DNA from: Candidatus Poribacteria bacterium
GTDB lineage: Bacteria > Poribacteria > WGA-4E > WGA-3G
Direction of reading: 5' to 3'
DNA: 64,000 nucleotides
Assembly: GCA_022825665.1 (NCBI GenBank)
Contig: JAJDWI010000080.1
Location: forward strand, 16,242-80,241
Position numbers and translations under genes: made by a program. The notes beneath the pieces are model-generated. The model saw nothing but the letters and a program-made list of their open reading frames with translations. It ran no database searches and was not told where the DNA came from. The stretch's first letter is position 1; every line of letters begins with the position of its first letter. This document shows, piece after piece, positions 1 through 64,000 of this stretch.

Positions 1-2
1 TT

Positions 3-3000
3 ACTACAGCAGATAATAAATACACTATTAGCAGACTAACTTGTGGTCTATTATTAACATTCTTAGTGTTAACTTGCTTTCTGTTTTTAAATCTGTCAAT
101 TGATGCCCAGGAACCACAGCAAAACGAACAAACCCAACCTTCTGATAATGCTGATGATACAAATCAGAATTCCGATTCTGCTAAAGAAGTCTTAAATCCT
201 GAGACAATGATACCTGATCCCGATACTGTCATCGGAGATGGAGATGAGGTGATCTTACAGGATAACTTCGTGCAGATTCACGGAAATGCCCTCATCAAAT
301 TTGAAGATGTGGTTTTACGAGCAGATCACGTGTGGGCGGACTTTAACGAAAATATAATGCGTGCTGCTGGGAACGTATATCTTAAAGTTGGCAGTGAAGA
401 AACCTATTCGGACGAACTTGTTTTTAACCTTGAAACCAAGAAAGGAATTGCAAGAAACGGCTATACTTTTAGCGATCCGTGGTACTTCGGTGGAAGTGAA
501 ATTTTCAAAATTGAGGACAATAGATCCTATATCCGTGGTGGTAGCCTTACGACTTGTTCGCTTAAGTATCCACACTACCATTTTAGTGTCTCCGAAGTCA
601 TTATTAAAATGAACCAAGAGATGATTGCTAAGAATATTGTCTTACGTATAGGTGGAATACCCCTTTTCTATTTTCCAGCAATTCGACGTGATCTACGCAA
701 AGGTAAAGTGGCAAAGATTATTGTAAGAGTTGGTACAGATAGTTATCAAGGACCAAACATCGGTATTATACTGCCAATAGCACGCAAGAGACGTTATGAT
801 GGGGCACTTTTATATGATAGGAGTGCCCGTAGAGGACAAGGATACGGTTTTGAAGGAAAATATAGATTCAATGATACACAATTCAAGGAAATATATATAC
901 CTATCCCGACTGATGCAACTCCAGCACAACGTACAAAATTGGAGGAAAAGGCAAAAGAATTACATGACCGTCTTGAAGGTGATTACGATAGGTATTGGCT
1001 AAAACAGATCTTTTTTGAATATTCCATTACTGAAGAAGATGCTGAGCGTGCAAAAGAAGAAGCGGAAAATATCCTTCAACGATTGAATGAAGAAAATGCG
1101 GACTTTACACAAATTGCTCAAGCTGAATCTGACCACTCGGATACTCGGTACGACGGGGGAGATATGGGATTCATCGTTCTTGGAGAGATAGATGAAGAAG
1201 GTAATCCATTACTTGATCCGATATTAGAAGAAGCAGCGTTTGCTCTCAAGGAAGGGGAGATTAGTTCAGTATTGAGAACTGAATCTACTTTCCATATTCT
1301 CAAAGTTGAACGGGCACTTGACATATACGGTGTTCAAGAGATAAAACTCCTACGAATAGATAAAGCTATAAGTGCAAGTGATGAAACTCAGCAATCCATA
1401 CGTGCAATTGCTGATACAGTTCATGAACGTGCACTTGCTGGAGAGACATTTGAGCAACTTGCAAGTGAATTCTCTGAAGCAAAAGTATCCGAAATAAATG
1501 ATGGTGATGGATTGCCGCTAAATGAGATGGATACAAGATGGCAATATTCTGTCAGACGTATGGAAGTACCGGGAGATATAACCCAACGAAGTCCTGTTTT
1601 CTCACCAGAAGGACTATATCTTTTCCAATTAATTAAAAAAGATGAAACACCTAAGTTTGAGGAAATCGCTGAACAGTTTGAAGCAGAATGGAAAACCATT
1701 GAGACAGAGATATACGCGCCTCCTAAGGAAGGAGAAAAAACAGGCACTAATGAGCTGTCTGAGGATACTACTGAAACAGACAGTACATCACCACCTGAAT
1801 CAACTGATAATGTTGAAGTCGATACATCTTCACAACCACCTATAACAGAAGAGACTGCTGATGAAACAGAAGAATCAGTTCCAGGAGAGACAGTTGTTGG
1901 AGAGGAGGATGTAGTTGAGGAAGAGGAGTTAAAAGTCTATCGTAAACACGGTTTTCGTGGACGATGGGAAGACCCAAGACAGGTTGCATCCGAAGCACAA
2001 AGTTTGTATGCTGGGGAATACAGTAGGGTTATAGATACGAAAAAATCGTACCGAATCGTAAAAGTTGATAAGAAACGGAGTTATTACGGGGATATATATC
2101 TTTACGGTGCAGATGAGTACTCCTTTAGTAGAGATGACGCATCCCGCATCGGTAGACGTTGGAATATGCGTTGGGGACATAGGCAATCTTTCTACACACC
2201 TTGGGATAGTCGGCAGGCTGGACGTCGACCTATAAGTTTCGTTGGACGGACTGCTTGGCGTGCTATCCACTATAAAAAAGACTTAAATCTTCCAAGTGAG
2301 TCTACTCTTAACTCTTTTGGTATATTGACTTACGGTTCAGCAGTCTCTGCGTCAAGTTTAGATGATGTTGATGATGACGGGAATCTGAGATATTCCAGAG
2401 AAACTATAGGTGACATCACCAGTAGACTTGAAGTTCGTCATATTCATGATTTTTCCGGTGAGGGTAACACTTCACTTCAAAAATTACCCCAATTTACATT
2501 AAACTTCTCACGCATGCGGTTTAGTAGACTTCCAGTATTTGAGTCTATTAACGATGGACTTGTCTCTGTCTCCGAAAAGCTCAAATCAGACAAACCTATT
2601 CTCTCACTCCTTGCTTTTCCCACGCTTGAAGACACGAGTTTTGATTTGGATATAGAATTTGGTAACTTTTATAGACAAACTTATCGTGGCAAGCACGGTG
2701 AAGAGACTAATGTATTTCTACAAACACTTGATTTAGGGTTTGACCTTCGTAAACAATCCAACCTATTTATTTCACCTTTACGCGAGATAAAATTTGGTGC
2801 GAATCTCAATACAAACGCAATTTGGCACGCAAAAGATCAGGACCAAAATAGAAACATAATACGCGGTGTTTATAGCATCCGAACACAAGCAACGAATACA
2901 TTATTCCGTATCTACAATACCAGATTTATACCGGGTGTGCGTAAATTACGACATGAATTGCAGAACTCTTTAAGCTTTGATTATCAACCACCCATTGATA

Positions 3001-3758
3001 AAGATAACAACTTATATCCTTTTGGACCAAGTACTTATTTCTATGAACGTAAAAGAGTGACTTATAATTTCAATACCAATATTGAGATTAAAACCAGACG
3101 GAGTCAATCTGCACACCGTATTTTTCATTTTGATACGCGCCTAACAGCTGATTTCACAGAATTTGAATCTCTATATAGACGGAAATATGAACCAATAGAA
3201 AGTGATTTTACGATAGTCCCTCTTCCCAGTCGTAATTTAAATATGACTGTTCGTGTGACTCATGACCCAAATCCGCATCCTGAAGATGGACAAAGATTTA
3301 AGATGGTGGGCATACGGACTAATGTTAGATATACCCGTAAGAGTTGGTTTGTAAGTGTTGGCAATTCATTCAGCAAGCGACATACATCTCTACGCGCTGC
3401 ACGATCAATGACCGCAAATGGACGTTACCGTCTCAGCAAAGATCTTGAATTGGATTTTAATCTGATTTACTATCCGATTGAAGGACAATTTTATTCACAG
3501 CGCGTCAGTATCAATCGCAACCTACATGATTGGAATTTGCGTATTTCTTGGAGTCGTGTGGGAATTAAACGTGATCCACCCTTTAATAATGTCCGACAAG
3601 ACTTTACATTTCAAGTTAACTTAATCGGTGAAACTGCAGTGTCTATGGGTGTTGGTTTTGATGCGACTACCGACACGTGGGGACTCCACACATTGCCAGC
3701 TGGAGTACCGTATAATGCGTTTGGAACGGGTAATTCGCTTGGTCGTTCCTTCTTCTAA
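3..3758 (+). CDS. lptD: LPS-assembly protein LptD (OstA/LptD) with inserted parvulin-type PPIase domains; 5' end lies outside the window
   Basis: OstA-like N-terminus (VILQDNFVQIHGNALIKFEDVVLRADHVWADF), GGIPLFYFPAIR, C-terminal beta-rich barrel. PpiC-like insert (NADFTQIAQAESDHSDTRYDGGDMGFIVLGE...AFALKEGEISSVLRTESTFHILKVE). Frame is open without a stop from base 3, encoding a hydrophobic signal-like segment; the GTG at 66 would cut into it. Confidence 0.85.
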   Translation, partial: TTADNKYTISRLTCGLLLTFLVLTCFLFLNLSIDAQEPQQNEQTQPSDNADDTNQNSDSAKEVLNPETMIPDPDTVIGDGDEVILQDNFVQIHGNALIKFEDVVLRADHVWADFNENIMRAAGNVYLKVGSEETYSDELVFNLETKKGIARNGYTFSDPWYFGGSEIFKIEDNRSYIRGGSLTTCSLKYPHYHFSVSEVIIKMNQEMIAKNIVLRIGGIPLFYFPAIRRDLRKGKVAKIIVRVGTDSYQGPNIGIILPIARKRRYDGALLYDRSARRGQGYGFEGKYRFNDTQFKEIYIPIPTDATPAQRTKLEEKAKELHDRLEGDYDRYWLKQIFFEYSITEEDAERAKEEAENILQRLNEENADFTQIAQAESDHSDTRYDGGDMGFIVLGEIDEEGNPLLDPILEEAAFALKEGEISSVLRTESTFHILKVERALDIYGVQEIKLLRIDKAISASDETQQSIRAIADTVHERALAGETFEQLASEFSEAKVSEINDGDGLPLNEMDTRWQYSVRRMEVPGDITQRSPVFSPEGLYLFQLIKKDETPKFEEIAEQFEAEWKTIETEIYAPPKEGEKTGTNELSEDTTETDSTSPPESTDNVEVDTSSQPPITEETADETEESVPGETVVGEEDVVEEEELKVYRKHGFRGRWEDPRQVASEAQSLYAGEYSRVIDTKKSYRIVKVDKKRSYYGDIYLYGADEYSFSRDDASRIGRRWNMRWGHRQSFYTPWDSRQAGRRPISFVGRTAWRAIHYKKDLNLPSESTLNSFGILTYGSAVSASSLDDVDDDGNLRYSRETIGDITSRLEVRHIHDFSGEGNTSLQKLPQFTLNFSRMRFSRLPVFESINDGLVSVSEKLKSDKPILSLLAFPTLEDTSFDLDIEFGNFYRQTYRGKHGEETNVFLQTLDLGFDLRKQSNLFISPLREIKFGANLNTNAIWHAKDQDQNRNIIRGVYSIRTQATNTLFRIYNTRFIPGVRKLRHELQNSLSFDYQPPIDKDNNLYPFGPSTYFYERKRVTYNFNTNIEIKTRRSQSAHRIFHFDTRLTADFTEFESLYRRKYEPIESDFTIVPLPSRNLNMTVRVTHDPNPHPEDGQRFKMVGIRTNVRYTRKSWFVSVGNSFSKRHTSLRAARSMTANGRYRLSKDLELDFNLIYYPIEGQFYSQRVSINRNLHDWNLRISWSRVGIKRDPPFNNVRQDFTFQVNLIGETAVSMGVGFDATTDTWGLHTLPAGVPYNAFGTGNSLGRSFF

Positions 3759-3781
3759 TGGATGAATTAAGGAAAGCTAAT

Positions 3782-4555
3782 ATGCTTCTCAAAAACCGTG
3801 TCTGCATCGTCACTGGAGCAAGTTCAGGAATTGGACGCGGAATTGCTCTTGAATTCGCTCGCGAAGGTGCACATATTGCTATAGCAGATATACAGGAAAC
3901 TCCTCTGCAAGGTAAATTTCATGAACAGGATGTTACAACCACAACGGTTCATGAAATTGAGAATTTAGGGGCAGATGGAATTTTCATCAAAACTGATGTG
4001 TCAGACGAAAATCAGATTGATGAGATGATTCATCAGGTAATTACTCACTTTGGTGGATTGGATATCCTTGTTAATAATGCTGGTATCCATATTCCTGGCA
4101 ATTCACAAGATATTTCTATAGCTGAATGGGATAAGGTATTAAGTGTCAACCTGCGTGGTGTTTTCATTTCGACTAAACTTGCTATTCCACACATAAGAAA
4201 GTCAAAATATGGTCGGATAATCCAAATTGCATCTGTCCATGCTTTTGGTGGTGGTGCTGGACCTGCTTATGCATCTGCAAAAGCAGCAATTGTTAACATG
4301 GTCAAAGATACCGCTTTAGAGGTTGGTAATGATAGAATAACTGTAAACGCAATCTGTCCGGGATATATTGAAACGGCAATTCAGGATTATCTAACACCAG
4401 AACAGATTGAATCCTCATTGGAAAAAACCCCGTTGCAACGATTAGGGTTACCTAAAGACATCGGACGTGCAGCAGTTTTCTTCGCATCAGATGATGCGGA
4501 ATGGATTACAGGCACTTCCTTACTCGTTGATGGTGGTGCAAGTGTCAAAGCATAA
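3782..4555 (+). CDS. SDR family NAD(P)-dependent oxidoreductase
   Basis: VCIVTGASSGIGRGIA Rossmann motif, NNAG, YASAK catalytic motif, C-terminal LLVDGGASVKA. ATG at 3782 has an AAGGAA RBS; the ORF track starts at 3758. Confidence 0.93.
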   Translation: MLLKNRVCIVTGASSGIGRGIALEFAREGAHIAIADIQETPLQGKFHEQDVTTTTVHEIENLGADGIFIKTDVSDENQIDEMIHQVITHFGGLDILVNNAGIHIPGNSQDISIAEWDKVLSVNLRGVFISTKLAIPHIRKSKYGRIIQIASVHAFGGGAGPAYASAKAAIVNMVKDTALEVGNDRITVNAICPGYIETAIQDYLTPEQIESSLEKTPLQRLGLPKDIGRAAVFFASDDAEWITGTSLLVDGGASVKA

Positions 4556-4584
4556 TATAGTTGTAACCGTTTTATAAGTAGACA

Positions 4585-5136
4585 ATGCCAGAGAAGACTC
4601 ACACTACAGCAGTAGTTCTCATCCCTCCAGAATCCATTCAACCGCAAATACAATCCATACGGATGAAACATGATCGTAATTATGTGCGTTGGATGCCGCA
4701 CATAACGCTCCTCTACCCGTTCACACCACAAGATATATTTCAAGAGATAATTCCATCATTGGCAAAAGTCGCTCAACAGATAAAGCCATTTTCAGTTACA
4801 TTTACATCCTTCAATGCTTTCAAACACCGTAAATCTTGCACTCTTTTCCTTGTTCCAGAACCCAAAAACAGCATCATTGATTTACATAGCAAACTCATCA
4901 AGCAGCTTCCTGACTATGATGACACAGCAAGATTTTCAGGAGGATTTAATCCTCATCTGTCAGTAGGACAATTCATACACCGAGAAATATATGAAGCACA
5001 ACAAAGACTACAAGCCGAATGGAAACCGATCCAGTACGAAGTGGAATCTATGTCACTTATATATAGGTCGTCAGAGACGAATGACAGGTTTGTCGTAGCA
5101 GAGAATTTTTACTTCATAAAAGGAGTCAAACGTTGA
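4585..5136 (+). CDS. 2'-5' RNA ligase / 2H phosphoesterase family protein
   Basis: Two H-x-T/S-type motifs: PHITLLYPF and PHLSVGQF; size about 180 aa. Confidence 0.8.
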   Translation: MPEKTHTTAVVLIPPESIQPQIQSIRMKHDRNYVRWMPHITLLYPFTPQDIFQEIIPSLAKVAQQIKPFSVTFTSFNAFKHRKSCTLFLVPEPKNSIIDLHSKLIKQLPDYDDTARFSGGFNPHLSVGQFIHREIYEAQQRLQAEWKPIQYEVESMSLIYRSSETNDRFVVAENFYFIKGVKR

Positions 5137-6302
5137 AAACAAATACTATAACAGTGTTTTTCTTGTCCATATTTATTGTATTGACAATATCATTTGCAGG
5201 TTGCGAGAAAATAAGCCAAATGATTCCATCTGATACCATCTCAACTGTAAAGGTTGGTGTAATTCAACCCTCTGGACTTGCTCCAAGTTTTACAAAAGGT
5301 GCGGAACTTGCTAAGACTCAGATCAATGATAGTGGGGGTTTGCTCGGATTGCAGGTTGAATTTATTGTGATGGATAATCAGGAGATGCGTGATTTCCCTG
5401 ACCCGGATGAAAGTGTCAAAATTGCAAAAACACTCATTGAACAAGAGGGCGTAATTGCAATTTTAGGTCCTCTACTCTCAACAAATTCCACACAGGTTGG
5501 ACCTGTTGTCACCGAGTTAAAAACACCAATTATTACCGGTTCATCAGGTCATCTGGTAACTGCAACAGGTGATTATGTCTTCATTGCCGTTGCTCCATCC
5601 TCAATACAAGGTGCGACGACTGCACAATTTGCGATAGATTCTAACGATCTAAATGCCAAAATCGCTGCAACGATACGACAGGAAGGGGACGTGTATTCTA
5701 ACGCTGTTGCAGATGCTTTTGAAACCAGTTTTCGAAACCTCGGAGGAGAAGTTGTTGCTACAGAATATTATCAGCATAGGATTAGGGATTTTGACACACA
5801 ACTTACAAAGATTAACAATGTTATTCCGGATGTGCTGCTTATTGCTGGTTTTATACCTGAAGTACCATTAATTGCAGCACGCGCAAGGGAAATGGGTATT
5901 AAAGCAACATTTATCGGGACTAATGCATGGGATGTTCCTAATGAACTTTTCAATGTATTAGATGACAACACCCCTTTAGAAGGTGCTTTTTTTACAAGAG
6001 ACTTTAGCGTTGAATCACCCGATGCAGTTCCTTTTGTTGAAGCATATTCAGAAATGTATATGGAACAACCAGATGGTCCTGCATCTTGGGGTTACGATGC
6101 GATGTCTCTATTGGGAATTGCAATCACAAAGTCTGGGATACTTGATCCTTCTATAATAAGAGATAAATTAACGAAAATCACTGACTACCAAGGCGCATCT
6201 ATTATTTCACATTTTGATGAGAATCGTCACCCTGTGAAAAGTCTATTGCTGCATACTATTCGCGACGGGGAAATTGTATTATATAAGAAGGTTGATCCAT
6301 AG
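5133..6302 (+). CDS. ABC transporter substrate-binding lipoprotein (branched-chain amino acid-type, Peripla_BP_6-like)
   Basis: Lipobox-like FAGC; VKVGVIQPSGLAPSFTKGAELAKTQINDSGGLLG; IAILGPLLSTNSTQVGPV. Confidence 0.85.
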   Translation: MKTNTITVFFLSIFIVLTISFAGCEKISQMIPSDTISTVKVGVIQPSGLAPSFTKGAELAKTQINDSGGLLGLQVEFIVMDNQEMRDFPDPDESVKIAKTLIEQEGVIAILGPLLSTNSTQVGPVVTELKTPIITGSSGHLVTATGDYVFIAVAPSSIQGATTAQFAIDSNDLNAKIAATIRQEGDVYSNAVADAFETSFRNLGGEVVATEYYQHRIRDFDTQLTKINNVIPDVLLIAGFIPEVPLIAARAREMGIKATFIGTNAWDVPNELFNVLDDNTPLEGAFFTRDFSVESPDAVPFVEAYSEMYMEQPDGPASWGYDAMSLLGIAITKSGILDPSIIRDKLTKITDYQGASIISHFDENRHPVKSLLLHTIRDGEIVLYKKVDP

Positions 6303-6505
6303 AAATTAATTTCTGCTTTTCATCAGATAGGATGTGTGAGTATTGCAAAACTCTGTGCTCCTTTTATTATAAAGAGAAATTCAGCACACTACCTATGTTC
6401 TTGATTTACCTTATTGTAGGATGGAATTTTCCAAACTGAATACGATTGACAAATACAACATGTCCAATATATAATTACAACAAGGCAAGTGGGAGGTGAG
6501 CGTTC

Positions 6506-7699
6506 ATGTCGGAACAGAAGGTGTACTTAGAGAAAATTCACATCAAAAACTACCTAAGTTTACGGAATGTTGAACTTCCATTTAAACCACTGACAGTTCT
6601 TGTCGGTCCCAATGCAAGTGGTAAGACAAATGTATTGAATGCAATGAGGCTTTTCAACAGGATGATATTAGCTGAAACACCTCCTACTGTCAAAGTAATA
6701 GAAAATCGTCTGTGGGCAGGTAAAACAGACAATATTACTTTCTTGTTACACGCAAATATAAAAAAACAGCAAGTTCTATATGAGTTGAAAATCGAAGCTG
6801 CAGCTGAGAACAGTTTTTCCTACGAAAAATTAATGGTTAACGATATACAAATTATCTCAGTTCAAAATGGACTTGGAAGTATTTGTGATGAAAATGGCGA
6901 AAATGAGACAATATACAAATCGCATAAACTTGCTTTAAGTTCTATATGTAATGATGGAAACAAGACAATTACTAATACACTAATAGACTTTTTGAAAGGA
7001 TGGTATTTCTATGACTTTCAACCAGATGTCATTAGAGGATCTTTCCTTTCCTTACCTTTTGGCATGGACCCGGTAATGCCGGTTCAACCACAATGGTTTC
7101 GTATTCCTCCAAAACTCAATGAAGAAGGTTTGACACTATCAAATTTACTTATTTCTTTGCACGAAAAAGAAAAAGAACTATTTACCAACGTTAATGAATC
7201 ACTTATTGCTTCTACGGATTTCCACATAGTCTGTAATATTAATGATGAGAAAAGCAACATTTATCTCGTAGATGGGAATGAGAATCGAATTCCTTTAGAA
7301 AGAGCATCTGATGGAACATTAAGACTTCTGGCATATTATATTTTGTTAAACCAACCCGAATTACCATCGCTAATAGGTATTGAGGAACCTGAACAGAGTC
7401 TACACCCTGGTGCGTTGAAAGACATTGCTAATGTCCTTGAACAACTTGCGGAACGAACTCAGGTGATTATCACAACTCACAGTTCTCAACTCCTTGATAA
7501 TTTTGATTCTGATAGATTATCTGATTCTCTCGGTGTATTACTGTTACGCAACCGTTCTGGACTTGGTACAGAAGTACTCAATCTTGAGGAAATCAAAGAC
7601 AAACGAGAAGCACTTGACGGTTGGATTGCTGATTTCGGCATCGGTAGTGCCATTTTCGACAGTGAACTGCTACAAGACCTAATGGAGGAACCGATATGA
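6506..7699 (+). CDS. AAA family ATPase (RecF/SMC/OLD-like)
   Basis: Walker A VGPNASGKTNVL, Walker B LIGIEEPEQSLHP, TTHSSQLLD switch motif. Confidence 0.88.
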   Translation: MSEQKVYLEKIHIKNYLSLRNVELPFKPLTVLVGPNASGKTNVLNAMRLFNRMILAETPPTVKVIENRLWAGKTDNITFLLHANIKKQQVLYELKIEAAAENSFSYEKLMVNDIQIISVQNGLGSICDENGENETIYKSHKLALSSICNDGNKTITNTLIDFLKGWYFYDFQPDVIRGSFLSLPFGMDPVMPVQPQWFRIPPKLNEEGLTLSNLLISLHEKEKELFTNVNESLIASTDFHIVCNINDEKSNIYLVDGNENRIPLERASDGTLRLLAYYILLNQPELPSLIGIEEPEQSLHPGALKDIANVLEQLAERTQVIITTHSSQLLDNFDSDRLSDSLGVLLLRNRSGLGTEVLNLEEIKDKREALDGWIADFGIGSAIFDSELLQDLMEEPI

Positions 7700-8238
7700 T
7701 AAGTATTAGGGTTTGGAATGTGGAGTCTGACCATAACACAGAAGCAGTCAAGTTTTTGGAAGATGAGTTTTTGAGATCACGGCAGCTTAGACATTTGGCA
7801 ATCCGATCAGCGGGAAGGAGTGCACTTCGTAAGTGCCATAAAAAAGGCGCGCCTTTGGATGATAGTCTGAAAAAGGCAATCCAACACTACCTTAACCAAG
7901 ACGACTATATAGTTTTCATTACTGACTCTACTGATCCGAAGGTAGAAAATCAAAAACTGGTTAATCAAATAAAAAATGTTGTCAAAGATAAGGATTTCAC
8001 TGACAAAATTTATTTTGCGTCAGACATTCAAGATAGTGAATCATCAGTAAGTATAGAAGAATGGCAAAGCCTTACTTCAGAAATTCATGCTAAGGTTGAA
8101 AGTGCTCAGAATCAGTTTCAGAAAGAATGGGATAAAGTCACGACTCGTTTCCACGATGCCTTTGCTGACACACCAGAAGAAGAAGTGATACGCGATTTTG
8201 AGGAAGCACTTGCAGAGGTAAGGCGTGAACGAACATGA
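7696..8238 (+). CDS. Hypothetical protein, possibly TOPRIM/DUF4276-like, translationally coupled to the ATPase
   Basis: Overlaps ATPase stop by 4 bp and next gene start by about 14 bp; VWNVESDHNTEAVKFL and DYIVFITDSTDPK are weakly reminiscent of a TOPRIM-like fold. Confidence 0.6.
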   Translation: MISIRVWNVESDHNTEAVKFLEDEFLRSRQLRHLAIRSAGRSALRKCHKKGAPLDDSLKKAIQHYLNQDDYIVFITDSTDPKVENQKLVNQIKNVVKDKDFTDKIYFASDIQDSESSVSIEEWQSLTSEIHAKVESAQNQFQKEWDKVTTRFHDAFADTPEEEVIRDFEEALAEVRRERT

Positions 8239-8689
8239 GAACCGATGGCGTGTCTATCGGGCGACATTTGACACTCACCTTTTCGTCCGTTCACTCATTC
8301 GGAAAGACAATCTTGCTAATCGTTTGCTATCGTTATGGCAAGCTGGGAGATTCGTTCTTGTCTTATCACAGGCAATTATTGATGAAGTTCAGGAGGTTTT
8401 GTCACGTCGCAAAATGCTTCAACAATATCGTTATACATTGGACGAGGTCGCTGACCTGATAGATCTTTTGTACCAAGCAAGCATTGTTGAGATTACCTCT
8501 TCATTTGAATTATGTCGGGATGCCACCGATAACATGTTCCTTGATTGCGCTGTCTCAGGACGAGTCCAATTCTTGGTATCAACTGACAAAGATCTTATAG
8601 ATGATACCGAACTCAAGCAGGAATTATTTGAATTCGGAGTTGAGATAGTTGAACCTCCAATTTTCTTAGAAAAAATTCATGAAGGGTAA
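8225..8689 (+). CDS. PIN domain protein, putative toxin-antitoxin toxin component
   Basis: FDTHLFVRSLI ... LSQAIIDEVQEVL ... CRDATDNMFLDCAVSGRVQFLVSTDKDLI: typical PIN acidic-residue layout. Confidence 0.85.
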   Translation: MNEHENRWRVYRATFDTHLFVRSLIRKDNLANRLLSLWQAGRFVLVLSQAIIDEVQEVLSRRKMLQQYRYTLDEVADLIDLLYQASIVEITSSFELCRDATDNMFLDCAVSGRVQFLVSTDKDLIDDTELKQELFEFGVEIVEPPIFLEKIHEG

Positions 8690-8747
8690 ACTATAAACTA
8701 ATCCATTAGAAGATTCTAAGTTCTTAAGAAGATCCAATTGCATTGAA

Positions 8748-8905
8748 GTAATACCATTTCTAATTGATAAATTGCCTTATATACTGTATGTGAGAATGCG
8801 GGCGAGGAGACCTCGCCCCTACGGAATGTGAGTAGCGCAATGAATTGCGCTACTATGAACCGAATATTTCTAAATTGGTATGTTATATTTTAGAAATGGT
8901 ATTAC
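8748..8905. mobile_element. 158-bp MITE-like element with perfect 16-bp terminal inverted repeats
   Basis: Left TIR gtaataccatttctaa (8748-8763), right TIR ttagaaatggtattac (8890-8905); direct repeat attgaa at 8742-8747 and 8906-8911; internal palindromes at 8800-8818 and 8832-8853. Confidence 0.9.
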
Positions 8906-11565
8906 ATTGAAACCCCTAACAATCCCCGCGTTAACTGGAAACCTGTGTTTCCCGCACCGTGTAAAATAGGTGTATATCTTCGCGAAGCTACCTCAGTAAT
9001 TAATGTTAACATCTCATCAACATCAACTGATGTCAGATCTAAATCCTTGCCATACTTTTCTATTGTCTTGGAATCAGTGGATGTCTGAATCAGTGGTACC
9101 ATTACATGCGATTGCAGTGGTGCTCCGACGATGTGTGCGAAGGCTAATTCTACACCTGTTGCTCCTAAACCCGTTAATGTCTCGGTTGGTTGATGTGTGG
9201 GATTCTCCATGATATGAAAACCCTTTTTTTCAACCTTTTGACCATACGCCAGGGTTGGCGAAGAAGCCAATGTTTCTGATAAAAATGTCGCATTTGAAGG
9301 CACAACAACAGTGCCACCTGTCTTGACAATAATCGTTATTGCATGCATGAGTGCATTGATAACAGATCCATTAACCTTACCGACTGAGGTTAATGCTATA
9401 CATAGATGTTCCAGACCTGCATCAACAACCTGAACATTTGACTGATTTACGAGTTCATCAGCAAACCACTGTTTTACTTTCTCAATAACTGAATCGATAC
9501 CACCATCCAACTGCACACTTGCCCATCCATAATCATCAGGCGAAATACCAATATTCTGCATTTCGTTCCGTATATGGTCATTGTGAGTCTTTTCACAACC
9601 GTGTTCAAGTAGTAATCCAATTGCTACTGTCGGATGTATTAGATGTCCAATCATGGTGCGAGTGTATATCTCTTCAGAACGTCCACCAGACACCCCACAG
9701 CCTTCTGTATGTGCAAGGGCAACAAAACGGGAAATACCTTGTGCTTTTCCGATGCCTTCATGGTTGCAACGATGTGCAATCATCTGTGCAATTTGACCCG
9801 AACATAAACTTGTTGGTAAGATGAGGGCGAGTTGATTGCTACGGCAACCATCTGCGGTCTGAAAAGCACGGAATGTGTATTCATTGAGAGTCTCGACTTC
9901 ATTATCTATTATTTGCACTGGGTCGCCTGACAAAACCTTTGATGTTTCAAGGAACGGTGTTAAATCGGTAGGACCTGTTTGTTTCCAATCACGCCACAAT
10001 GAAACTTGTGAGTGACCTGCTCTTTCACCTACAGACTGCACACCTGATGCGACATTGACTGTCTGATTAAGCATCTCTTCACCGAGTTGATGCATCGGTG
10101 TGCCGTCAAGGTATGCACCAGCATTCACATCCATATCCCTTTCAAGCAATTCGTAGCGACCGGTTGTTGTAACAATCTTTATTGTTGGAACAAATGGAAA
10201 ATTTGTAATAGATCCGTTTCCAGTGACAAAGAAGATCATATTTGATCCGGATGCGACCTGTCCAGCAATGCTCTCTAAATCGTTTCCTGGACTATCCATA
10301 AAATAGTATCCCGGTTTGTCCATCAATTCACTATATTTGATGACATAATCAAGACAGACTTCAGGATGTCGCTTCATTGCTGCACCGATAGATTTTATCG
10401 CGATATTATATAAACCACGGTAGTTATTCCCACCAGATGGATTTCCTTCTGCGGAATGACCGTGCCACCCAACGTGTTCCTTGAATGTTTCTATAGTGTT
10501 GAGGAATTTCTGTGCTGTTTGTAGGTCTTTGACGTTCTGAAGTAGATACTCCTCCGCCCCGATAAGTTCATCGGTTTCAGCGAGGTTTGCACATCCACCA
10601 TAACGGATAACTTCCTTTGCCACATAAGCTGCCAGCGGATTGCCGGATACTCCAGAAAAAGCATCTGAACCACCACACTGCAATGCTATTTTAAGATGTT
10701 CTAACGATTGTTCTGTTCGTGAGAAATTATTGACTGAGTCAAGCCATCCGTTGATTATCTCATACCCTTTCGTTAGGTTAGTATCAAAAGTACCTTGTAA
10801 ACGAAAGAAATGGTGTGTGACGTTATTAAGGTCATATCCTTCACGCACCATATATTCTTTGAGCAAATCATTTGTAACAGCTTCAGTGCCGTAGTCAACA
10901 AGTAGAATCGCACCGATATTTGGATGTACTGTAAATCCTGCTAATGTTCGAAGCAACAGGTCTATATTATTCGGTGTATTCTCCTCACCTCCTTCAGTAT
11001 GAGTTACTGAAACGATACCGTCGATATTTGAGTAATTACTTTCACATCCCAAACATTTTTCCGCAAGTCGTTTGGCAAAACCAGATGTTCTGGATGTTGT
11101 ACCCATCACAACAATGTAGTTTCGCGTACCTACCCCTCGCTTCCCATTGCGTTTAAATCCGTGAAAATATCGCTTATCATTGTGGCGTTCCACCTGTTTA
11201 CCCGTCTTAAATGATGTTTCATCCAAAAGATATGGTTCCATCTTGTCCAAAAAGTTAGGAGTATTCGGTAATGGAAAATCCAGATTACGTATTGACAAGG
11301 AATCTATCATCTTCTGATTACATACATAATTACCAGATGTGATAGATTGTGAAGCATAACCGAAAGGCAAACCCCATGATAATAGCGGTGTGCCTTCATC
11401 AATAGGTTGTATGGCAAATCGATGACCTTCCAACACTGTATGGGATAATGAAAACCTGTTTTCATTATGACGGATCTGTGTTCCTGCATCTAATCTCTGT
11501 GTAGCGATTGCTACGTTATCATCTTTTGAAGGTAACCGAGCAACATCTATGAAGTCATAAGTCAT
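8902..11565 (-). CDS. UxaA family hydrolase / altronate dehydratase-like, double-length (887 aa)
   Basis: N-terminal SAF-like region; GKRGVGTRNYIVVMGTTSRTSGFAKRLAE; ALQCGGSDAFSGVSGNP; GNPSGGNN; second HTEGCG motif in the C-terminal half. Confidence 0.85.
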   Translation of the reverse strand: MTYDFIDVARLPSKDDNVAIATQRLDAGTQIRHNENRFSLSHTVLEGHRFAIQPIDEGTPLLSWGLPFGYASQSITSGNYVCNQKMIDSLSIRNLDFPLPNTPNFLDKMEPYLLDETSFKTGKQVERHNDKRYFHGFKRNGKRGVGTRNYIVVMGTTSRTSGFAKRLAEKCLGCESNYSNIDGIVSVTHTEGGEENTPNNIDLLLRTLAGFTVHPNIGAILLVDYGTEAVTNDLLKEYMVREGYDLNNVTHHFFRLQGTFDTNLTKGYEIINGWLDSVNNFSRTEQSLEHLKIALQCGGSDAFSGVSGNPLAAYVAKEVIRYGGCANLAETDELIGAEEYLLQNVKDLQTAQKFLNTIETFKEHVGWHGHSAEGNPSGGNNYRGLYNIAIKSIGAAMKRHPEVCLDYVIKYSELMDKPGYYFMDSPGNDLESIAGQVASGSNMIFFVTGNGSITNFPFVPTIKIVTTTGRYELLERDMDVNAGAYLDGTPMHQLGEEMLNQTVNVASGVQSVGERAGHSQVSLWRDWKQTGPTDLTPFLETSKVLSGDPVQIIDNEVETLNEYTFRAFQTADGCRSNQLALILPTSLCSGQIAQMIAHRCNHEGIGKAQGISRFVALAHTEGCGVSGGRSEEIYTRTMIGHLIHPTVAIGLLLEHGCEKTHNDHIRNEMQNIGISPDDYGWASVQLDGGIDSVIEKVKQWFADELVNQSNVQVVDAGLEHLCIALTSVGKVNGSVINALMHAITIIVKTGGTVVVPSNATFLSETLASSPTLAYGQKVEKKGFHIMENPTHQPTETLTGLGATGVELAFAHIVGAPLQSHVMVPLIQTSTDSKTIEKYGKDLDLTSVDVDEMLTLITEVASRRYTPILHGAGNTGFQLTRGLLGVSM

Positions 11566-11587
11566 AGTTCTTCCTCACCAGTCTTGA

Positions 11588-12157
11588 TTAGCGACGATAG
11601 ATACTTACCTCAATTGCATCTTTTTTTACCCACGGCAAATTAATGTCAAACCAATGCGTTTCTGATTCATAGTGTGAGCGAACATGCTCAAGGTAATCTG
11701 CCATGGAATCAGCACCGATACCAACGTTATCTGCTAATACGGTTGCTGGATTTGTCAATTGGGATTCAATCGTTTGAAAACAGGGAAAATAGTTATCAAA
11801 GTTATTATCAAGCAGTAGAAAATCGACAGGATCTGTAATGCTTTTTAATACCTTCTGTGCGTCTCCAATACGAGAATCAACGAGATCATCAACACCGGCA
11901 CTTTTGAAATTTGTTCGTGCTTGTTCTGCTCTATTTGAGTCTATTTCTATAGTGATCAAACGTCCATGACCAATATCCTTTAAGACACGCAACATCCACA
12001 ATCCGGAATAGCCGATAGCCGTTCCGCATTCAACAATCAGAGAGGGTTTTGCTTTCTCTACACAATTAGCAACAAACTTCGCTTTTTCAGGTCCCAACAT
12101 CGGTATTCTTTCTTCTCTACACTGTTCCTCTACCTCTTTTAATACATCATCAAACAT
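11588..12157 (-). CDS. O-methyltransferase / class I SAM-dependent methyltransferase
   Basis: SLIVECGTAIGYSGLWMLRVL, GRLITIEIDSNRAEQARTNFKSAGV, DFLLLDNNFDNYF: O-methyltransferase family 3-like. Confidence 0.85.
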   Translation of the reverse strand: MFDDVLKEVEEQCREERIPMLGPEKAKFVANCVEKAKPSLIVECGTAIGYSGLWMLRVLKDIGHGRLITIEIDSNRAEQARTNFKSAGVDDLVDSRIGDAQKVLKSITDPVDFLLLDNNFDNYFPCFQTIESQLTNPATVLADNVGIGADSMADYLEHVRSHYESETHWFDINLPWVKKDAIEVSIYRR

Positions 12158-12377
12158 ATAATCCTCCTAAGTAAATAGAGTATTGCCATTGTATTGACAC
12201 TGATGAAATTGATATGGTAACATTTTTAGTACAAAATTGAAGTATATTGAAATAAGGTTATCATACACGAAATATAGATTAGGGTCAAGTTGTTGGGAAG
12301 TAGTAGAGTATGTAAAGTTTTTTGCATAGAGATACCACTGGAAATACACTTCCCAAGACCTCTAATCAACTATATAT

Positions 12378-12590
12378 GTGTCTATTTAGTGATTCTTGCT
12401 TATCCGAATTGCTTGTTGTCTGAACCAGGATTTTCAGGATAAGAGGATTGTATGCCAATGTTCCTTGGAAAAGGTAAGCATTCTTCCTTTGAAACGGGAT
12501 ATACACACGCTAACTCACAATCCTGTCAATCCTGTAATCCTGGTTCAGACAGAATATGTCGTAGGTGGCGTTGCGGGCTGGGAACCCCCC
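12378..12590. repeat. Copy of the gaaccaggattttcaggat palindromic repeat family (family D), truncated
   Basis: tctatttagtgattcttg...gaattgcttgttgtctgaaccaggattttcaggataagaggattgtatgcc...atcctgtaatcctggttcagac...tcgtaggt also found around 52400-52640 and 63793 to the window end. Confidence 0.75.
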
Positions 12591-12690
12591 CTCTATGATG
12601 TGTATTTCCTAAAATATTAAATTGGAAATAATTGAAACCGATTTTGCTGTTAGGTGTGTATTAGTTTGAAAGCATCTCCGGAGGTGCCTG

Positions 12691-13299
12691 ATGCCAGAAT
12701 TAGATGATGAATTAATGCAACGCTTTCAAAAAGGCGATGAGGAAGCATTTAACCTCATAGTACGCCGTCATCAGCAAGCACTTATCAATTTTATTGCAAG
12801 ATTTACTGGCGATAAGGACAATGCCGAAGACTTAGCACAAGAGACTTTCATACGAATGTTTAAAGCAGCTAACCGATATAAACCGGGACGTGCTCAGTTT
12901 AAGACTTGGATGTATTTTATTGCAAAGAACTTATGCAAGAATGAAATTCGTAATAGAGGACGGAGGGACCGCTATCGGGTTGATAATATAATAACTGAAG
13001 GTAATTCGAACAATAATAATGAGGATGAGATTGACCTTATTGCAAGTGCCCCCGCAGACATTGCATTGCAGCCTGAAGTTGCACTTGAACGTAAGGAACT
13101 CAACAATGTTATTCAAGATGCTATTGCAGAATTACCTGAACAATATCGATTTCCTCTAATCTTACGTGATATTCAAGGATTTAGTTATGACGAAATCAGT
13201 AAGATACTTGAACTGCGAAACGGGACCACAAAATCACGTATTAACAGAGCACGAGTAATGCTCAAGGATAAATTAAAACCGTATATGGAGATGTTATGA
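12691..13299 (+). CDS. RNA polymerase sigma factor, ECF subfamily
   Basis: DAEDLAQETFIRMFKAANRY (region 2), LPEQYRFPLILRDIQGFSYDEISKILELRNGTTKSRINRARVMLK (region 4). Confidence 0.93.
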   Translation: MPELDDELMQRFQKGDEEAFNLIVRRHQQALINFIARFTGDKDNAEDLAQETFIRMFKAANRYKPGRAQFKTWMYFIAKNLCKNEIRNRGRRDRYRVDNIITEGNSNNNNEDEIDLIASAPADIALQPEVALERKELNNVIQDAIAELPEQYRFPLILRDIQGFSYDEISKILELRNGTTKSRINRARVMLKDKLKPYMEML

Positions 13300-13847
13300 A
13301 CTGTCTACAGGTTGAAGAGAACTTCTCTGCACATTATGAAGATATGCTTGATTATGATTTGTTGCAACGTTTTGAGTCGCACTTATCGGAATGCGAAGCA
13401 TGTCAAGAAGAATATACGCAATTTAGAGAATCTGTCAAATCTTCACAACAATTACCTCAGGTTAACCCTTCATCTTTATTTATATCAAAATTACAACAAC
13501 GTTTATCGGAAGAACAGCACGAGAAGATAACATTTTGGCAGAGACTACAACATTTAATTAACACACCTAAATTGGCATTCGGTGTTGTAATGATACTGAT
13601 TTTAGCTACTGCTGGGACATACATATATCAAAACGATTTATTCAATTCTGATATTCAGTCCAATGATGGTGTTGATTACATTACTACATCTGGATCTCAG
13701 TCTCCTTTAGACAATAATGATATTTTACAACCTCGTGGTATAGATAGTGTTGATCCTTTAACAATTTTTTCATCACAGCCTATGCAAAAACACTATATTT
13801 TGAAGCAAGTTAGCTACACAACCGCATCCACAGCAGGTGGTTTATAA
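13296..13847 (+). CDS. Anti-sigma factor, zinc-finger (zf-HC2)-like with one TM segment
   Basis: Overlaps sigma gene by 4 bp; MNCLQVEENFSAHYEDML...LLQRFESHLSECEACQEEYTQF; TM FGVVMILILATAGTYIY. Confidence 0.82.
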   Translation: MNCLQVEENFSAHYEDMLDYDLLQRFESHLSECEACQEEYTQFRESVKSSQQLPQVNPSSLFISKLQQRLSEEQHEKITFWQRLQHLINTPKLAFGVVMILILATAGTYIYQNDLFNSDIQSNDGVDYITTSGSQSPLDNNDILQPRGIDSVDPLTIFSSQPMQKHYILKQVSYTTASTAGGL

Positions 13848-13899
13848 CAATTAGGATTGGAAACCGATGGAAATGATAATCACTTGAGAGGATAAATGC

Positions 13900-14970
13900 A
13901 TGCGTAATCAGATACTAATTAATACATTAGATTCCAACAAAATACACAATTATCTATATAAGGTTCTGGTTTTTTGCATCCTAATGCTTTTCGGTGCATC
14001 TATACCGAGTTATGCAAAAGACAACGTGCTACAACTACTTGAAAAAGAATTCAAGAAAGTAGTAAAGAATTCAAGTCCTGTTGTTGTCAAAGTCATAGCA
14101 ACAATAAAACCTTCCTCCCAATTGCCGACCAACATTCGCAGCAAAATTATACCTCAGCAAAGTATTAGTTCAGGAATTATTTTTGACAAGGATGGACATA
14201 TTGTTACGACAACGTTTGATATGCCTCCATCTAACATAGAAATCATTTACAACACAAGAAAACGTATCCCAGCGAAAATCATAGGCATGGACGATTTGAC
14301 TGACCTTGTTGTCCTTAAGTCTGAACAGAAATTACCACTTCAAGTTAAAAGCGGTGATACTAATAAGATTGATACAGGTTCATGGGTTATCACCGTAGGA
14401 AATTCACGTGGTCAAAAACCGATTATCTCATTCGGAATTGTGAGTGGCAGGGAATATTTACCTGATCGTCCTTGCAGTGATTTGATTAAAATCAATGCCC
14501 CAATATCCCCAGGAAACAGCGGCGGTGCAGTTGTAAATACCTCTGGAGAGGTAATAGGAATGATTCTGGGGACACTGACAGAACCCAATATACAGAATCC
14601 ATTTTCTATACAACTACCACAGCAAATAATGAATAGACCAGAGATTATATTTGCTGTGCCGATAGAGACAGTAAAATCCGTTGCTACAGAAATAATTAAA
14701 CATGGCAAGATGCCGCGCGGATGGCTCGGAGTGAATATTCATTCAAATGAGTTAGGTGTGTTTGTTACACGCGTCACAGAGGATAGTCCTGCTCATTTAA
14801 GTGGAATTATACCAAAGGATATTATCCTTGAATTTAATGACACACCTGTGAAGCATTATTCTCAACTATTGAGATGTGTTGGCATAACTCCTCCGCATAC
14901 TGAAATCAAGCTTAAAATCCAAAGAAACGGTGAGGATAAATACTATACCATAAAACTGGGTGAACGGTAG
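13900..14970 (+). CDS. HtrA/DegP-like S1C trypsin-PDZ protein (catalytic His apparently missing)
   Basis: SSGIIFDKDGHIVTTTFDM, TDLVVLKSE, INAPISPGNSGGAVVN, PDZ domain GWLGVNI...VTEDSPAHLSGI. Confidence 0.88.
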   Translation: MRNQILINTLDSNKIHNYLYKVLVFCILMLFGASIPSYAKDNVLQLLEKEFKKVVKNSSPVVVKVIATIKPSSQLPTNIRSKIIPQQSISSGIIFDKDGHIVTTTFDMPPSNIEIIYNTRKRIPAKIIGMDDLTDLVVLKSEQKLPLQVKSGDTNKIDTGSWVITVGNSRGQKPIISFGIVSGREYLPDRPCSDLIKINAPISPGNSGGAVVNTSGEVIGMILGTLTEPNIQNPFSIQLPQQIMNRPEIIFAVPIETVKSVATEIIKHGKMPRGWLGVNIHSNELGVFVTRVTEDSPAHLSGIIPKDIILEFNDTPVKHYSQLLRCVGITPPHTEIKLKIQRNGEDKYYTIKLGER

Positions 14971-14983
14971 TTTTAATGTAATA

Positions 14984-16063
14984 TTATTTCAGCCTGTTAA
15001 ACTCATTGAGATAGGCACTGACAATATCCTTATTCTGCTTGATTATCAACAAATTCTCACTATTGTTAATCTCAGCGTTTCGTGAGAAGTTGTAAGAACC
15101 TGTAATGACTGTCTCCTCATCAATTATAATCACCTTGTGATGCATGGTGCCTGAAGTTTCATCTATTTTGACATCCATTCCTATTTCTTTCATCGGTTTA
15201 TATTCGGAATATTTTGAAATCTGTTTTTCTTCAAATACACCTTCCACAGTAATTCCAGAGTTAAAGCAATCTCTCATCGCATTACCCAGGTTATCGTGCG
15301 TAAAAGAAAATGCCATGAAATAAATGGATTTTTCTGCTGAATTGATCTCATTTAATAATGGGGAAATCGTATCATTTTCAGGTGAGAAATAGGTAGAAAT
15401 CAGTGTTCCATCACTCAATGTTACCTGTGGATATGGATTATGTGGATTAGCGGACTTTCCAAACTCCCTTGATTCAAACATCTCTCGAAATTCTTGTGTG
15501 AAATTAGCTGCCAATGCTTCAGAATCAATCCAGACGACGTTATTGTCGTTTTTATACGAGCCGTTGTAAGTAGTATTATACGAACCTGTCCAGACATAAC
15601 GTCCATCAATAACAAAAAATTTGTGGTGCATAAGACCATCATTGTCTCCATCATCACGAACAGAGATACCCTCCCTAAGTAAACGTTGAATATCATCTTC
15701 TTCTGCATACTTATTTTCTGTAATGACTTGTACTTTTACCCCTCTATTGTGTGCATCAATTAGTGCATTTGCAACCGGTTTTGATTTAAGTTGATGTAAA
15801 GCAGCATCAATTCTCTTGGTTGCCATAGCCAGTTTTAGGACGAGTATCTGTTCTAATGAACTATCACTATTAGTACCGTTGACTTTGCTGAAATATACCT
15901 CTAATCCACCCTGATGTGGGATTACTTGTTGCTTGGTATAATAATGTCTGATAACAAGACCGATTGACACAGCTAAAAGCAATATGAGAAAAAACGGAAT
16001 GAACTTTGCGTTTCTGCTCTTCGGTTTTGTCTCAGGTGCATTATTCATGTCTATATTCTCCAT
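14984..16063 (-). CDS. Phospholipase D-like domain protein (two HKD motifs, N-terminal TM anchor)
   Basis: MHHKFFVIDGRYVWTGSYN and MHHKVIIIDEETVITGSYNFSRNAEINNSEN. Confidence 0.9.
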   Translation of the reverse strand: MENIDMNNAPETKPKSRNAKFIPFFLILLLAVSIGLVIRHYYTKQQVIPHQGGLEVYFSKVNGTNSDSSLEQILVLKLAMATKRIDAALHQLKSKPVANALIDAHNRGVKVQVITENKYAEEDDIQRLLREGISVRDDGDNDGLMHHKFFVIDGRYVWTGSYNTTYNGSYKNDNNVVWIDSEALAANFTQEFREMFESREFGKSANPHNPYPQVTLSDGTLISTYFSPENDTISPLLNEINSAEKSIYFMAFSFTHDNLGNAMRDCFNSGITVEGVFEEKQISKYSEYKPMKEIGMDVKIDETSGTMHHKVIIIDEETVITGSYNFSRNAEINNSENLLIIKQNKDIVSAYLNEFNRLK

Positions 16064-16078
16064 TATAGTAGGTATCCA

Positions 16079-16969
16079 TTAGACACCCCACCTTTTGCGT
16101 GAGTCTTCTAACGACTCAATCTTGGCATCTTTCTTTTTCCACGCGTAGTGTCCCTTTGGATTTTCACCTATCCATCGTTCATCTATCGCTTCTGATGCAA
16201 GTTGATAGCGAGTGTCCGCAGTAATACGGATTTTATTAGATGTGTTGACGAGAGAGGCATGCATGAGAAACATACTGAATATGATTACGTCACCTGGTGA
16301 AAAGGTCGTGGTTGCCCAATGCCCTCCAAATTTCTCAATGATTTCAATAGGATCATCACTGAAATGCCCTTGAATAAGGTCGCGGTCTACATCTGATTGT
16401 CCATAGGTTTCACGCACTTTATCAAAGCAGTTTGATCCGAGACAGAAAACAATCGGACCCATATCCAAAGAAACCTCCCCAAATGGAGTCCAGCAAGAAT
16501 ATAAGTCTTGCGTGCCTCTACCCATAAAAACAATATCGTAATGGATAGGAGAACCGGAACCTGGACCGGCAGTACGTAGCCATTTGAAATCAAAGGTACG
16601 TGCCTCACCACCAAGAAAATGTTCAAAAAAGGTCATTATCGGTTCACCTTCAACAACAGTTTTAAACTCTGGCAATTGTGTCAATTCTATATTACCCATT
16701 GAACCTGTTGATGTGGGATCTGGAAAATCTGGATTAAATATACCGTCCATCAGAGGCGTATTTGGTGCGATCATCCCTTTTGATTCCAGTTTTTGTAGAA
16801 TCTTTTGTCTCGCTGATAGTACTGTGTTCTTGTCATGTAACCCACGAATTAATAGGTAACCGTCTTCAGAAATTCTTTCATGTAATGCTTGTGGGTTATC
16901 TAAAATGTCGTTACTTTCACGTAAATCTGTGGTGACATCAACTTCCTGATGTATGAAAGGGAGCTTCAT
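16079..16969 (-). CDS. Phytanoyl-CoA dioxygenase (PhyH) family protein
   Basis: EDGYLLIRGLHDKNTV, HYDIVFMG, FSPGDVIIFSMFLMHASLVN. Confidence 0.8.
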   Translation of the reverse strand: MKLPFIHQEVDVTTDLRESNDILDNPQALHERISEDGYLLIRGLHDKNTVLSARQKILQKLESKGMIAPNTPLMDGIFNPDFPDPTSTGSMGNIELTQLPEFKTVVEGEPIMTFFEHFLGGEARTFDFKWLRTAGPGSGSPIHYDIVFMGRGTQDLYSCWTPFGEVSLDMGPIVFCLGSNCFDKVRETYGQSDVDRDLIQGHFSDDPIEIIEKFGGHWATTTFSPGDVIIFSMFLMHASLVNTSNKIRITADTRYQLASEAIDERWIGENPKGHYAWKKKDAKIESLEDSRKRWGV

Positions 16970-16970
16970 C

Positions 16971-19040
16971 TTAGTTCCTCACTTCAGATGGCGGAGTTTC
17001 TTTCAACCATGCATAGTTAAACCGATAATGTTGTTTGCTGCTGATAAGGTGAATTATTCCGTTTTTACCTTGGCAAACAGCAAGATAACCACCCGGTTCA
17101 GCACTATTCAAACCCATTATGAAAGGGTGTCCATCCATCGTCTCAATTTCTCGGTCAGGACCATCATCTGTAATGAGACGGATATTAGACCACGATTCAC
17201 CGTCATCATAAGAGAGTGCCCCGAAGAGTCCTATAACCTGCCGTTCATTTCCAGATTCGTCCATAAGCGGCATCGTCTCAGGTGTCTTGCGACTACCTGT
17301 AAACGAGGCAAGAAAAATGGGTCCTTCTTGAAGTCTTAAAAATACACACCTTTGTCCACCAGAAACAACAGGAAACGGACTTGCACTGTAATGCCATGTT
17401 TTACCACTATCGTTAGAAACACTTTTTGGCATGCGACCGTCAATCGTATCCCCACGACCATACGCCATCAACCGTCCATCAGACAGTTCCACAACCGCTG
17501 CATGTATCCCTGCAATCCATCCTCCGCTTTTACCCGCTGCAAAATCAGGAATCGGTTGTCCTGCTCCAGGATCGTACCACGTTTCACCATCATCATTGCT
17601 CAACCAGATCGCTGTGCCACCGTTACCACCACTTACAGCATCGCAAGCAAGTAGAATTGAACCGTCCTGTCTACGGAAAACCGATGCGATTGGCATGTGA
17701 CGGAGTTGGTGCTCTGGAGAGATAAAACGGGGTTTTGACCATGTTGCTCCGTTGTCATCCGAATAACGCAGGACCAGTGCTAAAGGACCCCATGTTGCTG
17801 CTGCTGACAATCCGTTGAAATGATAAATACGTCCGTTCTCATTACGCCATAGACTTGTAGCATGATTGTTTCTATCAGGCGGTCCCCAGAAGGGTTCTGC
17901 AGGATCCCATTCAGTCTGACCGAATCGTAATCGACTTGCAGCAACAGTTAATTCACGTCCTCGCTCTGTTACGCACGAATACCATGCTGAGAACATATCA
18001 CCATTCGGACATTCAACAATCGCTGGGACATGGTTATGTCTTGAAAATAGTGGACCATTTGAACCCTCTGGTATTCGGACAAACGGGATCGGTTTAGCAA
18101 AATATGCTGATTCTGGTGCGTGTGCTGTTTTAGAATCCTGATTAACATTCTGTCCCCATAAGGCTACCTTCGTAGATGGTAATGACAAAGATGTCTCTGG
18201 CATTTCACCACACACCACACGGAAACCGATATACCAATGTTTATCTTCTGGTACTGCTCCCATCCGATTCGCGGAACGCAGATAACATAGTAATGTAGAA
18301 TGGCTGCCTCCGCGCGTTACACGATACAAACCATTTTCTCGTCCACAAGGATCTGTCTGTGGTTGTGGTTCATAAGGTCCATACCAATCTTGGCACCACT
18401 CCTCAACATTGCCATGCATGTCGTATAGACCCCATGCATTTGGTTGTGTTTTACCGACATGTAGTGGGACAATCTCTTCTTCTCTACGACTCCGTCCCGC
18501 ATCTGGGTACCAACTTTCTCCTACGTTCTTTTGAAACTCCTCTGGCAATGTATCACCAGTATAGTAATGGGTTGTGGTGCCTGCTCTGCATGCATATTCC
18601 CATTCTGCTTCGGTTGGCAGACGATATGGTAAACCTTCCTTATCAGTCAACCACTTGCAGAAATTAGTTGCATCGTGCCAATCTACAAAGACAACTGCTT
18701 CATCATCGTCCTGTGAGAACCCTACTTTACCACGTAGTTCATTATGTGATGATTGAAATTGCTCATATTGTACGTTTGTTACTTGATATATGCCGATGTA
18801 ATACGGATTGCTAAGTGTTACCTGATGAATTGGTTGTTCATCCCAATCTCCATCTTGTAGGTATTCTCTGCCACCGGTTAATTCTTCGGGAAGATTAGCG
18901 TTTGCGGAACCCATCATAAATGTGCCGGGTTCAATTCTTACGAACTGCATTCCAATAGAATTTGTAAATGTCTTCTCTTTAATTATCTGTTTTTGCATAG
19001 TGTTCTCAATTCGGTAACTTGATTTCAATTTGTTTATCAA
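16971..19040 (-). CDS. SUMF1/FGE-sulfatase domain fused to sialidase-like (BNR/Asp-box) domain
   Basis: SIGMQFVRIEPGTFMMGS...YRLPTEAEWEYACRAGTTT...NAWGLYDMHGNVEEWCQDWY; four Asp boxes: SDDNGATW, SNDDGETW, SNDSGKTW, SYDDGESW. Confidence 0.9.
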   Translation of the reverse strand: MINKLKSSYRIENTMQKQIIKEKTFTNSIGMQFVRIEPGTFMMGSANANLPEELTGGREYLQDGDWDEQPIHQVTLSNPYYIGIYQVTNVQYEQFQSSHNELRGKVGFSQDDDEAVVFVDWHDATNFCKWLTDKEGLPYRLPTEAEWEYACRAGTTTHYYTGDTLPEEFQKNVGESWYPDAGRSRREEEIVPLHVGKTQPNAWGLYDMHGNVEEWCQDWYGPYEPQPQTDPCGRENGLYRVTRGGSHSTLLCYLRSANRMGAVPEDKHWYIGFRVVCGEMPETSLSLPSTKVALWGQNVNQDSKTAHAPESAYFAKPIPFVRIPEGSNGPLFSRHNHVPAIVECPNGDMFSAWYSCVTERGRELTVAASRLRFGQTEWDPAEPFWGPPDRNNHATSLWRNENGRIYHFNGLSAAATWGPLALVLRYSDDNGATWSKPRFISPEHQLRHMPIASVFRRQDGSILLACDAVSGGNGGTAIWLSNDDGETWYDPGAGQPIPDFAAGKSGGWIAGIHAAVVELSDGRLMAYGRGDTIDGRMPKSVSNDSGKTWHYSASPFPVVSGGQRCVFLRLQEGPIFLASFTGSRKTPETMPLMDESGNERQVIGLFGALSYDDGESWSNIRLITDDGPDREIETMDGHPFIMGLNSAEPGGYLAVCQGKNGIIHLISSKQHYRFNYAWLKETPPSEVRN

Positions 19041-19180
19041 TATAAAGCATTATATATGGTCTGTCTGATATTGTCAAATGTTGTAGTATATACCCCAGAA
19101 GCCTTCACTTATCAATATCGTACGATTTCAATATTAATCCTTCCTCCGGGGGTTACGAGATGTCCTAATATGAATAAAAT

Positions 19181-19506
19181 TGCTTCGAAAAAAACGCACT
19201 AAAAACGGGTGTTTTTTGCACATTGGTGCGTTTTTATATTTGGGGTTGGACCAGTCTGGGACTGGATTTATAGAGGTTTTTGAAAATTTTGAATTTTTCA
19301 TTTTTGGTGCGTTTTTTATTTTCTTGGTTATGGTCGGTTTTTGGTGGATGTTTGTTGGGTGAAGGGTGAGGTTTTTGTTGTGAATGTGGATTGTGTGTGA
19401 TTTTTGTTTTTCATAGTGGTCGAATTATAACAGGTGGTGGGAGGAGATGGAAGGTTTTGTGGGGATTGGAACAATATATATCCAATATGTTTCATGTCCG
19501 TTTCAG
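19181..19506. repeat. Strongly G/T-skewed element ending in a 37-bp conserved motif (family E), copy 1
   Basis: aacaatatatatccaatatgtttcatgtccgtttcag at 19470-19506; same motif inverted (1 mismatch) at 31127-31163. Confidence 0.65.
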
Positions 19507-19516
19507 ATTTTTGGGT

Positions 19517-19693
19517 TTTTGAACCAGGATTTTCAGGATAAGAGAAGAGTCTGAACCAGGATTTTCAGGATTGGAGTTTGGGGTATATATCCCATGTCAA
19601 AGGAAAATGATTACTTTTTGTAAAAGAACATTGGGTATCAAACTCATAATCTTGGTAATCCTGTAATCCTGCCAATCCTGGTTCGGACAATTA
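19517..19693. repeat. gaaccaggattttcaggat / atcctggttc palindromic repeat, copy 2 (diverged)
   Basis: Two tandem gaaccaggattttcaggat units followed by inverted aatcctgtaatcctgccaatcctggttc. Confidence 0.75.
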
Positions 19694-19984
19694 GGATTTT
19701 CAGGATTGGCGTTTGAGGTATTGTATTCCTTTTGATAGGGAGACGATATATTGTTGTGTTGTTGGTGAATGGCACAAACTGGAAAGTTTGTGCTACGATG
19801 AGGAATGTTGTGCAATTCATGTAATCCGTGATTCAGGTAGAAAATATTCATGAAGAGTAACGTCTTCTACAAGATTACTACGCGATAAATGAATGTATCT
19901 GGAATATACCCACTGTCCCATAAACTTTGATTTGTTATTCAAAACATAGACATGCTATAATCAATGTTAGATAGGAGGTTGTCT

Positions 19985-20638
19985 ATGCTAAAACGCAATG
20001 GTTTTTCAAAATTAGCATCCCTGATGTTAAAAGACTATGCAGATACTGAAAGTCTGAAAGCACAACTCACATCAGAATATACTGAAGAGGATCTGATATC
20101 CTATCTACAAAATGAAGACCCACTGGTTGGTCGTGTTGCTGCATCTGCCCTTGGAATAGTAGGCGATATGAATGTAGTTCCTGCTTTAGTTGCAAACCTT
20201 AAAAACGAGAATTTTCGCACTTCAATCATTACGGAAGCAGCATTGTGGAAAATATGGTGTCGTTCAGGAGATGAATCTGTGGATGAAATGCTCATATCAG
20301 GTAAGAGATATTTGGAAAATGAGAACCTTTTGGAAGCGGTAAAACAATTTACGGCAGTTATAGATGCATTACCGGATTTTGCTGAAGGATATAACCAACG
20401 CGCTATTGTCTATTATGTAATGGAAAAATGGAACAATGCACTTGAAGATTGTGTACAGACAGTAAAACTTAACCCGTATCATTTTGGTGCTTATGCAGGT
20501 ATGGGACATGTATATCTCAGATTAGGACAAATAGGTAAGGCAGTTAATGCTTACAGACATGCATTGCAAATCAATCCAAATCTTATCTCCATTGCCAATT
20601 CACTTCGGCAGTTACAGCATGTATTGCATGAGGAATAG
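19985..20638 (+). CDS. HEAT-like / TPR repeat protein
   Basis: DPLVGRVAASALGIVGDMNVVPALVANLKNE (HEAT-like); NPYHFGAYAGMGHVYLRLGQIGKAVNAYRHALQINPN (TPR). Start with RBS taggagg at ATG 19985; ORF track starts at 19964. Confidence 0.8.
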   Translation: MLKRNGFSKLASLMLKDYADTESLKAQLTSEYTEEDLISYLQNEDPLVGRVAASALGIVGDMNVVPALVANLKNENFRTSIITEAALWKIWCRSGDESVDEMLISGKRYLENENLLEAVKQFTAVIDALPDFAEGYNQRAIVYYVMEKWNNALEDCVQTVKLNPYHFGAYAGMGHVYLRLGQIGKAVNAYRHALQINPNLISIANSLRQLQHVLHEE

Positions 20639-20644
20639 GAACAG

Positions 20645-21433
20645 TTGATGGATATAAAATTGACACATATTTCTGACGCAACATTTTACAAAAAGACATT
20701 CGTTTGTTTTTGTATTGCGAGTTTTCTACTATTTTTAACCTATCAATTGTTTACTCTTGCTAAACTTGGTTCACCTGATGTTTGTTATGCTCTTGCCCAG
20801 ACTGTCGTTATTCTTTTAGTAGCACCATACATTGCAGCCTTAAGTGCAGAACTTGATCTGAAGTCAAAATTACATTCACATTTACTATTACTTACACCAA
20901 TCCATATCGGTAGAAGTTTGTTAGTACGACTTGTCAGAAGTCAAGTTGTGCTTTTGTGCTGGATTGTTGTATCAACAGCATTTGCTATTTTAATGTTCAA
21001 CATGCCAATCATAAAAGCATTAAAGATTTTGATCCTGTTAGGTATATATAGTATATCTGCTGGAGCGATTGGTATGTGTTTGACACAAGCATTTAAGGAT
21101 GAAATCTTTGGAACAGTTTGCACATATTCTATATTGTGTGTGTTTATAGGAAGTGCATTTTTATTAATGTCTGTTGAAAGATATATTGACAACATACGAC
21201 CAATAATTAAACCAGTACTTCATTTGAATCCACTCATTGCTGTGTGTAATATCTTTGATGGGTTGGATATTTTTAGAATACCAATATTCTATGCAATTAC
21301 ACCGATTACAGATTATAATTACTCGTATCCATCATGGTATATTAATGTATTCTGGCAACTGGTAATTGGTATATGCTGCTTTTTGTGGACATGGAGAATG
21401 AGTAGGTCATCTAACATTACTGTGAAATATTGA
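20645..21433 (+). CDS. Multi-pass membrane protein, possibly ABC-2/CcmB-like permease
   Basis: About six hydrophobic segments; AALSAELDLKSKLHSHLLLLTPIHIGRSLLVRLVRSQ; AGAIGMCLTQAFKDEIFGTV. Confidence 0.5.
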   Translation: MMDIKLTHISDATFYKKTFVCFCIASFLLFLTYQLFTLAKLGSPDVCYALAQTVVILLVAPYIAALSAELDLKSKLHSHLLLLTPIHIGRSLLVRLVRSQVVLLCWIVVSTAFAILMFNMPIIKALKILILLGIYSISAGAIGMCLTQAFKDEIFGTVCTYSILCVFIGSAFLLMSVERYIDNIRPIIKPVLHLNPLIAVCNIFDGLDIFRIPIFYAITPITDYNYSYPSWYINVFWQLVIGICCFLWTWRMSRSSNITVKY

Positions 21434-21449
21434 AGTTGTTGGTATTCAA

Positions 21450-22868
21450 ATGAGAGAATCCATGAATAAGTTAAAAGACCCAATTATAAGTGTTTCAGGG
21501 GTACGTGGACAGGTTGGTATATCGCTTGATGCGCGGACAATTACACGGTTTGCAATGGCATTTGGCACATTTGCCGATGGAAAAACCGTTGTGATTGGAC
21601 GAGATTCACGCACATCCAGCCCTATGATTCGTCATGCAGTTCTTGCTGGTCTTTTTGCTACTGGATGCCACGTTATAGATGTTGGGTTATGTCCAACCCC
21701 TACTGTATTGATGATAGCAAAGCACCTAAACGCAGCTGGAAGTATTACGATTACTGCGAGTCATAATCCCGTAGAATGGAATGGCATAGAATTTGCTTCA
21801 AAAGCAGGAAAGTTGCTGACACAAACAGAACGTGACAAATTGATGGGTATCTATGGGACCGAAGATTTTACCCTCGCTGCTTGGGATAAACAGGGAACGA
21901 TTGAAGAATACAAAGAACCAATCAACCACCATCTCCGTCAGATACTCAATTCTGGATGGTTTGATGCAAATATTGTTCGAGATGCTAAGTTAAAGGTAGC
22001 ACTTGATTGCGGTAATGGTGCTGGATGTGTTATTAGTCCTTCTCTGCTACGGGAACTTGGATGTGATGTCGTTGAAATAAATTGTGTGTTAGATGGCAAC
22101 TTCAATCGTCCTGCAGAACCCACTCCTGATGCATTAAGTCAACTGTGTGAAACAGTGCTTGAAACAGAAGCAGATATAGGATTCGCACATGATGGAGATG
22201 CTGACCGGGTTGTAGTCGTTACTGATTCAGGTGTGGCATTAAGTGGAGAATGGACTTTAGCATTTGTTGTAGATTTTATATTGAATAAGATAAAGGGAGA
22301 CATCGTTGCCACTGTAATTACAAGTCGTATGATAGACGATATTGCTGCAAAACACGGTGTGTCTCTGCATCGTACGAAAGTCGGTGTAGGATGGGTAGTT
22401 GAAAAGATGCACGAAGTGAACGCTGTTATCGGTGGTGAAGGCACAGGTGGTGTGATATATCCTTCTCTCAACTATACAACGGATGGTATTGCCTCAATAG
22501 CAGCAATTGTTCAGTCCCTTGCTGAATCCAAGTGTACAGTGACAGAACTTGTTGATGCAATGCCAAGATATGAGATGTGTCGCAAGAAAGTAGAGATTCC
22601 ATCCCAAGAGGTAGCAACGAAACTTGTTGATCTTGTATTGAGAGAGTATGAAGCAGAATGCACCACAGACATAGAATCAACACAACACCTTGATTTAACA
22701 GATGGTATCAAATGTGTCTGGGATGACCATTGGATCAACATTCGTAAATCAGGCACAGAACCAGTAATTCGAGTTTTTAGTGAAGCACCATCTGAAACAC
22801 AAGCAGAGGCACTTTGTAATCGGGAAATTGATCGTTTACAAACCTTAATGAAACAGATAAACCTTTAA
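21450..22868 (+). CDS. glmM: Phosphoglucosamine mutase / phosphohexomutase family
   Basis: ISVSGVRGQVG, ITITASHNPVEWNGIEF, FAHDGDADRVVVVT, GGEGTGGVIYP, RKSGTEPVIRVFSEA. Confidence 0.88.
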   Translation: MRESMNKLKDPIISVSGVRGQVGISLDARTITRFAMAFGTFADGKTVVIGRDSRTSSPMIRHAVLAGLFATGCHVIDVGLCPTPTVLMIAKHLNAAGSITITASHNPVEWNGIEFASKAGKLLTQTERDKLMGIYGTEDFTLAAWDKQGTIEEYKEPINHHLRQILNSGWFDANIVRDAKLKVALDCGNGAGCVISPSLLRELGCDVVEINCVLDGNFNRPAEPTPDALSQLCETVLETEADIGFAHDGDADRVVVVTDSGVALSGEWTLAFVVDFILNKIKGDIVATVITSRMIDDIAAKHGVSLHRTKVGVGWVVEKMHEVNAVIGGEGTGGVIYPSLNYTTDGIASIAAIVQSLAESKCTVTELVDAMPRYEMCRKKVEIPSQEVATKLVDLVLREYEAECTTDIESTQHLDLTDGIKCVWDDHWINIRKSGTEPVIRVFSEAPSETQAEALCNREIDRLQTLMKQINL

Positions 22869-22930
22869 CTGCGTTATTTGTCATAAATATATACGTTATT
22901 GTAAATTAAAATACAAACAAAAGCACTAAC

Positions 22931-24199
22931 TTGAGGGTTGGAGAAATTATGTCTTTGAAAATTGCCTGCATCGGTGGTGGAAGCGGATTATCCGCGCTCC
23001 TCAGCGGGATTAAGTATTTCTCTGATATGGAATCGGGTAACGAAAAGATTATTGATCTGGATAGTTTGTCAGCAATCGTTACCGTATCAGACGATGGAGG
23101 AAGTTCTGGTCGTCTGGTTGAGGAATTTGATGTCCTTCCACCTGGAGATATACGTAGGTTATTGTATACTTTATCCGATGCAGAAGAACTTGCAGGTCTA
23201 TTTGAATACCGGTTTTCCAGCAATGGTGATCTTGGTGGACATACAATTGGAAATCTATTATTAACTGCACTCTCAGAAATAAAAGGTAATTTTCCTAAAG
23301 CTATTCAAGCAGCATCACGACTACTCTCTGTGCGCGGACAGATCATTCCAGTTACCTTAGATTACACCATCCTTTGTGCAGAACTGGCTGACGGTGAAAT
23401 TGTTCGAGGTGAGTCGACAATCCCTATACGCGAAAATAGAGAACCTATTAAACGTGTGTTTTTTGAGCAGCGTGAAAACGGCAAAACACCACATGATATA
23501 GACGAAGTTTATGAATGCCAAGCACATCAATCAGCGATAGATGCGCTTGTCAACGCAGATGCAATTATTATCGGACCGGGAAGTCTGTACACAAGTATTA
23601 TGCCGAATCTTGTGATAAAAGGCATTGTTGAAACAATACAACGGTCTAATGCTGTAAAAATATATGTGTGCAATGTGATGACGCAACCCGGTGAAACCGA
23701 CGGTTATGCTGTGACAGATCATGTCAACGCTATACTTGACCATGCAAAGATTCCTATCAATTATGTCTTGGTCAATAACCAACCTGCCCCCAAGGAAATT
23801 ATGCAAGGGTATGTAAGAAATGAATTGGTTTCTCAACTTACCCGAATTCGGTCTCTATCTGAAGAAGGACTTTCAATGCTTTCAGAGGACAGTGAGCATT
23901 TAATGCAAGTGCTGAATCTTGCAAAAGATATATCTGACTTATCTACAGAAACAATACAGCTTGCAGATGCTTCAAAAGTACAAGTTTGCTACAACCGTGA
24001 GCAGGAACGTCTTGAAGAACAAGACATAACGATTGTTGAAGCAGACCTTATTAGGGACATGATTGTCACTGAAATCGGAACATGGATGGGTGGTGCACAG
24101 ATGAACGTTATTAGACATGATCCTGAAAAGTTGGCTACTAATCTTGTTGAGATATTCAGGAATCATCCGAAACTGAGTGAAGCAATTAAACAGAAATAG
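22931..24199 (+). CDS. yvcK: Gluconeogenesis factor YvcK/CofD family protein
   Basis: KIACIGGGSGLSALLSGIK, AIVTVSDDGGSSGRLVEEFDVLPPGDIRR, IIIGPGSLYTSIMPNL, VMTQPGETDGYAVTDHV. Confidence 0.93.
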   Translation: MRVGEIMSLKIACIGGGSGLSALLSGIKYFSDMESGNEKIIDLDSLSAIVTVSDDGGSSGRLVEEFDVLPPGDIRRLLYTLSDAEELAGLFEYRFSSNGDLGGHTIGNLLLTALSEIKGNFPKAIQAASRLLSVRGQIIPVTLDYTILCAELADGEIVRGESTIPIRENREPIKRVFFEQRENGKTPHDIDEVYECQAHQSAIDALVNADAIIIGPGSLYTSIMPNLVIKGIVETIQRSNAVKIYVCNVMTQPGETDGYAVTDHVNAILDHAKIPINYVLVNNQPAPKEIMQGYVRNELVSQLTRIRSLSEEGLSMLSEDSEHLMQVLNLAKDISDLSTETIQLADASKVQVCYNREQERLEEQDITIVEADLIRDMIVTEIGTWMGGAQMNVIRHDPEKLATNLVEIFRNHPKLSEAIKQK

Positions 24200-24224
24200 G
24201 GTAATTTTCATAGAAAACTACCCT
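24199..24224 (+). terminator. Putative terminator hairpin after yvcK
   Basis: GGGTAATTTTC ATA GAAAACTACCC stem-loop followed by TTT; weak U-tract. Confidence 0.45.
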
Positions 24225-24261
24225 TTGAGTTATTGAGACTAATAAGTTTTTCTATATCTAT

Positions 24262-24474
24262 TTATTTGAGTTCCAGATGAGAAACGTTGTTAGATTTAAT
24301 GTGAGAGGCAAATTGATCACAGATATACGATAGGTTGTCAATGAAATTTTCCCAATGAAATTCTTCTTCATGTGCCTGTACTGCAGCAAAATATACTGCT
24401 AATTCATAATAACCTAATTTTCGATCATCTGTTAGATGCGTTTTAGTAGTATGTGGTATATTAACTTTAGGCAT
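24262..24474 (-). CDS. Small hypothetical protein
   Basis: Short ORF in intergenic space; likely start MPKVNIPHTTKTHLTDDRK; no recognised family. Confidence 0.4.
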   Translation of the reverse strand: MPKVNIPHTTKTHLTDDRKLGYYELAVYFAAVQAHEEEFHWENFIDNLSYICDQFASHIKSNNVSHLELK

Positions 24475-24640
24475 CCTAAACCTCCAAAAAAAAATAAATT
24501 GTGTTATCCACATATAATTTAAACGTCTCTCTTGAATAAGGGTTTCAACTTTTTATATTTATTTTAAAAATTATATATTAAAGTTTTTTTAATTTTACAG
24601 TTCAGATTGGCGTTATAATTCAATATTTGTAGGAGAATTC

Positions 24641-26377
24641 ATGAATCATCCAAGAACTAAATCAGACCATAATAAAATCAACACTAAAGAGGAAGACAAT
24701 AATCCTCCTGATACAAATTTTATCAAGCAAGCAATTGAAGAAGATATAGCATCAAATAGATTTGATAGTAGGGTACATACCAGATTTCCTCCAGAACCGA
24801 GTGGATACCTGCATATCGGACACGCCAAAGCGATCTGTATCAGTTTTGGTATCGCTGAGAACTTTGGCGGTCTATACAATCTAAGATTCGATGACAGCAA
24901 TCCTATTACCGAAGAGCATGAGTTTGTAGAGGCGATCAAACGTGATGTCCATTGGCTTGGTTTTGATTGGGAAGACCGCGAATTTTATGCCTCCGACTAT
25001 TTTGAAACACTTTATGAATATGCTATCAAACTGATAAAAAAAGAAAAAGCTTATGTCTGTGATCTAACCCCAGAACAGATGCGTTCTTTCCGCGGTACAT
25101 TAATCGAACCCGGTAAAGACAGTCCTTTCCGTGAACGTTCTGTTGAAGAAAACTTAACTTTATTTAAAGGGATGCGTGATGGTAAATTTCCTGATGGTTC
25201 TCGCACGCTACGTGCAAAGATAGATATGACAAGTCCGAATCTAAATATGCGTGATCCAGTGATGTACCGTGTCTTACGTTCTCCACACTATCGGCATGGT
25301 AATGATTGGTGCATTTATCCCACCTATGATTTTACACATGGACAATCTGATTCAATTGAAGGTATCACGCATTCCTTATGTGATGTTCAATTTGAAGATC
25401 ATCGTCCACTTTATGATTGGTTTTTAGAGGCGTTAGAGATATATGCTCCCAGACAGATTGAATTTGCTCGTTTGAATCTTACATATACTATTCTCGGTAA
25501 AAGGAAGTTAAAAATATTGGTTGAGAACGGACATGTGAATGGTTGGGATGATCCAAGACTTCCAACACTCGCGGGGATGCGTCGTCGTGGATATACTCCA
25601 GAATCAATCAGAGATTTCTGTAACCGTATAGGTGTCTCGAAATCAGATAATCTCATTGAGATAAGTCAGTTGGAATATTCCATACGTGACGACCTGAATC
25701 GACGTGCACCACGTGTCATGGCTGTCCTTAATCCTGTAAAAGTAGTTATTGATAACTATCCAGAAGGTCAAGTAGAAATGATGGATGCAGATAACAATCC
25801 GGAAGATGAAAACGCGGGTACAAGGGAAATCCCATTCTCACGTGAAATTTATATTGAACGTGATGATTTCATGGAGGATCCACCACGAAAATTTTACAGA
25901 TTAGCACCCGGACGCGAAGTAAGACTTAAGCACGCATATTATATAACATGTGAAAACGTCATTAAAGATGAAAACACCGGAGAAATCCTTGAGATTCACT
26001 GCACCTACGATCCTGAAACAAAAGGTGGTTGGGCTGAAGATGGACGTAGAGTTCAGGGGACTTTGCATTGGGTATCTGTAGAACATGCAGTAGATGCTGA
26101 AGTGCGATTATACGATACGCTTTTTACTGAACGTGAACCAGAAAGTTCAGCAGATGGCACAGACTGGGTAAAATATATCAATCCTGATTCCTTAGAGGTG
26201 TTAAATGACTGCAAAGTTGAACCAAGTCTCTTGAGCGGTGCTCCTGGGAACCGTTATCAATTCTTACGGATTGGATATTTTTGCATTGATCCAGACACAT
26301 CAACAGAAAAATTGGTATTCAATAGAACAGTTGCACTACGGGATAGTTGGGCAAAAATTCAGAAAGGACAAAAATGA
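24641..26377 (+). CDS. glnS: Glutaminyl-tRNA synthetase
   Basis: [83 protein letters not shown]. Confidence 0.96.
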
Positions 26378-27870
26378 GCGATACCGTTGTACCAAATGAC
26401 AAAATAAGAGTGCGTATGGCACCTTCACCTACAGGTTTTTTGCATATAGGAGGTGCAAGGACGGCATTGTTCAACTGGTTGTTCGCAAAACATCACAATG
26501 GACAATTTATTCTGAGGATTGATGATACAGATGTTGCACGTTCCACCGACGAATCTATGCACGAGATATATACTGCGTTGAAGTGGTTAGGTCTTGAGTG
26601 GGACGAAGGTGGAGACAAAGGTGGACCTTATGCTCCCTATCTGCAATCAGAACGGAAAACCATTTATGAAAAATATGTCACGCAATTACTTGAAAGCGGT
26701 AATGCCTATTACTGTTATTGTTCGACCGAAGAGTTGGAAGCAATCCGAAAAGAGGCACGCAGCAACAAGTCAACACGATCCTACGATGGACGGTGCAGAC
26801 ACCTATCTTCAGAAGCTACAGAACAATATATGTCTGAAGGAAGAAAACCTACTGTCCGCATAAAAATGCCTGACAAACCTATTCGTGTAGATGACATAAT
26901 TCTCGGATCACGTAACATTGACCCCGCTACACTTGAGGATGAAGTAATTGTTCGTTCGAACGGTATGCCGAATTACAATCTTACCTCAATCATTGATGAT
27001 GCAGAAATGCAAATTACTCACGTAATCCGTGGAACTGAACATCTTAACAACACACCGAAACAGATCGCTATTGCTAACGTACTTGGATTAAATTTACCAC
27101 AGTTTGCGCATATTCCACTGGTGCTTGACGATTCCGGAAGAAAATTAAGCAAACGTCATCACGGTGATCTTGTCGCAGTTAACCGATACCGCGAGCAAGG
27201 ATACCTACCCGAAGCGATGCTTAACTTCGTAGCAAGACTCGGTTGGTCTTATGACGATAAACAGGAAATCTTTTCTGTTGCTGAACTTATTGAGAAATTT
27301 GATCTTGATCGTGTTGGTAAGAGTGGTAGTGTGTTCGACATTAAGAAGTTAGAATGGCTCAACGCACATTATATCAACGAACTTGATGTGTCAGCACGCA
27401 CTGATGCCGTGATGTCTTTCTGGGAACAGGAAGGTTTGGTGGATTCCAGTACAAAGCGCGACTGGCTTGAGAAGATTGTTGAAGCAGTTGGTGAACGTCT
27501 TACAACGTTTCAGGACATCATCCCTCAAACACGTTATTTCTTTACCGATGATTTTGAATATGAGTCGAAAGCAGTCAAGAAATGGTGGGGTGGCTCAGAC
27601 GAAAAGAAGGAAAAAACCTGTGAGATTCTTACCAATCTCGGACAGGTTTTGCAGGAAGTTGCTGAGTTTGACATTGAAACTGTTGAATCTGCTATATGGA
27701 AGTACACAGATGAAAACGACATCAAACGCGTAGCAGCAATGCAGGCTATGCGGATTGCTTTGACAGGAACATCGTTTGGACCGAGTCTATTTGACATTGT
27801 TGTGCTGCTTGGTAGAGATGAAGTTTTGAAGCGGATACAAAGGGCTATGGCATATTTATCCCACAAGTAA
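26374..27870 (+). CDS. gltX: Glutamyl-tRNA synthetase
   Basis: [41 protein letters not shown] overlap with glnS stop. Confidence 0.96.
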
Positions 27871-28048
27871 CAATGGAGAAAAACGATTCATGCCAACACT
27901 CAATTACAAAAGAGCAGAAGTTATCATCCACCATAATGATGTCGTGTAAATACCCACTCACAACCTTACATTGAAAATACAAATAATCACCTGCTGCTAA
28001 TCTCATATTTATAATTTGTTCTTACCTGTTGGTATGAATAAAATCTTT

Positions 28049-28114
28049 GATATATATAGAAAGTATACATATAGTCATTGATATGTATAGAAAATGCGAA
28101 AAAGTATACATATA
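28049..28114 (+). promoter_or_regulatory. Direct repeat upstream of the Fic gene, possible operator
   Basis: gatatatatagaaagtatacatata (28049-28073) and gatatgtatagaaaatgcgaaaaagtatacatata (28080-28114), each carrying palindromic gtatac. Confidence 0.45.
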
Positions 28115-28134
28115 AATTATAGAGAGAGTGAAAC

Positions 28135-29229
28135 ATGACAAATAAGACTCAATTTAACCAAAATACTGCATGGAACGATTTGCCAGAACTTCCTCCTACA
28201 GGAGAAATCGAATCGCGAGAAATATTGATTGCTTGTATCCCCGCAATGGCGGAACTTTCAAAGGCGAATGCATTAGTAAGAACATTACCAAATGAAGAAG
28301 TTTTAGTCCACACATTACCACTTCAGGAGGCGCGTAGGAGTTCAGAAATCGAAAATATCGTCACTACAAATGATGAGTTATACCGAGCTATGACATCTGA
28401 TAATATTCAAACTTCCCCTCATACAAAAGAAGTGCTGCGATACAGAAAAGCCTTATGGACAGGTATGTATAGAATGCGCAACCGACCTATAATCAATACA
28501 CCTCTCCTTGAACAGATTTGCACACGTATTCGTGACATACAGACGGGTGTGCGTACACATGAGGTAAAGATACAAAATCCAATCACGAAACAGGTAATTT
28601 ATACACCTCCTACAGGATATAGGAATATAGTCAGGTTATTGACTAACCTTGAGCATTTCATTAACGAGAATAATGGGTTACAGCCACTCGTAAAGATGGC
28701 TATCATGCATTATCAATTTGAAGCTATACACCCGTTCACTGATGGCAACGGACGTACAGGACGAATACTCAACATTCTATATCTGATCCATCAGGAACTC
28801 CTTGATGTTCCAATTCTTTATCTCAGTCGCTATTTTATACAGAATCGTTCTGAGTACTATCGTTATCTACGAGAGGTTACAGAGGAAGGAAAATGGGAGC
28901 AGTGGATACTCTATGTGTTGGCAGCAGTGGAACAAACATCTCGAGAAACCGCACAAACAATAGAATCAATTAATACATTAATGGATAACGTAATCAAACA
29001 AGCACAAGGAAAAACTAAAACTATTGAGCGTGAGGGTTTTGTTGATCTGCTCTTCAAGTGGCCTTATTGTAAGATTAATATCGTTGAAAGAGAACTTGAG
29101 TGTAGTCGTATTACTGCAACAAAATATTTAAATGAAATAACAGAACTTGGGTTACTTGAACGGGAGAAAATTGGACGAGAATATTATTACATCAATAAGA
29201 ATCTCGTGGAATTGCTCTCAAATGTATAA
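28135..29229 (+). CDS. Fic family protein (adenylyltransferase-type) with C-terminal HTH
   Basis: Fic motif HPFTDGNGRTGRIL; N-terminal inhibitory-type motif SSEIEN; C-terminal winged-helix-like region. Confidence 0.93.
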   Translation: MTNKTQFNQNTAWNDLPELPPTGEIESREILIACIPAMAELSKANALVRTLPNEEVLVHTLPLQEARRSSEIENIVTTNDELYRAMTSDNIQTSPHTKEVLRYRKALWTGMYRMRNRPIINTPLLEQICTRIRDIQTGVRTHEVKIQNPITKQVIYTPPTGYRNIVRLLTNLEHFINENNGLQPLVKMAIMHYQFEAIHPFTDGNGRTGRILNILYLIHQELLDVPILYLSRYFIQNRSEYYRYLREVTEEGKWEQWILYVLAAVEQTSRETAQTIESINTLMDNVIKQAQGKTKTIEREGFVDLLFKWPYCKINIVERELECSRITATKYLNEITELGLLEREKIGREYYYINKNLVELLSNV

Positions 29230-29279
29230 ATGAAAACTACTCACCAAAGCAGAAAATAACATATTTTGAGGCAACGAAA

Positions 29280-30911
29280 ATGACATACCGCAACATATTA
29301 GACAAAATCAGACTTGCATTTCCACAACCGGTGTCTGATACAATCCATGATTCATACTTTATTCATTCTATGATGCGTGCATTAGACCAAGTAGACGATC
29401 TCAAAACACATCTTCCATTCCTCGGAAATATGGTTGAAACGGATTTTGATGCTGCGAAAAAAACGACAATAGAAGATTCTATGTCTACGGTTGAAGAGGT
29501 AACCACAGACCTCGTAGGTTATCTACAGGGAATGACGATCTTCGGTCACCCTCGCACACAGCAGAACGTCGTGGCACCGACAACAATCCCCAGCATGATA
29601 GGTGTTCTCCTTGCTTCTCTCCACAATCCGAACCTTGCTTGGGATGAATTCAGTCGACTTGTAGCATTAGCGGAAGTTGAGGTAATAGGTATGACATCAC
29701 AATTGATCGGGTATCAACCAGAACAAGCAAGCGGTGTGTTTACCTTTGGAGGAACGGGTACTACACTTTACGGTGTGAAAATGGGAGTAGAGAAAGCTTG
29801 TCCGGGTTCAATACAGCATGGAATACCCGATGATGTTGTCGTTTTTGTTTCAGATGCGGGACATTACTGTGCTGCAAATATAACTGGTTGGTTGGGAATT
29901 GGAACAGATAATCTAATTACAATTCCAACAACTGTTGAAAACGAAATAGACCTTGAAATATTAGAACAGGAACTAAGACATGCACTCACAGCTGGAAAAA
30001 AGATCGCAGCAATTATCGCTACATTAGGCACAACAGACGCATTCGGTTTGGACAACTTAATGAAAATTGTTGTCATGCGAGAAACTCTGGTTGATGAGTT
30101 TAAACTTGATTATCAACCACATATTCACGCTGATGCTGTCATTGGTTGGGCATGGTCGGTTTTTAACCATTACGATTTTGAACGTAACCCCTTAGGGTTT
30201 CGTCCGCGTACTGTACGTGCTTTGGCTGGTGCTTGTAGACGTATACGTGATCTTCATCTTGCCGATTCTGTCGGTATAGATTTCCACAAAACAGGTTTCA
30301 CACCATACATTTCCAGTCTTGTGCTTGTAAAGGATAAGAATGATCTTGATCGCTTGAAACGCACGCGTGAACAGATGCCTTATCTCTACCATTTTGGACA
30401 ATACAAACCCGGTATGTATACACTTGAGACCTCAAGGTCTGGCACAGGTCCTCTTGCTGCACTTGCTAATTTAAAACTATTCGGAGAAGAAGGGATGCGT
30501 GCAATATTGGGTCATATTGTTGAAATGACACAACTATTGCGAGAACATTTAGAGGGGCACGAAGGAACCACCGTGCTGAATAAAGCAAATTTTGGGACTG
30601 TCACACTTTTCCGCGCATATCCCATCGGTGTGGATACATTTGAAATCAAAAGGCAAGAATTTGAAGATGTTGTATATAAGGATAGTTTACTCGCACATAA
30701 TTCATATAACCAAGAAATCTTCAACTATGTTAATTCTGAAGCGATGGAAGGACGAGGCGTTTTTATCTCAACAACTGATTGTTATCGGCATACCTCTTAT
30801 GGTGAACCTATTGTAGCACTTAAGTCATTTATCTTGTCCCCATTTGTTGATGAAGAGGATGTTGAAACGGTTGTAGAAAAGGTATTGGAAGCAAGAGAAC
30901 AAATGGCTTAG
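29280..30911 (+). CDS. Group II PLP-dependent decarboxylase (aromatic-L-amino-acid/glutamate decarboxylase superfamily)
   Basis: FTFGGTGTTLYGVKMG, PHIHADAVIGWAWSVF, SVGIDFHKTGFTPY Schiff-base lysine motif. Confidence 0.9.
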   Translation: MTYRNILDKIRLAFPQPVSDTIHDSYFIHSMMRALDQVDDLKTHLPFLGNMVETDFDAAKKTTIEDSMSTVEEVTTDLVGYLQGMTIFGHPRTQQNVVAPTTIPSMIGVLLASLHNPNLAWDEFSRLVALAEVEVIGMTSQLIGYQPEQASGVFTFGGTGTTLYGVKMGVEKACPGSIQHGIPDDVVVFVSDAGHYCAANITGWLGIGTDNLITIPTTVENEIDLEILEQELRHALTAGKKIAAIIATLGTTDAFGLDNLMKIVVMRETLVDEFKLDYQPHIHADAVIGWAWSVFNHYDFERNPLGFRPRTVRALAGACRRIRDLHLADSVGIDFHKTGFTPYISSLVLVKDKNDLDRLKRTREQMPYLYHFGQYKPGMYTLETSRSGTGPLAALANLKLFGEEGMRAILGHIVEMTQLLREHLEGHEGTTVLNKANFGTVTLFRAYPIGVDTFEIKRQEFEDVVYKDSLLAHNSYNQEIFNYVNSEAMEGRGVFISTTDCYRHTSYGEPIVALKSFILSPFVDEEDVETVVEKVLEAREQMA

Positions 30912-30929
30912 GAGAGAAAAAGTATTGAT

Positions 30930-31013
30930 GGAGGTGGCGGGAATTGAACCCGCATCCGATGGATATTGAAAACAACCACGTTTTCTGCCCACCGTCGAAA
31001 TCCTTTCACCCCC
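30930..31013 (-). ncRNA. ssrA-like: tmRNA-like RNA reduced to the tRNA-like domain (no tag ORF or pseudoknots): minimal tmRNA or tmRNA remnant
   Basis: Minus strand: GGGGGTGAAAGGATTTCGACGGTGGGCAGAAAACGTGGTTGTTTTCAATATCCATCGGATGCGGGTTCAATTCCCGCCACCTCC. Acceptor stem GGGGGTG/CACCTCC, T-arm GCGGGTTCAATTCCCGC, tmRNA D-loop signature GGATTTCGACGG, P2-like helix GGTGG/CCATC plus GAAAAC-GTGGTT-GTTTTC. Confidence 0.7.
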
Positions 31014-31019
31014 ATGCCA

Positions 31020-31060
31020 GATAATAGGTTAACGTATTAAGGTCAACTATTTCAAACAAT
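31020..31060 (-). promoter_or_regulatory. Putative sigma70-type promoter for the tmRNA-like RNA
   Basis: Minus strand ttgaccttaatacgttaacctattatctggcatGGGGG: TTGACC and TTATCT about 16 bp apart, -10 about 5 nt before the mature 5' end. Confidence 0.45.
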
Positions 31061-31126
31061 AAACTGGATTATTTAGTTTTTTGTGTTTCTGTAGTTGTCC
31101 CAATTTTACTGTCTGACCACTGAAAA

Positions 31127-31503
31127 CTGAAACGGACATTAAACATATTGGATATATATTGTTATCAATTGCAATAACATTACAAAACAAAACGACCATC
31201 AAGTATAATACAATCTAACATCCAACACACAACTTACAAAACCGAGGTACCCAATGACTATCAACCAAATCCAAAAACGAAATCCTCAAATAAATCACAC
31301 AAAACTTATGCAATGCGATGACATCATACCAAAACACAAAAATCGAAAAAACGATAAAAAAAACTTGCTTTTAGTTGTTTTTTTTAATTTCCGTTTACAA
31401 AAACAAACGACTTAAACCCTTACCACTACAGGATCGAGGACACCTAAGCAAAATTTTAAAAAAAACAACTAAAAAACAACTAAAAACAACTAAAAAGCAG
31501 CTA
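31127..31503. repeat. Family E element copy 2 (inverted, A/C-skewed on + strand) with inverted and tandem aacaactaaa repeats
   Basis: 37-bp motif at 31127-31163; inverted repeat ttttagttgttttttttaattt (31369-31390) vs aaattttaaaaaaaacaactaaaa (31451-31474); tandem aaaaacaact at 31461-31500. Confidence 0.65.
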
Positions 31504-31560
31504 ATACCATTTCTAAGATATAATGTCTCTTTTTTGTAGCACAAACTTTATGAAGATTAT

Positions 31561-31901
31561 AAAATAAATTAGGTAATTCGGACTCAAACCCGGTAGTTGC
31601 GGTTTCCTAACCAATGCAGAATACCATACGCGTATTCTGCCATTGGTGTCAATTTAAGGACGAGGTGCGTTTGTAGTCGCGCAATTCATTGCCAAATCAA
31701 CGCCAAATGCGCGTTTGGCATTTGTCGCCTCGGACATTACGTAGGGGCGAGGTCTCCTCGCCCGAATTCTCACATACAGTCCTGTTGACCAGAGCGACCA
31801 AAGCAACCTCCGACGGGCACACTAAAGCCTCGGAGAGGTGAAAGGTGTATAGTAAACGTTACCTACCAGGGAGTGCAAACATATTTTTGGATTTCACTAT
31901 A
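31561..31901. repeat. Nested composite of several repeat families (B, palindrome, D, palindrome, C)
   Basis: 31561-31610 matches the inverted 59775-59824 repeat; 31611-31646 palindrome; 31647 to about 31815 inverted D right half; 31692-31724 nested palindrome; 31848-31901 short C element with tatagta / cactata ends. Confidence 0.75.
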
Positions 31902-32074
31902 TTAAACATAAATGACACAAGGATATAATTGATTAACAAAAACAAACCATGTATAATTTACTATAGTAGGACATAAAATATAATGTTAATATTACATATA
32001 TATTTATGTCTTTATATTATAGTTCAATTTATGATGAATGTTTATTTAAATATAACCAGAAGGGAGTATATTCT

Positions 32075-34654
32075 ATGAAAAAGACCTTGTTTAGTTTGTA
32101 TTTGATGTTTTTTCTTTTCTCAGCACTTTTTTTACCTAATATTTTTGCCCAAGATTCACCACAGTGGCACTTACCAGAAGGTGCAACAAAACGACTTGGT
32201 AAAGGATGGATATATGAAATTCAGTATTCTCCAGACGGCACCCGATTTGCTGCTGCAGGCTCCACAGGAGTTTGGATTTATGATACTGCAACAGATGAAG
32301 AGATAGCTCTATTTTCAGGCTATGGCTATGCAGTTTCAGCACTTGCCTATTCTCCTGATGGAAAGATACTTGCAGGGGGTAGTATAGATGGAACAATCCG
32401 TTTGTGGAACCCTGATACTGAAGAAGTCGTACATACGCTTGACCGACATTGGGCGAGTGTCCGTAGTCTTGCTTTTAGTACAGATGGTTCTATACTTGCA
32501 AGTGGTAGTAGGGACAGGACTGTCAGAATATGGAATCCTGCAACAGGTGAACTTCTGAGGACTCTGAGAGGACACACAGATGGATTAAACTGTATAGCAA
32601 TTAGTCCAGATGGTAATACTCTTATCAGTGGTGGAAGAGACGATACTATAGTTGTTTGGGATCTAAACTCCGGAGAACAAATACAGACTCTTACAGAACA
32701 TCGTGATAACGTCCAAAGTGTTGTGTTTAACCCTGATGGAAAAACCTTTGCCAGTGGAGATCTGAATTCTTTAATCCATATATGGGATACAGAAACATGG
32801 ACAGTCAAACGGACATTAACAGGACATACATCCCATATCCATCATTTGGTGTATAGTCCTGAAGGTAATATTCTTGCAAGTGGAAGTGAAGATGACACCG
32901 TCCGGTTATGGGATGCAGCCACAGGTGAACTCCATATTACGCTTGCTGGACATACCGCAGATGTGTATGGTCTTGCGTTTACACCGGATGGAAGTGTACT
33001 TACAAGTGGAGCATGGGATGCAACAATGCGGTCATGGAATCCAATTACTGGTGAACATCTGGAAACAATCACTGGACATACCGATGCAGTTGTAAGTGTT
33101 ACATTTAGTGCTGATGGAACAATTCTTGCCACGCGTAGTTGGGATAAAACTATCAGACTGTGGGATGCTGACACTGGACAACTACGACATACCCTCATTG
33201 GTCACCAAGATGATGTGGATGTTGTGGTTTTCAGTCCTGATGGCAGAACACTCGCGAGTGGTAGCCAAGATAATACCGTTCGTTTATGGGATGCAATCAC
33301 TGGAGAACATATAAAGACTTTAAGAGGGCATTACTCTTATCTGATAAGTCTCGCATTCAGTCCTGATGGGAGTATTCTTGCAAGTGGTAGTGAAGACGAC
33401 AGCATTCGTCTATGGAATGTATCTACAGGAAGATATATCGGAGGGTTATGGGAACATGAAGCAGGTGTAGAAACTTTAGCCTTTAGTCCTGATGGTACAA
33501 TGCTTGCAAGTGGTAGTCGTGATGATAAGATTATCTTGTGGGATCTTGAGACACGCGATCCAATACATACTATCAGCGAACATGAAGATGATGTTTGGAC
33601 GGTTGCTTTCAATCCAGAGGGAACACAACTTGCAAGTGGTGGAAGAGATACTGTATCTTTATGGGATGTTGCTACTGCTGAACTATTACAGACATTTCGC
33701 AGACCGATTATAACGGATATAAACGTATCTACACCAGAGGAATTATCTGGAGATACTCCCACTGGCATTCCAGCAAATGCTACCAGTATTGTTTTCAGTC
33801 CAGATGGGAAAGTACTCGTAACTGGTAGTTACGATGCAACTATACGTTTATGGGACATCGAATCAGGTGTACAACTTGCCACTCTTGACGGACATACATT
33901 TTCTATAACAAGTGTTGCAGTCAGTCCGAATGGTTCAACGATTGCAAGTGGAAGTTTCGATGGAACTGTCCTACTTTGGGCATTTCCACTTCCAATGAGT
34001 ATCTCTCAAGTTCTAACAGTGTTCGCAGATGTGAACAAGGACGGTACTCTGAATATTTTGGATGTAGTTCTTGTTGCAGCAAATTTTGGTCAGACTGGAG
34101 ACAATCCTGCAGACATCAACGGTGATGGAGTTGTTGACTTGTTAGATCTTTATTTGTTAGCAAATGCACTCAATCACATTGGATCGGCTCCTGCTATACA
34201 GACCGTATCAAATGGGAAACTAACACAATTGCAGGTGCAACAGTGGTTGAATTTAGCAGACCAACAGTCATCACAGTTCGTATTTACCACAGAAACAGAT
34301 TTACTTACATTCCATCGGGGTATACAGGTTTTGGAACAGATACTACAATCTTTAATTCCAACGACGACTGCATTACTACCTAACTACCCTAATCCCTTTA
34401 ATCCTGAAACATGGATACCGTTTCAATTAGCATCACCATCTGATGTAAGTATTACCATCTTTTCAGCGGGTGGATCAGTTGTCCGAACATTAGAATTGGG
34501 ACATCATGCTGTGGGTTTATATCAGAACCGTAGCAGTGCTGCCTATTGGGATGGAAAAAATGAACTCGGTGAATCTGTATCAAGTGGCGTGTATTTCTAC
34601 ACACTCACTGCCGGTGATTTTTCTTCTACTCGCAAAATGTTAATACTGAAATAA
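32075..34654 (+). CDS. Secreted WD40 repeat protein (about 14 blades) with dockerin-like domain and C-terminal PNPFNP/FlgD-like sorting domain
   Basis: Signal peptide MKKTLFSLYLMFFLFSALFLPNIFAQ; repeated FSPDGxxLASGSxDxTIRLWD units; DVNKDGTLNILDVVLVAANFG...DINGDGVVDLLDLYLLANAL; LPNYPNPFNPETWIPF...GVYFYTL. RBS-supported start at 32075. Confidence 0.92.
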   Translation: MKKTLFSLYLMFFLFSALFLPNIFAQDSPQWHLPEGATKRLGKGWIYEIQYSPDGTRFAAAGSTGVWIYDTATDEEIALFSGYGYAVSALAYSPDGKILAGGSIDGTIRLWNPDTEEVVHTLDRHWASVRSLAFSTDGSILASGSRDRTVRIWNPATGELLRTLRGHTDGLNCIAISPDGNTLISGGRDDTIVVWDLNSGEQIQTLTEHRDNVQSVVFNPDGKTFASGDLNSLIHIWDTETWTVKRTLTGHTSHIHHLVYSPEGNILASGSEDDTVRLWDAATGELHITLAGHTADVYGLAFTPDGSVLTSGAWDATMRSWNPITGEHLETITGHTDAVVSVTFSADGTILATRSWDKTIRLWDADTGQLRHTLIGHQDDVDVVVFSPDGRTLASGSQDNTVRLWDAITGEHIKTLRGHYSYLISLAFSPDGSILASGSEDDSIRLWNVSTGRYIGGLWEHEAGVETLAFSPDGTMLASGSRDDKIILWDLETRDPIHTISEHEDDVWTVAFNPEGTQLASGGRDTVSLWDVATAELLQTFRRPIITDINVSTPEELSGDTPTGIPANATSIVFSPDGKVLVTGSYDATIRLWDIESGVQLATLDGHTFSITSVAVSPNGSTIASGSFDGTVLLWAFPLPMSISQVLTVFADVNKDGTLNILDVVLVAANFGQTGDNPADINGDGVVDLLDLYLLANALNHIGSAPAIQTVSNGKLTQLQVQQWLNLADQQSSQFVFTTETDLLTFHRGIQVLEQILQSLIPTTTALLPNYPNPFNPETWIPFQLASPSDVSITIFSAGGSVVRTLELGHHAVGLYQNRSSAAYWDGKNELGESVSSGVYFYTLTAGDFSSTRKMLILK

Positions 34655-34683
34655 TCATTTCAATGTTGATTTGATACTATTAA

Positions 34684-34717
34684 GGTGGAAGGTTACATTA
34701 CCTTCCACCATTTTTTT
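34684..34717 (+). terminator. Rho-independent terminator of the WD40 gene
   Basis: GGTGGAAGG TTACATTA CCTTCCACC A TTTTTTT. Confidence 0.9.
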
Positions 34718-34748
34718 ATAAGGTGGTTTTGTCATCTATTGATTCTTA

Positions 34749-34872
34749 TCTCATTTCTAATAATAACTTCACATTAACAAAGAACGCGTTCGTAGTCGCG
34801 CAATTCATTGCGCCTCGGACATTTGGATTTATTATAGTCTCAAAATGTTATTTTATTTATTAGAATTGGTAT
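34749..34872. repeat. MITE-like repeat with degenerate TIRs and gcgcaattcattgcgc palindrome
   Basis: tcatttctaataat left vs attattagaattggta-like right end; palindrome gcgcaattcattgcgc at 34798-34813 shared with other copies. Confidence 0.55.
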
Positions 34873-35026
34873 AAAGTATCGGGAGGACACTGATACAGTG
34901 AAATATCAATTTTCTTTTGATTTACAATTAGGCTTCATTTTTAGATAATGATGCATCCAATTTTGTGTTAAGTTAGACTTGTGAAGTATTGATAACATTT
35001 CTAACAACATTCTCCTGGAGGTATGA

Positions 35027-36301
35027 ATGACATTTAGTGAGATATTATCCTCGATTTCAGAGGAAGTGGAAACATGTAAAATAACTTCATGCAAAAATAA
35101 CTTAGAAGAAATTGGTAATGGATTAAGAGCATACGAAAAGGAGCATCACGATTTACCTGAATGGCTTTCGGAACTACATCCTAAATATTTGACAGATTCA
35201 AAAGCATTGATATGTCCTGCTGATGAAGATAATGGTGTACCGATTTTACCCTATAACACAGACCCTAACCTACCGGTAAGTTACCACTACGAATTTGACC
35301 CAGATTATCGTGAATGGATTAATATGGAACGACGTGTATATGATGATGCGAATCCAGTAGTTAGATGCAAGTACCATGCGAATATTGACTCAGAATCAAC
35401 ATTTGTAAAAAGTCTTCATATAAATCTGAGTTTCTCTAATACTATATACTTATCAGAAATATTTTGGAATGAATGTCCAGAAAAAATGTATGGCAGCTTG
35501 CAAACAGCAATCAACGGTTATGAAAGGGCAATTGAACTTGAACCTGAAAATCCAGATTTCTTCAAACTTTATCCAGAACTGATCCGTTTATATGTCCATG
35601 CTGCACAAGACAAAGATGTTGTTTCCCTCATTGAAAAATTCAAGACTGTTATGAAACCTGATGAAGACATCATGCGGTTTCGTGACTATTTTACGTTACT
35701 GGAGATGTTACGGGCAGGAAACAAACATACTGAAGCACTTCAGCTTTGTAAGCATCTTGAAAAAACAGAACAAAAGAACCCATGGCTAAAGAGTCTATAT
35801 AGGGAATTTGCAGTGTCCTATGAAGAACTGGGTAATATTGAACTGGCAAATACCTATTATCTAAAGTATGACTCTAAACGCGAGATGTTAAGAAAAACAG
35901 CACCTGACTTTTCTGGGACAGATATGGAGGGGAATCCAATTTCACTTATGGATTATCGCGGGAAAATTGTAATATTGGATTTTTGGGCAACGTGGTGCGG
36001 ACCTTGCATCGGTGAAATGCCGAATGTGATAAAGATTTATAATGCGTATAATGAAATGGGACTGGAAGTCATTGGAATAAGTCTTGATCAGGAAGAAACG
36101 GAACCAAGAGAATTTCTCAATAAATATCAGTTGCCATGGAGACAGATATTCGATGGATCTAAAGGACCCTTGAAAGAACTTTACCGAGTTGGTGGAATTC
36201 CTTCTCTGTGGCTTATTGACCGGGAGGGAACAATCATATCCTACGGAATCAGAGGTGCTGCACTTAAAAAACGGGTTGGTGAAATTATTGATGAGAATTA
36301 A
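35027..36301 (+). CDS. Pseudopilin/DUF1559-like N-terminal region, TPR-like middle, TlpA/ResA-type thioredoxin C-terminal domain
   Basis: CKNNLEEIGNGLRAYEKEHHDLPEWLSELHPKYLTDSKALICPADED; TPR-like helices; APDFSGTDMEGNPISLMDYRGKIVILDFWATWCGPCIGEMP. Confidence 0.85.
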   Translation: MTFSEILSSISEEVETCKITSCKNNLEEIGNGLRAYEKEHHDLPEWLSELHPKYLTDSKALICPADEDNGVPILPYNTDPNLPVSYHYEFDPDYREWINMERRVYDDANPVVRCKYHANIDSESTFVKSLHINLSFSNTIYLSEIFWNECPEKMYGSLQTAINGYERAIELEPENPDFFKLYPELIRLYVHAAQDKDVVSLIEKFKTVMKPDEDIMRFRDYFTLLEMLRAGNKHTEALQLCKHLEKTEQKNPWLKSLYREFAVSYEELGNIELANTYYLKYDSKREMLRKTAPDFSGTDMEGNPISLMDYRGKIVILDFWATWCGPCIGEMPNVIKIYNAYNEMGLEVIGISLDQEETEPREFLNKYQLPWRQIFDGSKGPLKELYRVGGIPSLWLIDREGTIISYGIRGAALKKRVGEIIDEN

Positions 36302-36324
36302 TCAGTAAAGACATTTGAAAATTA

Positions 36325-37518
36325 TCATAATTCTGCGGTTTGAAATACTGTATCATCAGCGACTTTTATATCTACTTGTGTTAAATACTGACGAATTGCC
36401 TCAATATCTACATCTACCCCAAGTCCTGGCTGTTCTTTCACTCGTACCATTCCATCATTATCAATTTGGAATGGATTCTTAACAAGCCGTTGAGATAATT
36501 CTGACCCAGCAGCTGGAAATTCCAGTAGGTTAAAATCTGGATTTGTAGCAAAAACATGGAGTGCAGCAGCAAGACTTAGATGGCTTTTAAAGGTGTGATT
36601 AACATACTGGACACCATGTTTTTCTGCAAGTTGTCGGACATGAAATGATGGTAAAATACCTCCGATACGTCCTGTGTCAATTTGGACAAATTGAATACCA
36701 CCATGTAAGATCAGGTCTTCAGCCATGCGGAAGGTACTTGAACCTTCTCCTGCTGCGATGTTAACGGCTGGATTCATACCTGTAAGGGAACTGTATGCTT
36801 CTATAGCATCGGGAGCAAGTGGTTCTTCTAACCATGTAGGAGAAAACTGGGCAAATGCTTCTGCACGTTGGTAAGCAGTCTTGTAGTCAGTGCCCCAAAC
36901 AACTCCAGCATCAATCATAATCTGTGCTGTAGATCCCATACCCTCTCGTGCAGCACGGACAAGGGCAATGTCATTTTCTTCACCGAATTTTCCCATCGGT
37001 CCCCAACCAAACTTTGCAGCACGATACCCTTGTTCTCGCAGATTAACAGCAATCTGATATGTTTCATCAGGAGTTTCACCGAATAGGACAGAAGCATACG
37101 GTAACTTGGAATATAGGGTATCAGATACATCAAACATCTCCGCAAGAAGTCTGTAGACAGGTTTATCAAACTTCTTTCCGATTATATCCCATAACGCGAT
37201 TTCGGCACCACTGTAAGCATGTTGAATCTGTTGTATGTCCAACCCATTCCGCAGCACATTTTCACTCAATCGAACCACATCGGAAGGATCATTAAGTGTC
37301 TCACCAATAAGTGATGAACGGATATTGATAATATTTCCGTGGGACATTGGACAGCAATACGTCGCAATACTGACCAAAGGGGAGGCATCACACTCCCCCC
37401 AACCTTCATAACCGGCATCAGTACGGATTCTGACTAAAAGCGTATCTTGAGTGCCATCTGCAGCAGATGTAATTTCGGACATCTGAAAATAGAAAGGATC
37501 AACTTCTGTAATTTTCAT
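36325..37518 (-). CDS. Mandelate racemase / muconate lactonizing enzyme family (enolase superfamily)
   Basis: YSGAEIALWDIIGKKFDKPVYRLL, RAAKFGWGPMG, MIDAGVVW, WLEEPLAPD, NIAAGEGSSTF, FVQIDTGRIGGI. Confidence 0.9.
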   Translation of the reverse strand: MKITEVDPFYFQMSEITSAADGTQDTLLVRIRTDAGYEGWGECDASPLVSIATYCCPMSHGNIINIRSSLIGETLNDPSDVVRLSENVLRNGLDIQQIQHAYSGAEIALWDIIGKKFDKPVYRLLAEMFDVSDTLYSKLPYASVLFGETPDETYQIAVNLREQGYRAAKFGWGPMGKFGEENDIALVRAAREGMGSTAQIMIDAGVVWGTDYKTAYQRAEAFAQFSPTWLEEPLAPDAIEAYSSLTGMNPAVNIAAGEGSSTFRMAEDLILHGGIQFVQIDTGRIGGILPSFHVRQLAEKHGVQYVNHTFKSHLSLAAALHVFATNPDFNLLEFPAAGSELSQRLVKNPFQIDNDGMVRVKEQPGLGVDVDIEAIRQYLTQVDIKVADDTVFQTAEL

Positions 37519-38021
37519 TCGTCTTCGGAAGGATTTTCTTCAGTAGTTTCAATATCATCTGTCGAGATTGCATCAACTGTAGTATCATTCTGTTCTATGG
37601 TTGAAACTGCAACTGCACGTAGCACAGTAATAATAAACCACCCTATTAATCCTGCGACAGCACCAATACAGACAGCTAATGCAGCACCTCTCGGTGATAC
37701 AAATTCATCTAATGTTTCACTATCTACTGCACATGTAATATTATTGATATTCTTCACAGAAATGCCGCGATTTTCACCGGACTGAACATATTCTAATGTG
37801 GGTGGTTCGTCTGCTTCAATTTTAACATTTGCGTTCCATTCATCGGTATTCACAGAAATGCTACTCTCTCCCTGTTCACCCACCCATGAAGCTTTGACTC
37901 CCTTAGTGCCTTCATCATCTCGAATAGGTTCTACCCGAGTACTTGACAAAACACGACTAAGAATATTAAGAGTCATATCTTTTGATTTCAAAAAGGCGTG
38001 TTTCAAATTACTTGTATCCAT
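37515..38021 (-). CDS. Hypothetical membrane protein
   Basis: 168 aa ORF overlapping the downstream gene by 4 bp; TM GAALAVCIGAVAGLIGWFIITVL. Confidence 0.65.
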   Translation of the reverse strand: MDTSNLKHAFLKSKDMTLNILSRVLSSTRVEPIRDDEGTKGVKASWVGEQGESSISVNTDEWNANVKIEADEPPTLEYVQSGENRGISVKNINNITCAVDSETLDEFVSPRGAALAVCIGAVAGLIGWFIITVLRAVAVSTIEQNDTTVDAISTDDIETTEENPSEDE

Positions 38022-38245
38022 TTTTCTACTCCTGAATTAAAGTTGTCTTTTCTAAATCACATTTACTCACTATCAATAAATCAATATTATCTGATATGGA
38101 AAAAACGTTTTGACATAGCATCGTAAAATACAATAAAATTGCTAATGTAGATGAGTTGTACTCAGTTCTTCAATTTGTAGTGTTCGTTATAGTCGTATAT
38201 ATTCAAGAGTACAATTATTCAAACTACAGTCATTATATCATATAA

Positions 38246-39022
<777 letters not shown>

Positions 39023-39353
39023 ATGCTAACTTCATAAAAAAAGTAATTTAATCTACATTTTGTGTTTGTAATTTGTAACCAATCTTGAGTATGTGACGTT
39101 TTCTTTAAAATAGAACCAGTAAATAATAAAGACCTTTGTCCCTTAATCAAGTTTACTGTATTTGTTCAATGTTAGAACTTAAGACGGAATATGGTTATCC
39201 GTGCGGTTTTTTCAATTGGTTGTGCGGATTCTATCCATTTAAATATATATGTGTAATATTTTAGGATAAATTATATCAGCTGGATCTGGTGGGTGATTTT
39301 TTAATTGTGTGGTATACAGTTGATAGATGTTTAGTGATGTAACTACAATCACT

Positions 39354-39740
39354 CTAAACGTCAAGCAGTTCTTTGAGGAGAGATGTCAGTTCTTCATTCC
39401 CCGCAGCAAGTTCAATAGCACGTTTCTTTTTATTTTTACGAGAATTATCTGAATCAGTCGAAGAACCGGGTTCCCATAGTACTTCCAGATTTTTTGGTTT
39501 CAACCGATCATAGGTTATTTTGGCAAGTGCATACGGATAATTTTCTGGAATTAAAACAATCCAATCTATCGTTTCACCACGTTCCGAATACTGTCTATCT
39601 ACAGTAAGTGTTGATTCTTGATGTGGAACATTTTTCTTTATCCACTGTTTTCGTCCAAGTGAATCAATTTCAAATGTTCCTACTTCAAGCCAATTACGAC
39701 CCGCACCGTTCGGTTTTGTTGTAACTTCAATACGTGGCAT
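39354..39740 (-). CDS. Hypothetical protein
   Basis: 128-aa ORF with RBS-like upstream sequence; no recognised family. Confidence 0.55.
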   Translation of the reverse strand: MPRIEVTTKPNGAGRNWLEVGTFEIDSLGRKQWIKKNVPHQESTLTVDRQYSERGETIDWIVLIPENYPYALAKITYDRLKPKNLEVLWEPGSSTDSDNSRKNKKKRAIELAAGNEELTSLLKELLDV

Positions 39741-40047
39741 GTTAATTCTTCTCCGTCCTTGATTTGTTGGTATTCACTTACTTTCATGTAAATGCTTCAG
39801 AAAATATGCAAATTTTAGCATGCTATGTAAAATAATTCAAGACTATATCGTTTGATTGGTCTAACATAAAGATACATTTTTAATAGAATTGTATCCACTT
39901 ATTTTAAGTCAAGAATCAGATTGACATGTTAATATACTTTTGATAAACTCAAAAACATCTACCATTCATCACTGTGTTTTTCTGATTGTGGGTGGCATAA
40001 TATTACTAATCTGAATGTATAATATTAAGGTATTAGGATAATAAATC

Positions 40048-41331
40048 ATGCAAGTCGAGATGTTATATGGTTATGACACATTAGCTGTAGAAATACCTGA
40101 CAAGAATCTTGTCAGTGTCTTGGAAACTGCTCTCAGTGTTCCATTAAAGGATGATAGCGGAGCAGTAAGTGATGCAATTTCACAGCCTATTTCCTCTGCA
40201 TCATTGGCTGAAATATCAAAGGGAAGAGAATCTGCCTGCATTGTGATTTCAGATATAACACGACCAGTACCAAATCAAGTAATACTTCCACCGATATTGG
40301 AGACACTAAAACAAGCAGGAATACCTCAGGATAGCGTAACAATTCTAATTGCCACAGGAATACATCGTCCTAATGAAGGAGAAGAACTTGAGGAATTGGT
40401 AGGTAGGGACATAATGAATTCCTACCGTATCGTTAATCATTTTTCTCAAAAGCCTCAAACACATACATATCTTGGGGAGACACAAAAAGGCACACCTGTT
40501 TATATTGATAATACATACATGGAAGCGGATCTAAAGATCGTAACTGGGTTAATTGAACCGCACCTTATGGCAGGTTATTCTGGTGGTAGAAAAGCCATCT
40601 GTCCGGGACTTGCATCGGTTGAAACAATGAAAATAATGCATGGTCCCGAATTGATGGAACATCCAAATTCCGCAGTTGGAATCTTGGACGATAATCCGTT
40701 TCATATAGAAGCGACAGAAATAGCATTGATGGCAGGTGTTGATTTTTGTCTGAATGTAGCAATTGATAAACAACGTCATATTACCGGTGTTTTTGCTGGC
40801 GATCTTGTTGAATCTCATCTAACTGGAGCACGATTTGTTGAGAAATTGGCGAAAGCAACAATCCCCGCACCTGTAGATGGCGTGATTGTTTCGAGTGCTG
40901 GTTATCCATTAGATTCCACGTTTTATCAAGCGATTAAGGGGTTATTAACTGCAGTTGAAATAGTTAAACCAGGTGGAACTATTATGCTTGTAGCTGCTTG
41001 TAGCGAGGGTATTGGTAGCAAACCTTTTACTGATTTGTTGTTCAAAACTGATGATCTTACAGCATTTGTTAAAGGTCTATACAACCCAGCGAATTTCGTA
41101 ATTGACCAATGGCAATTGGAAGAATTGGCAAAAGTTGCTCGCAAAGCAGATATATTGTTTTATACTGACGGAATACCTTATCAACAAAGGTCAAAACTAT
41201 TTGTCCAACCTTTAACGAATCCTCAGGAAGGAATTGATGAAATATTAGCACGATACGGAGAGAATGCTCGAATTGCTGCAATTCCTGAAGGTCCGTATGT
41301 CTTAGCAAAATTAGAAAACACTTTCGATTAA
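40048..41331 (+). CDS. Nickel-dependent lactate racemase-like protein (LarA/DUF2088 family)
   Basis: VISDITRPVPNQVILPPILETL, IATGIHRPNEGEELEELVG, VTGLIEPHLMAGYSGGRKAICPGLASVETM. Confidence 0.9.
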   Translation: MQVEMLYGYDTLAVEIPDKNLVSVLETALSVPLKDDSGAVSDAISQPISSASLAEISKGRESACIVISDITRPVPNQVILPPILETLKQAGIPQDSVTILIATGIHRPNEGEELEELVGRDIMNSYRIVNHFSQKPQTHTYLGETQKGTPVYIDNTYMEADLKIVTGLIEPHLMAGYSGGRKAICPGLASVETMKIMHGPELMEHPNSAVGILDDNPFHIEATEIALMAGVDFCLNVAIDKQRHITGVFAGDLVESHLTGARFVEKLAKATIPAPVDGVIVSSAGYPLDSTFYQAIKGLLTAVEIVKPGGTIMLVAACSEGIGSKPFTDLLFKTDDLTAFVKGLYNPANFVIDQWQLEELAKVARKADILFYTDGIPYQQRSKLFVQPLTNPQEGIDEILARYGENARIAAIPEGPYVLAKLENTFD

Positions 41332-41357
41332 TACATTATATATTTATGCTGTAACTT

Positions 41358-41483
41358 TATAGTAAAATTCGTAATTACTTGGACACTTTGGTAGGTTGGG
41401 TTAGGATACCGAACCTGTGTAAATAGTGCGGTTAGAAACCTAACCTACCAGGGCGTGTGAACATATTTTTGGATTTCACTATA
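41358..41483. repeat. Family C MITE-like repeat upstream of minC
   Basis: Ends tatagtaaaattc and ggatttcactata; core ggtaggttgggttag...aacctaacctaccagg. Confidence 0.7.
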
Positions 41484-41518
41484 AGTATGTAATAATAAAA
41501 TTTTCATAAAGTTAGGGT

Positions 41519-42202
41519 GTGGTAATTATGGAAAATTCAATAGTGAAACTCAGAGGATATAAAGATGGTTTACATCTGATTATAACACCGAAAGTTGATC
41601 TGGTAGAGGTAGAGACTGCAATCAATAAATTGCTGGAGGGGATGAATCAACCTTTATCTGGAACTTCCATACATATTGATTTGACGACTTCACCCTTAAC
41701 CTCCGATGACATGAAGGAATTAGAAACATACCTCACTGAAAACTACGATCTTGTTGTTAGTGGTGTAAACATACTTGATGAAAACGACGAATCTCCGATC
41801 TTAGCTGCACCTGCAACCCATAGTATTGCCCCAAATTTACAAGCAGATGATCAACCTGATTTCGGACAAGCTAAAATTGTTCGACAAACAATTCGTTCGG
41901 GACAGACAACATCTTGTCTAACTGGAAGCGTACTAATATATGGAGATGTCAATCCTGGGGGAGAAGTTGTTGCATCTGGAGATATTATTGTCCTCGGTGC
42001 CTTGCGGGGAAATGCACATGCTGGTGCTCATGGAAAATTATCATCAGTGATAATTGCTATGGAGTTAGTTCCATTACAACTTCAAATTGGAACGTATGTG
42101 AATCGTCCACCGTTGGGTCAAAAGTCGAGAGGATATCCTGAGATTGCTCGCGTTGGTGCCGAAGATGTAATCATCGTTGAGGAATTTATTAAATTCAATT
42201 AG
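41519..42202 (+). CDS. minC: Septum site-determining protein MinC
   Basis: Beta-helical C-terminus RSGQTTSCLTGSVLIYGDVNPGGEVVASGDIIVLGALRGNAHAGAHG; followed by minD and minE. Confidence 0.95.
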   Translation: MVIMENSIVKLRGYKDGLHLIITPKVDLVEVETAINKLLEGMNQPLSGTSIHIDLTTSPLTSDDMKELETYLTENYDLVVSGVNILDENDESPILAAPATHSIAPNLQADDQPDFGQAKIVRQTIRSGQTTSCLTGSVLIYGDVNPGGEVVASGDIIVLGALRGNAHAGAHGKLSSVIIAMELVPLQLQIGTYVNRPPLGQKSRGYPEIARVGAEDVIIVEEFIKFN

Positions 42203-42210
42203 AAGGAAGG

Positions 42211-43011
42211 TTGACTATGGGTAAGGTAATCGTAATTACTTCTGGAAAGGGTGGTGTAGGTAAAACCACATCAACTGCGAATTTAGGGACTGCATTAGCA
42301 ATGATCAGTAAAAAGGTAGTAATTATAGACGCAGATGTGGGATTGCGGAATCTTGATGTTGTTATGGGTTTAGAAAGTAGAGTCGTTTATACATCTATGG
42401 ATGTAATTGAAAAACGGTGTGAACTTGAAAAAGCCCTTGTTAAAGATAGGCGTGTTGAAGATTTATTCCTACTCGCAGCTTCACAACGCAACAGAAAAGA
42501 TGATATAAAACCTGAACAGATGCTTGATATATGTGAACGGCTAAAAGAAATCTATGACTTTGTTCTTGTTGATTCACCTGCAGGTATTGAACAGGGGTTT
42601 CATAACGCTGCAGCGGGTGCAGAAGAAGCCATTATCATCACAACACCAGATGTTTCTGCTATCAGAGATGCTGATAGAATAATCGGTCTACTACAAAACC
42701 AAGATATTGAACCAATTAACTTAATTCTGAATAGACTGTCACCAACACTTGTTAAAAAAGGAAATATGATTAGTAAGAATGATGTTTTAGATATATTAAA
42801 TATCGATCTGCTTGGAATCGTCCCAGAGGATCCAGGTGTAATTGCATCTACTAATCGTGGAGTGCCTCTTGTTCATAACGATGGGTCACCTGGGGCAGAT
42901 GCCTATATGCGCATAGCACGTCGTATGATAGGACAACGTGTGCCTATTCCTGAAATGCGAGATGATAACTTTTTTTCTAATATATTGAAATGGTTCTCAA
43001 GAAATAAATAG
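42211..43011 (+). CDS. minD: Septum site-determining ATPase MinD
   Basis: GKVIVITSGKGGVGKTTSTANLGTALA; VVIIDADVGLRNLDVVMGLE; C-terminal amphipathic NFFSNILKWFSRNK. Confidence 0.97.
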   Translation: MTMGKVIVITSGKGGVGKTTSTANLGTALAMISKKVVIIDADVGLRNLDVVMGLESRVVYTSMDVIEKRCELEKALVKDRRVEDLFLLAASQRNRKDDIKPEQMLDICERLKEIYDFVLVDSPAGIEQGFHNAAAGAEEAIIITTPDVSAIRDADRIIGLLQNQDIEPINLILNRLSPTLVKKGNMISKNDVLDILNIDLLGIVPEDPGVIASTNRGVPLVHNDGSPGADAYMRIARRMIGQRVPIPEMRDDNFFSNILKWFSRNK

Positions 43012-43019
43012 AGGTTCCT

Positions 43020-43277
43020 ATGAATTTCAAAAATATTTTTACTCGGAAGGCGAAAACAAGTAATATCGCCACTCAACGATTAAAACTCATCCTTACACAA
43101 GATCGTTTTGATGTAAGTGATGATTCCATGCAAAAACTACAGGTAGAATTAACAGAAGTGTTGGCAAAATACTTTGAGTTTACTATGAACTCTGTAAAAA
43201 TGTCCTTAAAACGTGACGGAAATTCTTATGTGTTGATGGCTGATTTTCCATTCAAACAATTAAAAAAATCAAGTTAG
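43020..43277 (+). CDS. minE: Cell division topological specificity factor MinE
   Basis: ATQRLKLILTQDR and position directly after minD. Confidence 0.9.
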   Translation: MNFKNIFTRKAKTSNIATQRLKLILTQDRFDVSDDSMQKLQVELTEVLAKYFEFTMNSVKMSLKRDGNSYVLMADFPFKQLKKSS

Positions 43278-43312
43278 ATTTGAAGGTGCCAATTACCAAA
43301 TATAGATATGAT

Positions 43313-44119
43313 TTAGAGAATTAAATCCCATATTGCCTTTGCTACACCATTATCATCATTAGTGGTAGTGATATAATCCGCACAGTCTTTGATAGGTGTA
43401 ACTGCGTTTTCCATAGCAATACCATATCCTGCTGTTTTTAGCAAACTTTCATCATTGTAACTATCACCAAAGGCAACAACAGCATCTAACAGGATTTTGA
43501 ATCTGTTGCATAGAGCCATCAAGGCATTTCCTTTGGTAACATTAGGATTCATGAATTCTATGTATTCAGGTTGTGTTTGTGTCACATAAAGTTTGTCAAG
43601 ATATTTTGATTTGAATCGTTCTAACAACTGTTCTAATTCTTCTGCCTTGTGAATAATAAGCAATTTCGTTGGTGTCTTATCATCCATTTGCTGTAGATTA
43701 CCGATTGGAATTGCTGGAACACCTGTCCGCACTTCATATAGTTCACTCCATTCATTCCTTTCAACTACATATAGTTCATCGTTTAAACAATAATTCAAAT
43801 GTAAATTCTGATCGTTGCAATCACGAACAATCATCGATGCATATTCAGCAGGTACAGGTGTGTGATGATATACCTCATCAGTAATTGCATGTTTTACCAT
43901 GCCACCATTATATGAAATAATTGGGTTTTTCAATCCGATTTCATCACTAATAGGTTTAATTGATCGATGCATTCGTCCGGAGACTAATACCACAAGTATA
44001 TCGTTGTCAGCAAGTTGTTGTAATGCTTTACAATTCTCAGGCGATAATTCGTGATTACTGTTTAATAACGTTCCATCTAAATCAAAAGCTGCCATACGGC
44101 AATGTATTTTCTTTGACAT
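43313..44119 (-). CDS. Cof-type HAD hydrolase
   Basis: MAAFDLDGTLLNSNHELSPEN; VVAFGDSYNDESLLKTAGYGIAMENA. Confidence 0.93.
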   Translation of the reverse strand: MSKKIHCRMAAFDLDGTLLNSNHELSPENCKALQQLADNDILVVLVSGRMHRSIKPISDEIGLKNPIISYNGGMVKHAITDEVYHHTPVPAEYASMIVRDCNDQNLHLNYCLNDELYVVERNEWSELYEVRTGVPAIPIGNLQQMDDKTPTKLLIIHKAEELEQLLERFKSKYLDKLYVTQTQPEYIEFMNPNVTKGNALMALCNRFKILLDAVVAFGDSYNDESLLKTAGYGIAMENAVTPIKDCADYITTTNDDNGVAKAIWDLIL

Positions 44120-44130
44120 GTAATTTTAGT

Positions 44131-45249
44131 TTACCAGATAGCCTGTTCAGTCTTCCTATCAAACAGGTGCATTTGTCCTTCATCAAAATCCAACCAGATC
44201 GTATCTCCAATCTGAACCTGAAATGTTGGATGTGTCCTGACTCTTAACAGTATCAGTTCTTGAGTTTCCATATCGGTCCCAAGTATTAAATCAATAATAT
44301 TTACAGGTCCAAGTGGTTCAATCAGATGTACATCTGTTTTGATTTTTCCTGCAATAGGTTCTTTAGATACCTTGATGTGTTCTGGTCGAACACCAAAGAC
44401 ATATCTGTTTTCATTAGAGTTTATATTCAAGTGTGACTGTTGTCGTGTAGTAAGATCTAACTGAACATCGGTATGACTAAGCTGCAAAACAGTTTGTCCC
44501 TGATTAATAGTGACTTCAGCGTCAATTAAATTCATTGTTGGCATACCCATGAACCCTGCAACGAATAAGCTTTTCGGTTTATTGTATATTTCATGAGGAG
44601 TGCCAACCTGTTGGAGTACCCCTTGATGCATGACAGCTATTCGATCCGCAAGAGACATCGCCTCAATCTGATCGTGTGTAACAAAAATAGTTGTTGCACC
44701 TATTTCGTGCTGGAGTCGTTTTATTTCTGCGCGTGTATCAATTCTGAGTTTTGCGTCTAAATTTGCCATCGGTTCATCAAGGAGATAAACTTTTGGTTGG
44801 CGCACCATTGCCCTTCCCAGCGCGACACGTTGCATTTCACCACCGCTCAATACACTCGGTTTCCTATCTAAAATATCGGTGATTTGCAATATATCAGCAA
44901 CCTTTTTAACTCGTTCATCTATATCGGGTTTTGGAACTTTGACTGCTTTCAGCGGAAACGCGATGTTATCAAATACTCGTAGATGTGGATACAACGCATA
45001 AAACTGAAAAACGAAGGCAATGTCTCGGTCTGCAGGGGAAAGGTCATTCACGCGATTACCGTCAATCAGTATATCACCCTCTTCAGGATGTTCTAATCCA
45101 GCAATCATTCTAAGGGTAGTTGTTTTTCCACATCCCGATGGACCTAAGAAGACAATGAATTCCTTATCTTCTATTACCAGATTGAAATCCTTGACTGCAA
45201 CAACATCCCCAAATCTTTTTACTATATTTTCTAATTTGATTTGTGCCAT
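44131..45249 (-). CDS. Carbohydrate-type ABC transporter ATP-binding protein (UgpC/MalK family)
   Basis: GPSGCGKTTTLRMIAGLE, LSGGEMQRVALGRAMVRQPKVYLLDEPMANLDAKLR, C-terminal TOBE-like region. Confidence 0.95.
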   Translation of the reverse strand: MAQIKLENIVKRFGDVVAVKDFNLVIEDKEFIVFLGPSGCGKTTTLRMIAGLEHPEEGDILIDGNRVNDLSPADRDIAFVFQFYALYPHLRVFDNIAFPLKAVKVPKPDIDERVKKVADILQITDILDRKPSVLSGGEMQRVALGRAMVRQPKVYLLDEPMANLDAKLRIDTRAEIKRLQHEIGATTIFVTHDQIEAMSLADRIAVMHQGVLQQVGTPHEIYNKPKSLFVAGFMGMPTMNLIDAEVTINQGQTVLQLSHTDVQLDLTTRQQSHLNINSNENRYVFGVRPEHIKVSKEPIAGKIKTDVHLIEPLGPVNIIDLILGTDMETQELILLRVRTHPTFQVQIGDTIWLDFDEGQMHLFDRKTEQAIW

Positions 45250-45257
45250 AACAGTAT

Positions 45258-46058
45258 TCAGGGACGAGTATCAGTATCAATTGGAGGTTCATCATTTTCA
45301 AGGAACCGATCTATTGTATTCCGTGTTGCAGGACTTGTTCGGAAGTCTGCAACCCAAGGTTGGCGGAAGTAAGCCTGTTTTTCTCGTGGTAAACCATTTA
45401 ATACGGCTGGTGGTATGCGTAAGCGATGCCAGTGGGTTGCAAGATGGGCATAAGCGTTGAGTATGGCAATACGTGGGGTATCACGTTGCCATACAGGACC
45501 TGCATGGCACAAGTTTTCAGTAAAGAAGATTGCACTACCAGCAGGACACTCATAAGTCGTTAAAAATGGACTGCGTTTTCCCTCTTCTAAAGACATGTGA
45601 TCAGGATGCATAGGGAAGTTTGCTTTGTGACTACCGACAATAAAATGTGTTCCACCATCGTTTTTGGAGACATCTGTAAGTTCAAAAACTACGCGTACCA
45701 TTCCAGCATGGATTCTTCCATTGTTCACACGATAGCCAAATATAGGATCCCCTTGACGAGGACCTCCACCATGGAGACCTCCGTGTTCCTGTCCTTTCTT
45801 ACGCCAAACAGAAAATGTACTTTCCATACGAATATCCGGACCAATGATTTCATGTAAGACATCAATTACCTTCGGATGATCAATGAGGACATTTGAAGCA
45901 CCACCAGGAACTGCTCTATGTTCTGGAGGTAGTGATTCTGGATCACGGCGGATTCTATCCAGTTGGTCAACGATAGCATCAACTTCGTCCTTACTTAATA
46001 TCGCTGGACGCACAAGGAAACCGGATAAATCAAAACGAAATTTTTCTTCATCAGTCAT
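45258..46058 (-). CDS. Phytanoyl-CoA dioxygenase family protein
   Basis: GFLVRPAILSKDEVDAIVDQLDRI, GGTHFIVGSHKANFP, CPAGSAIFFTENLCHAGPVW. Confidence 0.88.
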   Translation of the reverse strand: MTDEEKFRFDLSGFLVRPAILSKDEVDAIVDQLDRIRRDPESLPPEHRAVPGGASNVLIDHPKVIDVLHEIIGPDIRMESTFSVWRKKGQEHGGLHGGGPRQGDPIFGYRVNNGRIHAGMVRVVFELTDVSKNDGGTHFIVGSHKANFPMHPDHMSLEEGKRSPFLTTYECPAGSAIFFTENLCHAGPVWQRDTPRIAILNAYAHLATHWHRLRIPPAVLNGLPREKQAYFRQPWVADFRTSPATRNTIDRFLENDEPPIDTDTRP

Positions 46059-46138
46059 GTATCAAACTCCTATAGCATAGTTATTTCAACATTAGGATAG
46101 ATCTATGTTTTCATGTGTAGAATACATAAGATAATCAT

Positions 46139-46966
46139 CTATAATCTTATTTTCTTGAATTGCTCTATCTGTGCGGTTATTGCACGTTCTGTTGGAAGCC
46201 TTTCAGCACTTGATGCACCATAGAAACCTACGACACCTTTGGTATTATCTAACACATAGGTTGCATCCTCTGGTTCAGCGATAGGACCTCCGTGACATAT
46301 TACCAGTATTTCAGGGTTAACTCCTTTAGCTGCGTCATGAATAGACTGCACACGTTTGGCAGCATCTTCAAGTGTAAATGCAGTTTTTGCTCCGATAGAC
46401 CCTTTCGTTGTAAGACCCATGTGTGCTACAAGGATATCCGCACCTGCATCTGCCATCTGTTCCGCTTCAGATTCGTTGAACGCATAAGGTGTGGTTAGCA
46501 TATTCATCTTATGTGCAGTGCGAATCATTTCTACTTCAGGTCCATATCCCATGTCTGTTTCTTCCAGAAGTTGACGGAATGTACCATCAATTAGACCTAC
46601 AGTAGGAAAGTTTTGTACACCTGAAAATCCGACAGCATCAATCTGACTTAGGAAAATATCCATCAATCGAAACGGGTCTGTTCCGCAGACTCCAGCCAGG
46701 ACAGGTGTATTTTTGACGACAGGTAAAACCTCGCTTGCCATTTCTACCACTATTTGATTAGCGTCACCATACGGCATCATACCAGCAAGAGAGCCTCTAC
46801 CTGCCATACGGAATCTACCGGAATTGTAGATAATGATTAAGTCAATTCCACCTGCCTCCTCACATTTTGCAGAAATACCAGTGCCTGCACCAGCACCAAT
46901 GATAGGTTTTCCAGCATCAATATTGGTGCGAAGTTGATGTAATATATCCTCACGTTTAAATTTCAT
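46139..46966 (-). CDS. Phosphoenolpyruvate hydrolase family protein (TIM-barrel signal transduction family)
   Basis: [68 protein letters not shown]. Confidence 0.9.
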
Positions 46967-47031
46967 TGATTAAATCCTTTAGATACACAATTAACATTTA
47001 TTCAGATAACATTTATTCAGAATATGTAGGA

Positions 47032-47820
47032 TTACATTTTGAGATTTGCCCAAGTTGTTGCCAATTTTCCGTGTGCTGAGACATCAAGTGTGTCATTAAT
47101 GATTCTTTGGATTTCAGCTTCTGTTAGAGGATAGTTTGCTAACATTACTTCATCCATACTACCTACAAAAAAACGAGGACAGCATGCATTGTTTTCACCG
47201 CCGAGTCGTAATACTTTATCCGGTGAACTTCTACCAACGCCTTTCTGAGAAATAGCCGTCCCATCATGTTCACCATTTATATAAAAACGTATATCTGTTC
47301 CATCCCAAACCACAGCAATATGTGTCCATTCTTTTGCCGTTATTTTACCAAATGATATATGATAACCGGGATTGTCGGTATCATAAAAATAATATGCAAG
47401 TTTTCCTTCACCTGGTTCAATTTGCAGGTAATAAGTGTTTTTGTAAAAGATGGTATTTTTATTTTCTTGAGGACCGACAGGAAGTTCATCAAGATAAACC
47501 CAAGCCATCATCGTAATTGCTTCGTCTATATCCACCTCTTTGGAATGTGCTACTTCAATGTAGGCAGGTTTTGCCGCGGTCCCTGCCATCTTCACACCTT
47601 TACCAAGTATTCCCGCTGTCCATACAACATCTCCGTTAAATTTACCTACTAAACCTGCTGTGGCATCCTTTGTCTCTTTTCCGGTTCCTTCGTCAAAGTG
47701 CCATACATATAACTTCTCACCGAGTTGATCAACGTTACCTTTTCCCCCAGCCGCAAACACAACCTGACAACAAAACAGACTGAGGATTGTACTTATTATG
47801 ATAAATCTCCGAGATTTCAT
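47032..47820 (-). CDS. Secreted LamG/concanavalin-A-like lectin domain protein
   Basis: Signal peptide; YVWHFDEGTGKETKDATAG...MAWVYLDELP...FYINGEHDGTA; C-terminus GKLATTWANLKM. Confidence 0.88.
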   Translation of the reverse strand: MKSRRFIIISTILSLFCCQVVFAAGGKGNVDQLGEKLYVWHFDEGTGKETKDATAGLVGKFNGDVVWTAGILGKGVKMAGTAAKPAYIEVAHSKEVDIDEAITMMAWVYLDELPVGPQENKNTIFYKNTYYLQIEPGEGKLAYYFYDTDNPGYHISFGKITAKEWTHIAVVWDGTDIRFYINGEHDGTAISQKGVGRSSPDKVLRLGGENNACCPRFFVGSMDEVMLANYPLTEAEIQRIINDTLDVSAHGKLATTWANLKM

Positions 47821-47961
47821 TGTAATTCCTCCTGTGAATTGTGCTTATGAGTTCGTTGAAGTTAACTTGTAGCATGATTTACACTCAATATATTGAAGTT
47901 TTGCTGTTTATATAATTCTCATACAATAGTTAAAGAAGTTATAATCAATTAGACAATAGAT

Positions 47962-48735
47962 TTATTTTTTAAGATTTCCCCATGTTGTTGCGAGTTTTCC
48001 ACTTGGGGATACATCAAAAAACACACCATTGTTCATATCCGAATTAATTTCGTCCTCTGTAAGGGCACGACTGTAGATTGCTACTTCATCAACAAGACAA
48101 ACTGTACCAGATAGTCCAGTTTGAGATTTACCTATTCGGAATACTATATCAACACTGAAAATTTCATTACCCGGTGGTTTCCATTCTACGTCTAACTCAC
48201 CATCAATATATTGTCTGATCATGTCACCGTCAAAAGTAGATGAGACATGATGCCATTCTTTTAACTTAGGTTTAATCGTTTGTTTATTTCGGGAACCTTG
48301 CCATCCTCCGCCGACATTCATCCAAGTCTCAATCTGTGGTGAACCGGTAGGATTTGAACTCCACTGTAGACAATATCCACCTGTGTTGTTGGGTGTCCTA
48401 CGTCCCATCAAGTTAGAGTCACCTTGATCTTGTTCTGGGAAAAACCATGCTTGTATCGTGAGTTCATCTGTAATATCAAGTTCAGGTACAGATGCAATTT
48501 CTACATATTTTTCAGTATCAGCAATTTGTATACAACCACCAATTTTACCATCTTTTGACCAAGTTGCCCCGTGTAGGGTTGCTTCAAGGTCATTTCCACT
48601 TGCATCCATTGCTGTATCGCCATTTCCCTCGTCAAATGGAAGATATAACATCAGATCTTTATCATCGTTTATTGCCCAAGCATTATAACTGATACTTAGG
48701 ACGAAAATGAGAAGAATAGTAGTAAGTTTCATCAC
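47962..48735 (-). CDS. Secreted LamG domain protein (paralog of the neighbour)
   Basis: LMLYLPFDEGNGDTAMDASGNDLEATLHGATW...AWFFPEQD; C-terminus GKLATTWGNLKK. Confidence 0.88.
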   Translation of the reverse strand: MMKLTTILLIFVLSISYNAWAINDDKDLMLYLPFDEGNGDTAMDASGNDLEATLHGATWSKDGKIGGCIQIADTEKYVEIASVPELDITDELTIQAWFFPEQDQGDSNLMGRRTPNNTGGYCLQWSSNPTGSPQIETWMNVGGGWQGSRNKQTIKPKLKEWHHVSSTFDGDMIRQYIDGELDVEWKPPGNEIFSVDIVFRIGKSQTGLSGTVCLVDEVAIYSRALTEDEINSDMNNGVFFDVSPSGKLATTWGNLKK

Positions 48736-48774
48736 AAATTCCTTTGCTATAAAGCAGTGTTATCTTATTCGTAA

Positions 48775-50409
48775 TTAGAACCTTGAAATTTCAATCTCTT
48801 TTGCTGTAATAAACTCAAGTAATGCAGGCGTGCCTTCCTGCGTTTTTTGGATTCCACGTTGAATTGCGGGAATTATTTGGTCCGGCGTTTCAACTCGTTC
48901 ACCGTAACCTCCGAATGCTTTTGCCATATCAGCATAGTTACCAGAAATGTCTGTGGAACGATATTTCTCAGTTGATACAGGCATGATAGGAATCTCAATA
49001 GCCATTGAGAAGTTATTGAAAAGGACTGAGAGTATTGGTATTCGTTCACGAACTGCTGTTTCAAAATCCATACCGGTGAAACCGATTGCTGCGTCTCCCC
49101 AAACATTGACACAAAGTGCATCCGGTTTAGCAAGTTTTGCACCCATAGCAAGACCGAGACCGTAACCGAGTTGGGTTGTTTTACCCCAACCTATGTATGT
49201 GAGTGGATTTTCACATTGCCAAAATGGAGACAGTTGATCGCGAGGACTCCCCGCATCGTGTGTGATAATAGTATTTTTAACGTCAACGGTACGTAATAGA
49301 TCCCATATCACCCGATATGGTGTCATTGGTACGTCATCGGATGTTAGTTTTTGCTTCCACTGATACAACCATTCAGTTTTTACTTGCCCAATTTCTTCAG
49401 TGATAGCAGCCGTTTTATCTTCTGAAGGGTCGCCAATTCTATCACTTACTGCCTCTACTAAACCTTCTAAAATCAAACCTGCATCACCGACCAGAGCAGA
49501 TTCAACAGGAACGTCTTTATTGATGTCAGCAGGATCTAAGGTAGCATGGATGACGCGTTTCCCTTCTGGTATAGAAACCCCAAAGTTAGTTCTACTAAAA
49601 CTACATCCAATACCAAATAGGAGATCTGTCTTTTGAAGGAAGTGATGTACCGGTTTAGGAATTGAACGTCCACCCGAACCGAGTGCTAAGTGATGGTTTT
49701 CTGGAAAAGCACTTTTCCCACCTAAACTTGTTGTAACAGGAGCGGAAAGGAGTTCAGCGAGTTCTCGTAGTGAATCCCATGCTTGCGCGTAATGGACTCC
49801 TTGTCCTGCATAGATTACAGGACATTCTGCTGCTATCAAAGCGTCAGCAACTGCTTCAATTTCAGAACCACTGGGACCATATCGCACAGTAGGCACAGGT
49901 GTCGGATCAAAGGGATCGGGTACTTCTTGTCCCATTAGGTCACCGGGAATTTCCACAAGTGCAGGTCTGGGTCTACCGTTTCGAACCTGAGTAAATGCAC
50001 GCCGCATCACCTCTGGTAACGCCTCTGGAACTGTAAGTTGTTCACACGATTTTGTTACATGACGGAAGTTTAGCGATGAATTGAAATTCGGTTGAATCTG
50101 TGACAAGGGACGTGAATATCCCATCGGTAGAACGACAATTGGTGCTGAATCTCCATAAGCTTGTGCGACTCCGCCAAATGCATTTTCTGATCCTGGTCCA
50201 CTCTGCATGCAAAACACTCCGATTTTTTCTCCGGAGGTAATACGACTCATCGCATCTGCCATGTGCAACCCGATACGTTCTTGACGGACAATTATCGGTC
50301 GGATATCAACTTTCGCAGCGGCTTCAATAATTGGGTTAACAGGATACGCGAACAGATATTCCACACCCTCTGTTTTTAGTACCTTAGCAACCGCATCAAC
50401 AACTTTCAT
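48775..50409 (-). CDS. Thiamine pyrophosphate-requiring enzyme (acetolactate synthase-like)
   Basis: YLFAYPVNPIIEAAAKVDIRPIIVRQERIGLHMADAMSR, QSGPGSENAFGGVAQAYGDSAPIVVLP, GDAAIGFTGMDFETAVRERIPILSVLFNN (TPP motif). Confidence 0.92.
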   Translation of the reverse strand: MKVVDAVAKVLKTEGVEYLFAYPVNPIIEAAAKVDIRPIIVRQERIGLHMADAMSRITSGEKIGVFCMQSGPGSENAFGGVAQAYGDSAPIVVLPMGYSRPLSQIQPNFNSSLNFRHVTKSCEQLTVPEALPEVMRRAFTQVRNGRPRPALVEIPGDLMGQEVPDPFDPTPVPTVRYGPSGSEIEAVADALIAAECPVIYAGQGVHYAQAWDSLRELAELLSAPVTTSLGGKSAFPENHHLALGSGGRSIPKPVHHFLQKTDLLFGIGCSFSRTNFGVSIPEGKRVIHATLDPADINKDVPVESALVGDAGLILEGLVEAVSDRIGDPSEDKTAAITEEIGQVKTEWLYQWKQKLTSDDVPMTPYRVIWDLLRTVDVKNTIITHDAGSPRDQLSPFWQCENPLTYIGWGKTTQLGYGLGLAMGAKLAKPDALCVNVWGDAAIGFTGMDFETAVRERIPILSVLFNNFSMAIEIPIMPVSTEKYRSTDISGNYADMAKAFGGYGERVETPDQIIPAIQRGIQKTQEGTPALLEFITAKEIEISRF

Positions 50410-50429
50410 TTAATACTCCTAATACTCAT

Positions 50430-51248
50430 TTAAGGGTTAGTTGGACTACCCGCGTCCATCACAAGGGGAAAATGGTCACCAGCCAATTTTTCTCCATCCC
50501 TAACAGTGACAAATCGTTTCATGACATGGTTTCCACTTTCATCGTACAAGGTTTCATTAGTCATATAATGTACAGCAATTGCACGTCTCGGTTGACCACT
50601 GTCATTTGCATGGGAACCGTGCCAAGTTAAAGAATGATGGTAATGTACATATCCTTTTTTGACAGGACACATCTCAACTTCTAAGTCGTATTCTTCAAAT
50701 TTGTCTGGCATGGAATAAATATCTTTGATTGAATGCAGGAACGGTATCTGATTTCCCCATTTGTATGAACCTGGAACCATCCGCATACAACCGTTACTTT
50801 CATCAACATCATCTAATGCAACCCAACCAGTGACTTGACTCGTCTTTGGTGTAAGAATAGGCCAATAGGGTGAATCCTGATGCCACATATTCACACCACC
50901 GACTTGTGGTGGTTTATATTGAATTTGGTCGTGCCATACTCGCACTTCTGTCGCAGATGTGAGTTGTCCGATTTCCTCAACGATGATAGGATTGTGAACG
51001 AGTTCACGATAGGCTGGACTCGCTTCCCATATATTCACAATTTGCCATACAGGGGTTTCTGCCCTACCTCCAAGGTTGACTATGTGTACTGGTTGCGGTA
51101 TACCTTCCTTTTCGTAGTCATCAATAACGCGGGTCAATTCTGAACGTAATTCCTCAACTTGTTCATCGTTCAGAACCTGACTTCCAAGGAGAAAGCCCTT
51201 CTCACGAAAAGTATCAATTTGGGCTTGGTTAAGCATTTCTGTCTCCAT
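50430..51248 (-). CDS. Phytanoyl-CoA dioxygenase family protein (tandem copy 2)
   Basis: FREKGFLLGSQVLNDEQVEELRSEL, WHQDSPYWPILTPKTSQVTGWVALDDVDESNGCMRMVPGSYKWG. Confidence 0.92.
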   Translation of the reverse strand: METEMLNQAQIDTFREKGFLLGSQVLNDEQVEELRSELTRVIDDYEKEGIPQPVHIVNLGGRAETPVWQIVNIWEASPAYRELVHNPIIVEEIGQLTSATEVRVWHDQIQYKPPQVGGVNMWHQDSPYWPILTPKTSQVTGWVALDDVDESNGCMRMVPGSYKWGNQIPFLHSIKDIYSMPDKFEEYDLEVEMCPVKKGYVHYHHSLTWHGSHANDSGQPRRAIAVHYMTNETLYDESGNHVMKRFVTVRDGEKLAGDHFPLVMDAGSPTNP

Positions 51249-51270
51249 TACAAATTAGTATCAAAATATT

Positions 51271-52083
51271 TTATAGCTCTGGATTTGTCGGCACTCCAGA
51301 TTCCATAACAACTGGGAAATGATCACCTGACAGGACATCGCCATCTTTGACAGTAACAAAAGGCTTCATTAGATGATTACCTTCCTCATGATATATTGTT
51401 TCATCTGTCATATAATGAACTGCTATTGCACGTCTTGGACCACCACTGGTATTGTCGTGGGAACCGTGCCACGTTAAAGAATGGTGGAAATGCACATGTC
51501 CTTTAGGGACTGGACACAGTTCTACTGACAACTCATTATCTTCAAAGGTGTCATGCATATTGTGTATATCTCCGACAGAACCCAAAAACTGCATTTGGGG
51601 TCCCCACTTGTATGAACCGGGAACCATCCGCATACATCCATTGCTTTCATCTATATCGTCTAATGCAACCCATGCGGTTACTTGACTCGTTTTCGGCATA
51701 AGTATTCCCCACAGTGGTGAATCCTGATGCCATCCATTTTTACCACCGATCTCTGGTGGCTTGTATTGAATCTGGTCATGCCAAACACGTAGCTCTGTTG
51801 AAGCAGTGAGTTGTCCGATTTCCTCTACTATGGTTGGGTTATATATGAGTTTGTGGTAGGCATTACTTGCCTCCCAGATATTAACGATTTGCATGACAGG
51901 ATTTTTTACCTGTCTCCCAAGGTTAGTGATACGTACGGGTTGCTTAACTTCGGGCTTTTCATAATCGTCTATAACGCGTGCTAATTCAGATCGTAATTCT
52001 TCGACCTGTTCATCAGAAAGCACACGGTTACCAAGCAGAAAACCTTTCTCACGAAATGTGTCAACTTGGGTTTGAGTAAGCAT
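51271..52083 (-). CDS. Phytanoyl-CoA dioxygenase family protein (tandem copy 1)
   Basis: Closely similar along its length to 50430..51248; WHQDSPLWGILMPKTSQVTAWVALDDIDESNGCMRMVPGSYKWG. Confidence 0.92.
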   Translation of the reverse strand: MLTQTQVDTFREKGFLLGNRVLSDEQVEELRSELARVIDDYEKPEVKQPVRITNLGRQVKNPVMQIVNIWEASNAYHKLIYNPTIVEEIGQLTASTELRVWHDQIQYKPPEIGGKNGWHQDSPLWGILMPKTSQVTAWVALDDIDESNGCMRMVPGSYKWGPQMQFLGSVGDIHNMHDTFEDNELSVELCPVPKGHVHFHHSLTWHGSHDNTSGGPRRAIAVHYMTDETIYHEEGNHLMKPFVTVKDGDVLSGDHFPVVMESGVPTNPEL

Positions 52084-52393
52084 AATATTCTCCTAAATCA
52101 TATTATGTGATGCATAATAGCACGTCAACAGGTTTCTGTCAATCAGTAAAATGGATTGGTTCAGAGCCATTCAGTTTTCCAAATTCTATTATTTTTAATA
52201 TTAAGCCTTCCTTAGATTCAGAGTTTTCAGAGTCAAAGGGAAATTTGCACAATTTTATCATGTGCCACGAACCTATATTCAGTATGGTTTTATAGGGCTA
52301 TTATGACCTATTTAGTCAAGAATGACTCTGAAAATTTGGATGCTTCTACATAAAACAGTGCCAACGGAATTTAGGGTGTGGATTCAGCCGACT

Positions 52394-52767
52394 CCGTAAG
52401 CGTCAATTTAGTGATTCTTGTCCGTTTGAATTGCTTGTTGTCTGAACCAGGATTTCCAAATCAACGGTATGAATGCCATTTAGGCATTCCCCGGGATTAT
52501 AGGATTTCCAGGATTAGGAATTTGTAGTATATATTCCGTTGTCAGGATGAAGGGCTAACTTTTGCATAGGAACATTGGCATACAAATCTCTTATTTTGTA
52601 AATCTTGGTTCAGACACAATACTTGTCGTAGGTCGCTTTGCTCGCTCCGACCTACGAGAATGTAAGAAGTGAAGACGGGCGAGGAAACCTCGCCCCTACG
52701 TTAGTGTCCGAGGCGCAATGAATTGCGCGACTACAAACGCATCTCGTCCTTAAATTGACGCTTATGG
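52394..52767. mobile_element. Complete family D MITE-like composite, about 370 bp
   Basis: TIRs ccgtaagcgtcaattta (52394-52410) and taaattgacgcttatgg (52751-52767, 1 mismatch); internal gaaccagg/ccttggttc-like inverted arms, hairpin 52626-52657, palindromes 52677-52695 and 52713-52728. Confidence 0.8.
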
Positions 52768-53679
52768 TTATCCATTCAAATTAAACTTATAAGGAATACG
52801 GATCCGTTGTGAGATCGCAATCTTACCTTGCATTGCAGGAGAAAATAGTGAGGATTTGAGGGCTTGAATTGCTGCCTCTTCACAACCGAGACCACTAATC
52901 TCAAGGACTTCAACAACTCGGATGTCATGGGCTTTTCCATCAATCCCAATAGTTGCTTCAAGAACCACTAATCCTTGCTTATGTGTCAATCTTGCAGAAT
53001 CAGGATATACCGGATCAATCTTTTTTAAGAATGTAGCATTTTGGGTAGGTTTAATAACATTCGGCACATTAAGAGGTATTGGTGATAATTGATTCTGAAA
53101 TAATTCAGGTGAACTAAACTCAGATTTACGTTTTGTTCTTTGCGGTACTAAATTGACTGAGGAGACATATCTTTGACTTTTCTCAATATTTGTCTGATAT
53201 GAAACTTGGATTCCAGATAAAGAACTATTAGGTTCGTGCAAACCAAATGTGCCAACTATGTATGTATCTGTCGTAGTTGCTGATATTGGTTGGATATTTG
53301 TTTTAACCTCTGAAAGTATAGGATTAACTTTCGGTAGTGAATCAGGATGTAAATTCACAGTCTTTGGAGGAACAATTTGACGAAAATTTTTCTCTTTAGG
53401 TAAAACAGTGAGAAAACGTTTCGGTGATGGACTTGAAATAAAATCTACATGTAGTGAATTAGATTGTATATCAGTCGTTTCAATTGACGAAAGACCAATT
53501 ATTGACACTCCTATCAAATGTATGCTAACCGATAATATAAGCGCAGTATTTGACAGCAAACTACCAGAGAAGAATGACGTAATAGGCTTAAAAACACCAG
53601 AAAGCCTATGAGTACTATTCATACGATTCTTTCCAGCAAATAATAAAACTTTGTTTAGAATTTGGACAATGCTGTTCAT
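52768..53679 (-). CDS. TonB family / energy transducer protein
   Basis: C-terminal TonB domain: KKIDPVYPDSARLTHKQGLVVLEATIGIDGKAHDIRVVEVLEISGLGCEEAAIQALKSSLFSPAMQGK; N-terminal TM. Confidence 0.88.
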   Translation of the reverse strand: MNSIVQILNKVLLFAGKNRMNSTHRLSGVFKPITSFFSGSLLSNTALILSVSIHLIGVSIIGLSSIETTDIQSNSLHVDFISSPSPKRFLTVLPKEKNFRQIVPPKTVNLHPDSLPKVNPILSEVKTNIQPISATTTDTYIVGTFGLHEPNSSLSGIQVSYQTNIEKSQRYVSSVNLVPQRTKRKSEFSSPELFQNQLSPIPLNVPNVIKPTQNATFLKKIDPVYPDSARLTHKQGLVVLEATIGIDGKAHDIRVVEVLEISGLGCEEAAIQALKSSLFSPAMQGKIAISQRIRIPYKFNLNG

Positions 53680-54010
53680 TTTGTTTACACCATTTCACTT
53701 CTTTCGAATTCTTATTCCTCTAAAACACCTATGTAACTTAGTTCACACATATTTCATTTGAAAATCTACCTACATCCTATGCTATTATCAGCAAATACTG
53801 TGCCAAAACATAAAATAAGCTGACAACTCTATTTTCATACTCGTTTCATTTTTATTTGACACACTATGCTATTATTTGCTAAACTATTAAGTAAGTTCAG
53901 AATAGGAAGCAGAACTTGATTGGCAAATATAACAGTCTTACATGCACCTTGGAATTATCTGACGCAACAATATCATACTCATCAGCGAAAGGACAGGTTC
54001 GCTTCATCCA

Positions 54011-55981
54011 TTGAAACAGAAAAACTTCACCTTCATTCTACCTGTCTCTGTAATACTTAGTCTCTTTATACTCGCGGAAGTCAACTATCCTTTACTCAAA
54101 CCGCAATCGGCGTTAGCATTTTTCGCGATGTTAGGACTCATAATTGTTTTTCTGAAATATCCTATCCATCCTAACTTATCTGAAAACCGTATTTGTCGAT
54201 ATATTGATTTATTTCTTGTATGTAGTGTTGTTGTCTGTTTTGGATACGTTATCGTTCAGACAGAACCGATGTTTAAACGATTTTGGCTGAACGGTGTATT
54301 TCTCGGTGAACGTGCATCAGCTGAACACATTTTGGATTTTTATATTGGTGGGTTTGGTCTGATATTAATTTTAGAGGCAACACGTCGTGCCATCGGCTTA
54401 ACTTTACCAATACTTGCTATCGTATTTCTCCTGTATGCATTTTTCGGTAAATATTTACCCGGATGGTTATTTCCACATAGAGGGTATTCCATTGAACGTA
54501 TTATCAGTCAAACCTTTTTGCACGGTGGTGTGTTTGGTGTCGCGCTCAGAGTCATGTTCACCTATGTGTTTCTCTTTGTGCTGTTTGGAGCTTTTCTGGA
54601 ACGGACTGGTGCGACAAGTTATATATTGAACTTAGCAAGACGGATATTTGGATCCAGTACAGGTAGTCCGGCAAAGGTAGCAGTAATTGGTAGTGGTATG
54701 ATGGGATCACTATCTGGTTCAGCAGTTGCTAACACTGCTACAACTGGTACATTTACAATTCCATTGATGCGAAGCATGGGATTTAAACCAGAAATTGCAG
54801 GGGGTATTGAGGCAGCAGCAAGTTCAGGAGGCGCATTAGTTCCACCAATTATGGGTGCAGCTGCCTATATGATGTTAGAAATCGTTGAACCTTCAGTCAC
54901 ATATTTGGAGATTATAAAAGCAGCTTTGCTTCCAGCGATACTTTACTATACTGCTCTTTTGCTCATTGTCCATTTTCACGCAAAACGAACCCTTACTACA
55001 GATGAGAATACGGTACATACATCAACAACTACCGATGCAGAAAATACTTCAGAAAATCTAACATCAGAAGAAATGCCAAAAATGCAAGGGTTTGTGTTTT
55101 TATCTGCGTTTGTTACCCTTATTGTGTTTTTGCTAATGGGAGCAACACCCTTCCGAGCAGTAAGTTGGAGTTTGCTGGCTGTTTTAATAGTAAGTGTATT
55201 TCATTCAAAAACTCGGGTCGGTCCCACTGGCATTTCAAAAGCAATGGAAAACGCGGGTCATAGTGGTGTGTCCCTAATTGCGGCTGCTTCATGTGTAGGG
55301 ATTATCCTTGGGGTGGTTACACTTACAGGTGTTGGTTCTAAATTGCCGAGAGTCCTATTACCACTTGCAGAAACTAATTTGATTTTAGCACTCTTCCTAC
55401 TTATGATTTCTACCATAATATTAGGAATGGGACTTCCCTCGTCAGTCTGTTATCTCTTGATGGCAATCTTGGTTGGACCTGTTCTTCTTGACTTAGGTGT
55501 AGTTCCGCTGGCAGCTCATTTTTTTATTTTTTATTTTGGCATGATGTCAATGGTCACACCACCGGTTGCCCTGGCGGCTTATACTGCTGCCGCTATTGCT
55601 GATTCAGGTATTATGCAGACTGCGTTTGCTGCATTTCGGTTTGCACTTGTTGGCTTTGCATTACCTTATGCTTTTGTGTTGCGACCAGAATTGTTATGGC
55701 TAAGTACAAATGGAGGAAGTCCGGAATTATGGGTTGTTATCATTAACCTTTTTTGGACTTTGGTTGCAACAATAATATTTGCAGCAGGTATCGCGGGTTT
55801 TGCTTTTAAGGAAGTTTCCTTATGGGAACGTTGTGTAATGTTTATTGCAGTTGCTATCCTTTTCTTTGCACCTACAGATATGCATCTGATGTGGATACAT
55901 GGATTAACACTACTTGCAAGTGTTTTTATCTTTTATTATAATTGGCATAAAGAGGAGATTAGTCATGAAAAATTCACTTAG
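54011..55981 (+). CDS. TRAP transporter fused permease (TAXI-type)
   Basis: Many TM segments; GSGMMGSLSGSAVANTATTGTFTIPLMRSMGFKPEIAGGIEAAASSGGALVPPIMGAAAYMM. Confidence 0.93.
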   Translation: MKQKNFTFILPVSVILSLFILAEVNYPLLKPQSALAFFAMLGLIIVFLKYPIHPNLSENRICRYIDLFLVCSVVVCFGYVIVQTEPMFKRFWLNGVFLGERASAEHILDFYIGGFGLILILEATRRAIGLTLPILAIVFLLYAFFGKYLPGWLFPHRGYSIERIISQTFLHGGVFGVALRVMFTYVFLFVLFGAFLERTGATSYILNLARRIFGSSTGSPAKVAVIGSGMMGSLSGSAVANTATTGTFTIPLMRSMGFKPEIAGGIEAAASSGGALVPPIMGAAAYMMLEIVEPSVTYLEIIKAALLPAILYYTALLLIVHFHAKRTLTTDENTVHTSTTTDAENTSENLTSEEMPKMQGFVFLSAFVTLIVFLLMGATPFRAVSWSLLAVLIVSVFHSKTRVGPTGISKAMENAGHSGVSLIAAASCVGIILGVVTLTGVGSKLPRVLLPLAETNLILALFLLMISTIILGMGLPSSVCYLLMAILVGPVLLDLGVVPLAAHFFIFYFGMMSMVTPPVALAAYTAAAIADSGIMQTAFAAFRFALVGFALPYAFVLRPELLWLSTNGGSPELWVVIINLFWTLVATIIFAAGIAGFAFKEVSLWERCVMFIAVAILFFAPTDMHLMWIHGLTLLASVFIFYYNWHKEEISHEKFT

Positions 55982-56159
55982 GTGGGTTCTATATAGTTTG
56001 CTGGCAATACTATTTATTTTGCACAACGACTACTGGTTCTGGCAAACACCTCAAATGGTGTTAGGACTCCCTATTGGCATTCTCTACCACATCATGTATT
56101 GCTTTGTCGCATCACTGATTATGTTCTCCTTAGTCAAGTATACCTGGAGAGATAAATGA
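55965..56159 (+). CDS. Small membrane protein (DUF3311-like) partner of SSS symporter
   Basis: MKNSLRWVLYSLLAILFILHNDYWFWQTPQMVLGLPIGILYHIMYC; overlaps upstream and downstream genes. Confidence 0.75.
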   Translation: MKNSLRWVLYSLLAILFILHNDYWFWQTPQMVLGLPIGILYHIMYCFVASLIMFSLVKYTWRDK

Positions 56160-57616
56160 TCCTTACTATCATCATTCTATATCTGGGATTGGTGCTTAGC
56201 CTCGGTATACTAAGCCACAGATTCTTTCGCAATACCGGCGAAGATTATTTTGTAGCAAGTCGAAACATCAATTGGTTTATGTTGTTAATGTCCCTTTTTG
56301 GTACGAACATGACAGCATTTTCTATTCTTGGAGCATCCGGTGAAGCGTATCATAGAGGAATTGGTGTATTTGCTTTGATGGCATCTTCATCTGCTATTGT
56401 TGTGCCTTGTATTTTCCTATTTATAGGGACACGTTTATGGAGATTGGGTAAAAAGTTTGGATATATGACACAAGTTCAGTATTTTCGTGACAGATGGGAA
56501 TCGCATGGATTAGGATTACTCATTTTTGTGGTTTTGGTGTTGCTTCTCATACCTTATCTTCTAATTGGTGTAATGGGTGGGGGTGACACACTGAATAAGA
56601 TAACTCAAAACACAATACCCAAGTGGGTTGGTGGGTTACTGATTTGTGCTGTTGTTCTCTGCTATGTAACCTATAGTGGAATGCGTGGTACTGCGTGGGT
56701 GAATACTTTTCAAACTCTTATTTTCATGATACTTGGTGCGGTTACCTTTGTCGTTATCCTATATCGAATGGGTGGATTTTCCAATGCAATCTCAAAAGTT
56801 GACTCAGGTCTGTTGATGCAGTCTGATCATATCAAACCGTTAGAGTTGTTGACCTATACATGCATTCCAATTTCAGTCGGCATGTTTCCACATATATTTT
56901 CACATTTCTTGACCGCGAAAGATGTGAGTACGTTCAAATATCCTATTATTTTATATCCAGTATGTATCGCGATAGTGTGGATTCCAAGTGTGTTACTTGG
57001 TGTATTAGGTAATGTGGATTTCCCCGGTTTGAAGGGACCAGAAGCGAATTCAGTACTTATCCAGATGATTCGTCATTATGCACCAGGAGTGTTATCGGGT
57101 TTATTGGGAGCAGGTGTCTTTGCTGCAATTATGTCCTCATTAGACTCTCAATCTCTGTCTCTTGGTAGTATGTTCACAAACGACATCGTTCGTCCTTATC
57201 TTAGAAACAGAGGACAAGAACAGATGTCCGAAAAACAGCAGGTATGGATTGGACGACTATTTGTCATTGGAATCATTAGTATAACATATATAATTTCATT
57301 AATTGCAACGCCAAGTATTTTTAAGCTCGCAATTTGGTCATTCACAGGTTTCACAGGACTTTTTCCTGTCGTGGTTGCTGCGTTGTTCTGGAAGGGCAGC
57401 ACAAAGTATAGTGTTTTCAGTTCAGTTTTTAGTGTTATCGTTTTGTGGTTATATTATTTTCTAAGTTATTGGAAAACTCCTGGGTATACAGTTGGCGGAA
57501 CAGGAATAATGCCTGTAGCAGTAATCATCATCGTTTCTTCAATCACTTTGATTATTGTTTCACTTTTGACTAAACCGCCTTCTTCAGAAACAGTCGATAA
57601 ATTTATCAACTTATAG
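56156..57616 (+). CDS. Sodium:solute symporter family protein
   Basis: GEDYFVASRNINWFMLLMSLFGTNMTAFSILGASGEAYHRGIGVF; 12-13 TM segments; LLGAGVFAAIMSSLDSQSLSLGSMFTNDI. Confidence 0.93.
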   Translation: MILTIIILYLGLVLSLGILSHRFFRNTGEDYFVASRNINWFMLLMSLFGTNMTAFSILGASGEAYHRGIGVFALMASSSAIVVPCIFLFIGTRLWRLGKKFGYMTQVQYFRDRWESHGLGLLIFVVLVLLLIPYLLIGVMGGGDTLNKITQNTIPKWVGGLLICAVVLCYVTYSGMRGTAWVNTFQTLIFMILGAVTFVVILYRMGGFSNAISKVDSGLLMQSDHIKPLELLTYTCIPISVGMFPHIFSHFLTAKDVSTFKYPIILYPVCIAIVWIPSVLLGVLGNVDFPGLKGPEANSVLIQMIRHYAPGVLSGLLGAGVFAAIMSSLDSQSLSLGSMFTNDIVRPYLRNRGQEQMSEKQQVWIGRLFVIGIISITYIISLIATPSIFKLAIWSFTGFTGLFPVVVAALFWKGSTKYSVFSSVFSVIVLWLYYFLSYWKTPGYTVGGTGIMPVAVIIIVSSITLIIVSLLTKPPSSETVDKFINL

Positions 57617-57621
57617 AATAA

Positions 57622-58962
57622 TTGAAAGGAAATTTGCCAAGTAACAATACTATTCTTGATGCAAATCAAAATATGAAAGTTGCTTACATTACTGCAGGTG
57701 CAGCAGGTATGTATTGTGGAACATGCATCCATGACAATACCGTTGCATCCGTATTAAAAAGACAGGGGCATAATGTTGCGTTGATCCCAACTTATACTCC
57801 TACCCGAACGGATGAAGAAAATGTTAGTTTAGACCGCATCTTTTATGGAGGGATAAACGTATATCTTCAACAAAAACTATCAATATTTCGACATACCCCT
57901 TGGGTATTAGATAGGATGTTAGATAATCCATCGTTGCTAAATAGTTTAGCGAATTTTAGTGCTTCCACAGATGCACGAGATTTGGGTCAGTTGACAGTCT
58001 CAATGTTAAGTGCGGAAGAAGGCTACCAAAAGAAAGAATTGGCAAAATTAGTCAAATGGCTTCAAGAAGAGAACAAACCAGATATTGTCTATTTGACTAA
58101 CTCAATGCTTATCGGAATGGCAAGGGAAATAAAGAAAGCAGTGGGTGTGCCAGTCGTCTGTGCCCTTCAAGGTGAAGACATCTTTCTACGAGATCTGATT
58201 GACCCATATAAAACAAAGGCATTATCGCTATTAGCTGAACGTGCTAAAGATGCCGATGGATTTGTCGCTCCTTGCAACTACTATGCTCAATTTATGGCAG
58301 AGGAATATCTTAAAGTTGCAATTGATAAGATTCATGTTGTGCCTCTCGGTTTGAACTTGGAGGGACACGGGGAGAAAGTTGATAAAGCAGGACCACCACC
58401 TTTTATCATCGGTTATTTGGCACGCATTTGCCCCGAAAAAGGGTTACACATATTGGTTAGTGCATTTTATACACTCACAAAAGAGTTAGGTGCTGACAAT
58501 GTTGCACTTCATGTTGCGGGCTATCTTGGTAAAAAGGATGAACCGTATTTTGAGGAGTTGGTTAATCAGATTCATGCGTGGGGTTTACAGGATAGTTTTG
58601 TACATCATGGGGAAGTTTCTCGAGAAGAAAAGATTAATTTTCTCAATCGTCTTCATGTTTTCTCCGTACCCACTGTGTATAGAGAATCAAAAGGACTGTC
58701 TATTTTAGAAGCACTTGCAAATGAGGTTCCTGTTGTTCAACCCAAACACGGGTCATTTCCAGAAATGGTCAAGGCAACCGAGGGAGGCATTTTAGTCGAA
58801 CCAGAATCCGCTGAAGCCCTTGCTGAAGGAATTTTCCAACTCTACAGAGATTCTGAAAGAAGAAGGCAATTAGGTAGAACTGGAAAATTGAATGTTCATA
58901 GAAACTTTAGCGACGAAATTATTGCACAGCAGCTGATGAATGTATTCGAAAAGTATATTTAA
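57622..58962 (+). CDS. Glycosyltransferase family 4 protein
   Basis: PPFIIGYLARICPEKGLHILVSAF; VYRESKGLSILEALANEVPVVQPKHGSFPEMV. Probable start MKVAYITAGAAGMYCG at about 57673. Confidence 0.93.
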   Translation: MKGNLPSNNTILDANQNMKVAYITAGAAGMYCGTCIHDNTVASVLKRQGHNVALIPTYTPTRTDEENVSLDRIFYGGINVYLQQKLSIFRHTPWVLDRMLDNPSLLNSLANFSASTDARDLGQLTVSMLSAEEGYQKKELAKLVKWLQEENKPDIVYLTNSMLIGMAREIKKAVGVPVVCALQGEDIFLRDLIDPYKTKALSLLAERAKDADGFVAPCNYYAQFMAEEYLKVAIDKIHVVPLGLNLEGHGEKVDKAGPPPFIIGYLARICPEKGLHILVSAFYTLTKELGADNVALHVAGYLGKKDEPYFEELVNQIHAWGLQDSFVHHGEVSREEKINFLNRLHVFSVPTVYRESKGLSILEALANEVPVVQPKHGSFPEMVKATEGGILVEPESAEALAEGIFQLYRDSERRRQLGRTGKLNVHRNFSDEIIAQQLMNVFEKYI

Positions 58963-59000
58963 AAATTGGTAGTTGCATTTAATGCCCGCCTCACTTCATT

Positions 59001-59137
59001 TATAGTGAAATCGAAAAATAGGGCACACGCCTCGGTAGATGCGGTTTCCTAACCGCATCTATGACGCTGAATAAACACCGGTTCGGTTAGGAAACCGAAC
59101 CTACCGTCGGGTGTAAATAATTATGGTTTTTACTATA
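59001..59137. repeat. Family C MITE-like repeat
   Basis: Ends tatagtgaaatcgaaaaat and ggtttttactata; core ggttcggttaggaaaccgaacc; near-identical core at 63709-63787. Confidence 0.75.
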
Positions 59138-59192
59138 GTTGGGAATAGAATTCAACTACATTCTGAACCAATCTGAAAAAAGGAGATGAAGA

Positions 59193-59669
59193 ATGGTTAG
59201 AACATGGCTTATTTTTGTTGTCCTGACAGTAGCATCATGGGGACTCTACGGAGTTTTTCTTCACAAAGGTCAAATAGCAATGGCAGATGCAGTGCATGGA
59301 CGATACAAAGCATTCCTCTTTGTAGGACTTGCTTATCTCTTGGTCGCTGTCATAGGTTCTGCATTTATGCTTATAATAAATGGTGCTGAATGGTCCTTTG
59401 CATCCAAAGGTGTAAGATGGTCGTTTCTTGCTGGCGTTGTTGGTGCTGTCGGGGCATTTGGAGTATTATTAGCATTCGGTGCAAAAGGCAGACCTGCAGT
59501 CGTCATGTCTATTGTATTTGCGGGTGCACCAATAGTGAACGCAGTTGTTGCGACGTTGTCACATCCTCCGCCAGGTGGATGGGGTGCTATCCGTTGGCAA
59601 TTCGTACTCGGTATTTTTCTCGCTGCAGCAGGTGGATGTCTCGTTACGTTTTTCAGACCAGGTACTTAG
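59193..59669 (+). CDS. Small DMT/EamA-like membrane protein
   Basis: 158 aa, four to five TM segments; RBS aaaaaggagatgaagaATG. Confidence 0.65.
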   Translation: MVRTWLIFVVLTVASWGLYGVFLHKGQIAMADAVHGRYKAFLFVGLAYLLVAVIGSAFMLIINGAEWSFASKGVRWSFLAGVVGAVGAFGVLLAFGAKGRPAVVMSIVFAGAPIVNAVVATLSHPPPGGWGAIRWQFVLGIFLAAAGGCLVTFFRPGT

Positions 59670-59731
59670 TTTAATATTTTGCAAGTTTTACACGATATCT
59701 GTCCAAAATGCAACTGTAAATAAAGATTAAG

Positions 59732-59826
59732 AATTTAATTGGGTAATTTTTAGTTTCTTGTAGCATCCGGTGCGGTTAGGAAACCGCACCAACCGAGTTT
59801 GAGTCCGAATTACCTAATTTATTTTT
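59732..59826. repeat. Family B palindromic repeat
   Basis: Ends aatttaattgggtaatttt / gaattacctaatttatttt, central ggtgcggttaggaaaccgcacc; half copy inverted at 31561-31610. Confidence 0.65.
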
Positions 59827-59993
59827 GCTTTCATAAGGGATTGGAGCAAAAACAAGTGAGTAGGATTTGAAGATGTCATGTTTATCCTGCTTATGATTTA
59901 TAAACCGAAGCATCTTGCAGCATAAGTTGTAAATTTCTATCCTTTTCAAGAAGTACTGTCTCTAATTGAATAGGAAAAGGAGTTATTGTTTCA

Positions 59994-60577
59994 TGAGCGT
60001 GGATGAGTTGAAAGATGCTGAGGATGCAGAACTGATAATTGCTGTATTAGCAGGTAATCTTAAAGCATTTGATGAATTGGTCTCTCGCTATCAACGCGCA
60101 ATGCTAACGGTTGCCCAGCAAGTTGTCAAAAACCCAATTGAAGCAGAAGATATCGTTCAAGATGCTTTCCTACTTGCTTTTGAAGCATTACCTCAACTTG
60201 ATAATCTAAATAGATTCGGATCTTGGTTATATTCAATCACACGTAATCGCGCGCTACGATTCATGAAACGATCCAGCAAATTCCAACTTCATGAGGATGA
60301 AGATGCAGAATTACAAATTGAAGCAGATCCCGCTTCAACAGATCCAGCACAGATATTAGTTCAGGAATCTACTCATCAGGCTATCAGAGATTCAATAAGT
60401 TCATTACCAACTGATTTTCGAGAAGTAATTACTCTATATTATTGGGCAGAGATGCCACAGAAACGAATTGCAGATACTTTATCTCTACCCATAACGACAG
60501 TAAAATGGAGACTCCACAAGGCAAAAGATTTGCTAAAAGCACAATTGGAAAAACGAGGATATGGAGATTTGTTGTAA
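59994..60577 (+). CDS. RNA polymerase sigma factor, ECF subfamily
   Basis: NPIEAEDIVQDAFLLAFEALPQL; LPTDFREVITLYYWAEMPQKRIADTLSLPITTVKWRLHKAKDLLK; start MSVDEL at 59994. Confidence 0.92.
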
Positions 60578-60713
60578 ATCATGATCTCCATATTCCTGTT
60601 AGATTCGGTTTTCAAACCAATGCAGAATATAAATGCATATTTCGCTATAAGTCCAAAGTTCAGATTTATCAAACTCACGTTATATCAAAATAACATTTAC
60701 GAAGAGGTTTCTC

Positions 60714-62102
60714 ATGGAACAGGAACGACATCAAGAAATTCGCGGACTCTTTCAGATACTCGAACAAACTTCACAAATCGCAGAAGACTCAATATTGACA
60801 GAAAACTATAAAGACAGTGAAAGTCGATGCATTTCTCAATTTAATAAAGTCTTGCATAGACTGAATGAGATAAATACTGTCCCTGAAGGTCTTTTCGATC
60901 CATTGGAAGAGAATGCCACTTTTAGTGAAATTAGTATAGCGTGCAATCACCTTGCAGCTTACCTTAGTGAGGGGTTGGGAATAACATCAGATTTGAAGTC
61001 CATGATGACAAATATTCTTGGCAAAAACATAATTGAAAATATCAGTGAAGAGTTTAAAGAGAGTGGAATTGGTGAGTTAATTCGTAGTGCAATGCCTGAT
61101 TTCTTGACCGAGACCGTCTTGGATGACATCAATAGGTCTTTCAAAGCATCGTCAGATGGTTCCTTATTACTTGACACGGACATCGGAAATATTTATGTAC
61201 AAGGAGCTGATACTGAAGATGTAAATGTAGTAGTCCACCGCGCAGCTCAGATGAAGACTGATAGACATGCTGCTGAGTTTATCAAAGCCTTTAACGTAAA
61301 CTTTAACCAAGAGGATACGGAACTTCACATCAAGGCAGAGTTTAGTGAAGGAAAACGATATTGGACAATAGCAAATATTCGTTTGGATATTCTTTTTTTC
61401 ATTACAGTTCCAAAAACCTTTCGCAGTGTCATTGTAAAATCTGCTGGAGGAGATGTCACTGTCCAGAACTTAAATGGATCTATTCAATGCAGAACAAATA
61501 GTGGACAACTCAACTTTGAAAATATTGCAGGACCTATTTTGGGTCATACAGACAATGGTAATATCAGGTTGACAAAGTGTGATGGAGATGTCCGTGTTGA
61601 TACGTTACGCGGAAACGTTGAAATAAACGATATTGTAGGTCGGGTTGACACAACATCATTTGGTGGCAATATTCGTGCTAACAATGTTATCGGTGCAATC
61701 ACAACCGAGACCTCTGGCGGAAACATCAAAATTGAGAACTGTAAAGGTGGTGTAACTGCAGAAACTGCCGGTGGTAGTATAGACTTGGAAAATGATGGAC
61801 CTATAAATGCAAAGACCTTTGGTGGTTCAATTAATGCAGATATAACTGGACATCTCCAAGAGGATTCTTTCCTTGAGTCACCTGGTGGTGACATCACTGT
61901 CTCTATGTTATCTGACATTCTTGTTAAAATAGATGCGAAATGTAATGGCGGTGAGGTAACATCAGAACTTCCTGTGGATTTATTTGACCAAGATTCGCAG
62001 ACTAATTGGCATATACAGGGAGTAATTAACGGTGATGGACCACTTCTAAAACTTCGCAGTATAGGTGGAGATATTAATCTAAAGTGCTTGAATGAATCAT
62101 AA
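60714..62102 (+). CDS. DUF4097-type beta-helical protein
   Basis: Repeated GGNIRANNVIGAITTETSGGNIKIENCKGGVTAETAGGSIDLENDGPINAKTFGGS. Confidence 0.8.
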   Translation: MEQERHQEIRGLFQILEQTSQIAEDSILTENYKDSESRCISQFNKVLHRLNEINTVPEGLFDPLEENATFSEISIACNHLAAYLSEGLGITSDLKSMMTNILGKNIIENISEEFKESGIGELIRSAMPDFLTETVLDDINRSFKASSDGSLLLDTDIGNIYVQGADTEDVNVVVHRAAQMKTDRHAAEFIKAFNVNFNQEDTELHIKAEFSEGKRYWTIANIRLDILFFITVPKTFRSVIVKSAGGDVTVQNLNGSIQCRTNSGQLNFENIAGPILGHTDNGNIRLTKCDGDVRVDTLRGNVEINDIVGRVDTTSFGGNIRANNVIGAITTETSGGNIKIENCKGGVTAETAGGSIDLENDGPINAKTFGGSINADITGHLQEDSFLESPGGDITVSMLSDILVKIDAKCNGGEVTSELPVDLFDQDSQTNWHIQGVINGDGPLLKLRSIGGDINLKCLNES

Positions 62103-62355
62103 GAAAAATGATCTGCTTTCTGAACCAAGACTTCCGAATTAACAGATTTAGAGGGAAACAGTAAACTCAATGGTACTAACTTACCACATTTATGAGATAC
62201 GTTGTAGTAATTCCTGGCTCTGGATTTCATTTGCTTATATTCCTTAATTCTGCTATAATCATGGTAAAATTAGGATCGTTTGATGGTGTGGTACGTCCGA
62301 GAAGATACGTTCCGTGCCTGTCATAAGTGTTACAGAATCAAAAGGAGTAACAGTA

Positions 62356-63705
62356 ATGAAACGTTTGTATATATGTTTTGTCCTTCTAATGATGATAGTT
62401 GTTGTGGGGTGTAACAATCAGAAAGATGATGCACAACCCACACCAGAAGAACCACAAAAGACATTAACAATAGTCTGGGCAGAATGGGACCCAGCAAACT
62501 ATTTACAAGAACTATCCAAGGATTTTACTGCTGATACGGGAATCGCAGTTGATGTGGTACAAATCCCGTGGCCTACTTTCCAAGATAAAGTCTTTAATAC
62601 CTTTGTTGCGAAAGGTGACATATACGACATCGTAATTGGTGATAGTCAATGGCTTGGTAGAAACTCTGTTGGTGGACACTACATTGATATGACCGATTGG
62701 ATTAATGAAAATATTGATGTCAGTGCTATTTATGGTCCCGCTATGACAGCATTTGCAGAATATCCAAAAGGCAGTAAGAAGTATTGGGCATTACCCGCAG
62801 AAGTGGATGCAGCAGGATATGTTTATCGGAAAGACCTTTTTGAAGACCCGAAAGAAATGGAAGCATTCCAGAAGAAATATGGTTATGCACTTGCACCGCC
62901 GACAACATACTCAGAACTTCGTGATATAGCAGAATTCTTTACCCGTCCTGACGATGAACTATACGGGATCGCGACGTGGTATAGTAAGGAATATGATGGC
63001 ATTACAATGGGCTTCCAACAAGTAATGTGGAGTTTTGGTGCATCTTATGGTGATCCAGATACATACAAGGTTGACGGTCATATTAATTCTGAAGATGCTG
63101 TGAAGGCACTTGATTTTTATAAAGATCTGCTTAAATTCGCACCCCCTGATGCGCCGAACTATTATTGGTCTGAGACACTTGATGCATATCTTGCAGGTAA
63201 GGTTGCAATGGCGATGAACTACTTTGCCTTTTTCCCAGGTGTTGTTGATCCTGAGAAAAACCCTACTTCACACGACAAAAGTGGATTTTTTGTTGCACCT
63301 AAGGGACCGAAGGGGCATTATATAAGTATCGGTGGACAAGGTATGTCAATTTCAGAATATTCAAAAAATAAGGACATTGCAAAACAATATCTGAAATGGT
63401 TTATGCAGAAACCGGTTCAAGAAAAGTGGGCAAAACTTGGGGGCTTCACACCTTTGAAAGAAGTTTTGGATTCTGATACGTTCAAAAATGCTACTCCATA
63501 TAACGAAGCGTTTGCCGCAAGTTTCCCGTATTTACGTGATTTCTGGGCAGTTCCTCAATACGCAGAACTCTTAGCCGAATGCCAAACCAATTGGAGTGAA
63601 GCAATAACAGGGATCAAAACCTCAAAGGAAGCACTTGATACCATAGCACAGAAACATGAGGAAATCTTCACTGAAGCAATGAAGGATAGCACTGATACGG
63701 AATAA
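62356..63705 (+). CDS. Carbohydrate ABC transporter extracellular substrate-binding lipoprotein
   Basis: Signal/lipobox MKRLYICFVLLMMIVVVGC; WAEWDPANYLQELSKDFTADTGIAVDVVQIPWPTFQDKVFNTF. Confidence 0.92.
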   Translation: MKRLYICFVLLMMIVVVGCNNQKDDAQPTPEEPQKTLTIVWAEWDPANYLQELSKDFTADTGIAVDVVQIPWPTFQDKVFNTFVAKGDIYDIVIGDSQWLGRNSVGGHYIDMTDWINENIDVSAIYGPAMTAFAEYPKGSKKYWALPAEVDAAGYVYRKDLFEDPKEMEAFQKKYGYALAPPTTYSELRDIAEFFTRPDDELYGIATWYSKEYDGITMGFQQVMWSFGASYGDPDTYKVDGHINSEDAVKALDFYKDLLKFAPPDAPNYYWSETLDAYLAGKVAMAMNYFAFFPGVVDPEKNPTSHDKSGFFVAPKGPKGHYISIGGQGMSISEYSKNKDIAKQYLKWFMQKPVQEKWAKLGGFTPLKEVLDSDTFKNATPYNEAFAASFPYLRDFWAVPQYAELLAECQTNWSEAITGIKTSKEALDTIAQKHEEIFTEAMKDSTDTE

Positions 63706-63708
63706 GAG

Positions 63709-64000
63709 CGTACACGCCTCGGTAGATGCGGTTTCCTAACCGCATCTATAACGCTGAATAAACACCGGTTCGGTTAGGAAACCGAACCATAAGCGTCAAT
63801 TTAGTGAATTCTTGTCCGTTTGAATTGTTTGTTGTCTGAACCAGGATTTTCAAGATTATAGGATTTTCAGGATAAGAGATTGTATGCCGATGTTCCTTTG
63901 CAAAAGGTAGTCCTTCCTCCTGGACAACGGAATATATACCCACTAACTCCCAATCCTGGAAATCTTGGTTCAGATAACATATATGTCGGAGGTTGCTTTG
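63709..64000. repeat. Truncated family C repeat abutting a family D element running off the window
   Basis: 63709-63787 nearly identical to 59023-59101; D TIR ccataagcgtcaattta begins about 63786, followed by the gaaccaggattttcaagat arm. Confidence 0.75.

Follow-up and report, generated by a model that had tools for sequence, protein, structure and literature searches.

The lptD Locus of Poribacteria

The window, by which we mean the whole 64,000-nucleotide stretch of Poribacterial DNA analyzed here, opens inside a plus-strand frame (positions 3-3758) of 1251 open codons that runs on in the 5' direction past the window edge. The full open frame comprises 1292 aa, and a GTG start at L001:10161 gives a protein of ~1279 aa. 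We identify this gene as lptD (3-3758, plus strand; 5' end upstream of the window) from its profile alignment to outgroup LptDs and its top Foldseek matches. The barrel of LptD delivers lipopolysaccharide into the outer membrane; model Gram-negatives cannot live without this slow-folding protein, which is also a drug target. As read from the sequence, the protein would begin with a leader (residues 1-76; 3-230, plus strand), in which a signal-like hydrophobic stretch is followed by low-complexity sequence. A periplasmic N-terminal OstA beta-jellyroll follows (residues 77-235; 231-707, plus strand; AlphaFold2 strands and hhalign), and then barrel strands 1-4 (residues 236-292; 708-878, plus strand; strands 171-231 in model numbering), where the outgroup alignment stops. 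Beyond a long insert, the chain continues with barrel strands 5 to ~26 (residues 690-1251; 2070-3755, plus strand), as delimited by the AlphaFold2 model, Foldseek, and hhalign.

The next gene upstream is a standalone surA. Across the phylum, the order mfd-ppiC-ppiC-surA followed by lptD recurs in most loci with enough flanking sequence, and surA adjoins lptD in E. coli as well. At four loci (L117, L118, L119, and L120), the two ppiC genes upstream of lptD apparently form one fused ORF of ~2.1-2.2 kb.

Identity of the Barrel Protein

Three independent lines of evidence (profile comparison, the AlphaFold2 model, and Foldseek) identify the product of ORF 3-3758 as the LptD of Poribacteria. A profile of 38 orthologues aligned end to end by hhalign with 15 LptDs of other phyla (probability 100, E 1e-53, 658 columns), and the match improved to E 1e-66 once residues 291-690 were removed. 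The AlphaFold2 model (mean pLDDT 78.9, pTM 0.60) contains a jellyroll and ~26 barrel strands. Its best PDB matches in Foldseek are LptDs (4q35, E 8.7e-21; 8h1r; 5iv9), as are all of the best 30 fold matches, with PPIases and SurA coming next. By query length, the TM-scores lie at a modest 0.34-0.40, in keeping with the large insert and a sequence identity of 8-9%. Among family models, PF19838 (LptD_2) scored the window protein at 20.8 bits, just below its cut-off of 22.5, and the orthologue L121 reached 35.9 bits against the curated LptD family, above the cut-off. A PF04453 profile search of the genome, too insensitive a search, returned no match. Among NCBIfam models, those of the SurA and PrsA families matched the insert, and that of the chlamydial CT351-family outer-membrane barrel matched the N-terminal part weakly.

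The Poribacterial protein thus has the N-terminal jellyroll and ~26-stranded barrel of E. coli, Shigella, and Klebsiella LptD (PF04453/PF19838), and its genome likewise carries Lpt and Lpx genes: LpxC, two LptF/G, and an LptA-like protein adjoining an LptB-like ABC ATPase and an acyltransferase-like gene, together with six Omp85 matches. It differs from known LptDs in a ~390-residue triple-parvulin insert after strand 4, in the window protein's scores below the Pfam cut-offs and, in most members, in the missing cysteine pair. No second LptD candidate was found in the window's genome, so that ORF 3-3758 is the sole LptD found there.

Parvulin Domains Inserted in the Barrel

The ~390 residues replace the turn that links barrel strand 4 to strand 5, a site at which outgroup LptDs have a short turn in the hhalign comparison; a model of a distant orthologue again places the insert after strand 4. 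The initial annotation had proposed SurA/PpiC-like parvulins within the barrel region, and Pfam, an iterated HMM, hhalign, and AlphaFold2/Foldseek all bear this out. Its placement of the insert between the N-terminal domain and most of the barrel stands, but is corrected to directly after strand 4. In E. coli LptD numbering, extracellular loop 4 goes with strand 7 (PMC6887485); given this and the periplasmic jellyroll, turns after even strands should be periplasmic, which would put the strand 4/5 insert on the periplasmic side. Barrel topology and the AlphaFold2 model therefore agree with the earlier suggestion of an insert that sits in a turn and probably faces the periplasm. The model shows barrel strand 4 extending into strand 209-231 and strand 613-637 opening barrel strand 5 (model numbering), and the strands of the outer parvulin described below appear continuous with this hairpin.

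The insert consists of two complete parvulins (P1 and P2) nested in a third, split parvulin. Pfam Rotamase (PF00639) matched with 103.5 bits (E 1.2e-29, cut-off 21.7) over two stretches, the best at residues 340-436. We mapped the domains with a parvulin HMM iterated from P1, which scored P1 (residues 329-436; 987-1310, plus strand) at 104.8 bits and the diverged P2 (residues 446-542; 1338-1628, plus strand) at 69.9 bits, upholding the prediction of one clear and one diverged domain. The same HMM gave 44.3 bits to a C-terminal part at 616-689 and 9.2 bits to an N-terminal part at 293-326; taken together, these two parts make up one whole parvulin. For a stitching test, we built an HMM from non-LptD parvulins only and joined residues 290-328 to the C half. 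The score rose in all 38 orthologues (median +7.2 bits), by more than 5 bits in 32 of them, whereas such a gain occurred in only 1 of 190 controls. The possible third half-domain of the initial annotation is thus parvulin sequence, but it belongs to a split domain as its second half; the first half lies before P1.

The first half of this outer parvulin (beta1-alpha1, residues 293-326; 879-980, plus strand) continues barrel strand 4. It covers HMM positions 4-35, is supported by the stitching, and corresponds to the model strand 209-231 and a helix at 238-256. The second half comprises a helical part (residues 549-570; 1647-1712, plus strand), seen in the 38-orthologue alignment and as model helix 483-501, and a last helix with strands (residues 646-689; 1938-2069, plus strand; HMM 27-102) that leads into barrel strand 5. 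Between them, an acidic low-complexity linker (residues 575-642; 1725-1928, plus strand) interrupts the outer parvulin. It is predicted to be disordered (model 506-573, pLDDT <50), and its omega is 0.33-0.51. The linker is present as first annotated, but is missing from the distant members L093, L110, L117, and L118, and the outer parvulin of these linker-less members has a proper GGDxGY motif. The linker is a late, weakly constrained addition. In the LptD ORFs of L077 and L111, an acidic/proline-rich low-complexity insertion interrupts P1 itself.

Against PDB sequences, the best match of the insert profile is SurA (1m5y, E 7e-15), in a single alignment that spans P1 and P2 jointly. SurA has tandem parvulins in the same order, with ~258 residues aligned. 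The alignment covers mainly the parvulins; the N/C core chaperone domain of SurA is missing from the insert, and P1-P2 are flanked instead by the outer parvulin. SurA is moreover a soluble protein, whereas these parvulins are nested in a barrel turn. Parvulins of the PpiC/PrsA/PpiD type have the Rotamase fold in common with the insert, but are free-standing or membrane-anchored enzymes rather than domains inserted in a transporter barrel. A derivation of P1 and P2 from the neighboring surA is neither favored nor dismissed by a domain tree of 103 columns, which puts them mostly in clades of their own but with weak deep forks.

Distribution and Novelty

A scan of GTDB genome contigs recovered 71 Poribacterial loci, 67 of them with a full-length single ORF, and 63 of these 67 ORFs had exactly three parvulin hits. 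Among 98 genomes searched, nearly all Poribacterial ones matched, and the few with weak or no matches were fragmented drafts. The insert is retained in every informative Poribacterial genome, and no LptD without it was seen in the phylum. The fusion thus proved to be phylum-wide when sought in related genomes as the initial annotation had advised. Its concern that the join might be an assembly chimera (or a gene-calling artefact) is set aside by the same data: the oddness of the architecture is all that speaks for it, and the 67 single-ORF copies span the phylum and come from assemblies made independently of one another, including records with chromosome titles (OY282386.1 and OX639992.1), leaving this explanation with virtually no weight.

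Outside the phylum, the matches listed from 387 genomes were LptD-only (~660-820 aa) or parvulin-only frames, and no LptD-parvulin fusion appeared among the matches listed from ~300 other bacteria. None of 18 outgroup LptDs had a parvulin hit. Within the window's genome, no other barrel protein had a Rotamase match, which points to an LptD-specific module. Such an architecture is not known to have been described, and we found no account of an LptD-parvulin fusion or of a Poribacterial LptD in the open-access literature searched. A phylum-wide LptD with a parvulin insert is thus apparently undescribed. It demonstrates that a periplasmic turn of the lipopolysaccharide gate can tolerate a large folded insertion. 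Because parvulins are here naturally fused to one defined client throughout a phylum without the SurA core, the fusion offers a clean system for what parvulins do alone, and also lets one ask if an assembly factor can be built into the very barrel that it serves.

Conservation, Cysteines, and a Second Graft

Among the 38 orthologues, P1 keeps the Asp of its GGD motif in 29 and the last His in 31, and the first His is Gln in 30; P2 and the outer parvulin have lost most motif residues. The Gln in P1 and the eroded motifs of P2 make isomerase activity doubtful, and from these residues binding seems likelier than isomerization. P1 and P2 are under purifying selection (dN/dS 0.04-0.12). The parvulin sequences do diverge faster than the jellyroll, and this, with the eroding active sites, is what one might expect of an insertion that was historically fixed and is now largely neutral, without a present role. 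We regard such neutrality as very unlikely given the selection on P1 and P2, the retention described above in every informative genome, and the extra parvulin that class-2 members carry at a second periplasmic site.

This extra parvulin occurs in the class-2 genomes (n = 2; L121 and L041/L042), in the turn that follows barrel strand 10, with its C-half preceding its N-half (in the LptDs at L121:8785-12579 and L042:1-2334). By topology, the turn should likewise be periplasmic. The L121 model has the same barrel and a matching helix-strand order at this turn, with pLDDT of 27-57 there, a low confidence that reflects coverage by one sequence only. In the main class, the turn holds a helix only (in the window protein, residues 844-859; 2532-2579, plus strand; model 775-790). 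Either a gain in class 2 or a loss in the main class may account for this distribution.

Outgroup LptDs commonly have a TTC motif in the jellyroll and an HCW motif near the C-terminus; the sites compared were residues 185 and 1176 of the window protein (P0001) and their homologues. The HCW cysteine is Asp (or Asn or Val) in all aligned Poribacterial LptDs except L121. Most of these proteins have a single cysteine and some have none; the window protein has one in its mature part, and so does not have the two E. coli-type interdomain disulfides. Two such disulfides are not universal among LptDs. Missing the C-terminal cysteine, most Poribacterial LptDs would be unable to form an E. coli-like interdomain disulfide checkpoint. 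Since the cysteine and the insert occur together in class 2, the insert did not arise from cysteine loss.

Possible Role of the Parvulin Array

Assembly of LptD in E. coli is SurA-assisted. Its folding there is slower than that of small barrels by orders of magnitude, with the C-terminus held on BamA (PMC6887485); while assembly is under way, the N-terminal half of the barrel lacks structure and is in contact with BepA, a periplasmic factor (PMC8423444). The insert is tied to this same N-terminal barrel region, which makes chaperoning in cis, or docking, the most economical reading. We infer that the parvulin array acts as a cis-acting folding or assembly module of LptD, to which we give a probability of roughly 0.5. 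The long, slow-folding barrel would be assembled on BAM with its C-terminus first; up to the closure of strands 1-5, the array would keep hold of N-terminal strands that have yet to fold, or bring in SurA or BAM, and afterwards it would stay attached to the finished translocon on the periplasmic side. Caution over the mechanism is in order, since most chaperone work and BAM binding of SurA belong to its core domain, and the roles of its parvulins have been called elusive (PMC11366764). The genome does encode a standalone SurA, along with several PpiC-like proteins. The insert is therefore no replacement for SurA, and the upstream gene overturns the initial suspicion that this genome might lack a standalone surA.

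Against chaperoning in cis stand the missing SurA core, the doubtful isomerase, and the fit of the same data to a role in the finished translocon. In this main rival, the array would be a permanent part of the mature machine and would brace, beneath the mouth of the barrel, the jellyroll, LptE, or the LptA bridge, with the parvulins serving as binding modules and doing no chaperone work. Degenerate catalytic sites, the continuity of strands 4/5 with the outer parvulin (suggesting a fixed position), and the Lpt bridge genes of the genome would suit it; we nevertheless consider it somewhat unlikely, as most orthologues retain the GGD Asp and the last His of P1, an outer-membrane protein chaperone comes first among the PDB sequence matches, and the gene lies within a parvulin/SurA cluster. 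LptE, although not found in the window's genome, scored above the cut-off in 36 of 85 Poribacteria genomes, one class-2 genome among them, so nothing needs replacing; this also makes the insert an unlikely LptE substitute.

The SurA-like tandem domains and their periplasmic position could suit an LptD that serves as an outer-membrane anchor and displays the parvulins as a hub at which other proteins, secreted or of the outer membrane, dock or are chaperoned. Such an anchor would be an odd choice when neighboring genes encode free SurA and PpiC-like proteins, and a site in an essential barrel turn would be costly; we find this reading quite unlikely.

Returning to a module that acts on its own barrel, the nearest known parallels are intramolecular chaperones such as autotransporter autochaperone regions and the subtilisin propeptide, in which a chaperone-like segment is encoded in the client. 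The putative role of the insert resembles theirs in being client-encoded, but they are neither parvulins nor barrel-turn insertions. A fuller version would be a self-chaperoning lipopolysaccharide translocon, whose parvulin array was grafted strand-to-strand onto a periplasmic barrel turn, acts in cis during BAM-dependent folding, replaces the disulfide checkpoint lost by most members, and in one class spread to another turn as well; we think it unlikely that all of these parts hold together.

Other Genes in the Window

Two further groups of genes were noticed from their translations. A small ORF at 4585-5136 resembles the 2'-5' RNA ligase family and is flanked by an SDR gene and a gene for an ABC-type substrate-binding protein. 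At 6506-8689, genes for an OLD/RecF-like ATPase, a small partner protein, and a PIN-like protein are adjacent or overlapping, and possibly form a defense or toxin-antitoxin-like set.
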